Below are positions 1-46,754 of a stretch of 46,754 nucleotides of DNA, piece by piece. Source of the DNA: a virus; IMG/VR virus record IMGVR_UViG_3300009702_000034, positions 1 through 46,754 of that record; one strand, 5' to 3'. The translations under genes were made by a program, and so were the position numbers. The stretch's first letter is position 1; each line of letters begins with the position of its first letter. The notes below the pieces were generated by a model, which was not told the origin of the DNA, ran no database searches, and worked only from the letters and a program-made list of their open reading frames with translations.

Positions 1-70
1 GCGATACCAGGCATTAGACAAGGCTGTGTCGGTTAAGAATACGACAGTCATGTTGGGGGTCAGTCCATGA
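1..70 (+). CDS. C-terminal end of an unidentified gene (partial)
   Basis: An open frame enters from the left edge and ends at the TGA at 68-70. Only the last 22 codons are present (it ends ...NTTVMLGVSP). The stop overlaps the ATG of the next gene in an ATGA arrangement, which is the usual spacing in this phage and supports it being a real gene end. Too little remains to assign a function. Confidence 0.6.
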   Translation, partial: RYQALDKAVSVKNTTVMLGVSP

Positions 71-882
71 TCACGATTGTAAATATCTTTGGGGCTGAGG
101 TCCTTCTCGACGAGGTCAGCAAGACGCTTTTAACGGCGGAGTCATATGACTTGCCAGACGACTTTACTAGGATTAGATGGGCCAATAGCAACCAAGTCTT
201 AGATGCAATCACAGCCGACAAGATCAGGGTTTGGGTTTCTGGAGTCGAGTATACATCCCACACAGATCAGACTTCCATCCTTCGCGGAGAGAGCCTGTCC
301 CCGACAACCGTCGATCAGATCCCAATCAGTAGGCTATCGAGCACCAAGACGGGCTGGCACTTCTCTCCGAGGTACATCACCTGGAAGACAGCCAGCTATG
401 GGTCTCTCCACAACAAGAAGGTCGACACTCTAACCGACTATGGAGATGCGAGTCTGAGGTTTTGGAAGGTAGTATCTGGAGCCTGGGTCGAGTTATTGAG
501 ATCCGCCTACGCTTCAGACGCCGACTTCCAGACCGCACTAGATACTGATTGCACGATCACGACGATGGACTGGCAGACCACCTATGATTTCGATATCAGA
601 GGTGCGGTTTTGATAACTGGGACTAGGCCAACGAGCCCTGCCTATGGCTATGTCCAAGCCGCTCCAGACTTGGCTCCTTATGGCCTTGACGTGTCCTTTA
701 TGGACGGAGGTATCCCTCTTCATCTGGTCAAGGACTATTCATTCATCGCCAACGATGGGAGAACGGTCAAGTCGGTGGTGGCTGACCCGATCAACAACAG
801 TAATAAGTTCCGTGTGATCATCGAACACGCAGCTGGAGCCTACATAGACTTGGCTCTCGGCTACGAACACTACAGGGCTTAA
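67..882 (+). CDS. Hypothetical protein, 271 aa, probably virion-associated
   Basis: A 271-residue protein that I do not recognise. The composition is beta-rich with many aromatic residues and no membrane segment or signal peptide. The C-terminal third (about residues 205-270) contains short alternating hydrophobic strands and reads like a small beta-sandwich. The ATG overlaps the preceding stop, and a 46-aa gene follows after two bases, so it belongs to a tightly coupled run ending at the first palindromic repeat. Its position just before the terminase suggests a structural or fibre-accessory role, but that is inference from context only. Confidence 0.7.
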   Translation: MITIVNIFGAEVLLDEVSKTLLTAESYDLPDDFTRIRWANSNQVLDAITADKIRVWVSGVEYTSHTDQTSILRGESLSPTTVDQIPISRLSSTKTGWHFSPRYITWKTASYGSLHNKKVDTLTDYGDASLRFWKVVSGAWVELLRSAYASDADFQTALDTDCTITTMDWQTTYDFDIRGAVLITGTRPTSPAYGYVQAAPDLAPYGLDVSFMDGGIPLHLVKDYSFIANDGRTVKSVVADPINNSNKFRVIIEHAAGAYIDLALGYEHYRA

Positions 883-884
883 AA

Positions 885-1025
885 ATGACCGCATACAAGG
901 GCTTTCAATACGAGCAGCTAGCCGCAGGATCTTGGAGGATCACTCTTCCTTCTGGGTTAAAGAAGGTGGTTTCAGCTACCGACGAGAATGCGGTTAAGGC
1001 AATCATCGACAGTATCGCTATCTAA
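885..1025 (+). CDS. Small hypothetical protein, 46 aa
   Basis: Starts at the ATG two bases after the upstream stop and ends at TAA 1023-1025. The product begins MTAYKGFQYEQLAAGSWRI and has alternating hydrophobic residues followed by a short amphipathic helix (DENAVKAIIDSIAI). Small proteins with this strand-strand-helix pattern are common in phage genomes; no function can be assigned. The stop codon directly abuts the first copy of the 14-bp palindrome. The frame is short, but it fills the only gap between two coupled genes, which supports it. Confidence 0.6.
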   Translation: MTAYKGFQYEQLAAGSWRITLPSGLKKVVSATDENAVKAIIDSIAI

Positions 1026-1026
1026 A

Positions 1027-1040
1027 TTTCGACGTCGAAA
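1027..1040. repeat. 14-bp palindrome copy 1, TTTCGACGTCGAAA (intergenic)
   Basis: Perfect inverted repeat lying between the stop of the 46-aa gene and the ribosome-binding site of the papain-like gene. The longer shared form here is AATTTCGACGTCGAAACTGG, whose first two bases are the last two of the TAA stop. The same 20 bases occur at copies 2 and 3. Confidence 0.95.
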
Positions 1041-1054
1041 CTGGGGGAAAGAAA

Positions 1055-1666
1055 ATGAGCTGGATCATGTTCCAGGTGCAGGTCCGTCGATTCGTCCTAT
1101 GGTTCCTAAGGCCGATCATTATTATGATCCCAAAGTTCCATGCTCCCTGGATCTTCAAGAAGATCAAAGCTAGGCAGTATCGACATGTCATGACGCTTCT
1201 ACAGCCAGGAGACCTGATCCTCTGCCGCACACTTGGAGAGCTATCCAACTACCTCATCCCTGGATTCTTCAAGCATCTACAAGTCTATGCTCCGACCCAG
1301 CACAAACATGAGATCATTGAGGCGGTGGGGACGGGAGTGCAGATTGCGGATACAATTGATGCTCTGCTTTCCAAGGATGCTCTCCTCGTCTTGAGGCTCA
1401 AGGATGCGACCTTCCAACAGGGAGCAGAGATCGCCGAGATGGCAAGGCAACAGGTCGGCAAGCCTTACGATCTCGAATTCAAATGGCAGAGCGGAAAGAA
1501 CAAGGCCTTCTACTGTTTCGAGCTAGGAATTTGGTCGTGTAAGCAAGTCATGGGTGATAAGTTCGATTTTAAATTACGCATGGACTGGGGAAGACCGACT
1601 GTCACGGCTGACGATATTCTAAAATCGAGCCTTTACGAAGTAGTCTGGGACAGCCGATCAGCATGA
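1055..1666 (+). CDS. YiiX-like permuted papain-fold hydrolase
   Basis: A 203-residue protein resembling the YiiX/YaeF group of circularly permuted NlpC/P60 (papain-fold) enzymes, which hydrolyse amide or related bonds in peptidoglycan or lipids. The permuted order is visible: a PGDLILC entry strand (51-57), the candidate catalytic His74 in FKHLQVY, a beta core through GTGVQIADTIDALL, a VGKPYDLEF segment (134-142), then the candidate catalytic Cys154 in AFYCFELGIWSC, where the family has YCSEL. Residues 12-26 are hydrophobic and basic-flanked, which could be a membrane anchor. GGGGGAAAG precedes the ATG and directly follows palindrome copy 1. A lysis or cell-wall role is plausible; the substrate is unknown. 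Confidence 0.72.
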   Translation: MSWIMFQVQVRRFVLWFLRPIIIMIPKFHAPWIFKKIKARQYRHVMTLLQPGDLILCRTLGELSNYLIPGFFKHLQVYAPTQHKHEIIEAVGTGVQIADTIDALLSKDALLVLRLKDATFQQGAEIAEMARQQVGKPYDLEFKWQSGKNKAFYCFELGIWSCKQVMGDKFDFKLRMDWGRPTVTADDILKSSLYEVVWDSRSA

Positions 1667-1678
1667 TTCGGAGATGCC

Positions 1679-2257
1679 GTGCCATTAGTGGGAGTAAAGT
1701 TTGCGATAGGCGCGACGCTTGAGGATCAGAACAACTCGAAGTTCGTTCGCGCTATCCTGACAGATGCCGACAACAACCCGCTTCCATTCTCTCCCCTGGG
1801 TCTACCAAACCGGGGCAACGGCCTATATCTCGACAACACAAGGATATACCCAGATACAGACTTCGTTGTGGCGATCTATGAGGTCTACGACGACGGGCTC
1901 TACACACAGCGCAGCAGCCGCTACAAAACGATCTCTGAGTCATTCGAGAGAGAAGTCCAGCAGGTCGATGCAATTGATCACCAGAAGATCATCTCGGACA
2001 TCAATACCCACGTCACCGAGGAAGTGAACAAGCTAGTAAGGACTGACGTTGAGGCGGTTGTCTTCCAGAACCAGGAAATATCGGTGACGATCGAACAGAA
2101 TGAGGTTATTGTTGTAATCGAAGACATCGAACTTTCTGCACAGGCCAATGTCGATGATTCGATCTCCGCAGAGGTTGAGTCAGGCGAAGTTACAGTAAAG
2201 ATTGCTGAGGACGACCTAGACGTTCTAGTTGGATGCCTCAGGGAGGGCGTACCGTGA
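1679..2257 (+). CDS. Hypothetical beta-rich protein, 192 aa
   Basis: Starts at GTG 1679 behind GGAG at 1670-1673. The N-terminal half (1-95) looks like a beta-sandwich; the C-terminal half (about 110-185) is strongly acidic with alternating hydrophobic residues (VEAVVFQNQEISVTIEQNEVIVVIEDIELS), giving a regular strand pattern typical of virion or fibre proteins. It overlaps the next gene by a GTGA junction and sits directly upstream of another beta-rich protein. I do not recognise the family; a structural role is inferred from composition and location. Confidence 0.65.
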   Translation: MPLVGVKFAIGATLEDQNNSKFVRAILTDADNNPLPFSPLGLPNRGNGLYLDNTRIYPDTDFVVAIYEVYDDGLYTQRSSRYKTISESFEREVQQVDAIDHQKIISDINTHVTEEVNKLVRTDVEAVVFQNQEISVTIEQNEVIVVIEDIELSAQANVDDSISAEVESGEVTVKIAEDDLDVLVGCLREGVP

Positions 2258-2922
2258 CCATTTCAGTCGTTAGAGGCCGTGACGCTGACTACACAGTCAG
2301 GCTCCGTGATGGCAACGACAACCCAATCGACATAACCGGAGTGACCTTTGCAACTGCAAAGCACAAAAAGGACGGTGGTGGATCGGTCGATGTGAGCAGC
2401 CCTAAAGATGTGGGCAAGGACGAGGTCCAGACTCTAACTTTCGCGCCCACTCCTACAGCCGGTGACTTTACGCTGACTATTGGCGACGAGGTCACTACAG
2501 CTATCGCCTACAACGCATCGACAACGGACATCGAGAATGCGATCAACGCTCTCTCCAAGCAAGATGGCGTGACTGTCTCAGGCGACTTCACTACGGGCCT
2601 TGTGGTCACCTTCACAGGAGGCTCTGGCAAGAGAAACCAGCCGACTATCTCTGTGACTGACAACACTCTGGCCAACGGAGTTAACTCATCGGCGGCATCG
2701 GTTGTGGTTAACACAGAGGGATCACCTGAGAGCGGTATCGAGTTCATCGACGTGAAGTGTGGAGTCTTGAAGGTCTTCCTGAGTGAAGAAGATACTTCGC
2801 TTATGGCCAAAGGTAAAAATCAGGATATCGACATCATCGTCCGTGTTGGAGCGAAGGACTTGAACATTCCTCCTCTGAGTAAAGTCCTCGAAGTAAAAGC
2901 AGGTGCGTTTGAAGGAACTTGA
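2254..2922 (+). CDS. Probable virion protein with an inserted beta-repeat module
   Basis: The start is taken as GTG 2254 because GGGAGG (2241-2246) sits at good spacing and the codon overlaps the preceding TGA; an ATG at 2233 is in frame but lies upstream of that motif. About 222 residues. The N-terminus (VVRGRDADYTVRLRDGNDNPIDITG) resembles the start of phage BppU-like or fibre-associated proteins. In the middle (about residues 62-140) lies a module with DFTLTIGDEVTTAIAYNAS, IENAINAL and VVTFTGGSG, a domain type that recurs in phage and bacterial surface proteins. The C-terminus returns to the N-terminal fold (GIEFIDVKCGVLKVFLS), so the module looks inserted. It is immediately followed by the terminase gene. 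Confidence 0.68.
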   Translation: MTISVVRGRDADYTVRLRDGNDNPIDITGVTFATAKHKKDGGGSVDVSSPKDVGKDEVQTLTFAPTPTAGDFTLTIGDEVTTAIAYNASTTDIENAINALSKQDGVTVSGDFTTGLVVTFTGGSGKRNQPTISVTDNTLANGVNSSAASVVVNTEGSPESGIEFIDVKCGVLKVFLSEEDTSLMAKGKNQDIDIIVRVGAKDLNIPPLSKVLEVKAGAFEGT

Positions 2923-4784
2923 CCTTGACCTCATCCTCCTATGCTCGCGAAGACATAGACGGTCTCCTCAGAAAGTCAGACTTGGCATTCTTTGCCGAGG
3001 ATGTTCTGGGAATGGAGATATCTGGTCATCATGCCGAGTGGTCAAGGCTAACAGCAAGGCACAACCGACTAGGGATCACGGCTAGCCGAGATCATGGGAA
3101 ATGTCTCGCTCCTGAGACACGCATACTCATGTCGAACGGTACCTGTAAGCCGATCTCCGATGTGAGAGAGGGTGAGTACATCCTCAGCGAGGGACAGCCC
3201 TATAGGATCAGCAAGGTCTGGTCTCCTGGCCGCAAGAAGGTTTCCAAGGTGACCACGGTGGGCGGGTTCACTATCCGTTCCACGGGCGAACATCGTTTCT
3301 GGTCCTTTAGAGATCAGAGATGGAAACAGCTAAAGGACTTTGAGATCGGTGAAGAGTGTCTTGTGGCTCGTGACTATGAACCAGGTGCGTATCGACAGAT
3401 AAAGCCAATCGACTCTTATTCCGTTGCTCAGATCAAAAGTATCGAGCCTGACGGTGAGGAAGAGGTTCTCGATATTGAGGTCGAAGGCAAGCATGAGTTT
3501 GTCGCAGAAGGATTCAAGGTCCACAACTCTCATTTCTTTTCTTTTGCGTACGCGTTGTGGCGGATCTACTACGCATGGGTTCCGCCTCTACCTTCAAGCG
3601 ACTTTAAATCAGTACCGCGCAATCCTTCTGGCTATATCTTCTCTTCGACTAGTCCCAACGCAATTAGAATGCTGGACGATATAAAGTCTGAGATAGAGAA
3701 CAATCCGAAGCTAAGCTGGCTCAAGCCGCCCAATCCAAACAGCTGGTCGAAAAACGAGATTCATTGCACGAACAATGCAATCGTGCGCGCCCGTGGCTGG
3801 GGCTCAAGTGTCCGTGGTGGTCATCCTGCGTGGACTGTCTTGGACGACGTTCTAGACGATGAGTCGATGTATTCTGAGCTAAGGCGCAAGAAGGACGTAG
3901 AGTACTTCTATTCGGCGATCACACCTATGGTGGTCCCAGGCGGTCAGATCATCCTTGTAGGTACCCCTATGCACGCCACAGACCTATTTGCATCGGTGGC
4001 AGAGAACGAGAAGTACAAGTCAGCATCCTTCCCAGCGATCAAAGAAGATGGCACGGCTATCTGGCCAACTAGATACACACTTGAGATGCTCCAGGAGAAA
4101 AAGGAAGAGGTAGGTTCAATTCGCTTCTCCCGAGAGTATCTGGTCGTACCAGTCTCAAATGAGTCATCGCTCTTTCCAGAGAGTCTCCTGAGGGAGAACT
4201 ATGACCCAGAGTCATCCCTGATCACTGACATGACTCCTGGACTGCACAACGAGTATCAGATCTACACAGGGGTCGACCTCGCCATGTCAGCCTCAGTTGG
4301 CGCCGACTACACGGTGATCATGACCATCGGAGTCGACCAGCATAAGAACAGGCGCATCTTTGACATGCGTAGGTTCAAGGGCAAGGGCTTTAGGGATCAG
4401 CTTCGAGAGATCGAAGAGGTCTACTGGAAGTACAAGCCGCAGAAGATTTTCATCGAAGACAACCAGATGCAGCGTGTCTTTAGAGACGAGCTGGTCAGAT
4501 ACACCGATATGCCAGTCGAGGGGTTTACAACTACTTCCGCCAAGAACAGTCTGGAGAGGGGTGTCCCGTCTCTCCAGGTACTTTTTGAGAACCGCAAGTG
4601 GATCATTCCCAGGAAGACTGAGCGGGATCGACGTATAACGGATGTCCTGATCAATGAGTTAAGCAGTTTTACCTTTGTGAATGGCAAGTTGCAGGGTCTT
4701 GGCGCCCATGACGACACGACCATGGCTCTCTGGATTGCCAACGAAGCCAGCCAATCAGCGAGTTTCAGATTCTCGTTCTCTTGA
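2919..4784 (+). CDS. terL: Terminase large subunit containing a mini-intein
   Basis: ATP-driven DNA-packaging motor and nuclease. The reading frame has 621 codons; removing the intein (residues 62-203) leaves a 479-residue terminase, a normal length. Walker A is rebuilt across the intein as ASRDHGK/SHFF. Walker B is TVLDDVLDDE (about 306-315) and a coupling segment VGTPMHATDL follows (347-356). The C-terminal RNase-H-like nuclease has acidic residues in TGVDLAMS (D453), KIFIEDN (E513/D514) and GAHDDTTMA (D597/D598). The start is TTG 2919, overlapping the previous stop, behind GAAGGA. No recognisable small terminase is in the window. Palindrome copy 2 begins just after the stop. Confidence 0.95.
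   Translation: MTLTSSSYAREDIDGLLRKSDLAFFAEDVLGMEISGHHAEWSRLTARHNRLGITASRDHGKCLAPETRILMSNGTCKPISDVREGEYILSEGQPYRISKVWSPGRKKVSKVTTVGGFTIRSTGEHRFWSFRDQRWKQLKDFEIGEECLVARDYEPGAYRQIKPIDSYSVAQIKSIEPDGEEEVLDIEVEGKHEFVAEGFKVHNSHFFSFAYALWRIYYAWVPPLPSSDFKSVPRNPSGYIFSSTSPNAIRMLDDIKSEIENNPKLSWLKPPNPNSWSKNEIHCTNNAIVRARGWGSSVRGGHPAWTVLDDVLDDESMYSELRRKKDVEYFYSAITPMVVPGGQIILVGTPMHATDLFASVAENEKYKSASFPAIKEDGTAIWPTRYTLEMLQEKKEEVGSIRFSREYLVVPVSNESSLFPESLLRENYDPESSLITDMTPGLHNEYQIYTGVDLAMSASVGADYTVIMTIGVDQHKNRRIFDMRRFKGKGFRDQLREIEEVYWKYKPQKIFIEDNQMQRVFRDELVRYTDMPVEGFTTTSAKNSLERGVPSLQVLFENRKWIIPRKTERDRRITDVLINELSSFTFVNGKLQGLGAHDDTTMALWIANEASQSASFRFSFS
3102..3527 (+). other. Mini-intein (142 aa) inside terminase Walker A
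   Basis: Protein-splicing element encoded in frame within terL. It begins with Cys (block A, CLAPETRILMSNG), has a block B-like segment TIRSTGEHRFW with the expected T-x-x-H order, a block F-like segment EEEVLDIEVEGKHEFVAEG, and ends with the canonical His-Asn (VHN) followed by Ser as the +1 extein residue. Block F/G is close to the standard DVEV...HNF..NG.VVHN. There are no LAGLIDADG or HNH motifs and the length leaves no room for an endonuclease, so it is a mini-intein. The insertion point is between the invariant Lys and Ser of the ATPase P-loop, so the unspliced precursor should be unable to bind ATP. Confidence 0.93.
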
Positions 4785-4785
4785 A

Positions 4786-4799
4786 TTTCGACGTCGAAA
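4786..4799. repeat. 14-bp palindrome copy 2 (intergenic)
   Basis: Perfect TTTCGACGTCGAAA starting two bases after the TGA of terL and followed by CTGGGTGGTAAGC and an ATG. The palindrome and the following ribosome-binding region together fill the whole spacer. It shares the 20-base form with copies 1 and 3. Confidence 0.95.
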
Positions 4800-4812
4800 C
4801 TGGGTGGTAAGC

Positions 4813-5088
4813 ATGAAGAGCGATGCTAAAGATTTTGCCAGGCACCTGAAGGCTTCCATCCCTGAGGAGACTCTCCGTAGATTCCTAGCGCTTGAGAGTC
4901 CGCACATTGAAGATGTGATCGAAGCGGTTGTGAGCTTCGCGAAACTGAAGCAGAAGGAAGCTGTAATTGAGTTTACCGATGCAGTCGCAAGTGGTAGAAA
5001 TAATTCTAATCCCAAGGCTGGCTCAAAGGACAAGACAAGTGCGGACGGAATCAGTGCGTTCCTCGACGACCTGGCGGAACTTGGTTAG
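4813..5088 (+). CDS. Small hypothetical helical protein, 91 aa
   Basis: The start is ATG 4813, right after palindrome copy 2 and a GGTGG ribosome-binding region; longer in-frame starts would lie inside terL. The product (MKSDAKDFARHLKASIPEE...) is predominantly helical: an N-terminal helical pair through residue 65, a polar linker (SGRNNSNPKAGSKDKTS), and a short acidic tail ISAFLDDLAELG. No family is recognised. Its position after terL could fit a packaging accessory protein, but nothing in the sequence proves this. Confidence 0.68.
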   Translation: MKSDAKDFARHLKASIPEETLRRFLALESPHIEDVIEAVVSFAKLKQKEAVIEFTDAVASGRNNSNPKAGSKDKTSADGISAFLDDLAELG

Positions 5089-5105
5089 AATCGAAGAGGC
5101 TATGG

Positions 5106-5429
5106 ATGCGAGAACAAGGTCGAGTAGACTGGTTCGATAAAGAGCTTGGATACGGATTCATCCGCCGAGAAGAGGGACCTGACGTCTTCGTCCATTGGAA
5201 GAGAATTTCCAAAGAAGGCCTCAAGCATCTCGACGCAGGAGATGTCGTAGAGTTCGAAGTCCGAGAGGTGACTCGTAAGAGTGGCGGTAAGAAACTACAA
5301 GCGTTCGAAGTAGCAGTGATCACCCCGGCGAATCCAGGAGACTCAGATGCGGTACAATCGGACGAGCAGCATTGTTCTGTCGGAGGACGACTCGACAGAT
5401 CCGAAGCGGATTCGTTTCCAAGAACGTGA
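5106..5429 (+). CDS. Cold-shock domain protein
   Basis: Residues 4-70 are a CspA-type OB fold that binds single-stranded RNA or DNA. The start GRVDWFDKELGYGFI carries RNP1 (GYGFI, 15-19) and RNP2 is DVFVHW (26-31). GLKHLDAGDVVEFEV and KLQAFEVAVI complete the five-strand barrel. Residues after about 78 are low complexity, and their codons overlap the next gene by 83 bases in another frame, so this tail probably has little function of its own. Phage cold-shock proteins are usually thought to aid translation or transcription of phage messages; here the gene sits inside the packaging/head cluster. Confidence 0.85.
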   Translation: MREQGRVDWFDKELGYGFIRREEGPDVFVHWKRISKEGLKHLDAGDVVEFEVREVTRKSGGKKLQAFEVAVITPANPGDSDAVQSDEQHCSVGGRLDRSEADSFPRT

Positions 5430-5712
5430 ACAATTAATCGTCGACACTTCTCTACTTGAAGGAGGTGGGAAGACTATCGAGCTTCCTGCTTCGATGGCGA
5501 CCGATTTTTTAATCCCTCTCGGCTCAATTGCTAGTGGCAAGTGGTGCTATCTGCTACCGACCGGCGATTGTGAGTTGAAGATCAATGATCTTGGTCCATT
5601 TATCATGACCAAAGACCGGCCTACAGAATCTTGGATCGCATTCACTAGTCTCAAAGTGAAAAACACCGGAGCTGACGCGATCAGACTGACCTACGCTGTC
5701 GGCGGGGAGTGA
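5347..5712 (+). CDS. Hypothetical beta-rich protein, 121 aa
   Basis: The start at ATG 5347 is supported by AGGAGA seven bases upstream, although this places the first 83 bases inside the cold-shock gene. The product is mostly beta (IELPASMATDFLIPLGSIASGKWCYLLPTG, then WIAFTSLKVKNTGADAIRLTYAVGGE), the pattern of a small jelly-roll or decoration-like protein. The stop is followed after one base by the next ATG. I do not recognise a family. Confidence 0.7.
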   Translation: MRYNRTSSIVLSEDDSTDPKRIRFQEREQLIVDTSLLEGGGKTIELPASMATDFLIPLGSIASGKWCYLLPTGDCELKINDLGPFIMTKDRPTESWIAFTSLKVKNTGADAIRLTYAVGGE

Positions 5713-5713
5713 A

Positions 5714-7435
5714 ATGCGAGAAGACATTCGAGATATCGCTGAAGAGCGACTTGACGATCTTATTGCTAAGTCTCGCGATATAGCTGAGAGACAAGTCGAG
5801 AGATCGAAGAAATCCCGACGTGAGATGCGGAAGTCTCTCAGTTTCAATCCAATGAGCCCAGTCGACATGACTAGACCTGGGATGTCAGAAAAATTCTACT
5901 GTCCTTACCGCACAGCCGACGATGGCGGATACATGCCGTACTCGGCAAAGTATTGGCTTGACCAGATCAAAACGAATGGTCCGCGTGACAACGCTTCCTA
6001 TCGTGACGGCTATCGCAACCTCTACGAATATTTCAAGAGTGAAGAGAAGATGTCAGACATGCTGAAGAGCAGCATGGAAGAGGTTATCGCTAAGGCCACA
6101 TTCCCAATCGGCACGATCCATCAATACAAGGGAACCAATTTCAAAAAGATGGGGCCAGGAGACTGGCGACCTGTATCGAACGGCAAGTCTAATCCAGTTG
6201 AAGACGATGCGGCAAAGAGACGACAGGCCATTGAGAAAGAACTCATAGCTCGCAAGAATGGCGAGAGTCAAGAGCCAGACTTCTCAAAAAAGAAACAAGA
6301 TGCCGACAATAAGGCTGCTGACCATTCAAAGCGTGAACAAGAGCTTGACCAACGAGAGAAGGAACTCGATCAAAAAGAGCATGATCTAAAGTCCCGTGAA
6401 CTGGAAACGACCGCCAAGAAGAAGGAAGCGAAGGCGAGTGGAGGAGTAAAGAACAGAGAGGGACTGATCTCAAATGGCATGACAGATGAGGCCTACACGA
6501 AGCCAGGCGGCAGCCTAACCATGCCAGAAACCGAAAAATTCATTTCTGAATTCGAAGACGACTTCGAGAAACTTTCCGCACTGGGAGCAGAGTTAAAGAA
6601 GGCTGGAGCTACTGACTATGCAGGTCGTCTTAAGGACCCACACTCCCTTTACGAGAAGATGACCGTTAGGAAACCCGATCGTTCTCTCGACTCGATGACC
6701 GATATCATCGGCCTCAGGGCTCTCACAGACAGCATCGAGGATCAGAAGTCAGTCCTTAAAAAACTGTCATCGTTGTACGATACGGCCGATTTAGAAGAGA
6801 TGGTGGACAAGCCTCGGGATGATGGCTACCGAGCAGTCCATGCTATCATCAAACTTCCCAGCGGCAAGACAGCCGAGGTCCAGATCAAAACCCATCTACA
6901 ACAGATTTTCTCTGGGTTCACTCATGACGCGATCTACAAGGGCAAGCCTGAGATCAAGAATGACAAGGGAACAAGGAAATTTGTTAATGACCTATCGAGC
7001 TATCTCTATAAACTCGACAAGGGCAAAGATCCTGGCGAGCGTCCGCTTGAACCGCCGATCCTCATGGAAAGCGGAATCACATTCCCTTGGGAAGACGTTG
7101 ACCAGTATCTTGGTAGCAGAGTCGCCAAGAAGTCATTCTTCGAGAAGGCTGAGCGTCCGATCAAATATTTCGTGGTCATTCGAGAGAAGGGCACGAAGAA
7201 GAATGTGGACGTTAAGCAATTTGACGACATGAATGGAGCAAAGGCATTTCGCGATAAGTTGAAGCAGTCGGGCCATGAAGGCGAGCTTCCTATCGGATAT
7301 GCGAAGAGCAAAGAAGAGTTTCTACAAACCTTTACTGAGTATCGTCCTCAAGGACCTGGCAGTCGTGGGGGTCAATTCATTGGCTTCTCGTCAGGTGGTC
7401 ATCCTAAATATGCACCTAAGGGAGGCAAGCGATGA
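5714..7435 (+). CDS. Large protein with RelA/SpoT (p)ppGpp synthetase-like domain
   Basis: A 573-residue multidomain protein. Residues 1-45 are basic and helical; 130-155 carry a GTIHQYKG...KMGPGDWRPVS segment; 165-245 form a charged coiled coil (REQELDQREKELDQKEHDLK). Residues 274-432 match the RSH nucleotidyltransferase fold: RLKDPHSLYEKM (305-316), MTDIIGLRAL (328-337, candidate metal-binding Asp), DKPRDDGYRAVHAII (365-379) and AEVQIKTHLQQ (387-397, candidate catalytic Glu). These are the core motifs of alarmone synthetases, which transfer pyrophosphate from ATP to GDP/GTP or, in some toxic members, to tRNA. No hydrolase HD domain is visible. The C-terminus (470-573) ends in a TEYRPQGPGSRGGQFIGF...GGH segment resembling tags in neighbouring proteins. 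The acceptor and target are unknown. Confidence 0.85.
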   Translation: MREDIRDIAEERLDDLIAKSRDIAERQVERSKKSRREMRKSLSFNPMSPVDMTRPGMSEKFYCPYRTADDGGYMPYSAKYWLDQIKTNGPRDNASYRDGYRNLYEYFKSEEKMSDMLKSSMEEVIAKATFPIGTIHQYKGTNFKKMGPGDWRPVSNGKSNPVEDDAAKRRQAIEKELIARKNGESQEPDFSKKKQDADNKAADHSKREQELDQREKELDQKEHDLKSRELETTAKKKEAKASGGVKNREGLISNGMTDEAYTKPGGSLTMPETEKFISEFEDDFEKLSALGAELKKAGATDYAGRLKDPHSLYEKMTVRKPDRSLDSMTDIIGLRALTDSIEDQKSVLKKLSSLYDTADLEEMVDKPRDDGYRAVHAIIKLPSGKTAEVQIKTHLQQIFSGFTHDAIYKGKPEIKNDKGTRKFVNDLSSYLYKLDKGKDPGERPLEPPILMESGITFPWEDVDQYLGSRVAKKSFFEKAERPIKYFVVIREKGTKKNVDVKQFDDMNGAKAFRDKLKQSGHEGELPIGYAKSKEEFLQTFTEYRPQGPGSRGGQFIGFSSGGHPKYAPKGGKR

Positions 7436-8208
7436 AAGACCTACAGATCGCCAGCGAAGTTCCTAAGTCTCTGATCAAGTCGGCGGCAGAGCCTGGATCA
7501 CCATCGAGGCAAGCGACCCTCGACGGACGATTGAATTCAGACCCTGAGTCGAATCATCTTCAGTCGATGATTTCTAAGGGAGAAGACCCCTGGACTTCGG
7601 TCGACCTGAACGAGCATCCGACCATCATCAAGGCGAAGAAGGCTGTCGATAAAGAGATGGAGGATGGCAAGGATAAAGAACCTGACGAGGACGAAGACGA
7701 TAAAGAGATGGACTACGACGAAGAAGACGAGGGCATGGACAAGTCCATCTCTGGCGCTCTCTCCAGACTGACAGGCGAAGACATTTCGAAGGGCTATATC
7801 GGCTTCAAGAAGCTCTCGAAAGAGATCGGCAAAAAGGGCAAGGTCAGTGACCCGGATGCCGTGGCAGCCGCGATCGGCCGCAAGAAGTATGGCAAGGCCG
7901 AGTTTCAACGTATGGCAGCAGCGGGAAGAAAGAAGAAATCCAAGAAGTCGGCTAAGAAGTCTCTCGCTCCGATCTTGGTCGACGCTCTTTCAAAAGCATA
8001 TGGGAGCGAGTGGCTTGCTAACACTCACGGTGAGCAGTTTTCAAGTGACGCTGACAAAGAGGTCCTCAACTATTTAAAGAGTGTTGAGAGTATCGACCTG
8101 CTTAATTCGCCGACTCACAATCCTCCCTATCCCCACAATAATTTTACCGGGAAGTCTCTTGATGCCTGTGAAGGTGACGACAGGTTGACCCTGAAGGCTC
8201 TTGACTAA
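7432..8208 (+). CDS. Hypothetical charged head-cluster protein, 258 aa
   Basis: Overlaps the RSH-domain gene by 4 bases (ATGA). Residues 65-105 are a highly acidic tract (DKEPDEDEDDKEMDYDEEDE). Residues 117-170 contain IGFKKLSKEIGKKGKVSDPD followed by AVAAAIGRKKYGKAEFQRMA, a motif I recognise from other phage structural-cluster proteins. It is followed by a basic stretch (GRKKKSKKSAKKS). The acidic/basic split suggests interaction with DNA or with oppositely charged capsid surfaces, for example as an internal head protein. No enzymatic motif is visible. The stop abuts palindrome copy 3. Confidence 0.7.
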   Translation: MKDLQIASEVPKSLIKSAAEPGSPSRQATLDGRLNSDPESNHLQSMISKGEDPWTSVDLNEHPTIIKAKKAVDKEMEDGKDKEPDEDEDDKEMDYDEEDEGMDKSISGALSRLTGEDISKGYIGFKKLSKEIGKKGKVSDPDAVAAAIGRKKYGKAEFQRMAAAGRKKKSKKSAKKSLAPILVDALSKAYGSEWLANTHGEQFSSDADKEVLNYLKSVESIDLLNSPTHNPPYPHNNFTGKSLDACEGDDRLTLKALD

Positions 8209-8222
8209 TTTCGACGTCGAAA
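8209..8222. repeat. 14-bp palindrome copy 3 (intergenic)
   Basis: Perfect TTTCGACGTCGAAA beginning immediately after the TAA stop at 8206-8208, and followed by CTGGAGGACACC and ATG. The GGAGG ribosome-binding site starts three bases after the palindrome. Confidence 0.95.
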
Positions 8223-8234
8223 CTGGAGGACACC

Positions 8235-8462
8235 ATGAGCGTTTCTACTTCTCTGGACAGGCTCTGCAAGGGCAGGGATATCGAGTCGAGAGTCAAGGAT
8301 CTTGAAGAGCATGAGGCTGAGGAGGGCAAGGATTGGCAGCGTGAGGCTAAAGAGGACAAGCGCGACGAGGAAGAGGACGAAGAGTCTGCCGCAGAGCATA
8401 AGAAGTTCGCCAAAAAGTCAGCTGCCGAGGCAGTCAACGACCTGATCAAGAGTGGACGATGA
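8235..8462 (+). CDS. Small highly charged hypothetical protein, 75 aa
   Basis: Starts at ATG 8235 behind GGAGG. The middle (about 20-60) is almost all Glu, Asp, Lys and Arg (KEDKRDEEEDEESAAEHKK) and is expected to form a single long helix or coiled coil. It is preceded directly by palindrome copy 3 and overlaps the next gene by ATGA. Composition recalls small phage scaffold or internal head proteins; no family assignment can be made. Confidence 0.65.
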   Translation: MSVSTSLDRLCKGRDIESRVKDLEEHEAEEGKDWQREAKEDKRDEEEDEESAAEHKKFAKKSAAEAVNDLIKSGR

Positions 8463-9037
8463 GCATTCTCTCTGAATTGGCAGACCAGATCCGCAAGAGC
8501 GAAGTGCAGTCAATTTCGACGTCGAAACCAGCTGTAGTCAGGGTGTTACCCCAGCCGCAACCTGGAGTCGTCAAGTCAGGACCTGGCGGTGTGATCTTCG
8601 ACTTCGGCCCAAGCTCGGGCCATTGGTATGTCGACCGATACAATGCTCTGCTCCAGGGAAGCGCTGAGAATAGCCAACTCTCTATCGCCAAGGCTCAGAA
8701 GGCGGAGATAGACCAGGCTCTCGGGAAGTTCGTTGAACTCGGGGAGCAAAAGTTCCAGAGGTTAGCGGGCGAGTCATCCTCTGGTATCTCCAACCATGAA
8801 GGGTGGAACGATCAGCTAAGCAAGTCGACCGATCAACTAGTGGTCGAGGCATTCAACAAGGGCGCTTTAGAAAACGGTCACCCCAAGGCATCCGAAGCGC
8901 CTGCTGGTTCCACTCCGACCAATCAAGAGTTTTCGAAGTCCAATCTCCAGATCCAGGGTGAGACAGTCGCAGCCACTTCGGAAACCGACGCTGCTTTGAT
9001 CGAGATGATGAAGAGCGGTGGAATGCAGTTCGAGTAG
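8459..9037 (+). CDS. Hypothetical protein upstream of portal, 192 aa
   Basis: Starts at an ATG overlapping the previous TGA. The N-terminus is short and helical and contains palindrome copy 4 at codons 19-23 (read as ISTSK). Residues 40-60 include GGVIFDFGPSSGHWYVDRYN, followed by a helical region (LSIAKAQKAEIDQALGKFVELGEQKF) and a polar, probably disordered C-terminal half. Unknown family. Its location right before the portal gene suggests a head role. Confidence 0.65.
   Translation: MSILSELADQIRKSEVQSISTSKPAVVRVLPQPQPGVVKSGPGGVIFDFGPSSGHWYVDRYNALLQGSAENSQLSIAKAQKAEIDQALGKFVELGEQKFQRLAGESSSGISNHEGWNDQLSKSTDQLVVEAFNKGALENGHPKASEAPAGSTPTNQEFSKSNLQIQGETVAATSETDAALIEMMKSGGMQFE
8514..8527. repeat. 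14-bp palindrome copy 4 (inside coding sequence)
   Basis: Perfect TTTCGACGTCGAAA near the 5' end of the 192-aa gene, 305 bases from copy 3, the closest spacing of any pair. It is flanked by CAA on the left and CCAG on the right and is read as ISTSK. Confidence 0.95.
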
Positions 9038-9049
9038 AGAGGCATTTTG

Positions 9050-10798
9050 ATGGGCCTGGTCAGAGAGATATTAACCGATGCGGTCGGCTTCATCCGGGAA
9101 GAGATTCTTCCCGTGCGTGGAGAGCTAGTGAAGGCGGGACTTCTTTCGCCTCCTAGTCGCTCCGACCCTCAGTTCAAGTCATCGTTAACGGACCCATGGT
9201 CCTACAACACGATGAACTATGGCTACAAAGAGAAGTTCTCATTCCTCGATTATGAAAGAGCCAAGCAAGTCTCAGTCGCTGATCCTGTGCTCTCTGCAAT
9301 CATCCTGACCCGTCAAAATCAAATCGCTGGGCAATCAGTGGTCCAGCAAAATCGTTTCCAGAATGGTTTCAAAGTCAGGATGCGAGACAAAGAAGCGAAG
9401 CCTTCCAGGATTGCTCGCAAGAAGATCAAAGAGCTTGAGTCTTTTATCTCGACATGCGGTTATCCTGAGACATTCGAAGACACTCCCTTAATCAAGAGGC
9501 GCGATAGTTTCGAGACATTCCTAAGGAAGATAGTTCGAGATACGCTGAGCTATGACCAGGTCAATTTCGAGATAGTCCCTCGTCGCAACGGCCTACCGGG
9601 ACAGTTCCTTGCCGTTGACGCCTCGACTATTCGAATAGTCCCGGATCTTAAAGAGCGGGAAAGCATGTTCGCGGGCTATGACAAAGAGGCTGCCCGCAAC
9701 GGCGAGAATTTCATGTCTCCCCAGGTCGTGGGGCCACAAGACAACGTAGCAATCGCAAAGTATCCCCGCTTCGTCCAGGTAGTCCAGGGCACGATCCGTG
9801 CGAGCTATGACGAGTGGGAGATGGCATTTGGGATCAGAAACCCTAGGACCGATCTCTTAGCGAACGGATACGGGTTCTCTGAGATCGAGATGCTGATCAC
9901 TACGCTGACAGCCCATATGAATGCTGACACCTACAACCGTCGGTTCTTCTCGAACGGTTCTGCGATTAAAGGCTTTCTTGCATTTGAGGGGGTCATCCCT
10001 CCCGACCAGCTTGAGGCTTTTAGACGACAGTGGCACCAGCAGGTATCTGGCGTCCAGAATAGTTGGAAGACTCCCATCATCGCTCTCGGGAAAGACGGGA
10101 AGATGAACTGGCAGTCGCTCCACCAGACCAACAAAGAGATGGAGTGGGGCAAATACACCGAGTATCTGATCAAGGTCATGTGTTCGGTGTACCAGATCGA
10201 CCCAATCGAAATCGGCTTTGACATCTCTCGACAGTCCATGGGTTCGGCAGGGACAGGTGGTCTCGGTCAAGGCGACTCAGATCATCGGATCGGTCTTTCG
10301 AAAGAGAAGGGCCTAGCTCCGCTTCTTCGTTTCATCGCCTCGATGATGAATGACTATCTCATCTGGCGAATTGATCCTGACTTCGAGTTCGAGTTCCCAC
10401 TAGCCAATAAAGAAGACGAAGCGGTCGATCTCGCTGGGAAGCAGGTCAAGACCTTCAAGACGATTAACGAGATCCGTGCTGAGTACGATATGGACCCTCT
10501 CCCCGAGATCGACAAGATGAAGGGGCCTGGCGATATCATCATGGCCCAAGAGTTTATGACGGCTCTAACGACGATGGGCAACCAGGGCGGCCCACAGGCA
10601 CCAGGAGCGCCTCCCGAGGCTGGGATAGTCCCAGAGGGCCAAGAAGGCCAAGCAGCGGCTCCTGAGGCTCCTGAGGCTCCTGAGGAGGAGCCTGACTATC
10701 AGAACATGAGCACAGAAGACCTAGAGAAGGAGCTAGCCCGTCTCAAGGGACAGGGCGAAGAGACTCAGAAATCCGAAACGCTTGAGTACCTGCTTTGA
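9050..10798 (+). CDS. Portal protein
   Basis: The dodecameric ring at the head vertex through which DNA is packaged. About 582 residues, a typical length for large myovirus portals. Characteristic features are the N-terminal YERAKQVSVADPVLSAIILTRQNQIAG region, a DQVNFEIVPRRNG wing segment, the LTAHMNADTYNRRFFSNGSAIKGFLAF stem region, MEWGKYTEYLIKVMCSVYQIDPIEIGFD and a C-terminal KTINEIRAEYDMDPL motif. ATG 9050 is preferred over TTG 9047 one codon upstream. The C-terminus has a P/E/A-rich tail with a 9-bp tandem repeat, then a short helix. Confidence 0.93.
   Translation: MGLVREILTDAVGFIREEILPVRGELVKAGLLSPPSRSDPQFKSSLTDPWSYNTMNYGYKEKFSFLDYERAKQVSVADPVLSAIILTRQNQIAGQSVVQQNRFQNGFKVRMRDKEAKPSRIARKKIKELESFISTCGYPETFEDTPLIKRRDSFETFLRKIVRDTLSYDQVNFEIVPRRNGLPGQFLAVDASTIRIVPDLKERESMFAGYDKEAARNGENFMSPQVVGPQDNVAIAKYPRFVQVVQGTIRASYDEWEMAFGIRNPRTDLLANGYGFSEIEMLITTLTAHMNADTYNRRFFSNGSAIKGFLAFEGVIPPDQLEAFRRQWHQQVSGVQNSWKTPIIALGKDGKMNWQSLHQTNKEMEWGKYTEYLIKVMCSVYQIDPIEIGFDISRQSMGSAGTGGLGQGDSDHRIGLSKEKGLAPLLRFIASMMNDYLIWRIDPDFEFEFPLANKEDEAVDLAGKQVKTFKTINEIRAEYDMDPLPEIDKMKGPGDIIMAQEFMTALTTMGNQGGPQAPGAPPEAGIVPEGQEGQAAAPEAPEAPEEEPDYQNMSTEDLEKELARLKGQGEETQKSETLEYLL
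10657..10683 (+). repeat. Three 9-bp direct repeats in portal tail
   Basis: GGCTCCTGA occurs three times head to tail and encodes a repeated Pro-Glu-Ala unit in the disordered C-terminal tail of the portal. This probably expands and contracts by slippage. Confidence 0.85.
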
Positions 10799-11049
10799 GA
10801 ATCAGAATTGAAAAAGACGAAGGCGAGGATATCTCAAAGGCTCTCGTTGAGATCGGAGACCATCACGGTCTCGATGTGGTGGTCAAGGCGAGGAAGGTCC
10901 GCAACTCTGTCTACACTGCCGAGAAGCCAGCAGTCGCTCCTAGAAAGTTTATCCTGCCAGCAGCGAACTCAATGTTCGATCACTGGGATTCTGCCTTCAA
11001 GAAAATGATCGACGACATAAAGTCAGATATTGAGAAGGTGCTCAAATGA
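10795..11049 (+). CDS. Small hypothetical protein, 84 aa
   Basis: Starts at TTG 10795, overlapping the portal stop, and ends overlapping the ATG of the Nudix gene. It contains DISKALVEIGDHHGLDVVVKARKV and a C-terminal amphipathic helix (WDSAFKKMIDDIKSDIEKVLK). No family is recognised. Translational coupling on both sides indicates expression with portal and the Nudix fusion. Confidence 0.65.
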   Translation: MRIRIEKDEGEDISKALVEIGDHHGLDVVVKARKVRNSVYTAEKPAVAPRKFILPAANSMFDHWDSAFKKMIDDIKSDIEKVLK

Positions 11050-13019
11050 CGATTGAGGCAGAGGTCGCGTCTATAGCTGTCATGACGAATGACGGCAAAC
11101 TTCTTATGGGCAAGAGAAAAGACAACGGGAAGTGGACGCTTCCCGGTGGTCACTTAGAAGAGGGCGAGACTCCACATGACGGAGCACTTCGAGAGCTTTA
11201 CGAAGAGGCTGGCATCCAAGCATCTGGCCTCTATCCGATCTGTTCCGAGCCGGTCACGACTTTCACAGGTCGCAATCTCATTATTCATGCCTTCCAATGC
11301 GTGACACCCGATGAGAGCAAGATCACCATCAAGAATGATCCAGACGAAGAAGTAGAGAGATGGCAGTGGGTCGATGTGAAGGATGGCCTACCGAAAGAGA
11401 TAGAAGAGAATCTTCATAGTCCGAAGAACGTCGTTCTCAGGGCCATAGGGCTCCAAAAGGCTGACCCACTCTTTATCGACCTTATGAAGGCTGACAGGAT
11501 CGGTCATAAGTACATCCGCAAGTACAGGCGCGGCGGGAAGTGGGTCTATATCTACCATGAGCCAGATGCTCATCCGAGAGAGATCCCAGAAGAAGCAGTC
11601 AACAAGATCCATCGCGCCGCCGAGCTAGGTCATAAGCCAGCCAAGAAACTCGTCGAGTCGATTGAAGAGCACTCACCTGAAAAACTGAAGCTCCTGATCA
11701 GAGCACACGAACTCGGCCATAAACCAGCGACAGACTATTTGAGGTCTCTCGGGATCAACCCTGACAACAAGAAGACTCTCGATGAGTTGATCATGCCTCG
11801 CGGGCTTGCAACGGAAGACTTGCCTGAGAAGTACAGGAATTTCGATCCGCAAAAGCTCTCTCGCGACATGGAGAAAACAAAAGACGACCGTAGAAAAAAG
11901 ATGGACGAAGAGTACTCCCGGCGTGAACGAGCGCAACAGGCAAGGGAGATAGCCGAGAGAGAACTCTCTGGTTCGATGGCCAATTACATCCGCTCTATAT
12001 CAAACCAGACGATCTCGACAGAGACAGTCATTGAGTTGCAAAAGTTCTTCACTAAGGCATTTGGCTCACGGGCTGATGGAAAGTCGTTGAGAGCAGAGGA
12101 CTTCCCATACAATTTCGAAGAACATGGAGTCACGGTCAAGATAGTTGATCTTAGAGTCGGCAGAGACTCGGTAAAGATGCGGCTCGCTGCTTATGATGCA
12201 GATGGCAATCTTATGACTGGAAGAGAGGGCAATAGCACCCCTGGACGTGGCTGGACTCGGAGATGGATACTTAAGGAGGATGGTTCGGTGACCATCAGTA
12301 ACGACCTTCTTTTGATCAAGCCGGAAGCGAGGAATACGGTCAAATTGGGTGCGCTGATCAATAAGAATCAAGTAAAGATGCTGAAGGAGTTTTCTCCGCA
12401 AGGTCGTATTGAGGTTCATGCCAACTGTGACGTAGGCGGATACAACTGGGCCAACCAGGGATTTAAATTCTCCGACGAAGATGACCTCAGTTACATGAGG
12501 CGTAAATTCAAAGAGTTTTGTGCCGAGCATGGCGTAAATCTGACCGCTAGTGATTTGAAAAAGTTCAAGCTCCCATGCCATTTTTCTTCGTTCGACCCAG
12601 GTGTCTACGTAGAGGCGGATATCAATGGACAGACGGAGAAGATCCACCTCGGCAAGGCGTTCCTTCTTAAGAAGGACTGGTATGGGACCATGGAAATGGA
12701 CGAGATGAATGGTGACAACCCAGCCTATCGTTTCTTCGAGGACTATCGACAGATGCGTCGAGAGACTTGGAAGAAGCTAGAGCCTGAGTTCCAGGAGCTG
12801 GTCGAGAAATATCGAGAGCGACAAGAGAGTGGTGGATCTACTCAAGGTCAGCCGCCATTGCCAGGCCCCACCCGTCTGCCAAGGGGATATCGAGATTGGG
12901 ATGCCCGCCGACTGCGTGATTTCTATACGGAGAGTCGAGCTAGTCTGAGTCAGACTCAACGGCGCTTGGTCGTCAGAGCCTATAGGGTCGCCTACGACAG
13001 AGAAAGGAGATCCGCATGA
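11046..13019 (+). CDS. Nudix hydrolase domain fused to a large unknown C-terminal region
   Basis: Residues 1-140 are a Nudix domain with a complete Nudix box: G35, E41, then R49-E50-L-Y-E53-E54-A-G56-I. Nudix enzymes hydrolyse nucleoside diphosphates linked to another group, such as oxidised NTPs, NAD or alarmones. Residues 154-176 are a basic/aromatic patch (HKYIRKYRRGGKWVYIYHE). Residues 185-245 contain two copies of an (A/H)ELGHKPA motif. The remaining 400 residues are unrecognised, with a basic, charged segment near 270-310 and a probable folded domain to 590. A 657-residue Nudix protein is far longer than the usual 130-200. It lies between portal and MuF-type genes, where virion-delivered multidomain proteins are often found. 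Confidence 0.85.
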   Translation: MTIEAEVASIAVMTNDGKLLMGKRKDNGKWTLPGGHLEEGETPHDGALRELYEEAGIQASGLYPICSEPVTTFTGRNLIIHAFQCVTPDESKITIKNDPDEEVERWQWVDVKDGLPKEIEENLHSPKNVVLRAIGLQKADPLFIDLMKADRIGHKYIRKYRRGGKWVYIYHEPDAHPREIPEEAVNKIHRAAELGHKPAKKLVESIEEHSPEKLKLLIRAHELGHKPATDYLRSLGINPDNKKTLDELIMPRGLATEDLPEKYRNFDPQKLSRDMEKTKDDRRKKMDEEYSRRERAQQAREIAERELSGSMANYIRSISNQTISTETVIELQKFFTKAFGSRADGKSLRAEDFPYNFEEHGVTVKIVDLRVGRDSVKMRLAAYDADGNLMTGREGNSTPGRGWTRRWILKEDGSVTISNDLLLIKPEARNTVKLGALINKNQVKMLKEFSPQGRIEVHANCDVGGYNWANQGFKFSDEDDLSYMRRKFKEFCAEHGVNLTASDLKKFKLPCHFSSFDPGVYVEADINGQTEKIHLGKAFLLKKDWYGTMEMDEMNGDNPAYRFFEDYRQMRRETWKKLEPEFQELVEKYRERQESGGSTQGQPPLPGPTRLPRGYRDWDARRLRDFYTESRASLSQTQRRLVVRAYRVAYDRERRSA

Positions 13020-13195
13020 CGGAGAAGAAGGAGCCAGGCGAGGACTATCCAGAGGGATTGCTTGACGGAGATCCTCGATTCCAAGAGGCCTTCTTGGAGT
13101 CTTCCGGTAAGTTCTGGGAGAAGGAAGATCCTGAGTTCTACAAAATGATGCAAAAGCATAGGTCAAAAGTTGTCCCTGACAAAGACTCAAATTGA
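13016..13195 (+). CDS. Small hypothetical protein, 59 aa
   Basis: ATG 13016 overlaps the stop of the Nudix gene (ATGA) and has AAAGGAGA upstream. The product (MTEKKEPGEDYPEGLLDGDP...) is acidic, with an aromatic centre (RFQEAFLESSGKFWEKEDPEFYKMM) and a basic end. It overlaps the start of the MuF-type gene by 26 bases. Unknown function; it is supported by spacing and the ribosome-binding site. Confidence 0.62.
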   Translation: MTEKKEPGEDYPEGLLDGDPRFQEAFLESSGKFWEKEDPEFYKMMQKHRSKVVPDKDSN

Positions 13196-14123
13196 GGCCA
13201 TCGCCAACATCATCAAAGAGCGCTTCACTCGGTTTACGTATGAGGCGCTAGGCGAGCGTGCGCTAACTCCAGCAGAGATCGAAGAACTCAGTGCCTCAGG
13301 TTTGGTCCGTAACAACCTCAGGAATCTGGTCGCTGACCCGGTTATTCTAGGCAAGGTCCTGGCCCTCATGCCCCCGTCGGCGCGTAGCATAAGTTACGAT
13401 GAGCTTCTCTCTTTCGTGAACAAGAATGGAATACCGCTGACCGAAGTAGAGCAGCAGTCTATCGACTACGCGACCGAACATGCTGGCCAATACATTTCCG
13501 GTATCCGTGACATGGCGATCAGAGATGTCAGGGCTATGTCGGCCCGCTCATCGGGTGAGGCTCTTCGTAAGGTTCAGGAGGGTGTGTCAGAGGCTATCGC
13601 TAACAGAGAAACGACAAGCGAGCTAAAGACACGACTATTCGATACGCTTGACGATAGAACAAGAGACTGGCAGCGTGTAGCTCATACAGAGATGAACACG
13701 GCTATCCAGAACGGGATCTATCAGGAGATCAGGGATAAGTCACCATCCGGAGGAGACCAGCTTGTTTTCAAACGACCGGCACCGGATGCCTGCAAGTATT
13801 GTAAGAAGCTCTACCTCGATGTCGACGGAGTTACTCCTAAGATATTCAAAATGACGGAGCTAGCCGAGTCGAATATCGGGATGAAGGCTCCTGATTGGCA
13901 GCCAACGATCGGCTCTGTCCACCCATGGTGTCACTGTCAGCTTTATGTTTTGCCAGAGGGTTTCTCTTTCGTGAAGAAGCGAGTAGCAACCGAACCGGTC
14001 AGAGGATTCAAGACCGGGCAGGTGGTAGAGGAAAGCAAGTTCTCCTCACTCGGAGAAAAGGACAAGTCGAAGGTCAAGTGGGATGCTGTCCTTGCCTATA
14101 CGGGCGAGACAAGGAGTGAATGA
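13170..14123 (+). CDS. MuF-type minor head protein (head morphogenesis)
   Basis: A 317-residue homologue of Mu gpF/SPP1 gp7-type proteins that sit near the portal inside the head. The diagnostic C-terminal half has RVAHTEMNTAIQNGIYQEI (169-187), then a zinc-binding arrangement of C208-x2-C211 (DACKYCKKLY) and HPWCHC (H251, C254, H255, C256). The N-terminus is helical. The start is probably TTG 13170. Known members help head assembly or are packaged; no toxin domain is appended here. Confidence 0.88.
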   Translation: MSLTKTQIEAIANIIKERFTRFTYEALGERALTPAEIEELSASGLVRNNLRNLVADPVILGKVLALMPPSARSISYDELLSFVNKNGIPLTEVEQQSIDYATEHAGQYISGIRDMAIRDVRAMSARSSGEALRKVQEGVSEAIANRETTSELKTRLFDTLDDRTRDWQRVAHTEMNTAIQNGIYQEIRDKSPSGGDQLVFKRPAPDACKYCKKLYLDVDGVTPKIFKMTELAESNIGMKAPDWQPTIGSVHPWCHCQLYVLPEGFSFVKKRVATEPVRGFKTGQVVEESKFSSLGEKDKSKVKWDAVLAYTGETRSE

Positions 14124-15982
14124 TGGCACAGAGAGGGACTAGAAGGTCAGGGGCGAAGTATTTGTACCGGGAGGGGACTCCTGGAAACTACAAGTATATC
14201 TACGAACTCCCGAACGGAAGTCACTCTGTGGCAGAAGGTGCGCTCCATGAGGCCGCCAAACGTGAGCATCTTAAGCGTTTGATCGCTGGCCGCCGCGAGG
14301 GGGTCCACAATCTCTCTCCTGCAAAGATCAGAGAGATAGTAGGAACTAACGCTAGGAACTATGGGATAACGAACTCCAACCTGACCCGCGCCAGGAATCG
14401 CGGAGGTCATCATGGGTTTGAGCAGCATCATTTAAAAGAGGCGGCTCACGAAGATGTCTCCCATCCGAGCTACAATCAGCACAGGGCAGGCGCACCTACT
14501 TCTCGAACTCCCGAGCAGCCGGAATCTTCAAGCTCGACTCCTGCTCCTCAAGAGAGGCCACAACGCAGGTCGAGGCGAAGATCGACTAGGCAAGAAGCTC
14601 CCACTCAAACGAATGAAAATGAACAAACTGGGCAAGAAGCTCCAGCCCGTTCGAATGAATCTGAACAGCAAGCTGTCGAAGAGTCACCTGAGGATCGAGA
14701 AAGAAAAAAAGAACTCAGTAAAATCCTCGAAGAGCTGAGTTCGGGACACGGGGTTGATCTGAAGCGAGAGTCAAGTCTCGCAAGTGACATTCGCGCTGTC
14801 AAGTTGGCTGAGTCGAATCCTAACTCTGAACAGTCCAGGGCTCTCTCTGAGGCTGATCCCGACTTCGCTCGTTCAGAAGCTATCGTCCGTCGCGCTATTG
14901 AGACTCAAGCGAATGGTGGCAACCCATATCTTGAAAGAGCAACAGAGATATTCGGTCGTATCAAAGACGATCTGACCGAAGAGCGTAGCAAGTCGATCTC
15001 TCATATGATGTCGGCGATAAATAGCCTGAAAGCTCAAGAGTCGACTGGAGCCTTGTTGTCGAAGGCCGACAAGATGAAGATCCTCAAGCGCCACTATAAC
15101 GAGGAGAGAGAGGCTGGCGATCCTCCATTCTCAAAAGCGAAGGATCACTTCGAGAGAGGTACGTTCCACACTGTCGACGAGGTCCTGGACAACGATCCAA
15201 TTGATCCAGAGGTCGAGCGTTTTGTCCGTGGCTATGCAGCGAAACAAATGGCGCGACTGCGTCCTTATCTAAAGCCTTCCTGGGTCGATGCCCATTCTGA
15301 AAATGAGGTCCCGACTTTCGGTGATCTCGTCTCGCTCCGAGAGTTGGCGACTATGGACCCAGAGCAGGCTGCGAGTATCCGAGAGATCAATCCGAGAGGG
15401 AGGGCAGGGGTCCCTCTTGAACTCCAACAAATGACCATCGGCAGCAACGGAAAGCCACAGCTTCCTCCTGAATGGTTGCCGATCAATTTGTTTCCGGTCT
15501 GGGTCTACACCGTAAAGCAGCGAGGCGAAGGCTCATACGGCGGTGTTTCCCCGGGTCAGCGGGTCACAGGAAGTCATGTAGACCTCGGTGCACAATCTTC
15601 CTATGGTGAGTCCCATATACTAAGAGCGCTCAGGAAGTATGTACAAATGCGTGGTGGACCGGGTAACCTAATTGATATACCAGCCGGGAAGCTAAGCCAG
15701 ATCGGTTTGACCCATGCCGATATCTTCAAAGGCGAGCGTCAATTAAGTGACGAGCAATTGAAGAAGCTCATCAAAACGAAGATCATCGACCCAGTTGCTC
15801 TGACTAAGATCATGATGGACGAGGCTCCAGTTTCGACGTCGAAATCGTTCAGTCTCTATATCGACAGTGATGCTAAGTATGTTCCAGGAGAGATCATCAG
15901 GAAATCTGAGGGAATCTTCATTGACCTGCGGAAGTCTAAAATTGAAAAAATCGAGCACATACTCCAGGCGCGCCGCGCCTGA
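14120..15982 (+). CDS. Hypothetical 620-aa protein, possible virion cargo
   Basis: Starts at ATG 14120 or 14123 behind AAGGAG. Residues 13-35 are an aromatic/basic patch (KYLYREGTPGNYKYIYELPNG) resembling that in the Nudix fusion. Residues 40-115 are helical and His-rich; 120-195 are a Ser/Pro/Gln/Glu linker; 195-360 are charged helices; 365-560 look like a compact globular domain (RPYLKPSWVDAH, PPEWLPINLFPVWVY, SHVDLGAQSSYGESHILRAL). Codons 571-575 contain palindrome copy 5. No known catalytic motif is recognised. It lies directly after the MuF-type gene, where phage effectors commonly sit, and before a terminator. Confidence 0.7.
   Translation: MMAQRGTRRSGAKYLYREGTPGNYKYIYELPNGSHSVAEGALHEAAKREHLKRLIAGRREGVHNLSPAKIREIVGTNARNYGITNSNLTRARNRGGHHGFEQHHLKEAAHEDVSHPSYNQHRAGAPTSRTPEQPESSSSTPAPQERPQRRSRRRSTRQEAPTQTNENEQTGQEAPARSNESEQQAVEESPEDRERKKELSKILEELSSGHGVDLKRESSLASDIRAVKLAESNPNSEQSRALSEADPDFARSEAIVRRAIETQANGGNPYLERATEIFGRIKDDLTEERSKSISHMMSAINSLKAQESTGALLSKADKMKILKRHYNEEREAGDPPFSKAKDHFERGTFHTVDEVLDNDPIDPEVERFVRGYAAKQMARLRPYLKPSWVDAHSENEVPTFGDLVSLRELATMDPEQAASIREINPRGRAGVPLELQQMTIGSNGKPQLPPEWLPINLFPVWVYTVKQRGEGSYGGVSPGQRVTGSHVDLGAQSSYGESHILRALRKYVQMRGGPGNLIDIPAGKLSQIGLTHADIFKGERQLSDEQLKKLIKTKIIDPVALTKIMMDEAPVSTSKSFSLYIDSDAKYVPGEIIRKSEGIFIDLRKSKIEKIEHILQARRA
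15831..15844. repeat. 14-bp palindrome copy 5 (inside coding sequence)
   Basis: Perfect TTTCGACGTCGAAA read as VSTSKS near the C-terminus of the 620-aa protein. The context CAGTTTCGACGTCGAAATCG is identical to that of copy 6, although the host genes are unrelated. Confidence 0.95.
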
Positions 15983-16049
15983 GGTCAACATTTGTTGCGA
16001 GAAATGCTCTGGTCAGATCATCAAATCCTACCCTAGAGGGGAGGTAAAG

Positions 16050-16217
16050 ATGCGGGCCAAGCTGTGCGTTTGGAACGAGAATGGCTTCTTCGCGGTCTGT
16101 AAGTCTTGCGGCACAGAGGTTCCAATCGGTATGGACATTCTCCGATCGATCGATATGAAATTTACCTACGAGGTAGATAATAATATTGCAAAATCTGGGA
16201 AAGATACCGTAGAATAA
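16050..16217 (+). CDS. Small protein, probable zinc ribbon with uncertain start
   Basis: ATG 16050 has an excellent ribosome-binding site (GGGGAGGTAAAG) and gives a 55-residue product with one CKSC pair. However, the same frame is open further upstream and encodes ICCEKCSGQIIKSYPRGE just before this ATG. Together the two CxxC pairs make a standard four-cysteine zinc ribbon of the Com-like type seen in phages. No ATG, GTG or TTG lies between the upstream gene's stop and the first Cys; candidates are an ATT at 15990 behind GAGG, or starts inside the 620-aa gene. The coordinates give the minimal version. A nucleic-acid-binding role would follow if the full ribbon is made. Confidence 0.55.
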   Translation: MRAKLCVWNENGFFAVCKSCGTEVPIGMDILRSIDMKFTYEVDNNIAKSGKDTVE

Positions 16218-16250
16218 GAGTTCAAGACTCAACCAAAGACTCGTACTTGA

Positions 16251-16290
16251 CGGAGTAGGTTGCGCCACCATGGCCACCGCTCCGTTTTTT
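16251..16290 (+). terminator. Intrinsic transcription terminator
   Basis: A hairpin with three paired blocks (CGGAG/CTCCG, GGT/ACC, GCC/GGC) closes around ACCAT and is followed at once by six T residues (16285-16290). It sits in the 86-base gap between the zinc-ribbon ORF and the protease gene, separating the packaging/portal unit from the protease/capsid unit. Confidence 0.82.
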
Positions 16291-16303
16291 ATTTGGAATT
16301 AAG

Positions 16304-17137
16304 ATGCGTATCGCTCCTAATTTCTTCATCAGCGAAAACGAATTTCGCGTTTGGAATCCAGAAGTCGACTTCATCAAGGGCGACAACGAAGAGGCATACA
16401 ACTCACGTCAGATTCGTGGGATCATGTCGACTCCCTCAGTAGACAGGCAAGGCGAAGAGGTTTTTGCGAAGGGACTGGACTTCGCACCCTTCCTTCAGCA
16501 TGACCATTTCAACGACAACCATGATCAGTCAACTTCTGCGATTGTGGGCTATCCCGAAGAAGTCTCCTATTCTGACAATCTCATCGCCAAGGGCGGGCAT
16601 GGGGTGACTGGCTGGATCACAAGAGGCTATATCCTGAAGGGGACGAAGCGATCCGATGATATCTGGGATCTAGCTAAGGCTCTCCAACAGACTCCTAACA
16701 AGCGTCTTGGATTCTCAATCGAAGGCCGCGTCATTAAGCGCAAGGGGAAGCGGATCGAGAAGGCCACGATCCGCAACGTTGCAATCACTAATTGCCCTGT
16801 GAATACCGAAGCCACTTGGGACGTCCTCACGAAGTCTTTTGTGGACGAAAATATCGCCTATAAATCTCTCGCTGCCGGAGTAGGCGGTGCGAATGGACCA
16901 GCGGCTCAGTCGAATGGCGCTGCTCTTGGTAGAGAGTCACTCGAAAGCGATCGTGACAAGCGAAAGAAAAAGAAAACGCTCAGCTACATGTCGATGATCG
17001 CAAAGTCTCTGTCGCTGCCTACCTTTGAAGAATTCGAAAAAGCATGTTCATGGGTTCAAGAGTTCAATCCTGACTTCGATGATGAGGCAGCGATTGAGCT
17101 TGTATATCATATCTTGAAATCGAAGGGAGTCGCCTAA
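16304..17137 (+). CDS. Prohead maturation serine protease
   Basis: A 277-residue herpesvirus-type assemblin-like protease that cleaves scaffold and capsid proteins during head maturation. The core has GIMSTPSVDRQGEEVFAKGLDF (39-60), a conserved His in FNDNHDQ (H73), a GWITRGYI strand and the nucleophile in KRLGFSIEG (S138), followed by KATIRNVAITNCPVN, which is the classical order. The C-terminus (200-277) is a basic linker and helical tail. It lies just upstream of the candidate scaffold and the capsid gene, the usual arrangement, and is the first gene after the terminator. Confidence 0.9.
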   Translation: MRIAPNFFISENEFRVWNPEVDFIKGDNEEAYNSRQIRGIMSTPSVDRQGEEVFAKGLDFAPFLQHDHFNDNHDQSTSAIVGYPEEVSYSDNLIAKGGHGVTGWITRGYILKGTKRSDDIWDLAKALQQTPNKRLGFSIEGRVIKRKGKRIEKATIRNVAITNCPVNTEATWDVLTKSFVDENIAYKSLAAGVGGANGPAAQSNGAALGRESLESDRDKRKKKKTLSYMSMIAKSLSLPTFEEFEKACSWVQEFNPDFDDEAAIELVYHILKSKGVA

Positions 17138-17376
17138 TGAGCACTTCGGGAACGGACGTCGGTCGTTTGACCACGGCAGAAGCCAAAGGGCCTATCATCT
17201 TCGATAGTCCTGAGGAAACGACTAGAGCAATGCTGAACAAACAAGACGAGATCATCGACAAGTTGAATTCGATCTTGGATGCGATCGAGACTGCGACCGA
17301 CGCTGCAACTTTGTTCTCAGGCTTGGACGTGGCGGGAATCAAGGCACAGCTTGGGAAAATTGAATTGACCGTCTAG
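17137..17376 (+). CDS. Small hypothetical protein, 79 aa
   Basis: The ATG follows the protease stop with a one-base overlap. The product is mostly helical (TTRAMLNKQDEIIDKLNSILDAIE), then ends in FSGLDVAGIKAQLGKIELTV. No family is recognised. The position between protease and candidate scaffold suggests a head-assembly accessory. Its TAG stop is part of the TAGGAGGACGAG ribosome-binding site of the next gene, so the two are coupled. Confidence 0.68.
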   Translation: MSTSGTDVGRLTTAEAKGPIIFDSPEETTRAMLNKQDEIIDKLNSILDAIETATDAATLFSGLDVAGIKAQLGKIELTV

Positions 17377-17385
17377 GAGGACGAG

Positions 17386-18342
17386 ATGCGGTATGGAAAA
17401 GACATGCACGATAAGGGCATGAAAAGGGACATGTACGGGAAGGGCAAGAAGTACGACAAGGATGACGAGGACATGTACGACGACAAAGACATGTATAGAA
17501 AAGGCAAGAAGTACGACAAGGACATGTACGACAAGGACATGTATGGGAAGCGCAAGGTAAAGAAGGGTCAGATCGATAGAGAAGATGTAAGGGCTGCACT
17601 AAAATCTCTGAACTATTTGTCGGACGATGAAGTCTCAAAAGGTGACGGAGTTCCGACCGACGGAGATTTGAACTCCGCAAATGGTGCGGCAAATGGTGGA
17701 GGTGACGGGAGTCTCAAGGCTCCTGGCGATGATATGTGCGATAAGTATGGCAATAAGAAAAGGAAGGAGAAGGCCATGAAGTCCGAGCGACAAGCCCCGG
17801 ACGACTTCAGGAAAGGCTTGCCGCCGGAAGTCGAGGCGAAGATCGAAGTGAGCGATTTTCTCAAGTCTCTCACCGATCACAATGCAGCGCGGATCGACGC
17901 ACTGCGCGACTTCATGGTGAAGTCGGACATGGCGGTTGATGATCGTCATGAAGAGCTGACCGATGCAGTCGACGGACTTCAGAAGTCAATGGGTGATATC
18001 GGCGTGGTGCTCAAGGCCCTTTGCGAACGCATTGGTGTTTTGGAGAACACTCCGGCAACGGTTGCCAAGTCAGAGACGGCTATCCAGAACGTAGCCAAGT
18101 CTGAGGTTGCCACACGACAATTCGCTGACCCCAATGCAACGGCTGAGGCTACTGGCAATGAAGGCCAAGGGATCTACAAGTCCCTGGTTGGCAAGCCGCC
18201 AGTCACTCAGAAGTCGATGATCTCTGAAGCCATGTGCGATCTCGTCAGAAAGGGCGACGCAGTACCTGAGGATGTCATCAATTTCGAAACCTACAACTAT
18301 GTTCCCCCGGAGCTTGATAGTAAGCTGCGGGCGGTTCTGTAA
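17386..18342 (+). CDS. Candidate scaffold protein with Lys/Asp/Met/Tyr repeats
   Basis: A 318-residue protein. Residues 1-60 consist almost only of Lys, Asp, Met, Tyr and Gly (for example GKGKKYDKD and KDMYDKDMYGK), encoded by an imperfect repeat. A linker rich in Gly and Asn follows (90-110), then a helical region (145-215: VEAKIEVSDFLKSLTDHNAARIDAL, MVKSDMAVDDRHEELTDAVDGL) and a short C-terminal domain (GIYKSLVGKPPVTQKSM to VPPELDSKLRAVL). Location between prohead protease and capsid, plus helical and charged content, fit a scaffolding or capsid-assembly protein cleaved by the protease. This is inferred from context. Confidence 0.7.
   Translation: MRYGKDMHDKGMKRDMYGKGKKYDKDDEDMYDDKDMYRKGKKYDKDMYDKDMYGKRKVKKGQIDREDVRAALKSLNYLSDDEVSKGDGVPTDGDLNSANGAANGGGDGSLKAPGDDMCDKYGNKKRKEKAMKSERQAPDDFRKGLPPEVEAKIEVSDFLKSLTDHNAARIDALRDFMVKSDMAVDDRHEELTDAVDGLQKSMGDIGVVLKALCERIGVLENTPATVAKSETAIQNVAKSEVATRQFADPNATAEATGNEGQGIYKSLVGKPPVTQKSMISEAMCDLVRKGDAVPEDVINFETYNYVPPELDSKLRAVL
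17431..17550 (+). repeat. Two imperfect 60-bp tandem units
   Basis: The units 17431-17490 and 17491-17550 both contain GGCAAGAAGTACGACAAGGA at the same phase and start with ATGTA. They encode the repeated MY-x-K-GKKYDKD unit in the N-terminus of the candidate scaffold protein. Confidence 0.75.
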
Positions 18343-18366
18343 GACCGAATCAAGGAGGAGTGATCT

Positions 18367-19830
18367 ATGTATCCGGTGATCGACCCACGACAGTTTGAGG
18401 ATCACGGCCACGGATTCGGCGTCAGTAACGCCCGTGACGTGATTGAATTGCAGAAAGCTCTAACCGCGGGGTTCGCAACGAGCCCCCAAACCCAGTCCGA
18501 TGGTGGTGCTCTTAGGGTTGAGGCCCTGGACGCGACCCTCAAAATCGTCAGTTATATGATGAAGAATATCGTCTTCTACAACGATATTCCGAAGAGCAAG
18601 GCGTACAACACCGCCGAAGAGTACAACCTACTCAGCAAGTATGGTGGCAAGGGGAACTTCTTCATCAATGAAGGCGGTCTCCCTCAGACTCAGGATTCCA
18701 GTTACCAACGGAAAATCCAGTTCGTGAAGTTCATGGGGACTACCCGTGAGATCACGCACCCTATGCTGTTGGTTCGCCCGGCTCACGGAAACGTTGTTGC
18801 TTTGGAAACGAAGAACGGCGCCATGTGGATGCTGGAAAGGATAGAGGAGAATCTTTTCCACGGAAATTCTGAGACTATTTCCCAGTCCTTCAATGGACTA
18901 GAGAAGCAGCTTGTTGATGGCTACGGCGATGCCGATACTGCTGGTGACGGGCTGCCGGATGTCTCTGAAGAGCACATCATCGACCTTCGTGGTCAGCCGC
19001 TCACTGAAGGCATCTTTGCTGAGTCGTCTCGGATTCTTTTGAACAACTATATGTATCCGACGACCTGCTATCTGTCGCACGTCAACCACCGGGATTACAA
19101 CGTAGGGTTCTTCTCCAAAGGACGTTACGGTATCCCTGTCGGCGAAGACATGACGACCGGCTTCAACAGCGACAAGGTCAAGACTTCTGGCGGGATCATC
19201 CAACTCCGTCCGGACGTCTTCTTGCGCACTGACGAAGTTGCGCCGACAACGGCTGCCAATGCTGCCAGCCCGACCGCTCCGGCAACTGTCGCTGTAGCTG
19301 TCCAGGCTGTGACCACTAGTCGTGGTTTCAAGCCGACCGAGTATGGCACTTATCGTTACTCCGTAGTGGCGATCTCGAAGTCTGGTACTTCCGGCGAAAC
19401 CGTAGGCGGTGCTGACGCTGTTGTCGCTGCCCCAGCTTCCGCTGAGGTCAAGCTGACGATCACGAAAGGTGCTGTCTCCGGCAACGATGATACTTCCGGG
19501 TATCGTATTTATCGGAGCCGTCTCGCAGACGGTGTAGCCGGTAAGCGGTTCTTCGTCAAAGAAATCGCCAGCGCTGGTGCTAGCACGATCTACCTGGATG
19601 GGAACGAAGAACTCCCGGGTCTCGGTCGCGCTTACCTCGGTCAGATGGACGAGTCGGTTCTCACGCTCCGCGAGCTGAGTCCTATGCTCAAGTTCCCGCT
19701 GGCAACCATTGCTTCATCCATCCGTTGGATGCAGCTCTACTACAACACTCCGATCGTGTTCCGGCCCAGGGGATTCGTGGTCATCAAAAACATCGGTCGC
19801 CTGAATGTGCCTGATCTTGTCGGCCCGTAA
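18367..19830 (+). CDS. Major capsid protein with Ig/FnIII-like insert
   Basis: A 487-residue protein in the position expected for the HK97-fold coat protein. The N-terminal portion has ALDATLKIVSYMMKNIVFYNDIPKSKAYNTAEEYN and TREITHPMLLVRPAHGNVVA, which resemble coat proteins of large myophages; TTCYLSHVNHRDYNVGFF lies centrally, and the C-terminus closes with IRWMQLYYNTPIVFRPRGFVVIKNIG. Residues about 300-412 form an added beta domain (GTYRYSVVAISKSGTSG, SAEVKLTITKGA, SGYRIYRSRLADGV) of FnIII/Ig-like type, probably displayed on the capsid surface. AAGGAGGAGTG precedes the ATG. A strong hairpin follows the stop. Confidence 0.88.
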   Translation: MYPVIDPRQFEDHGHGFGVSNARDVIELQKALTAGFATSPQTQSDGGALRVEALDATLKIVSYMMKNIVFYNDIPKSKAYNTAEEYNLLSKYGGKGNFFINEGGLPQTQDSSYQRKIQFVKFMGTTREITHPMLLVRPAHGNVVALETKNGAMWMLERIEENLFHGNSETISQSFNGLEKQLVDGYGDADTAGDGLPDVSEEHIIDLRGQPLTEGIFAESSRILLNNYMYPTTCYLSHVNHRDYNVGFFSKGRYGIPVGEDMTTGFNSDKVKTSGGIIQLRPDVFLRTDEVAPTTAANAASPTAPATVAVAVQAVTTSRGFKPTEYGTYRYSVVAISKSGTSGETVGGADAVVAAPASAEVKLTITKGAVSGNDDTSGYRIYRSRLADGVAGKRFFVKEIASAGASTIYLDGNEELPGLGRAYLGQMDESVLTLRELSPMLKFPLATIASSIRWMQLYYNTPIVFRPRGFVVIKNIGRLNVPDLVGP

Positions 19831-19853
19831 TCGGGTACTTAAATGACCTTGAT

Positions 19854-19878
19854 GGGGAGGGGCCTTGAGCCTCTCCCC
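19854..19878 (+). terminator. Strong hairpin after the capsid gene
   Basis: GGGGAGGGGC pairs with GCCTCTCCCC (ten pairs including one G-T) around the loop CTTGA. There is no T tract, so it may act as a partial terminator, an RNA-stabilising 3' end for the capsid message, or both. Confidence 0.65.
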
Positions 19879-19895
19879 TCTGTTAGGAGACAGTA

Positions 19896-20336
19896 ATGAA
19901 GCTGATTAATCCCAAGGCGGCAGGCGCAAAATTGGCCTTGGCCAGTGGAGGCTCTCTTGAAGTTGATAAAGAGGGCTATGTCGTCGCCGATTGTGAAGAG
20001 ACTTACGAAGCTCTTCGGGCTGGTGGGTTTCTCACGTCGGAAGAATACTTTAAAGCTCACCCTGAGCTTCAATCCTCGGCGCCTAAGGAGGCGCCTGCAC
20101 CTGCTCCTAAGACGGTTTCGACGCTGGAACCTGAGGTAGTAGTAGAAGACGAAGAGGACGATGTAGAAGAGATCGAAATTGAGGATCTCGGAGAACTCAA
20201 CGTCAAAGATGCGATCCAGCTGATCGAAGAAGAAGACGACGAAGGTGTCCTCAATGCCTGGTTCGATGAAGAGAACAAAGGCAAGAAGCGCAAGTCGGTC
20301 ATCGTGGCGATCCAGAAAGCTCTTAGCGGAGAATAA
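19896..20336 (+). CDS. Acidic hypothetical head protein, 146 aa
   Basis: Begins MKLINPKAAGAKLALASGGS with a small beta domain (residues 1-50: LEVDKEGYVVADCEETYEALRAGGF) like that of short phage proteins found next to capsid genes. A Pro/Ala linker (60-75) and a very acidic stretch (VVVEDEEDDVEEIEIED) follow. The last 45 residues (LNVKDAIQLIEEEDDEGVLNAWFDEENKGKKRKSV) are helical. TTAGGAGACAGTA precedes the ATG. Probably a capsid-associated protein; no exact family is recognised. Confidence 0.7.
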   Translation: MKLINPKAAGAKLALASGGSLEVDKEGYVVADCEETYEALRAGGFLTSEEYFKAHPELQSSAPKEAPAPAPKTVSTLEPEVVVEDEEDDVEEIEIEDLGELNVKDAIQLIEEEDDEGVLNAWFDEENKGKKRKSVIVAIQKALSGE

Positions 20337-20338
20337 GC

Positions 20339-20740
20339 ATGGTTCGGGAATACAAGCCGGAAGAGCTAGTCACCGATACAGCCGTTGAGTTCAGAGAGCA
20401 CTCTGCACATTCGAAGGCTAAGCGGGTTGTGACTGTTGATCCCGACTTCTATTTAGATGATCCGAATTCTCCGACGAGGAATCTCAAGCCGGTCAACGTG
20501 ACAGTCGGGGCAGCTAGCGTGGACGGATTCGATCTTGTTCACAACGCTGTCTATCGGTTTATCTCTCCCGTTGAGATGAATATCGCCCTGGCTGTTGAGT
20601 CTGGGACTACTACTCCTGATGGAAGTGACTTCCTCGTCCCGCCAAACACTCCGGTCATTATCAGGACAGACAAGCTATGGAAGAGACTCGAAGTGTATTC
20701 GACGGCAGGAGGAAAGGCACAACTGGCAAGGCTGAGGTGA
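20339..20740 (+). CDS. Hypothetical head protein, 133 aa, possible decoration protein
   Basis: Starts two bases after the preceding stop. Residues 45-133 are beta-rich (LKPVNVTVGAASVDGFDLVHNAVYRFIS, VEMNIALAVESG, FLVPPNTPVIIRTDKLWKRLEVYS), consistent with a small capsid-decoration or cement fold. The N-terminus is polar. It is followed by a GTGA overlap with the next gene. The function is inferred from fold pattern and position after the major capsid gene. Confidence 0.65.
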   Translation: MVREYKPEELVTDTAVEFREHSAHSKAKRVVTVDPDFYLDDPNSPTRNLKPVNVTVGAASVDGFDLVHNAVYRFISPVEMNIALAVESGTTTPDGSDFLVPPNTPVIIRTDKLWKRLEVYSTAGGKAQLARLR

Positions 20741-20967
20741 CGAAGCCATATGTCACTTTGAATTATTTGTTCGCGGCATATCTCCAAACGAGTGAAGCGG
20801 GCGGACACAGAATCAAAAAGGTCGAGATAGTCAAACGTGGCAAGGCTAAATTCTTTTTCGATATAACCGAAGAAGAGGCTTCTCGACTGAAACTTGAATG
20901 GCACAACAGTATATGTTCAGAGTTCGAGCGGATAAGGAAATATACTATCGAACTCTCCTACGAGTAG
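20737..20967 (+). CDS. Small DUF5659-like protein, about 76 aa
   Basis: I take GTG 20737 as the start because it overlaps the preceding TGA in the manner usual here; an ATG at 20677 is also in frame but overlaps the previous gene by 64 bases. The product (MTKPYVTLNYLFAAYLQTSE...) has the pattern of the phage DUF5659 family: a short helix entering with F-A-AYL, a strand-turn-strand (IKKVEIVKRGKAKFFFDI) and a helix ending in a strand (YTIELSYE). The role of this family is not known. It sits between head genes. Confidence 0.62.
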   Translation: MTKPYVTLNYLFAAYLQTSEAGGHRIKKVEIVKRGKAKFFFDITEEEASRLKLEWHNSICSEFERIRKYTIELSYE

Positions 20968-20973
20968 GGACAG

Positions 20974-21750
20974 ATGGCCGACGCAGCAAACATCCGCCCT
21001 CGCAGCGACGAACAGGTCATCGACGCTGACTTCGTCAAGAGCACCTTCTTACATGGCGTGAATTTAAAGACCGACGATGGAGTTGATCTCCCTGATGAAG
21101 CGATCGACTTCTACATTCAGTCGGCAACGAGGTGGGTAGAGCGCGAGCTTAATGTCATCATTCTCCCGACCTCTATATCTAGCGAGTCACATGACTATTA
21201 CTGGGATGACTATGCGAATTTCGCATTCGTAAAGCTCTTAAATTTCCCAGTACGGTCTGTCTCCAAGGTCGCCATACGTTTCCCACTGACAACTGAGCTA
21301 CTAGCATTTGATGATGAATGGTATCGGATTGAGTCCGTCGCCGGTCAGGTCAACCTGATCCCGACTCAAGGGAGCTTCAGCGCGATCCTTATCGGCCAGG
21401 GAGGTTCGTTCCTTCCTCTGCTCTATAGCGGTCGAGACTACGTCCCACACATCATCCAGGTCGACTATGAGGCGGGATTTAAGGATGGGGAAATCCCTGA
21501 GGACATCCTCCATCTCATCGGCATGAAGGCATCAATCGGCCCTCTTAATATCGCAGGTGACCTGATCGCTGGCGCTGGTATCGCAAGCAAGTCAGTATCT
21601 CTCGATGGACTGAGTGAGTCGCTTGGGACAACCTCTTCAGCGACGAATGCCGGCTATGGTGCACGTATCATCCAATACGAGAAGCAGATCAAAGAGACCG
21701 TCTCTTTGTTGAGAAGAAACTACAAGGGCATTGAAATGGTGGTCGCCTAG
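20974..21750 (+). CDS. Head-tail connector (gp6-like adaptor)
   Basis: A 258-residue protein of the HK97 gp6/SPP1 gp15 adaptor type that binds below the portal. Typical features are the start of the domain with DEAIDFYIQSATRWVERELNVII, then a beta insertion (YYWDDYANFAFVKLLNFPVRSVSKVAIRF), FKDGEIPEDILHLIGMKASIGPL, and a long C-terminal helix (IQYEKQIKETVSLLRRNYKG). It is longer than simple adaptors because of the inserted beta portion. The stop codon overlaps the HNH-Mom gene by one base. Confidence 0.8.
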   Translation: MADAANIRPRSDEQVIDADFVKSTFLHGVNLKTDDGVDLPDEAIDFYIQSATRWVERELNVIILPTSISSESHDYYWDDYANFAFVKLLNFPVRSVSKVAIRFPLTTELLAFDDEWYRIESVAGQVNLIPTQGSFSAILIGQGGSFLPLLYSGRDYVPHIIQVDYEAGFKDGEIPEDILHLIGMKASIGPLNIAGDLIAGAGIASKSVSLDGLSESLGTTSSATNAGYGARIIQYEKQIKETVSLLRRNYKGIEMVVA

Positions 21751-23024
21751 TGCTGATCAAGTCTGAAAACTTGTCTGTTGAATTCAGATGTCCTGAATGC
21801 GGCTATCTCGGCAAGTCGTGTAGAGGCCTCGGAAAGCATTTTGCGTGGAAGCATCCAGAGATTGAGAAAGCGGCCCTCTGGGCCCGTGTTTATGGCCTCC
21901 AGCAGACGAAATGTAAGTGTGGCTGTGGGCAGGATACGCCATGGTCTTCGAAGCCAGGCTATGTCGGCTACAACGATTTCATCATGGGTCACAATCTCAA
22001 TACTGATGATCCGTGGAACAAGGGACTCTCCAAGGATACCGATGAGCGTATCTTGAAGAGCGCAGTTTCGACGTCGAAATCGGTCAAGAAAAAGTGGGAA
22101 GAAGGGGACTATGACGATCGTCGATCGAATGCCTCTTCGATGAATAAGAACCAGGGCTGGTTTCCAGAGGGATCAAAGCCATGGAACAAAGGACTCGGCC
22201 ATCCGTCAGTCTACGGTCCTGAGTTCTCCAAGGAACTAAGAAGGACAGTCAGAGAGCTTTTCAGAAACCGCTGCGTAAGGTGTGATGCTGGAGACTCTCT
22301 GGTTGTGCATCATATAGACACCGACAAGACGAACAATGACATCGAGAATCTGATGCTCCTGTGTCGTCGCTGTCACATGAAGATCCACAGCGACATCTCT
22401 AAGTCGAAGGGTCTGGACTATCATGTCGGCCTTGATGTTTCTTCCAGGGTCGCTGGCTTGAAGCTACGCGACTTCCGAGTTGAGCTTATCGACTACGCCA
22501 ATGCCAAGAACAAGATAATTAAAAACCATTACACGCATACGTGCCCCAAGCCGAAGTTCTCATTCGGCCTAGTCCATAACGGTTTCTCCTATGGCATAGT
22601 CATCTTCTCCATGCCTTCCAGACAGAACATCGCCGCATCCCTGGGATATGAGAATGGGGATGTTTTGGAGCTATCCAGGATGTTCATTCATGAGGGAATG
22701 CCAAAGAATAGTGGAAGCTATCTGATTGCCAAGACGATCAAATATCTGAAGGGCTTCTCTAAGTACAAAGCTGTCGTCACTTATGCTGACTCCACAGAGG
22801 GTCACACAGGGACACTCTATAAGGCCTCCAACTTCCTAGAGGCTGGAGTCTCGCGGGCGAACTATCACTACGAAGACGCTTTCGGGAATAGGTTCCATAA
22901 GAGAGCTGTCTGGAGTCGGGCCAAAAAGTGCGACCGCACCGAGAGAGAGCAGGCGGAAGTTGAAAGGCTTGTCAAGGTAGTCGAGAAAGAGAAGTACCGT
23001 TTCATTTATAGGCTAGCTGCTTAG
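21750..23024 (+). CDS. HNH endonuclease fused to a Mom-like DNA-modification domain
   Basis: A 424-residue fusion. Residues 13-36 are a zinc-finger-like CPEC...H...H segment. Residues 55-92 have CKCGCGQ...GHN and a PWNKGLS motif, repeated at 144-149 (PWNKGL), as in phage HNH homing nucleases. Residues 170-215 form the HNH core: C175-x2-C178, HH (187-188), N195/N200, LCRRCHMKIH (C205, C208, H209, H213). Residues 236-424 match Mom-type GNAT-fold adenine-modification enzymes: FSFGLVHNGFSYGIVIFSMPS, VLELSRMFIHEGMPKNSGSYLIAKTIKYL and the signature TYADSTEGHTGTLYKASNF. Phage Mu Mom converts adenine to a methylcarbamoyl form that blocks restriction. The gene (GTG start) fits between two neck genes with no spacer. 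Palindrome copy 6 is in the linker. Confidence 0.85.
   Translation: MLIKSENLSVEFRCPECGYLGKSCRGLGKHFAWKHPEIEKAALWARVYGLQQTKCKCGCGQDTPWSSKPGYVGYNDFIMGHNLNTDDPWNKGLSKDTDERILKSAVSTSKSVKKKWEEGDYDDRRSNASSMNKNQGWFPEGSKPWNKGLGHPSVYGPEFSKELRRTVRELFRNRCVRCDAGDSLVVHHIDTDKTNNDIENLMLLCRRCHMKIHSDISKSKGLDYHVGLDVSSRVAGLKLRDFRVELIDYANAKNKIIKNHYTHTCPKPKFSFGLVHNGFSYGIVIFSMPSRQNIAASLGYENGDVLELSRMFIHEGMPKNSGSYLIAKTIKYLKGFSKYKAVVTYADSTEGHTGTLYKASNFLEAGVSRANYHYEDAFGNRFHKRAVWSRAKKCDRTEREQAEVERLVKVVEKEKYRFIYRLAA
22066..22079. repeat. 14-bp palindrome copy 6 (inside coding sequence)
   Basis: Perfect TTTCGACGTCGAAA at codons 106-110 of the HNH-Mom gene, read as VSTSKS, between the N-terminal zinc/PWNKG part and the HNH core. 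The 20-base context equals that of copy 5. Confidence 0.95.
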
Positions 23025-23774
23025 ATGTCCAACAGGTCTAAAAGATCAACGCCTCCACCGAAAGTTCTCCTAACGCCAGAGAACTTCAATCGGCTCATTA
23101 CCGATCACGGCTCTTTCGTGCGAGTGACGCCCTCGATCGTCTGCCCTCGTCGGTCAGGTGATTTCGTCGAGGTCGATTCTACGAATCACGATCTGAACTG
23201 TCCTCTCTGTCAGGGCATCCTGGCGATCGACGTAGAAGATGAAGCGGTAGAGGACTATTGCTTCATCCAGTCAGTGAAGCTCGACAAGGACTTCGACCAG
23301 GCTGGTATTTTCGATGTCAAAGACGCGTTGGCCTCGTTCCGGAACAGTGTGAGAGTGTCCTACTGGTATCGGATCGAGATGTTGGACTTCGCCACTGAAT
23401 ATAACGAACTCATTAAAAGAGGTGATGGCACAGAGGACATCCTGCGATATCCGTATTGCAGCTGCCCTGAGGTCAACAATAAGACGCTTATAATTGACCA
23501 TTATGGAAACAGGTTTGTGCTCGGTAACGACTTCCAGCTTGAAGACGGATCGAGATCCATCGTCTGGTCAAGCAACAAGCCAAAGACAGGCAAGCTCTAC
23601 TCGGTTCTCTATCCGGTTCTACCGACATTCAGAGTCTTAGAACTCATGCACGAAACGAGAAACTACTATGTTGATCTGAGACGTCCGGAAAGGACGCCGA
23701 CTCCACTACCACAACAGGCTCATATCCGATGGGATTTCTTGGCGAGGAAAGAGGGAAGTGACCGTAAGCTTTAA
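23025..23774 (+). CDS. Neck/head-closure protein with zinc-type cysteines (probable)
   Basis: A 249-residue protein located where the head-closure ring gene is expected. It has cysteine pairs at IVCPRRSGD and LNCPLCQG (a CPxC site common in phage neck proteins), a later CSC, and a beta-rich C-terminal half (NKTLIIDHYGNRFVLGNDFQLEDG, LYSVLYPVLPTFRVLELMHETRNYYVDLRRPE). The ATG follows the HNH-Mom stop without any gap. It probably belonged next to the connector before the HNH-Mom gene was inserted. Assignment rests on gene order and the cysteine motif. Confidence 0.65.
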   Translation: MSNRSKRSTPPPKVLLTPENFNRLITDHGSFVRVTPSIVCPRRSGDFVEVDSTNHDLNCPLCQGILAIDVEDEAVEDYCFIQSVKLDKDFDQAGIFDVKDALASFRNSVRVSYWYRIEMLDFATEYNELIKRGDGTEDILRYPYCSCPEVNNKTLIIDHYGNRFVLGNDFQLEDGSRSIVWSSNKPKTGKLYSVLYPVLPTFRVLELMHETRNYYVDLRRPERTPTPLPQQAHIRWDFLARKEGSDRKL

Positions 23775-24525
23775 ATTGAAGCTCCAGGATATGGGTCACA
23801 ACGTTGACACCTTAGAAGAGGGTGTTGTCGAGTCCTTCAAGGAGGCGGTCCATGGTCTTGCCAGGGCAGCTCAAGCTGAGTGGATCAGATTGGCTCAGGC
23901 TCGCCTTCATACATCCCGTGACGCCTACGTCCAGGGTCTCAGGCAAGCCGAGAGTTTTGGTAAATCAAATATTGGCGGACAGCCAGAATACGAAGTACAA
24001 CTTGTAGGAAGAATGGCGAATAATTTTGAATTTGGGATGAGCAGCTTCGACATGAAGTCGTCTCGGCCAGGATGGTTGGGAGGATCGAAGGCGAAGATAA
24101 GCAAAGAAGGATTCAGATACGCGGTCATTCCGTTCCGCCATTCCACAGGGAATTCGCCTCGTCTTCAGTACACTGGGAAAGCCGTTGAACAGAATCTAAA
24201 GCAAGAGCTGAAGAAGACGGTAAAGGCATATGGACTCGATAGGATGCTGAAGTCAGCGACAGGTCAGGTGATAGAAGGTGCTGCCGGACGAGTACCGAGC
24301 AATGCTCCAGTACATCCGTTCCTCCAGGGTTTGACTAGGTACCAGAAGAAGAACAAGGGAAAAGGATCGTCAATGCTTATGACATTCAGGGTCATGAGCG
24401 AGAAGTCTCCCGAGGACTCCTGGATTCATCCTGGGCTCGACGGAGCCCATCTCCTTCCCGAGGTTGGGAGATACGTAGATAAAGAGTCAGAACGGATCAT
24501 CGACATGATCATGAGCGCAGCATGA
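23758..24525 (+). CDS. HK97 gp10-like neck protein (probable)
   Basis: A 255-residue protein, GTG start, overlapping the previous gene by 17 bases. The N-terminal helix (LEEGVVESFKEAVHGLARAAQAEWIRLAQARL) and following YVQGLRQAESFG, plus later YAVIPFRHSTG and a C-terminal WIHPGLDGAHLL...YVDKESERIIDMIMSA, fit the HK97 gp10-like/tail-attachment family, in which a phage-type 'W-x-H-PG' segment near the end is common. It overlaps the next start by ATGA. The role would be joining head to tail. Confidence 0.68.
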   Translation: MTVSFKLKLQDMGHNVDTLEEGVVESFKEAVHGLARAAQAEWIRLAQARLHTSRDAYVQGLRQAESFGKSNIGGQPEYEVQLVGRMANNFEFGMSSFDMKSSRPGWLGGSKAKISKEGFRYAVIPFRHSTGNSPRLQYTGKAVEQNLKQELKKTVKAYGLDRMLKSATGQVIEGAAGRVPSNAPVHPFLQGLTRYQKKNKGKGSSMLMTFRVMSEKSPEDSWIHPGLDGAHLLPEVGRYVDKESERIIDMIMSAA

Positions 24526-25244
24526 ATACGGCCTTAACTCAATTTCCGCCGCCCGCCATAAGCGCAGAGAGTTGCGTCACAGGTGTGTTCCCGGTCGATT
24601 TTATTTTCGAGATATTCTTCGAGAGGGGCCTCAAATGGTTCCGTGAAGAAGCTAGGGCGCCTGATCTTGTCTACGCTCATTTGAAGAATGACTATCTGAA
24701 GTCCCGCTACGGCCAGAGCAAGATCGACGAGATCGCAAAATACATCCGTGAAACAGAGATCGACATCTTCCAGTCCTTCCCTGTCGATGACATGGAGGCT
24801 CCGGCTATATCTCTCAATCTCCAGGGCCAGGAGGAGATTGTCCAAGATGCGGGGCTCGATGACTACTCCGGGTCCATCGACACACTCGACACACTTGGCA
24901 ATATCATTGATAGACAGCAGAGAGCATACATCCCGACCCGATCCCAGATCCTGGTCGGTATTCATGCGACAGGGAGCCCTGATAAGGTCAAGTACCTTTA
25001 CTATCTGGCTTCCTATCTGCTGAGTGCTTTCAAGTCGGACCTGCAACGGATTCCTGGCCAAGAGAACGGTCTTTTCAACATCACATTCAGGGCGAGCGAT
25101 CTATCTCGTCTGAATGACTTTTTGCCACAGAACATGTTCTCGCGGTTTATGACTGTGACAGCCGAGCACTTCGACGTAGTCGAGCGCGAAAAAGATGTCA
25201 TGATCACTGACTTCGAGGTCAACGTGGACGTCAATGGAGGGTGA
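24522..25244 (+). CDS. Putative tail terminator/neck protein, 240 aa
   Basis: Starts at an ATG overlapping the preceding stop. It has an alpha/beta pattern with FIFEIFFERGLKWFREEA, an acidic middle containing AISLNLQGQEEIVQDAGLDDY, then RSQILVGIHATGSPDKVKYLYYLASYLLSAFKSDL and a terminal MTVTAEHFDVVEREKDVMITDFEVNVDV strand pair. Gene order (neck genes upstream, sheath downstream) is that of a tail-terminator or tail-completion protein. The family match is not secure. Confidence 0.6.
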   Translation: MNTALTQFPPPAISAESCVTGVFPVDFIFEIFFERGLKWFREEARAPDLVYAHLKNDYLKSRYGQSKIDEIAKYIRETEIDIFQSFPVDDMEAPAISLNLQGQEEIVQDAGLDDYSGSIDTLDTLGNIIDRQQRAYIPTRSQILVGIHATGSPDKVKYLYYLASYLLSAFKSDLQRIPGQENGLFNITFRASDLSRLNDFLPQNMFSRFMTVTAEHFDVVEREKDVMITDFEVNVDVNGG

Positions 25245-25245
25245 G

Positions 25246-25416
25246 ATGGGCAAGAAACCTGTTGGTACGAGTGTGTCCGACGCCACTGGGCCTCAGTCTA
25301 GCGAGACCACTGGCAAGGGTCCTTCTGCAAAGGCGGCTCCTAAAAAGGAGTTCGACGTCGAGGCAAAGGTCAAGAAGATTGAAGCTTCGAAGATGCCTGA
25401 TTGGCAGAAGAAGTAG
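25246..25416 (+). CDS. Small protein ending at an in-frame amber codon, 56 aa
   Basis: ATG 25246 follows GGAGGGTGAG closely. The product is a flexible Thr/Ser/Gly/Pro/Ala-rich N-terminus followed by a charged helix (EFDVEAKVKKIEASKMPDWQKK) that ends at TAG 25414-25416. The same frame continues after the TAG for 61 more codons without a stop, so this may be the N-terminal part of a longer protein (see the next feature and the findings). The helix contains the degenerate palindrome. It lies immediately upstream of the tail sheath gene. Confidence 0.6.
   Translation: MGKKPVGTSVSDATGPQSSETTGKGPSAKAAPKKEFDVEAKVKKIEASKMPDWQKK
25351..25361. repeat. Degenerate palindrome site, TTCGACGTCGA
   Basis: Eleven bases identical to the middle of the 14-bp palindrome, centred on the same GACGTC core, with outer positions changed to G on both sides (AGTTCGACGTCGAGG). 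It is read as FDVE, the same peptide as in copies 7 and 8. It may be a weaker site or a chance match. Confidence 0.5.
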
Positions 25417-25428
25417 TACATCCGAGAC

Positions 25429-25602
25429 TTGAAAAAATCGGGTCAAAGGGAGTCGGGTGCGAAGCTGATATCGTTCACGGTCTATGCTAACATTAAGAAA
25501 ATTTCAGAGCATATCCGTGAGGGAATGAAGCACTATCCGGCAGCGAAGGGCATGGTGACTGCGACTTTCGAGGACTGGGAAGCGGCTTACAAGGGCTTTT
25601 AA
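25429..25602 (+). CDS. Downstream half of amber-split ORF, 57 aa as a separate gene
   Basis: Directly after TAG 25414-25416 the same frame stays open to TAA 25600-25602 and encodes YIRDLKKSGQRESGAKLISF, continuing to a C-terminal FEDWEAAYKGF. As a free gene the only early start is TTG 25429, with no ribosome-binding site. The segment has a good amphipathic/globular pattern (FTVYANIKKISEHIREGMKHYP) and looks protein-coding. Possible explanations are stop-codon readthrough, a nonsense mutation splitting one gene, or initiation at the poor TTG. It is followed by AAGGAGG of the sheath gene. Confidence 0.45.
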   Translation: MKKSGQRESGAKLISFTVYANIKKISEHIREGMKHYPAAKGMVTATFEDWEAAYKGF

Positions 25603-25613
25603 GGAGGCATTAA

Positions 25614-27767
25614 ATGTCGATTCAGAGGAATTTCGGTGGCGCTGCCATCAGTAAGCCAGGAGCCTACACAAGCATTAAGGTCCAGAACCTTACTGGCTTC
25701 CCGCTCCAACCGACGGGCATTGTCGGCATCATTGGGGAGGCTGTCGGCGGTGAGCCGGGTATCATCGATGAGCTTAGCGGACCTGCAATCCAGGCTGCTA
25801 AGGATCGTTATAAGTCCGGACCCATCAAAGATGCACTTGGGCTTCTTTCGGCTCCGTCTAATGACGCAAGAATCGCAAATGGTGCAAGCAAGATCGTCGT
25901 TTTGAAGGTTAATCCTTCAACTCAGGCATCTCTTGACCTGAACAACAATTTTCCCACACCTGGGGTTATTCTTGGCCTCAAGTCAAAGAACTATGGGGAC
26001 GATGAGAACGGATTGAATCTCGTCGTTGCAGAGGGGACAGTCGCAGACGCCGACGCTAAGATCCTCGGAACTATCGACGGTCCGTTCAACATGACAGGCG
26101 GTGGTCAGACCCTGATCCTGAAGATCAACGGGACGACTTACACCTACACAACGACTCTGAGTGGTGCTGCTGAAACGGCAACAGCCGTCGAGACTGACCT
26201 CAACACTGTTGGATCGTGGGCTCCTTCGAAGCCGATCATCGCGACTACGAACGGCAACAAGGTCGATATCACTCTCGACTCAGCAACGCTAACATCGGCC
26301 GCACTCGACTACGGCTACATCTTGGTTGACCCAGCATCGACTGCCGACACGATTTTCGGTCTGGCTGGTTCGAACCGTGGTGTAAAGGGAAGCCGTTTCT
26401 TCACGCTCATTAAGGGGTCGGTGTCTGAGGATGCTGATAGAGAGTTTGGCGGTGTCGGCATTGTTTCGGTTGCCTACGCGGGCGCAGGGACCAGCGCCTT
26501 GTTGAAGATCGAAGACTCGCTCGGCGCTAGGAAGTTCACGGTCACAGTTGCAGGGGCACCTAGCGATGATCTCGACCTTACTCTCGGTGTTGACGATGGC
26601 AGTGGCGTCACGGCTCCTAGGATGACAGTCAAAGAGCTTGTCGATCGGATCAATGCGAACGTGAACTACACGGCAACGGTGGTCGGGCCGAACCCGGATC
26701 TCAACGCAACGGAACTCGACTACTATACCGACGTTGAGATCATTGATGCGGCACTCGTTCTGAAGCGCGACATCCAAGACACAGTCGACTATCTGAATGT
26801 CTTTAGTGGACTGGTCAATGCGGAACGCAAGTCCAATGTCGCAGGCGCAATCGCTACCTTCGGGACGGCAGTCAACTTCACAGGTGGTACGGACGGTACA
26901 GCTGCCAACTCTGACTGGCTTAACGCACTTGCGAAGCTCGAAGGGGTTAGGGTCAACGAAGTGGTGCCGCTGATCTCGGCAGACAAGGGCTCTGTCTCGA
27001 TCGACACGATCAACGTTGCGACCAATGCGCACATGCGGAAAATGTGGTCTGTGAAAGGACGCTCTGAGAGAAACGGCTATGTTTCTAAGCAGGCTTCCAA
27101 GGCTGATCTGAAAGACGCGGCCAGGGCGCTCAATAGTGAGCTAGTCTCGATCCTAGGCCAGGATACGGAAGTCTTGAGCGAATCAGCCCAGGCTCTAACC
27201 TTCCTTCCGCCATGGGCTACCGCATGTCTCGTAGCAGGCTTGCAGGCCGGCTCTGAAGTCGGTGAGCCGACGACCTTCAAGTTCGCAAATTGCAATGGCT
27301 TGCGCGTCAAAGATGGCTCTTGGGACCCGAAGGTCGACTTCGATGAGATGATCGAGGCTGGCGTCACTTTCTTGGAGCCAGTTGATGCAGGTGGTTTCCG
27401 AGTAGTGGTGGGCAACACGACCTACAGTAAGGATGGAAGTTTCGTTTACAACAGGGTCTCAGTGGTCGAAGCCGCTGGCTTTGTCGCATTCGATCTTCGT
27501 CAGAACCTTGAAGCTGTGTTCACTGGAACTAAGGCTAAGACTGGTTCAGCTGGGGCGATTGCGAACTTCATCACTGCTAGGACCCAAGAGTATCTCGATG
27601 CAGACGTGATTGTCGGCGATGACAACAATGATGGGAAGGGATTCAAGGATTTGACCGTCGTTCTCGAAGGGAACACAGCGGCTATCAATATCACGATCAC
27701 GCCAGTTCAGGGGATCGACTTTATGTTGCCCACGATCTACTTGGCTGACATTCGTCAATCAGCGTGA
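25614..27767 (+). CDS. Tail sheath protein
   Basis: A contractile sheath subunit of 717 residues. The start has the family's typical GGAAISKPGAYTSIKVQN pattern and the C-terminal third carries the conserved core: LEPVDAGGFRVVVGNTTYSKDGSFVYNRVSVVEAAGFVAFDLRQNLEAVF, then TARTQEYLDADVIVG and a terminal GIDFMLPTIYLADI strand. The middle (about residues 150-470) carries added surface domains, including a module with QTLILKINGTTYTYTTTLSG and VETDL similar in pattern to those in other virion proteins here. AAGGAGG precedes the ATG. This proves the contractile tail. Confidence 0.92.
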   Translation: MSIQRNFGGAAISKPGAYTSIKVQNLTGFPLQPTGIVGIIGEAVGGEPGIIDELSGPAIQAAKDRYKSGPIKDALGLLSAPSNDARIANGASKIVVLKVNPSTQASLDLNNNFPTPGVILGLKSKNYGDDENGLNLVVAEGTVADADAKILGTIDGPFNMTGGGQTLILKINGTTYTYTTTLSGAAETATAVETDLNTVGSWAPSKPIIATTNGNKVDITLDSATLTSAALDYGYILVDPASTADTIFGLAGSNRGVKGSRFFTLIKGSVSEDADREFGGVGIVSVAYAGAGTSALLKIEDSLGARKFTVTVAGAPSDDLDLTLGVDDGSGVTAPRMTVKELVDRINANVNYTATVVGPNPDLNATELDYYTDVEIIDAALVLKRDIQDTVDYLNVFSGLVNAERKSNVAGAIATFGTAVNFTGGTDGTAANSDWLNALAKLEGVRVNEVVPLISADKGSVSIDTINVATNAHMRKMWSVKGRSERNGYVSKQASKADLKDAARALNSELVSILGQDTEVLSESAQALTFLPPWATACLVAGLQAGSEVGEPTTFKFANCNGLRVKDGSWDPKVDFDEMIEAGVTFLEPVDAGGFRVVVGNTTYSKDGSFVYNRVSVVEAAGFVAFDLRQNLEAVFTGTKAKTGSAGAIANFITARTQEYLDADVIVGDDNNDGKGFKDLTVVLEGNTAAINITITPVQGIDFMLPTIYLADIRQSA

Positions 27768-27795
27768 GGAACCCTGAACTCATAGGAGTGTTGCC

Positions 27796-28212
27796 ATGAC
27801 GACGGTGATGACAGGTGCGAAGGCGATTTTCTCGCTAGCAGGCGTGAAGGTCGGGTTCTCTTCGCAAGTCCAATACAATGAGAATATCGCTTATGAGCCG
27901 ATTAATGTTCTCGATAAGCTCGAAGTCTTGGAACATGCTGAGACCGGCTACACAGTCGATCTTAGTGTCCAGAACTTTAGAGTTCCGAACGCTTCGGTCA
28001 AACAATTGGGGATCATGAGCAAGCTCCCACAGATCCTGACTCAAGGTGAGTTGGATGCTGTGCTCATCGACAAAGTCACTGGGGCTACAATCCTTCTCAT
28101 GACCGGAGTGAAGATCCAGGCGCGGCAGACAACTGTCGATGCGCGTGGGGTCATGACTGAGACTTGGAACTTCGTTGCACGCCAAGCAACGGATGAGTCC
28201 AACGCAGGTTGA
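27796..28212 (+). CDS. Tail tube protein
   Basis: A 138-residue protein right after the sheath, the standard position and length for the myovirus inner tube subunit. It has a beta pattern with VKVGFSSQVQYNENIAYEPINVLDKLEVLEHAETGYTVDLSVQNFRV and a closing ILLMTGVKIQARQTTVDARGVMTETWNFVARQA, as in tube proteins. It is followed by an 81-base non-coding gap with a hairpin. Confidence 0.87.
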   Translation: MTTVMTGAKAIFSLAGVKVGFSSQVQYNENIAYEPINVLDKLEVLEHAETGYTVDLSVQNFRVPNASVKQLGIMSKLPQILTQGELDAVLIDKVTGATILLMTGVKIQARQTTVDARGVMTETWNFVARQATDESNAG

Positions 28213-28252
28213 TCGGTAGTTAACGCAAAGCCGACAGCGACATGAGCGGCCG

Positions 28253-28269
28253 GGGTGTGCGATGCACCC
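28253..28269 (+). terminator. Weak hairpin after the tail tube gene
   Basis: GGGTGT pairs with GCACCC (including one G-T) around GCGAT in the 81-base gap between tube and chaperone genes. There is no T tract; it could be an attenuator or mRNA-processing hairpin that lowers expression of the downstream genes. Confidence 0.4.
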
Positions 28270-28293
28270 TTACACGATCAAAAGGATAAAATT

Positions 28294-28758
28294 ATGAGCA
28301 CACTTCCGAGCATGGAATACAAGTTCCATGTAAATATCGAAGGATCTGAGTCAAAGGCCATTTGGCACGGAGACTTCAAGTACAAGCGACCTTCCTTAGG
28401 CGATAGGGCACGCATTGACGTTATGCGGGCACGCCTATCCGGCGACCTCGAAACGATCTCAGTCGAAGTCGCAGACTTCATCGAAGCAGTTTCACATCTT
28501 CGTTACACACTCGTTGACTTCCCAAAATGGTGGGGAGAAGCGAACTATGGCTACGACCTTTATGACGGCAATGTCATCAGCGAGATTTACAATAAGGTTC
28601 TCGCCTATGAAGCCGGTTTCAAAGAAAGGTTGACAAGTGGTGACGAAAAAGATGTAGAGGCAGGCAAAGATGAACCCTTCTCTATCGATGAATCTTTATC
28701 GCCCACCATCACTTCAGGAGCGACTGGACCGACTCCGGAAGTCGGAACCCAACTATGA
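28294..28758 (+). CDS. Tail assembly chaperone, first frame (G)
   Basis: The start is ATG 28294, with AAAAGGAT upstream; an earlier ATG at 28255 lies in the hairpin region and lacks a site. A 154-residue protein located between tube and tape measure, the universal place of the G/GT chaperone pair that coats the tape measure during tail assembly. The content is alpha/beta with a polar Ser/Thr/Pro-rich C-terminus after residue 125. The last 89 bases overlap a second open frame, as expected for programmed frameshifting. Confidence 0.8.
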   Translation: MSTLPSMEYKFHVNIEGSESKAIWHGDFKYKRPSLGDRARIDVMRARLSGDLETISVEVADFIEAVSHLRYTLVDFPKWWGEANYGYDLYDGNVISEIYNKVLAYEAGFKERLTSGDEKDVEAGKDEPFSIDESLSPTITSGATGPTPEVGTQL

Positions 28759-29188
28759 CAACCTCCGAAGAATTGCGATCTCGAATCTCAATTCAGGGGA
28801 GAGGGCTCTTGAACTATGGTGGCGGAAGAAGTACCGAGTTCCTCCAAAGAATTTTGAGGAATATACTCTCGAAGAACTTTTGATAGAAAATTTTGAGGAC
28901 TTCTATACGCAAGACAGAAAGCGCATCGAAGAATTCTTCGAGCAGGTAGACGGAGAGAAAGAAGCCTGGGATGGAAGCGTAGATCCTGAAGTCGACGAGG
29001 TTCTGAAGAGACTTGGCAAGGGCAAAGAGCACCTCCTTGAGAAGTACAAGACAGAAGGTGACGAGAATCTCAGCGATGAAGAGTGCGAGAAGATTCTGAC
29101 GAGTGCGGGGAAGAGGCTGCCGACTATCAGGAAGGGTGCTTCTTCTGACCCAAGTTTCGATTTCGAAGACGTTTTCATGGGTGACTGA
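28670..29188 (+). CDS. Tail assembly chaperone, second frame (T part)
   Basis: Open in the +1 frame relative to G and overlapping its end. It can be translated from ATG 28670 (AGAGGCAAAG upstream) as 172 residues or joined to G by a +1 (or -2) shift. Candidate slip sites in G are CCC-T at 'GAA CCC TTC' and CCC-A at 'TCG CCC ACC'. The protein is helical with an early RPPSLQERLDRLRKSEPNYDNLRRIAISN, then WWRKKYRVPPKNFEEYT and acidic helices. The stop overlaps the tape-measure ATG. Confidence 0.78.
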   Translation: MNPSLSMNLYRPPSLQERLDRLRKSEPNYDNLRRIAISNLNSGERALELWWRKKYRVPPKNFEEYTLEELLIENFEDFYTQDRKRIEEFFEQVDGEKEAWDGSVDPEVDEVLKRLGKGKEHLLEKYKTEGDENLSDEECEKILTSAGKRLPTIRKGASSDPSFDFEDVFMGD

Positions 29189-31890
29189 TGGCACGTCAGG
29201 CAAAGATCAAACTTGGACTGGATATCAAGCCTCTTAAGGAGGCTACCGCCGAGGCCAAAAAGGCCCTTGAGGACATTGGCAATGTAAAGCTCGATAAGAG
29301 CATCAAAAAAGCCTTCAATAAGCAAGCCCTCAAGGACATGACGCATCAGGCGACCCTCTATCGGTCGATCATCTCTGATGCGACAAAAGAACTCACATCT
29401 ATGGGAAAGTCGAGCGAGAAGGCTTGGGACCATAAGCGGGCCCAAAAGCTCGTCGAGACTATCCGCCAAACCAAGAATGAACTCAGAGACCTCTCTAGGA
29501 TGCAGAGGTCCATGTCCCCAGTCGGTGGGATTATGGGCGGCATTGGCGGTCTCGGTGGAGGGATGGGTCGCGTCTCGGGAATGAATCCCCGGGCCATAGG
29601 CGGGAGGTTTCTAGGAGGCCTAGGGCTAAGCCTTGGCGTTGGCATGGCAATTCATAGGAGCCTTGGCCAGGCTACGCAGTCTATGGCTCTGAGGGAGTTG
29701 ACTGGCGGGACGACTGTAGGGACAGGGTCTCAATTCGGGTTCACTCGGTCAGAGAGGCGAGCCAGGGGGTTAGAGGTCGCCAGGGGCATGGGTCGGAATG
29801 TAACTGGCGCCGAACTCACAGGACAGGTGAATCTCGGAGAGGCTCTTCAAAGATCGTTTGGGATCAGCGGCGGTTCTTTCGGTGCGGCTATAGGTGCGGC
29901 ACGTAAGGCTGGAGTCAAGAATCAGGGCGAGTTTGTAGCTGACGCTGTCGGTGATGCAGTCGCTGATGGGATCACGGGCTCAGCTGTCGGCGAATATCTG
30001 TCAAGTATGACTTCCTACCTGGCGACCATGTCCAAGGGTGTTGATATCGACGATAAGTCACTGAGGGGTTTTGCAGGTGCTCTCGGGGACATGGACTTCT
30101 TCAAGAGGAGCCCTGAAAGAATCTTCGATACGATCCAGAACCTTGGGAAGACGTTCTCTGGCGGTGGGAACCAGTTCCAACAGTTCCTTTCATATAGGGC
30201 ATTTCAGGGTGCTTCTGGTGTGGGAGGCGCTGACTCGGCGTCTGCCTTCCGGGTCAGGCAAAATCTTGGGTTGTTCGGTGGCAATAAGGGACTTGCAGAG
30301 AAATTCAACAAGCTCGGAATGAAAGATGTCGCGAAAACCATAAGCACAGGTGGCGCGACAATCATTAATGAGATGCTGAAGACAGCATTTAAAGATGCAG
30401 TGGCAGGAGGGAACGGGAAATCTGCAACCTCTCTAGCGATTTTCCAAGAGACTACCGGGCTTCATGGTCAATCAGGACCAGAGATTTTTGCGAAGTTGAT
30501 GGGTCAGAAACAGAGAACGGGTAGGGTCAGAGGGCTTGCAAGTGGTGACATAAAGAAATTTAAAGACGCGATGCTTTCCCCGCAACAACGAGCTGAAAAG
30601 AACATGAAGTCATTTGACGGATCGGTTCTGAAGTTCGGACAGCGCGTTGATGACATCCAGAACCTTATCTCTGACAACCTCACTAGCGCTGTGACAAAAT
30701 TTGTAGGAGCAGTCGATAAGTTCGCAGACATGGCTGGCATCCATGACGATCTAACGAAACTAATAGCAGTCCTTGCAGGAGGTAAGGCAGTAGGACTCCT
30801 GTCTAAGGGATTCAGAGGTGGAGGTGGTCTTGGCGGTCCTGGGGGCGCTATTCTTGGCGGCGGTGGGGTTAAGAATACTCTCGGAACTCTTATAGGAGTT
30901 GCAGGAGCGTTTGAGCTTGGTCGTGAATTCGGGAAGGGTGCCCGAGATATCCTCAACAAGTGGACAGACAATGAGTTTGAGAACTCTCTCGATAAGTTCT
31001 GGTCGAAGATCACTGGTGGTTTTGATTTCTCCAACGAGGAAAAGTTCCGGAACTTCACAACTGACAAAGGTCCGAGCCTAATCAGGGAGGCTCGCAAACA
31101 GGGAATGATTGGGGAGAAGGGTGTCCTCAGCCAGAACAAGATGCGTGACATATTCAACTTTAGTCGCGGTCAAGACGAGGACATTAGCAATGCAGCCCTG
31201 CTCAAGATGTATCAGACAGAAGAGAAGAGGAAGTTAACTGGGATACAGGACAAGAAAAACAGGGCGATGATAGAAAATATGGTCGGTATCGTGTCTGATA
31301 CTGGCGATGATGATGTCTCAAATGCAGTAGACGAATTCTCAGAAGGGCACACTCCGACATTTCAGACTGGCGGCTCAGTAATGAGTCGGAGAAACAGGGA
31401 CAAAAGGTCTGACGCAGCGGCAAAGTTTTTTAGGAACAAGGGTAGAGGAAACAGCAAGCTCTCGAAAATATGGGACGCAATCAAAAAGAGCTTTGGAGGA
31501 GAAGACTTACTAAGGACTGGACCGCAGCGGGCAGCCCGTAAGATGCGCGGGCATCAAGCAGGTGGGGCGATTGACTCGGTCAATATCAAGGCCAGTGACG
31601 GAGAGTTCATCGTCAATAGGGAGGACACCAGTCGTAACCTTGGAGCATTGATCCATGCGAACAACGGCGGATTGATCCAACCCATTGGCGCATCGGCTAT
31701 GTCTTCATCCATGCCCACAGACATGCCTAGCGGCGGTCCATTGCCTGACGTCCAGTCAAATACTGATGCGATGGACGCGAACACTCAGGCGATCATTCAG
31801 CTTGCGCAAGCCCTTTCTGGGATGGGTAGAAACGAGCCCCAGAGAGGATTCCCTCGGGGCCCAAGTTCCAGGCTTGGTAAGGCGCTATGA
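29188..31890 (+). CDS. Tail tape measure protein
   Basis: A 900-residue protein after the chaperone pair. It begins with helical segments (AEAKKALEDIGNVKLDKSIKKAF), a Gly/Met-rich hydrophobic region (110-165: GGIMGGIGGLGGGMGRVSGM...LGLSLGVGMAIH), a long central part of phage minor-tail type (FSGGGNQFQQFLSYRAFQGASGVGGADSASAFRVRQNLGLFGGNKG), a second Gly-rich hydrophobic stretch (540-590), and a C-terminal 'RKMRGHQAGGAIDSVNIKASDGEFIVNRE' segment found in many tape measures. If tail length scales in the usual way the tail would be about 130-140 nm; this is an estimate. Confidence 0.88.
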   Translation: MARQAKIKLGLDIKPLKEATAEAKKALEDIGNVKLDKSIKKAFNKQALKDMTHQATLYRSIISDATKELTSMGKSSEKAWDHKRAQKLVETIRQTKNELRDLSRMQRSMSPVGGIMGGIGGLGGGMGRVSGMNPRAIGGRFLGGLGLSLGVGMAIHRSLGQATQSMALRELTGGTTVGTGSQFGFTRSERRARGLEVARGMGRNVTGAELTGQVNLGEALQRSFGISGGSFGAAIGAARKAGVKNQGEFVADAVGDAVADGITGSAVGEYLSSMTSYLATMSKGVDIDDKSLRGFAGALGDMDFFKRSPERIFDTIQNLGKTFSGGGNQFQQFLSYRAFQGASGVGGADSASAFRVRQNLGLFGGNKGLAEKFNKLGMKDVAKTISTGGATIINEMLKTAFKDAVAGGNGKSATSLAIFQETTGLHGQSGPEIFAKLMGQKQRTGRVRGLASGDIKKFKDAMLSPQQRAEKNMKSFDGSVLKFGQRVDDIQNLISDNLTSAVTKFVGAVDKFADMAGIHDDLTKLIAVLAGGKAVGLLSKGFRGGGGLGGPGGAILGGGGVKNTLGTLIGVAGAFELGREFGKGARDILNKWTDNEFENSLDKFWSKITGGFDFSNEEKFRNFTTDKGPSLIREARKQGMIGEKGVLSQNKMRDIFNFSRGQDEDISNAALLKMYQTEEKRKLTGIQDKKNRAMIENMVGIVSDTGDDDVSNAVDEFSEGHTPTFQTGGSVMSRRNRDKRSDAAAKFFRNKGRGNSKLSKIWDAIKKSFGGEDLLRTGPQRAARKMRGHQAGGAIDSVNIKASDGEFIVNREDTSRNLGALIHANNGGLIQPIGASAMSSSMPTDMPSGGPLPDVQSNTDAMDANTQAIIQLAQALSGMGRNEPQRGFPRGPSSRLGKAL

Positions 31891-33596
31891 CTCAGATCCC
31901 CGGAACACTCTCCGGCCAGCCTGAGACCGATGAGTCCCAGCGTAAGCTGACGAGCACGGTTTCTCACGCCAGGATGATTTTCTATCATTACGAGAAGCAG
32001 ATTTTTGAGCCTGCCAATCTGAAGTTCAGCCCTGATAGTTCCTTCGACGTCTTTAGACTGAAGACAGGAATGGTCGATAAAGACATCGCTAGTGTGAGTG
32101 TTACGAAGTCGATCCGTCGAGCCTCAGGCAATTTCGACGTCGAAATTATGCCCACCCAGAATTGGAAGAAGTTCATAGCGCCGGGTGACTGGGTCATCCT
32201 CTATCTTTACAACGGACCTAGCGAATCTGTTGACCCGCAAGATCCCCCCAACAAAGACATCGTTATGATCGGCAATGTCGATAGGGTATCTCGGACCAGA
32301 CAGAGAGAAGAGCAGTCAGACCGGATCACGGTCCGCTATCATATCTCAGGTAGAGACTTCGGTAAGGTACTTGAAGAGAGTGATCTTTTTTATAACCCCT
32401 ATACAGCGAAGACTTCGAGCACTGTCTTGTTGAATGCTTTGCTCACTGCCAGAGGAATCCCTTTCGTAGGCAGCCCTGACCAGATCATATTGAGCGCATT
32501 AAGAGTTTTCCTGTCGAGTGGTTCTTCTTCTATCAAGGAAGGTCTTCTTAAGGGTGAGTCGTTCGATCCTGTAAACCAATGGATCTTGCCGAAACAGCTT
32601 GTCAAGGTCATCACGGCGGGACTGCCTTTCGTTTCTCAGAGTGAGCCTCACTTCGGCGACGTTGTAAACTATCGCATTACTGAAGACCTCCCAGGCTTCA
32701 AGCAAAGAGCCATGTTACAGACGAATACGAATGGGTCTCTTTGGAATTTTTTGCAGAGTCAGTCGAATAGAATGGTGAATGAGATTTTTCTGGACCTGGA
32801 TCGGGATGAAGATGGGAGAGTATCCCCAGCCTTGTATCTGAGACCGAGGCCAACCTCATACCGATTCGGAACTCAGAACACGAACCTGACTGATCTGATG
32901 AAGTTCCAGAGTCTCCAAGACTTAGCCAATAGTGGCAATGTCATTCAAATACAGAACTCCGATATTAAGTTCGACAACCTCGGGAAGTCGGATCGTGAAC
33001 GATTGAACATGATCTGGATGACTCCGAGGCAGACATCCGATAGCTACATCAACGAATTTGCGAACGTGAATACACATGGTTTTGGGAGTGTCGGGCTACC
33101 AATGCTTGAAGGTGAGTCGATCCAGCGCTATGGGTTGAGGCGATTCGATACGAATCTCGATTACATTTATGATAATTCAGCCGGTAAGAATGTTGTTTCT
33201 GTCGAACTCTATAAAGCATTCTTGTTCCAGGTCCATGACCTTCATCGTTTCAACCATCTCTATGAGTCAGGGACCATCGAGACTGTCGGCAGACATGCTC
33301 AACTCGGGAAGGTCCTTGAGCATGTCCCTTCTTTGAGTGTTCTTGCACCGAAGATTTATTACATCGAGGGCTATACTCATAAGTGGACGTTCCCAAACAA
33401 ATGGACCACTAACTGGGTGGTGACGATGGGTCAATTTAATGATCCGGAGACACCGTTTATTGATGAAACGAACGAAGACTTTGGAGTGCCTGACACTGAC
33501 TTCGAGAATTCTTATCTGGCAAAAACTGACGTAGATGATGGCAGTCAACAGGGAAGTTTCGGAGGTCCACTTGGTCCTTTCGAAGGGTTGTTTTGA
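31887..33596 (+). CDS. Baseplate hub protein (gpD/gp27-like)
   Basis: A 569-residue protein overlapping the tape-measure stop by ATGA. Hub-type features: VSVTKSIRRASGNFDVEIMPTQNWKKFIAPGDWVILYLY (a hub beta domain), IMIGNVDRVSRTR-type strand, ITVRYHISGRDFGKVLEES, and a later domain ending in VVTMGQFNDPETPF. These match the D-type hub that forms the tube-like ring above the spike. Palindrome copy 7 encodes NFDVEI in the first domain. Confidence 0.8.
   Translation: MTQIPGTLSGQPETDESQRKLTSTVSHARMIFYHYEKQIFEPANLKFSPDSSFDVFRLKTGMVDKDIASVSVTKSIRRASGNFDVEIMPTQNWKKFIAPGDWVILYLYNGPSESVDPQDPPNKDIVMIGNVDRVSRTRQREEQSDRITVRYHISGRDFGKVLEESDLFYNPYTAKTSSTVLLNALLTARGIPFVGSPDQIILSALRVFLSSGSSSIKEGLLKGESFDPVNQWILPKQLVKVITAGLPFVSQSEPHFGDVVNYRITEDLPGFKQRAMLQTNTNGSLWNFLQSQSNRMVNEIFLDLDRDEDGRVSPALYLRPRPTSYRFGTQNTNLTDLMKFQSLQDLANSGNVIQIQNSDIKFDNLGKSDRERLNMIWMTPRQTSDSYINEFANVNTHGFGSVGLPMLEGESIQRYGLRRFDTNLDYIYDNSAGKNVVSVELYKAFLFQVHDLHRFNHLYESGTIETVGRHAQLGKVLEHVPSLSVLAPKIYYIEGYTHKWTFPNKWTTNWVVTMGQFNDPETPFIDETNEDFGVPDTDFENSYLAKTDVDDGSQQGSFGGPLGPFEGLF
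32132..32145. repeat. 14-bp palindrome copy 7 (inside coding sequence)
   Basis: Perfect TTTCGACGTCGAAA, extended to a 16-bp perfect palindrome by flanking A/T, read as NFDVEI in the baseplate hub gene. Flanks match copy 8 (CAATTTCGACGTCGAAATTA). Confidence 0.95.
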
Positions 33597-34693
33597 TGTT
33601 TGACTATACGAGAGACGGAGCGCCAATCCCGAACCATGTCCCGATCAACAATGATTGGGACGGCATCTTCGGGAAAAAATTTGGGCTCGTCAGAGGATGG
33701 GTTCAACGTGCCGTTTATCCTGAGGACGATGACAATCAAACGGGCTTCCTAGAGTACGTCGTTACCATTGAAGGCCAGGACTACTATGGCGTCCTCGACC
33801 TCAGTCGGGCAGGCGGTATCTTGAATAACCATGTCCGAGTACGTCCAGACTTCGATCCTAAGTCTTCTTTAGAGGGATTCCTCCCAAGCCAATTCGAAGA
33901 GAAGAAGAATTGTGACGTTGTCTGGTGCCTGTTCATCAAAAGCAACGGAGAACTTCCGATCATCATCGGAGACGGATCTCATCCCAGGGTAAAGGAGAAT
34001 ACTGACTACAAAGATCCAAAGAGGGAAGACGGGATCTTTGAGAGGTATGAGTTTAACGGCATCGAGTTCATGGTCGATAAGGATTCGAACGTGTCGGTCA
34101 CGCATGTCGGTAGAAAAAAGATCACTCCGACCGGGACGATCCCTGATCCTGCAAGCGCCAATGCTACGACTCCTAACAAGTCAAAGATCGTTTTCAAAGG
34201 GAATGGCGATCTCTCAATAGATATCAACGACACACTTTTGAAGATGGACTTTCTAAAGGCCGACTCGAAGGTCGATCTTCAGCTTGGCGCTGGGACTACT
34301 GTTTCATTCGATGGAACTAATGACCTTGTCGATATCAAAACAGCCCTAGGCGACGAACTTTCGGTAAGTGCTGCCGACGGCATTCAAGGAACGACTCCAA
34401 GCGGGACGTCCTTGAGCATGAAAAACGGTTCAGTCGATATCGAGGGTACGGGAGCCAAGGCGAAGTTCAGTGGTGGTCAGGTAGCCTTTGGGTCAGCTTC
34501 AGGAGAATTACTTGATCTCCTGGATCAGTTCATGGACCTGACAGACCAGACGCTGACCGATATCGAGGCCATCACGGTTCCAACAGCGGTGGGAGTATCT
34601 GGACCACCTGTGAACTCTGCAAGTTTCGTGGCTCATCAGACAACACTCGCAACGATTAAAGCAACGCTCGGTTTGATCAAGGGGGCTTTGTGA
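33593..34693 (+). CDS. Baseplate spike protein (gpV/gp5-like)
   Basis: A 366-residue protein. Residues 25-120 resemble the OB-fold collar of the phage spike (GLVRGWVQRAVYPEDDDNQTGFLEYVVTIEGQDYYGVLDL, CDVVWCLFIKSNGELPIIIGDG). Residues 140-300 are repeating short strands (IEFMVDKDSNVSVTHVG, KIVFKGNGDLSIDINDTLLKMDF, VDIEGTGAKAKFSGGQVAFG) of a trimeric beta-helix. The final 65 residues form a helical tail. No lysozyme domain is inserted. It follows the hub by an overlap, the usual order. Confidence 0.82.
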   Translation: MMFDYTRDGAPIPNHVPINNDWDGIFGKKFGLVRGWVQRAVYPEDDDNQTGFLEYVVTIEGQDYYGVLDLSRAGGILNNHVRVRPDFDPKSSLEGFLPSQFEEKKNCDVVWCLFIKSNGELPIIIGDGSHPRVKENTDYKDPKREDGIFERYEFNGIEFMVDKDSNVSVTHVGRKKITPTGTIPDPASANATTPNKSKIVFKGNGDLSIDINDTLLKMDFLKADSKVDLQLGAGTTVSFDGTNDLVDIKTALGDELSVSAADGIQGTTPSGTSLSMKNGSVDIEGTGAKAKFSGGQVAFGSASGELLDLLDQFMDLTDQTLTDIEAITVPTAVGVSGPPVNSASFVAHQTTLATIKATLGLIKGAL

Positions 34694-35274
34694 GTGTCGA
34701 TGTTCTGCAAGTCTGGAAAGATGAGCTTGAGAATTTGCCAAAGGTCGCGAATAGCTCATGGGCAGGAAATTTTGCCAATTGGACAGGTGACCGCGTTGAT
34801 GCCGCAGCGGCTCAAGACGGAGTTGGCATTGCAACAGATCCAGCAGCACTTGTCGGACCGAGCGGGAATGCAATCGTGTTCTCATTCAACAGGAGCCAGT
34901 TCGAGACTGGACTCTTGTCACTCAGCCCGACAACAGATGCGGTCGCTGGGATCACGGGCTTTGCGAATGCTTGGGAGGCTGCCCTACTGGCCTCAACAGC
35001 TACAGGGATTCCTGCGTCATATATACCGCCAGCATCGCCTTCGACGACGTTCAGTTCAATTACTTCGACGACTATCGACCCGGCATCAATTGCACTTGGC
35101 AAGGCAAAGATACTTGAGCTTATTGGGTCGCCACCTGTGGCAAGCGGACAAGACTCTCAGTTTCCCATTAAATTTAGAGAGGCGTTTCTTCTTTTGACGG
35201 TGACAGTAGTGGGCCAAGATAGCTCGTCTAACGGCCCATTCCCATTGACAGCAGCGGCTGTGCCGTTGACCTGA
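34690..35274 (+). CDS. Hypothetical baseplate-region protein, 194 aa
   Basis: GTG start overlapping the spike stop. It is Ala/Ser/Thr/Pro-rich with FSFNRSQFETGLLSLSPTTDAVAGITGFANAWEAALLASTATGIPASYIPP in the middle and a hydrophobic strand near the end (FREAFLLLTVTVVGQDSS). No family is recognised. Translational coupling with the spike and location between hub/spike and the LysM/gp25 protein make a baseplate role likely. Confidence 0.62.
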   Translation: MSVDVLQVWKDELENLPKVANSSWAGNFANWTGDRVDAAAAQDGVGIATDPAALVGPSGNAIVFSFNRSQFETGLLSLSPTTDAVAGITGFANAWEAALLASTATGIPASYIPPASPSTTFSSITSTTIDPASIALGKAKILELIGSPPVASGQDSQFPIKFREAFLLLTVTVVGQDSSSNGPFPLTAAAVPLT

Positions 35275-35282
35275 GGTAGACT

Positions 35283-37313
35283 ATGGGACTCTTTGAGAAC
35301 ATCGACGGAACTCTTGCAGGGGCATCTCAATTACTTGGGATATCTAAAAGCGATCTTCCTTTCCCAACTTTCTTCGGGAACGTTACTAACCACGCCGTTG
35401 AAGATGACAAGAGTTGGCGCAGTTCATTCGGTTATGGGTTCAAGGTCGTCAGAGTTTTTCAAGACGGGAGTGTCACCGAGGGACCAGCGGCTCCTGACGG
35501 GACTAAATGGGGTGACTTTATACTCCAGATCAATCAGTCTGAGTTGAGCGAGGATGAAGTCTTCGCTATCCAGGTGACGCCCACCTATTCAGGCGTCGTT
35601 GTTGAGCATCAGGGCATCACGATCAAAGACCTGGTTATCAAGGGCACCACAGGACTGTCCCCGAAAAGAGGGGCAGGTGGTGCTTTCTCAGCGAGTGGAA
35701 GGCCAGTCTTGAAGGCTGGTCACTCAGGCTACTGGGAATTCCATATGCTTCGGAACTACATCCGAGCCTATGTGGAGCATAAGCGGATCGACAACAAGTC
35801 CGCCGATGAGGGTGAGCTGCGACTCATATGGAACAACTTCAAAGACCATGAGTCTCTGTATGTGGTTCCTCAAAAGTTCACCATGAACAGGTCAGCGAGG
35901 AAGGCTCATCTCTACGACTACACGATTGCGCTCAAGGCGATTGGCAATGCTAAGGAGGTCAAGAAGTCCCAGAGTTGGGGAGCAATCGTCGATAACTTCA
36001 TCGACACGGTGATCGGGGATATCGAGAATGGTGTGAAGATCCTCGAAGCCAGCACTGGGTTTGTCAAGCAAGTCGAACAGGACGTGACCGCGACTATCGT
36101 CACACCGTTCACGTTGATCGGCCAGGGTCTGGCAGAAACTCAGAATCTGAAGTTGGCTATCCAGAATGCTGGCGGCAATATCTCGAAGCTCGGCATCAAG
36201 AATCTTCTCCAGAAGGTCGTAGATACTCAGAACAACCTTTATGACAAATTGCTGGGATCAGAGATCGCCAGCTACAACGCTGCTATCGGGAAGGTCTCAA
36301 CCAACCCAGATGCCAAGGGTACAAAAAATGTAACCTTCGATGAATGGAGGGGCATAAATGGTCTTATGCAGCTGAAGAAGTCGGGCAATCTGATGACTCA
36401 GTCACAGATCGACTTTGAGAAAGATGTCAAAGAGACCATGGACGAGGCCAACGGATACTATGCTGACTCCAAAAGGACGAAGGCCAATGCAGCTGCAAAG
36501 GCAGGACTAGCATCCCTTGAGAAAAAGAAACAACAAGCCACGGACTCTGGGAATATCGTTCTCGCTGAGATCATTCAGACTCAAATAGACGAGCTTCAAT
36601 CTGCTGTCGATAACTCGACAAGCAAGCAAGGTGGGCTCGATCAGCTTGACTCAACCAAGAATGTCTCAGAGCCTCTGGTGGTCCAGGGCGGCACGACTAT
36701 CCAGAATATCGCAGCCAAGACTCTAGGCAGCCCTGACAAGTTCAAGGAGCTAGTCGAACTCAACGGGCTCAAGTCACCCTATATCGACCCGACTCCTCTT
36801 GACGACGATCCCGTCAGAGTCCCTGGTGTCCTCCGTCCAGGGGACGTGATTCTGATCCCAAGGAGCGGAAACGCTCAATCTCCTAATGGGGTCATCAACA
36901 ACGGCTCCTATCCGGTTACAAGCGACCTGACTGAGCAACAGAAGAATTTCGGCGTTGATATCAAGCTCACTGAGGATTTTGACATTGAGCTAAGCCCTAC
37001 TGGAGACGCCAAGCTCATCGCTTCGACCGACAACGTTGCGCAGGCGATCCTAGTGAAATTGTTGCTTGAGGTGGGTTCATTAAAGAGGCATCCTGGGATT
37101 GGAACCAATCTCGGAATCGGAACGAAGGCTGTGCAGCCGTCCCTTGTTTTAGACAAGGTTAGGTCCTCGCTTGCCAATGACTCACGCATAGCGTCGGTGG
37201 TCTTTGCGCAGGTGACCCAGGAGTCGAATGCTTTGCTGATTGACCTCGTTCTCAAACTGAGAGGATACGATCAGCCTGTTTCTCTTCCTGTGAAAATCCC
37301 GCAAGCTGCCTAG
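35283..37313 (+). CDS. Baseplate protein: N-terminal domain, LysM and gp25-like wedge domain fused
   Basis: A 676-residue fusion. The N-terminal half (1-240) has a baseplate beta domain (FGYGFKVVRVFQDGSVTEG, PVLKAGHSGYWEFHMLRNYIRAYVE, FTMNRSARKAHLYDYTIALKAIG). A helical linker (250-465) is followed by a LysM domain (about 469-525: PLVVQGGTTIQNIAAKTLGS...LRPGDVILIPR). Residues 556-676 are gp25/W-like (FGVDIKLTEDFDIELSPTGDAKLIASTDNVAQAILVKLLLEVGSLKRHPGIGTNLG). In most phages these are two or three separate genes. The fusion would link a wall-binding or ring module to the wedge core. Confidence 0.85.
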   Translation: MGLFENIDGTLAGASQLLGISKSDLPFPTFFGNVTNHAVEDDKSWRSSFGYGFKVVRVFQDGSVTEGPAAPDGTKWGDFILQINQSELSEDEVFAIQVTPTYSGVVVEHQGITIKDLVIKGTTGLSPKRGAGGAFSASGRPVLKAGHSGYWEFHMLRNYIRAYVEHKRIDNKSADEGELRLIWNNFKDHESLYVVPQKFTMNRSARKAHLYDYTIALKAIGNAKEVKKSQSWGAIVDNFIDTVIGDIENGVKILEASTGFVKQVEQDVTATIVTPFTLIGQGLAETQNLKLAIQNAGGNISKLGIKNLLQKVVDTQNNLYDKLLGSEIASYNAAIGKVSTNPDAKGTKNVTFDEWRGINGLMQLKKSGNLMTQSQIDFEKDVKETMDEANGYYADSKRTKANAAAKAGLASLEKKKQQATDSGNIVLAEIIQTQIDELQSAVDNSTSKQGGLDQLDSTKNVSEPLVVQGGTTIQNIAAKTLGSPDKFKELVELNGLKSPYIDPTPLDDDPVRVPGVLRPGDVILIPRSGNAQSPNGVINNGSYPVTSDLTEQQKNFGVDIKLTEDFDIELSPTGDAKLIASTDNVAQAILVKLLLEVGSLKRHPGIGTNLGIGTKAVQPSLVLDKVRSSLANDSRIASVVFAQVTQESNALLIDLVLKLRGYDQPVSLPVKIPQAA

Positions 37314-37323
37314 GAGCGGTTAA

Positions 37324-40300
37324 ATGGCGATCTTTAGTCCTCGGGTCTTCCCAGTCATCTTCCAGGACATGCTGGCAACCATGATTGCCAACTCGCCTGT
37401 GAATGACGTCAACTATGGCTCGATCTTCTCGACGATGCTTGAGGCTGCCGCTCAAGAGGACGACGAACAATATTTCCAGATGCTCGAAATCATCCGAGCA
37501 TTCTCTCTCGATTCGACTACTGGAAGCGATCTTGAAAGCAGAGCCTCTGAGTTTAGTCTGACCAGGCAAGCCGCTGAGAATGCCACTACCACGGTAAAGA
37601 TATTCGACTCCTCAATTACAAAGGTCAGTACGGGTGTCTATTCCGGCAAGCCTGGCTCTCCTGCTGGTGCGACTTTCGTAAATGGGAACTCAGCGACAGG
37701 GTTCTCCACTACTGGCTCGATCGTTGTTGGACGCGATACTCCGAACGTGGAGACGATTGCCTATACTTCGATAGATGATTTTGGCAATTACGTGAGATTC
37801 AATCTGTCGTCGGCTCTTTCCAATGACCATGGCACGGATGAAACGATCATTATTGCTCAGGGTGGGAATAGGACGATACCAGCTGGCACAGTAGTAAAGG
37901 TCCCAGCCTCTGACACACTTGAGGAGGTCTCCTACACACTCGATAGCGCAGCTACGATCCTCGACGGAGAAAGGGAAGTCACAGGGGTCGCAGTCACAGC
38001 AACCGTTGCCGGGACGATTGGCAATGTTCCCATTGGGGCAATCCAGAAGTTCGACTCGAAGCCATTCTCAACAGCCGAGGTCACGAACACATCTCGCGTG
38101 ACGAACGGTCAAGATACTGAGACTGACCAGGAGTTGAGGGACAGGATCAAAGATACGATCCAGTCTCTCTCAAGGGGCACCGGAAGGGCGATCACTACAG
38201 GAGTCCTTGGACTCGTATCGGCATCAGAGAACAAAAGGGTAGTGTCGGTTTCCTTGCGGGATACGACCAGTCCAGCTGAAGTGGTCAAGCTCTTTATTGA
38301 TGACGGAAGCGGTGATGGTTTTGTCCCATCCTTCGAGAAGGTCGGACTTGAGACGGTGGTCGCTGAGTCGACTGGCGGTGAGAAGTTTCTCAACGTAGCC
38401 AATGTCCCAGTGATCAAGGCTTTCGTCGAGACACAGAACGCAGAGCCTTACAACATTGCTGACAACACGACGATCACTGTCGAGGTCAATGGCAAGCCTG
38501 AGACCATCACTTTCGTATCGACGGATTTTGATGCGCCAGGTGCCGGGACTGCGAACGAAGTTCTCAGGAAGATCAATAAAGACGCGCAGACTTTTGAGGC
38601 CAGGGTTTCCAACGGGAACAATATTAGAATCTTTGCCAAGGCTTCCAGTAGTGAAGAGATCAAGGTCACAGGTGGGACAGCGAATGTGGCTTTGGGATTC
38701 CCGACCGACAAGAAGTTCACGACCAAGCTTTATCTACTGCGAGATAATGTCCTGAAGCTCCTATCTAAAGATGGGAACACTGCGTCCATCGAGAGCAGCA
38801 ACTCTGCCACCTATGACTTCAGCACTCGGCAACATCTCTCCATTGTTATGGATGGCAAGGTTGCGAATGTGTTGAAGGCTTGGTTTGATCCTTCAGACTT
38901 TCCCACAGCCGCCAGTGTCAATGCTCTTGAGGTCAGGGATCATATCAATGCGCTAGTTCCGGGACTGGTCACTGTCGAGTCCTCCAACCAGACCAGGGTG
39001 ACTCTTGAGTCGCTAACTGAGCGCTCGTCTTCTTCCAAGGTCAGGATCGTCGAGACCTTCACGAATGTTCAGAATGAAGAAGGTGGCTCCCTGGTCGATC
39101 GGACCTCAGAGGCTCAGACAGGTGGTGTCAATCTCTTTGCAGCTGATAACGACTATCTCTATCTAGGGCACGCAGATGTCCCGTTCGACTCTGTCTACGT
39201 CAGGCTCTCGACTCCATCTTCTAAGGATCTCTTGCCGGTATTCGAATACTATAATGGGACCACGTTCACAGATATAGGAGTCGACGACGAGACTCTCGGG
39301 TTCACTCAGGACGGTCACATCCTATTCCAGGCCCCACGTAGCTGGGCGAAGACAACAGTGAGCGGAGTGAACGCCTACTGGTTCAGAATCCAGAGGACAG
39401 CCAATACAGTAACGACTCCTCCAGTGGCTTCCAAACTTCTGGTGTGTGCTGCGAACCTTGTCCTTGGGTTTGACGAGGCAGAGGTAGTCGGCGCAGATAA
39501 GGACTACACGCTCAACAGGTTTGTTGGTCAGATCGAACTCGAATCTCCATTGGTAGCAGGTGACAAACTCACACTTGGTTCGGACTTGACCAGGGCATTC
39601 GCTGTTAGCGCGACTCCTGGCAACTACGCCAACCTTGTTGGCCTGACTTTGACGGTGACTATTGACGGAGTCCTTCAGAGCTACGTGTTCCAGGCGGGTG
39701 ACTTTGGAGACAATTCATCGATCCTGCCTTCGGAAGTCGTCACGGCAATCAATGCTAATTTCAAAGGTGTTCTGGCCGATACCGTAGACAGCGGCCAGAG
39801 GGTCAGGGTCCGCGTCAATCGTATGAATGGGACCTTGCAGGTTGGGGCAGGTGGTGCCAATACGAAGTTCGATTTCCCAGAGACTCTCATTGAGTCTCTA
39901 GCGACTCATCAGCCAGCGATCGAATCAGTCACAGAGAATTTCTCTTTCTCTCCAGGTGACAGCATCATAGTGGTTATCGACGGCAACGTTGAGGACAACC
40001 TGACTGTCGATATGTCGAAGGAATATTCGGCTGACAGCTCGACTACGACTCAGATAGTGAACTCGACCCTCCAGGATACCTTCCCTCTAAACGCGGACTT
40101 AGCCAATTTCGACGTCGAAATTACGAGTGGGACTCAGGTTGGTCAGCGCCGAGAGGTCTCCTCCTATGTGGCAGCTTCAGGTCAATTGAATCTAACCACG
40201 GCGCTCCCAGGGGCCCTGGCTGCTGGTGACAAGTTCGCAGTGATCCCCAAGACGGCTGCTCAGACCGTGGCTTTCATGAACAACACTCAGATATCTCTCC

Positions 40301-40854
40301 TGTCCAAAAAGGCTGAGATCACTGAGAGCGATGCAGGGACAAGGGTCCAGATTGCCTCCCTGAGTTTCGGTGAGAATGCCTCTGTCGAGATCACAGGAGG
40401 CCTTGCGAACGACGAGTTGCAGTTCCCAGTCTCAGCATTCGGGATTGACGCCTACAAGTACTTCACGGGGCTCATGCAGGTCGTTCAGTGGACTGTTGAC
40501 GGTAGGCAGGACGACGCAGAGACCTATCCAGGGATCAGAGCAGCAGGAGTCCAAGTAGAGGCTATCGAGCCGGTTACAGTACCTGTAGAGGTCAGCCTTA
40601 CGATCGTCACGAACCAGGGTGTGGCTCTGAACTCGATCACGAAGAACATCAAGTCAGCGGTCACAAACTATGTGAACAACCTGCTGGTCTCGGATGATGT
40701 CTTAGGCGCGGATATCCTGGTAGCCGTGAAGGGTGTGGATGGTGTGCATGATGCTCACATCACGGACCTAGTGGGATCGAACTCTTTCGGGAATGTCCCG
40801 ATTGCTGATAACGAATTGCCGTCAATCACTGAAGACCGGATTCATATAGGATAG
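37324..40854 (+). CDS. Giant baseplate wedge protein J (gp6-like) with inserted beta modules
   Basis: A 1176-residue baseplate J-family protein, versus 300-400 for simple members. The family core is clear at about 178-300: GGNRTIPAGTVVKVPASDTLEEVSYTLDSAATILDGEREV, VAVTATVAGTIGNVPIGAI, VTNGQDTETDQELRDRI. The usual C-terminal domain returns at about 1075-1160 (VQVEAIEPVTVPVEVSLTIVTNQGV, VAVKGVDGVHDAHI). Between them lie several inserted modules, including two of the pattern 'ITVEVNGKPETITFVSTDF...EVLRKIN' (about 380-465) and 'LTVTIDGVLQSYVFQAGDF...EVVTAINANF' (about 775-835). Palindrome copy 8 is at about codon 928. It forms the wedge that carries the fibres. Confidence 0.87.
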   Translation: MAIFSPRVFPVIFQDMLATMIANSPVNDVNYGSIFSTMLEAAAQEDDEQYFQMLEIIRAFSLDSTTGSDLESRASEFSLTRQAAENATTTVKIFDSSITKVSTGVYSGKPGSPAGATFVNGNSATGFSTTGSIVVGRDTPNVETIAYTSIDDFGNYVRFNLSSALSNDHGTDETIIIAQGGNRTIPAGTVVKVPASDTLEEVSYTLDSAATILDGEREVTGVAVTATVAGTIGNVPIGAIQKFDSKPFSTAEVTNTSRVTNGQDTETDQELRDRIKDTIQSLSRGTGRAITTGVLGLVSASENKRVVSVSLRDTTSPAEVVKLFIDDGSGDGFVPSFEKVGLETVVAESTGGEKFLNVANVPVIKAFVETQNAEPYNIADNTTITVEVNGKPETITFVSTDFDAPGAGTANEVLRKINKDAQTFEARVSNGNNIRIFAKASSSEEIKVTGGTANVALGFPTDKKFTTKLYLLRDNVLKLLSKDGNTASIESSNSATYDFSTRQHLSIVMDGKVANVLKAWFDPSDFPTAASVNALEVRDHINALVPGLVTVESSNQTRVTLESLTERSSSSKVRIVETFTNVQNEEGGSLVDRTSEAQTGGVNLFAADNDYLYLGHADVPFDSVYVRLSTPSSKDLLPVFEYYNGTTFTDIGVDDETLGFTQDGHILFQAPRSWAKTTVSGVNAYWFRIQRTANTVTTPPVASKLLVCAANLVLGFDEAEVVGADKDYTLNRFVGQIELESPLVAGDKLTLGSDLTRAFAVSATPGNYANLVGLTLTVTIDGVLQSYVFQAGDFGDNSSILPSEVVTAINANFKGVLADTVDSGQRVRVRVNRMNGTLQVGAGGANTKFDFPETLIESLATHQPAIESVTENFSFSPGDSIIVVIDGNVEDNLTVDMSKEYSADSSTTTQIVNSTLQDTFPLNADLANFDVEITSGTQVGQRREVSSYVAASGQLNLTTALPGALAAGDKFAVIPKTAAQTVAFMNNTQISLLSKKAEITESDAGTRVQIASLSFGENASVEITGGLANDELQFPVSAFGIDAYKYFTGLMQVVQWTVDGRQDDAETYPGIRAAGVQVEAIEPVTVPVEVSLTIVTNQGVALNSITKNIKSAVTNYVNNLLVSDDVLGADILVAVKGVDGVHDAHITDLVGSNSFGNVPIADNELPSITEDRIHIG
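40107..40120. repeat. 14-bp palindrome copy 8 (inside coding sequence)
   Basis: Perfect TTTCGACGTCGAAA, extended to 16 bp by A/T, read as NFDVEI within the giant J gene. The left and right flanks match those of copy 7. Confidence 0.95.
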
Positions 40855-40856
40855 GC

Positions 40857-41984
40857 ATGGCAAAGCTCCAAAAAATGCAGGCCTATCTTCCGTCCCTTTA
40901 TAGGCCACGGCACAATCCCGTGATCAGGGGGATTCTCACTGCATGGTCAAGTGAGGACGATCATATCGTCCAGGCTGTACAGGATGCCAAGGAGCAGCTG
41001 TTCGTCAAAACGGCCCAAATATCCTTCCTAGATGCACTAGGATCGAATGTCGGAGTCTTTAGGCCTACGGCATTCAATCTCTCAGACGATCTCTACAGAC
41101 AGCTAATACCGGCTCTCAGCTATGCTCCTAAGCAGGTCATCCCAACGATCAAACGGGTCCTCGAAGTCTTCTTTGGAGTAGGCAACCCGACTATCAAAGT
41201 CGTCGAGCTAAGGCCGAATCAGGTCGATATCACCATCCCATCATCGGTTCCCTCACTCAGGAGATCCTTGAAGGGGGCACATCACTTCCACAACTACTCA
41301 GGCGTGATCACAGCGGTCGATACGATAACGAGTGAGATCACAGTCGATCTCGATGGGAACACGAAGTCCTTGGTCGAGAATGAGCTTCAAGGTGCCCTGG
41401 TTGGATCAGGAGACTCGGTCATCTCGGCCCTAGCTAGCACGGCTGGATCGACTGGAGTTGTCATCCAGTTCGCGGCTGGAGAGGACCTATCGGGCTTCTC
41501 TGTCTCCGGAGAGTGGCTGGCAGCCAAGGTCAAGAACTATCCCGGTTCTTTCATGCCTGATGAGACGAGGGGCTACACTCTGACGAATCAGAGGGGTTTC
41601 CTGGGCCAGAGCATCTCAGCTGGGACTCAGGTGCCGACGGTCATCATGCAGGATGCCTCGAAGATATCTAACACTCCAGGATTCCTGGCCTTCAATTTTG
41701 GATTTGGGACTGAAGAAGTTCTGATAAAATACTTCTCAAGACCTAATAACACGACGTTGCTCATTGATCCTGGATACACCTTCCAGCATGACCACGTAGC
41801 AGGTGAGCCAGTCAATGCTATCGTCACTCCATACTTGGCTCCGAGGATCAGAGGCGATGATTATTCGATTTACCTTGTAGGTGTGACGGCGGCTAGGATT
41901 CTTGCGCAAAAGATCGTTGAGTCGATAGTGGCGGCTGGTGTCGTGATCAATTGGACAGTTGTAGATCCCGTCATAGATTGTTGA
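40857..41984 (+). CDS. Baseplate wedge/tail protein I-like
   Basis: A 375-residue protein directly after J. The N-terminal 115 residues (MAKLQKMQAYLPSLYRPRHNPVIRGILTAWSSED, DAKEQLFVKTAQISFLDALGSNVGVFRP, YRQLIPALSYAPKQVIPTIKRVLEVFFG) have the typical helical start of tail protein I-type wedge components. The rest is beta-rich with a hinge (VPSLRRSLKGAHHFHNYSG). It probably attaches the fibres to the J protein. Confidence 0.75.
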   Translation: MAKLQKMQAYLPSLYRPRHNPVIRGILTAWSSEDDHIVQAVQDAKEQLFVKTAQISFLDALGSNVGVFRPTAFNLSDDLYRQLIPALSYAPKQVIPTIKRVLEVFFGVGNPTIKVVELRPNQVDITIPSSVPSLRRSLKGAHHFHNYSGVITAVDTITSEITVDLDGNTKSLVENELQGALVGSGDSVISALASTAGSTGVVIQFAAGEDLSGFSVSGEWLAAKVKNYPGSFMPDETRGYTLTNQRGFLGQSISAGTQVPTVIMQDASKISNTPGFLAFNFGFGTEEVLIKYFSRPNNTTLLIDPGYTFQHDHVAGEPVNAIVTPYLAPRIRGDDYSIYLVGVTAARILAQKIVESIVAAGVVINWTVVDPVIDC

Positions 41985-41997
41985 TTGGGGGCATAGC

Positions 41998-44418
41998 GTG
42001 CAAAAGACTCAGAGATTCGTAGCCGATCAAAGGCTCGACCTCCCCCTGTGGGACTCTGCTTTCAATTTCATCGCAGATGAATTCAGGTTTTACTACAAGT
42101 CCTTCCTAACGGATAAGACCTATATCGTTCAGAATTGGAAGGTAGAGGACAACGGTGGTCTTGATATCAAGATCAATAAGGCTGTCGACTCCCTGCTCTA
42201 CAACACGGAAGACACTAACGCGAAGCAGAACTACAGAGACACCACGAAGACTCTGTTGACTGCGACACTCGCCGACAACGCAACCAACTATGTTGAGCTG
42301 GAGATCGTCCCAACAACGACCGGGACTGACCTGGTCGCCCTCTGGGATCAGTCAGCCAACTCAGGAGACGGCGAAGAGTTCATCCAGTCATCAGATACGG
42401 TTCTCTGTGAAGAGCCGACCATTGTTACGAATACGATCCAGTTCACTCCAGCCAATCCAGCCCGAATCCCCTTAGCGATTGTCACTACCTCGGGCGGTGC
42501 GATCACGAACATCCAGGACTCGCGAGAATTCCTTTTTCACTTGGCTTCCGATTGGGACTTCGACGGCTCTTCCTTCGGCCTGACGAGGACTGACAAGACG
42601 ATCAAGAATCTGAAGAATATGTACGACGCCATTACGACGTCACTAAAGGAACTCAAGGACACGACCAATTGGTACGATGATCCTGGCATCAGCACAATCG
42701 ACCTACTCGAACGGATGAACTACCTCCTGGTCGATGGTGGGAATATCTCTTGGAACCTTCCCAAGGCAGCGACAGGATTCTTGATCGCTGACAAGACTGA
42801 TCCTGCCTTTGGCATTAAAGACGGTGACACATTCACTCTCACGGATGCGAACGGTCACACAGAGGTCTTTGAGTTCGATACTGACGGCTCAGCACCTACG
42901 AATGCGGTAACGGTTGCCGCTGAAGCCACTGCGTCGGCAGTCAAGACGGCTATCATCAATGCGATCAATGGGAATGCGACTCTCCTAATGACGGCAACGT
43001 CGGGAGTAGATCAGCGTATTGAGCTTGTCCAGAACACGGCTGGGACTCTTGGTAACAATGCCATTACAGAGAGCATCTCAAACGGGAGTTCTTTAGCTCC
43101 ATTCGGAATGACGGGAGGCTTCGACAATACGGAGCTGACGTGGACTCAGAACTTGCGAATCATCGCACCGGGAAGGACCTATGAGTATACGATCAGTTCT
43201 CAAACTATTTCTAATATCGCCGATGGGGAGGTTGTTTACGCTACGCTTCCAACGGAGGGTGCAACTCCGGGTGGACCGTTGGCACTTACCAAAGTTGCAG
43301 CATCATCCTACCCGTTGGACCACTCCAACACTCGGAACTACATCATTGCTTACCGTTCTGGGACGAAAGTCTACTTCGGGAACGGGGCGCACGGGATCGA
43401 ACTTGAAGACGGAGAGACGGGTCAACTAGGAGACGGGATCACCGATCAATGGATCACGGCAACGGGATTGGTCGATGAATTTGATGCTGACCCTCCCTAC
43501 TCTTCTGGGTTCTGGGTCACACCTGGAGCTTCATTCACTACTGCGATCTCAGAGTTGGATCAGATCGTCGACTCGATTTATAATATGGTCGTAGGGACTC
43601 CTTACGATGAATTCTTTGTGTTGCCGGCCGATCTTCCCTCTGGCAGTTCCGTCACTCTACCAGCACCTTTTGGTCTAGGTTCTCCTCAGACCTATCAGAC
43701 AGGCATAAGGCAGCTTGAGGTCTTCCTTAACGGCGCCAAGATCAACCTCGGAGACGACTACGCTGAGGTTGCGAACATCGGTGCTGGTGTCGGAGATCAG
43801 ATCCAAACCCTCTATGACTTGCCAAAAGGGGCCAAGCTCCAATTCAGAATTCAGATCGGTGGGGGTCAAGATGGGACCGTTTCTACCGATGCACCTGATG
43901 TCCAGTACGAAGGAACTCTAGTTGAGCCGACTGCTGCGAAGATCAATTTCAGAGATCAGTGTGAGGTCTTTGAGTCTGTCCCTGGGACTGTAGACGTCCG
44001 TATCCGGAGAGGTCGAGAGCTAGGAAGAAAAGTCGTCAACAATACGGCTAGTCCAATCCCGATCTATACAGCTATTGCCTGGGAATCAGACGGCTCGGTA
44101 ATTCTTGCCGACGCGAACGTGGTAAGCGCATCTGATATTGTAGGAATAACAGCCGAAGAGATCCCTGCCAGTGGTGGAGTCGGGTTTGTGTACCGAGAGG
44201 GGTATGTCCCCAACTCCCTGATCGGCCTCGATGGAGGTAGCGATCCAGTACCCGGAAGAGCCATTTACCTCAGCGGGACTCCTGGACAAATGACTGTGAC
44301 TCCTCCTACAGGTCTCTTGGATACGGTCATTAGGTTGGGTCTAGCAGAGCCACCCGACGGTCAGGTAGGCACCGGTACTAATCTGTGGCTGCATCCCGAA
44401 GTCGTCTCTCAACCTTGA
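41998..44418 (+). CDS. Fibre-attachment or tail fibre protein, 806 aa
   Basis: A GTG start behind TTGGGGG. The N-terminus (MQKTQRFVADQRLDLPLWDSAFNFIADEFRFYYKSFL) resembles the baseplate-attachment region of long phage fibre proteins, and a DSREFLFHLASDWDF segment follows (about 175-190). Residues 255-365 hold a module with KDGDTFTLTDANGHTEVFEFDTDG, AVKTAIINAING and IELVQNTAGTLGNNAI, a common inserted domain. The C-terminal 150 residues (VVNNTASPIPIYTAIAWESDGSVILADANVVSASDIVGITAEEI) match a domain found at the ends of fibre-associated proteins. Receptor binding or fibre anchoring is inferred. Confidence 0.78.
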   Translation: MQKTQRFVADQRLDLPLWDSAFNFIADEFRFYYKSFLTDKTYIVQNWKVEDNGGLDIKINKAVDSLLYNTEDTNAKQNYRDTTKTLLTATLADNATNYVELEIVPTTTGTDLVALWDQSANSGDGEEFIQSSDTVLCEEPTIVTNTIQFTPANPARIPLAIVTTSGGAITNIQDSREFLFHLASDWDFDGSSFGLTRTDKTIKNLKNMYDAITTSLKELKDTTNWYDDPGISTIDLLERMNYLLVDGGNISWNLPKAATGFLIADKTDPAFGIKDGDTFTLTDANGHTEVFEFDTDGSAPTNAVTVAAEATASAVKTAIINAINGNATLLMTATSGVDQRIELVQNTAGTLGNNAITESISNGSSLAPFGMTGGFDNTELTWTQNLRIIAPGRTYEYTISSQTISNIADGEVVYATLPTEGATPGGPLALTKVAASSYPLDHSNTRNYIIAYRSGTKVYFGNGAHGIELEDGETGQLGDGITDQWITATGLVDEFDADPPYSSGFWVTPGASFTTAISELDQIVDSIYNMVVGTPYDEFFVLPADLPSGSSVTLPAPFGLGSPQTYQTGIRQLEVFLNGAKINLGDDYAEVANIGAGVGDQIQTLYDLPKGAKLQFRIQIGGGQDGTVSTDAPDVQYEGTLVEPTAAKINFRDQCEVFESVPGTVDVRIRRGRELGRKVVNNTASPIPIYTAIAWESDGSVILADANVVSASDIVGITAEEIPASGGVGFVYREGYVPNSLIGLDGGSDPVPGRAIYLSGTPGQMTVTPPTGLLDTVIRLGLAEPPDGQVGTGTNLWLHPEVVSQP

Positions 44419-44427
44419 GGATAGTCG

Positions 44428-45513
44428 ATGGCCAACAAAAGGATCATAACGGTAACGAATGGTAAGGCTGTTCCGTTCGACTCAGAGAATGAAACAGTTG
44501 ACCTCAGCTCGTTGCGCGTTGGACCGAACAAGCTACCGATCAGCCAGTTCGATGCGAACACGGTGGATCTCGGTGGCAAAAAGTTGCGTGCAGGCGCGGC
44601 TGTGGACCCGAATGATCTCTCTACCAAGGCTCAGCTAGACTCCGCTCAGACAGGCCTCCAAAGTCAGATCGACTCGATCAACAACAATAATCCTGTTGAA
44701 GAAGAGATCGAGATCACTTCGCCTACCAATACGATCACGGCGACGGCTCTCTCATGGATCAATGATAGTTCGAAGCTCGACATAGAAGCCTACGTCAACG
44801 GCATCTATCAGAAGCTCGGAGTTGGAAAAGACTTTGTTAAGCTCAGCACGACCCAGATCCAGTTCAGTTACACGATTGATGCAAGCGCTCAAACGCCTTC
44901 TAAGATCATCATTAGAAAGCAAGGAACCTCTCTTCTCGGATCAGGAGCTGGAGGAGGTGAGACGAATACGGCTTCGAATGTTGGAGGTGCTGTCGGGGCC
45001 TTTAAGGACAAGGTAGGCGCTGATCTACGCTTTAGGACTTTCGCAGCTGGTACCGGCATCTCTGTGGTTCAGAACTTAGACACAGTCCAAATATCTTCAA
45101 GTCTCGGATCATCCCTACTCGTCAAGTCGATGAAGAATACTAGTGGAGTCCAGATCCCATTAGGAGCCCCTATTGCTAAGCTCGCAGATGGTGGCATCTC
45201 ACAGGCTGACTCTGACGCAGTAGGGAAGCAAATATGGATCGGGGTAGCCAACGAGACCATTGCGATTAACGCATTCGGTCAGGTGGTCCTTGTCGGCCCC
45301 AACATTGCGGGGGCATTGACGGGAAAAGGTTTCACTCCTGGTGACCACATTTTCTTAAGCCAGGATGGTAGTTATATAAACGACTCTACTCTCTTAACTG
45401 GTGGTAACGACTCACTGATCCGAGTGGGTTATGCCGACTGTGCTGATGGTGTTCAGAGCGCGACGGCTACAGACCTGATCATGTTCGCCGCTGTACTGTC
45501 GAGGCCCATATGA
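44428..45513 (+). CDS. Tail fibre-associated protein, 361 aa
   Basis: Begins MANKRIITVTNGKAVPFDSEN and contains a fibre-type GKKLRAGAAVDPNDLSTKAQLDSAQTGLQSQIDS segment, a central beta domain (ITATALSWINDSSKLDIEAYVNGIYQKL), and a C-terminal domain (MKNTSGVQIPLGAPIAKLADGGISQADSDAVGKQIWIGVANETIA) similar in pattern to the end of the preceding 806-aa protein. The two genes probably share the ending by duplication. The start has TTGAGGATAG upstream. A short-fibre or fibre-cap role is likely but unproven. Confidence 0.75.
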   Translation: MANKRIITVTNGKAVPFDSENETVDLSSLRVGPNKLPISQFDANTVDLGGKKLRAGAAVDPNDLSTKAQLDSAQTGLQSQIDSINNNNPVEEEIEITSPTNTITATALSWINDSSKLDIEAYVNGIYQKLGVGKDFVKLSTTQIQFSYTIDASAQTPSKIIIRKQGTSLLGSGAGGGETNTASNVGGAVGAFKDKVGADLRFRTFAAGTGISVVQNLDTVQISSSLGSSLLVKSMKNTSGVQIPLGAPIAKLADGGISQADSDAVGKQIWIGVANETIAINAFGQVVLVGPNIAGALTGKGFTPGDHIFLSQDGSYINDSTLLTGGNDSLIRVGYADCADGVQSATATDLIMFAAVLSRPI

Positions 45514-45782
45514 AAAATGTGAAGAAAGCCACAAAGAAAGCCACAAAGAAAGCCTCTAAGGCTGTTCCAAAAAAGAAGGCTCCTAAGAAGAATGGTCCTT
45601 CTGAGCCGGTCAAAATGTATGTCGAGCAATGGATCAAGATGGGTCTAAGTCGAGAGAAATCCGAGGCTCTTTTCAATGATTTAGTTCGGCGCCTGAAAAT
45701 ATTCACTAAGAGTTGCCAAGAAGCCGCCGAAAAACGCGGAGTCTCTCTCGTAGTCCATACCGGATTCGAGATCAAACCTTGA
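45510..45782 (+). CDS. Small protein with histone-H1-like Lys/Ala tail, 90 aa
   Basis: The ATG overlaps the preceding stop (ATGA). Residues 3-30 are made of Lys, Ala, Thr, Ser and Pro (KKATKKATKKASKAVPKKKAPKK), encoded by tandem 12-base repeats; such tails are typical of H1-like DNA-binding proteins. Residues 31-90 are a compact helical region (VKMYVEQWIKMGLSREKSEALFNDLVRRLKIFTKSCQEAAEKRG). The function is unknown; DNA or RNA binding is suggested by the tail, although it lies among fibre genes. Confidence 0.68.
   Translation: MKNVKKATKKATKKASKAVPKKKAPKKNGPSEPVKMYVEQWIKMGLSREKSEALFNDLVRRLKIFTKSCQEAAEKRGVSLVVHTGFEIKP
45522..45557 (+). repeat. Three 12-bp tandem repeats
   Basis: AAGAAAGCCACA occurs twice exactly and once with two terminal changes (AAGAAAGCCTCT), encoding KKAT-KKAT-KKAS in the basic tail of the 90-aa protein. 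Confidence 0.85.
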
Positions 45783-45800
45783 CGTTTTAGGAGCTATGTC

Positions 45801-46754
45801 ATGGCAGTTGCGAGTCAGAATCTTGCGTATTTTGTAAATGGGGTGCCGACACAGAAGGCATCGAAGCTGTTGGAGCTTATGTTCCTCAGCCTTTCGGTGA
45901 CATCTGATGGTGGTACGACCGTCTTGACCTTATCGGAGAGTGCTGGTGCCTGGGACATGGGCGCTGCCAACGTTACGAATGTCGGCACTGTTGACGGTCG
46001 TAACGTGAGTGTTGACGGCGGTCACATCGACAACCTCGTAACTCTATCTGGTGTGGCATCTGGTTCGGTCGATCTTGGGACCTTCACTGGCACCACGATC
46101 CCTGACGCCAGCACTGAGAAGGCAGCTCTCCAATCTTTGGAGACCGCTCTTGAACTCAAGGCTGCTGACTCTGTCGTTATCAAGAAGGATGGCTCGGTTG
46201 CCTTCACTGGCAGTCAGTCTATGGGTGGCAACAGTCTGACCAGCGTTGCTGATCCGGTTGCTGCTCAAGACGCAGCTACGAAGGCATATGTCGACGCGAA
46301 CAGCCAAGGTCTCGACCTGAAAGCCTCGGTTCGCTTGGCGACTGACGTCGCACTTGCTGCTAACACCTACGCCAACGGTACTTCTGGTGTGGGCGCAACC
46401 TTGACCGCCAATGCCAACGGCGCTCTTGGGAACATCGACGGCGTGGCTCCGGCTCTGAACGATCGGATCTTGGTAAAGAATGAGGCTGGCCTCGATAACG
46501 GTATCTACGAAGTTACCGCTCTTGGGTATGCTTCGAACCCTTGGATCATGACCCGTGTTACTGACGCTGACTCGGCATCTGAAGTTACCGCCGGCATGTT
46601 CTCCTTTGTGGAAGAGGGTACGGCAAACGGTGACGTCGGTTTCGTTCTTACCACGAACAATCCGATCACTATCGGCACCACTGCTCTGTCCTTCACTCAG
46701 TTCAGTTCAGCTGGCCAGGTCTCTGCTGTGAACGGCTTGTCGAAGACTGGTAGC
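45801..46754 (+). CDS. Tail fibre protein, N-terminal part (runs off the window)
   Basis: ATG 45801 with TTTAGGAG upstream; the ATG at 45796 is in a frame that closes within 14 codons. The frame is open to the window end (318 codons so far). It has a fibre hallmark, QSMGGNSLTSVADPVAAQDAATKAYVD, then a domain RILVKNEAGLDNGIYEVTA and SEVTAGMFSFVEEGTANGDVGFVLTTNNPITIGTTALSFTQF, often seen in phage fibres and hyaluronidase-like adhesins. Codon use is enriched in GGT, GCT, CGT and GTT compared with most neighbours, resembling the capsid gene, which fits high expression. Confidence 0.85.
   Translation, partial: MAVASQNLAYFVNGVPTQKASKLLELMFLSLSVTSDGGTTVLTLSESAGAWDMGAANVTNVGTVDGRNVSVDGGHIDNLVTLSGVASGSVDLGTFTGTTIPDASTEKAALQSLETALELKAADSVVIKKDGSVAFTGSQSMGGNSLTSVADPVAAQDAATKAYVDANSQGLDLKASVRLATDVALAANTYANGTSGVGATLTANANGALGNIDGVAPALNDRILVKNEAGLDNGIYEVTALGYASNPWIMTRVTDADSASEVTAGMFSFVEEGTANGDVGFVLTTNNPITIGTTALSFTQFSSAGQVSAVNGLSKTGS

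Follow-up and report, generated by a model that had tools for sequence, protein, structure and literature searches.

An HNH endonuclease joined to a Mom-family domain in a SPO1-like myovirus: a candidate homing gene that may mark its own DNA

What does a phage protein do that joins a nuclease to a Mom-family domain in one chain, and how did its gene come to lie between two head-neck genes? The window, by which we mean the whole stretch of 46,754 nucleotides of viral DNA analysed here, raises both questions through the following features.

20974..21750, + strand: head-tail adaptor-like gene, the upstream flank; PHROG 772 (annotated tail fiber) and PHROG 442 (head-tail adaptor); syntenic in the viral contigs L238 and L239
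21750..23024, + strand: HNH-Mom fusion gene, 424 aa, GTG start; from frame, Pfam and PHROGs
21789..21854, + strand: N-terminal C2H2-like zinc-finger pattern (C14, C17, H30, H35); from the sequence, Pfam finger matches being below cut-off
21912..21992, + strand: CxCxC...GH segment (C55, C57, C59, H81); from the sequence, possibly a second zinc-binding segment
22011..22025, + strand: PWNKG motif 1, residues 88-92; from the sequence
22179..22193, + strand: PWNKG motif 2, residues 144-148; from the sequence
22272..22391, + strand: HNH nuclease core, residues 175-214; Pfam HNH and HNH_3 above cut-off
22470..23015, + strand: Mom-family GNAT domain, residues 241-422; from Pfam, PHROGs, structure match and residues
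23025..23774, + strand: virion structural (neck-like) gene, the downstream flank; PHROG 1004; next to the adaptor gene in L238 and L239

The fusion gene is one unbroken frame of 424 aa. At its upstream end two codons overlap, TAGTG (21748-21752) holding both the TAG of the preceding gene and its own GTG, and the ATG of the downstream gene comes directly after its stop codon. The first-pass annotation had placed an HNH nuclease and a Mom domain in a single chain, and both are indeed found in this frame above their Pfam cut-offs. On the nuclease side the matches are HNH_3 (E 2e-7) and HNH (E 2e-6), and the residues of the HNH class are present: the cysteine pairs 175/178 and 205/208, HH187-188, N200 and H209/H213. 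The same annotation had described a zinc finger and PWNKG part; two PWNKG motifs and finger-like cysteines are visible, but the finger itself stays below the Pfam cut-off, and the first 170 residues match no family above cut-off. In an AlphaFold model of the whole protein only the Mom half is confident (pLDDT mostly 88-98), with values of about 55-80 in the HNH region and below 50 at the N-terminus. An assembly chimera was rejected as the origin of the fusion, given an independent HNH-Mom fusion in another virus (L020).

Residues 241-422 match Mom (PF25680) with E 4e-35 and 121.7 bits against a curated cut-off of 27.1; the protein also matches the "Mom-like" PHROG 1384 (E 2e-42) and, at the sequence level, the structure of phage Mu Mom, 8bv8 (E 1e-9). 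The proposed Mom signature ADSTEGHTGTLYKASNF is present. The GNAT/Mom fold suggested for this half holds in the model, whose top PDB match is the solved Mu Mom 8bv8 (E 2e-12), with other GNATs at 1e-5. Entry 8bv8 is titled an inactive S124A mutant; comparison of its sequence with the wild-type Mom of L019 identifies S323 of the window protein as the equivalent of Mu Mom S124, and at this position each of the 203 other aligned Mom sequences has S or T. All the family-invariant residues are kept: H260, Y261, E307, R310, D347, H352, G354, Y357 and N361. H260, Y261 and Y357 are invariant in all aligned Moms, R310, E307, D347 and N361 nearly so, and the set is nearly always present in 55 other fused Moms. 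Because S323 and the family-invariant residues are kept, we expect an active enzyme. Fold and residues suggest that it most likely modifies adenine in DNA, although members of the family could conceivably use another acyl-group chemistry or substrate.

The location had been called homing-like, without spacer between a connector and a neck gene, and two related viral contigs strengthen this description. L238 and L239, found by a scan with the adaptor protein, carry the protease, capsid, adaptor and neck genes in the order of the window, and in both the neck gene follows the adaptor gene directly with no gene between them, that is, as an empty site. On the two sides of the site, L238 is about 74% and 65% identical to the window in its flanking DNA, and L239 about 68% and 60%. 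Since the flanking genes are directly adjacent in these relatives, the HNH-Mom gene is cleanly inserted; close relatives have intact flanks and lack it, as is seen with homing genes. The insert matches its surroundings in codon and GC composition and so was not acquired very recently from a genome that differs in this respect. The available fragments of L238 (11.8 kb) and L239 (32.9 kb) yielded no Mom. These two were the only empty-site relatives found, and none was found with the same gene at another place; a scan with the neck protein gave no matches even though L238 and L239 encode a relative, so such scans miss relatives.

The window also contains a perfect 14-bp palindrome, TTTCGACGTCGAAA, in eight exact copies where none is expected, and no copies with one or two mismatches.

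Window 1027, 4786, 8209, 8514, 15831, 22066, 32132 and 40107: copies of the palindrome TTTCGACGTCGAAA

Three of the eight stand just before start codons and are followed by CTGG, and five are within genes. One copy had been placed in the linker of the fusion; it does lie in the gene (22066-22079, codons 106-110), but between the PWNKG motifs and not in the linker between HNH and Mom. L238 has two copies, one of them at the place of window 15831. The data do not support it as a target or regulatory tag of the HNH-Mom gene: the 11.8-kb fragment of L238 contains the palindrome but no Mom, and the 119-kb L020 record contains an HNH-Mom fusion but no palindrome. The palindrome resembles a site bound by a protein dimer, such as an operator, a stoperator or a partition-like site. 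A 657-aa ORF next to the portal gene, at 11046-13019 of the window, matches a portal family weakly and is NUDIX-like at its N-terminus.

Many fused ORFs were returned when IMG/VR and GTDB contigs were scanned with Mom alignments; the sampling is biased to sequences like the window and to the fused profile, and frequencies within it are not abundances. The commonest partners are Vsr/REase-like nucleases with repeated N-terminal motifs. HNH is the partner in the window and in L020, which aligns with the window protein across both HNH and Mom. An endonuclease-VII-type HNH is found in L107, L113, L118 and twice in L156; L100 has a probable GIY-YIG nuclease C-terminal to Mom, from a sub-threshold Pfam match (E 0.003) and visible motifs, and L119 has a weakly labelled PD-(D/E)XK-like partner. 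The complete HNH-Mom architecture was not found among the INPHARED phages and plasmids searched, its relatives occurring in IMG/VR. In a tree of 85 rows, all 39 fused Moms and two unfused rows (L056, L185) form one set (support 99/98), and the fused and unfused labels need 2 changes on it, against 28 in shuffles. A single accidental fusion was rejected in favour of one Mom lineage with changing nuclease partners. In L020, L100 and L151, whose capsid proteins belong to three different PHROGs, the fused gene comes directly downstream of the major capsid gene; elsewhere fused genes adjoin helicase or primase (replication) genes. In records of 140-430 kb as many as eight Mom places occur, and the frames that hold them are almost always 450-660 aa long; one 427-kb record holds copies with different nucleases (L116, L118, L162).

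Conservation is uneven along these proteins. Median identity among 53 of them is 23% in the N-terminal part, 29% in the 140 residues before Mom and 42% in Mom; Mom exceeds the nuclease part in conservation in 96% of pairs, and the N-terminal part in 99.6%. In comparable pairs dN is well below dS in both halves, several dS values being saturated, and the catalytic-type Asp, His, Asp and Lys of the Vsr-like domain are nearly invariant. The high conservation of Mom and the retained catalytic residues suggest a shared enzyme in the Mom part and a target finder in the variable part.

Several other arrangements of Mom-family genes were noted. L072, L073 and L075 are viral contigs that each have three tandem Mom-family genes (about 5950-8210). 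L178, L179 and L180, contigs binned as Lokiarchaeota (RBin_111) which may be viral, carry Vsr-Mom fusions, with Hef-like genes in addition in L179 and L180. A long ORF of Nostoc linckia (L208, 4813-7980) has a Mom-like domain and an apparent DNA cytosine methyltransferase. In Geobacillus phage PK3.6 (L007, 3511-4693), a stand-alone Mom gene begins within a gene that carries an HNH endonuclease annotation; the two may be an unfused pair.

Hef-type homing endonucleases of Campylobacter and Thermus phages can be aligned with the Vsr-Mom protein of L022 over both domains. In profile comparisons the Hef C-terminal domain matches fused Moms with 99% probability (E 5e-20 and 9e-19, each calculated for a single comparison) and stand-alone Moms with 98%. 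Its AlphaFold model (pLDDT 92.6) has Mu Mom as the best PDB match (E 4e-6), followed by other GNATs at 5e-4 and worse, although a Pfam search of the domain did not detect Mom. The His, Glu, Arg, Gly and Tyr are retained in Hef domains, while the Asp and Ser positions vary. From these profile and model comparisons, the C-terminal domain of Hef-type homing endonucleases is predicted to be a diverged Mom fold, which would give an identity to a so far unnamed domain of a widespread family. The Hef of phage U5 is described as a homing endonuclease cleaving nrdB (PMC2988022). The Hef-domain model also matches a BFVD entry annotated as a homing endonuclease of PA5oct, a phage for which Iyer et al. 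(PMC7824862) described five momylating enzymes; part of the Hef-Mom link may therefore be implicit in that study.

What, then, would the window protein do? The reading we favour, though with middling confidence, is a free-standing homing-type endonuclease with an apparently active Mom half, carried by a SPO1-like myovirus between two of its head-neck genes. The variable N-terminal half (zinc segments, PWNKG, HNH) would find and cut a DNA site in related phages that do not have the gene, and repair from the carrier's copy would spread it. The C-terminal Mom-family GNAT half would modify adenine in DNA, and the likeliest purpose of joining the halves is that the mark would shield the carrier's DNA from its own nuclease, perhaps also from host restriction, while unmarked competitor DNA would be cut. 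We infer the cutting, the homing, the modification and, above all, their coupling; protection of the carrier from its own nuclease is plausible. Support for the homing-type reading with an active Mom comes from two domains above their cut-offs, the empty sites, and the Mom fold and residues. Further support comes from the single Mom lineage with its changing nucleases, its capsid- and replication-gene sites and up to eight copies, and from the excess conservation of Mom, dN below dS and the alignment of Vsr-Mom with Hef. Against it count that only two empty-site relatives were found, that the HNH region models poorly and that the Mom half could have a different chemistry or substrate; moreover, a phage would hardly need several Mom copies if every copy did no more than protect its genome as a whole.

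Other explanations share part of this evidence. The protein may be a restriction-modification-like weapon that modifies its own phage's DNA and destroys that of the host or of superinfecting phages, its insertion being ordinary gene shuffling. Both enzymatic halves look conserved, and the jumbo-phage REase-Mom fusions have been read in this way, as protect-and-attack devices (Iyer et al. 2021, PMC7824862). We nevertheless consider it unlikely, because homing genes account better for the numerous diverged copies in a genome, their varying N-terminal parts, their sites beside conserved genes, the cleanly empty site and the relationship to Hef. The reverse possibility is an ordinary homing endonuclease whose Mom-like domain modifies nothing and serves in DNA binding or as a structural element. 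The variation at the Asp and Ser positions of the Hef-type relatives fits a loss of catalysis there, but the catalytic-type residues are nearly invariant in the window protein and 55 other fused Moms, and conservation is highest in Mom, in contrast to what a target-recognition domain would show; we regard this alternative as quite improbable.

It is also conceivable, though decidedly improbable, that Mom is anti-restriction cargo, spread by the nuclease and generally protecting the host phage with no link to the nuclease's target. The many stand-alone Moms of phages and the anti-restriction role of Mu Mom suit this explanation; but cargo would need neither one chain with the nuclease nor a lineage of its own with changing nucleases. 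Returning to the homing-type reading with self-marking, the carrier of a homing gene is normally safe because its cut site has been lost through insertion or sequence change. A nuclease with its own base-marking enzyme would, if real, be a different form of self-protection, linking homing genes with restriction-modification systems. As a tentative and rather doubtful generalization, one Mom lineage, including the diverged Hef domain, might pair generally with homing nucleases of several folds in phages, giving self-immunity by chemical marking and not by disruption of the target on insertion; such proteins would be single-chain hybrids of homing and restriction-modification. The self-protecting selfish gene is a testable idea, and self-marking and the identity of the Hef domain could both be tested with one small protein.

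How far is this new? The first-pass annotation did not know the architecture as a described system. While its HNH-Mom chain, homing-like location, Mom fold and Mom residues stand, this point has to be given up in part: REase-Mom fusions are published (PMC7824862) and Hef shares the layout, so a nuclease-Mom fusion is already known, and what looks new is HNH as the partner of Mom. The open-licence literature searched held no report of an HNH-Mom fusion, nor of the insertion evidence, the exchange of partners in one Mom lineage or the Hef relationship. Among known systems, the jumbo-phage REase-Mom fusions resemble the window protein in having a nuclease and a Mom domain in one phage protein, in their proposed protect-and-attack logic and in their several copies per phage. 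They differ in having a REase fold in place of an HNH with zinc segments and PWNKG motifs, and the window gene belongs to a SPO1-like myovirus, where its insertion is documented by empty-site relatives. The Hef type (phage U5 Hef; Campylobacter phage Hef58/59) shares with it an N-terminal DNA-binding part, a nuclease, a C-terminal Mom/GNAT-fold domain, intergenic location and, as a further likeness, many copies per phage; its nuclease is Vsr/REase-like, whereas that of the window protein is HNH, and its Mom-like domain shows strong divergence, with variation at two catalytic-type positions. Free-standing HNH homing endonucleases of the T4 Mob type likewise combine HNH with zinc segments between conserved genes, but have no Mom domain. 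Phage Mu Mom and the stand-alone phage Mom-like proteins, finally, share the family, fold and invariant residues of the Mom half, and differ in having no nuclease and in lying outside the nuclease-fused lineage in the tree.
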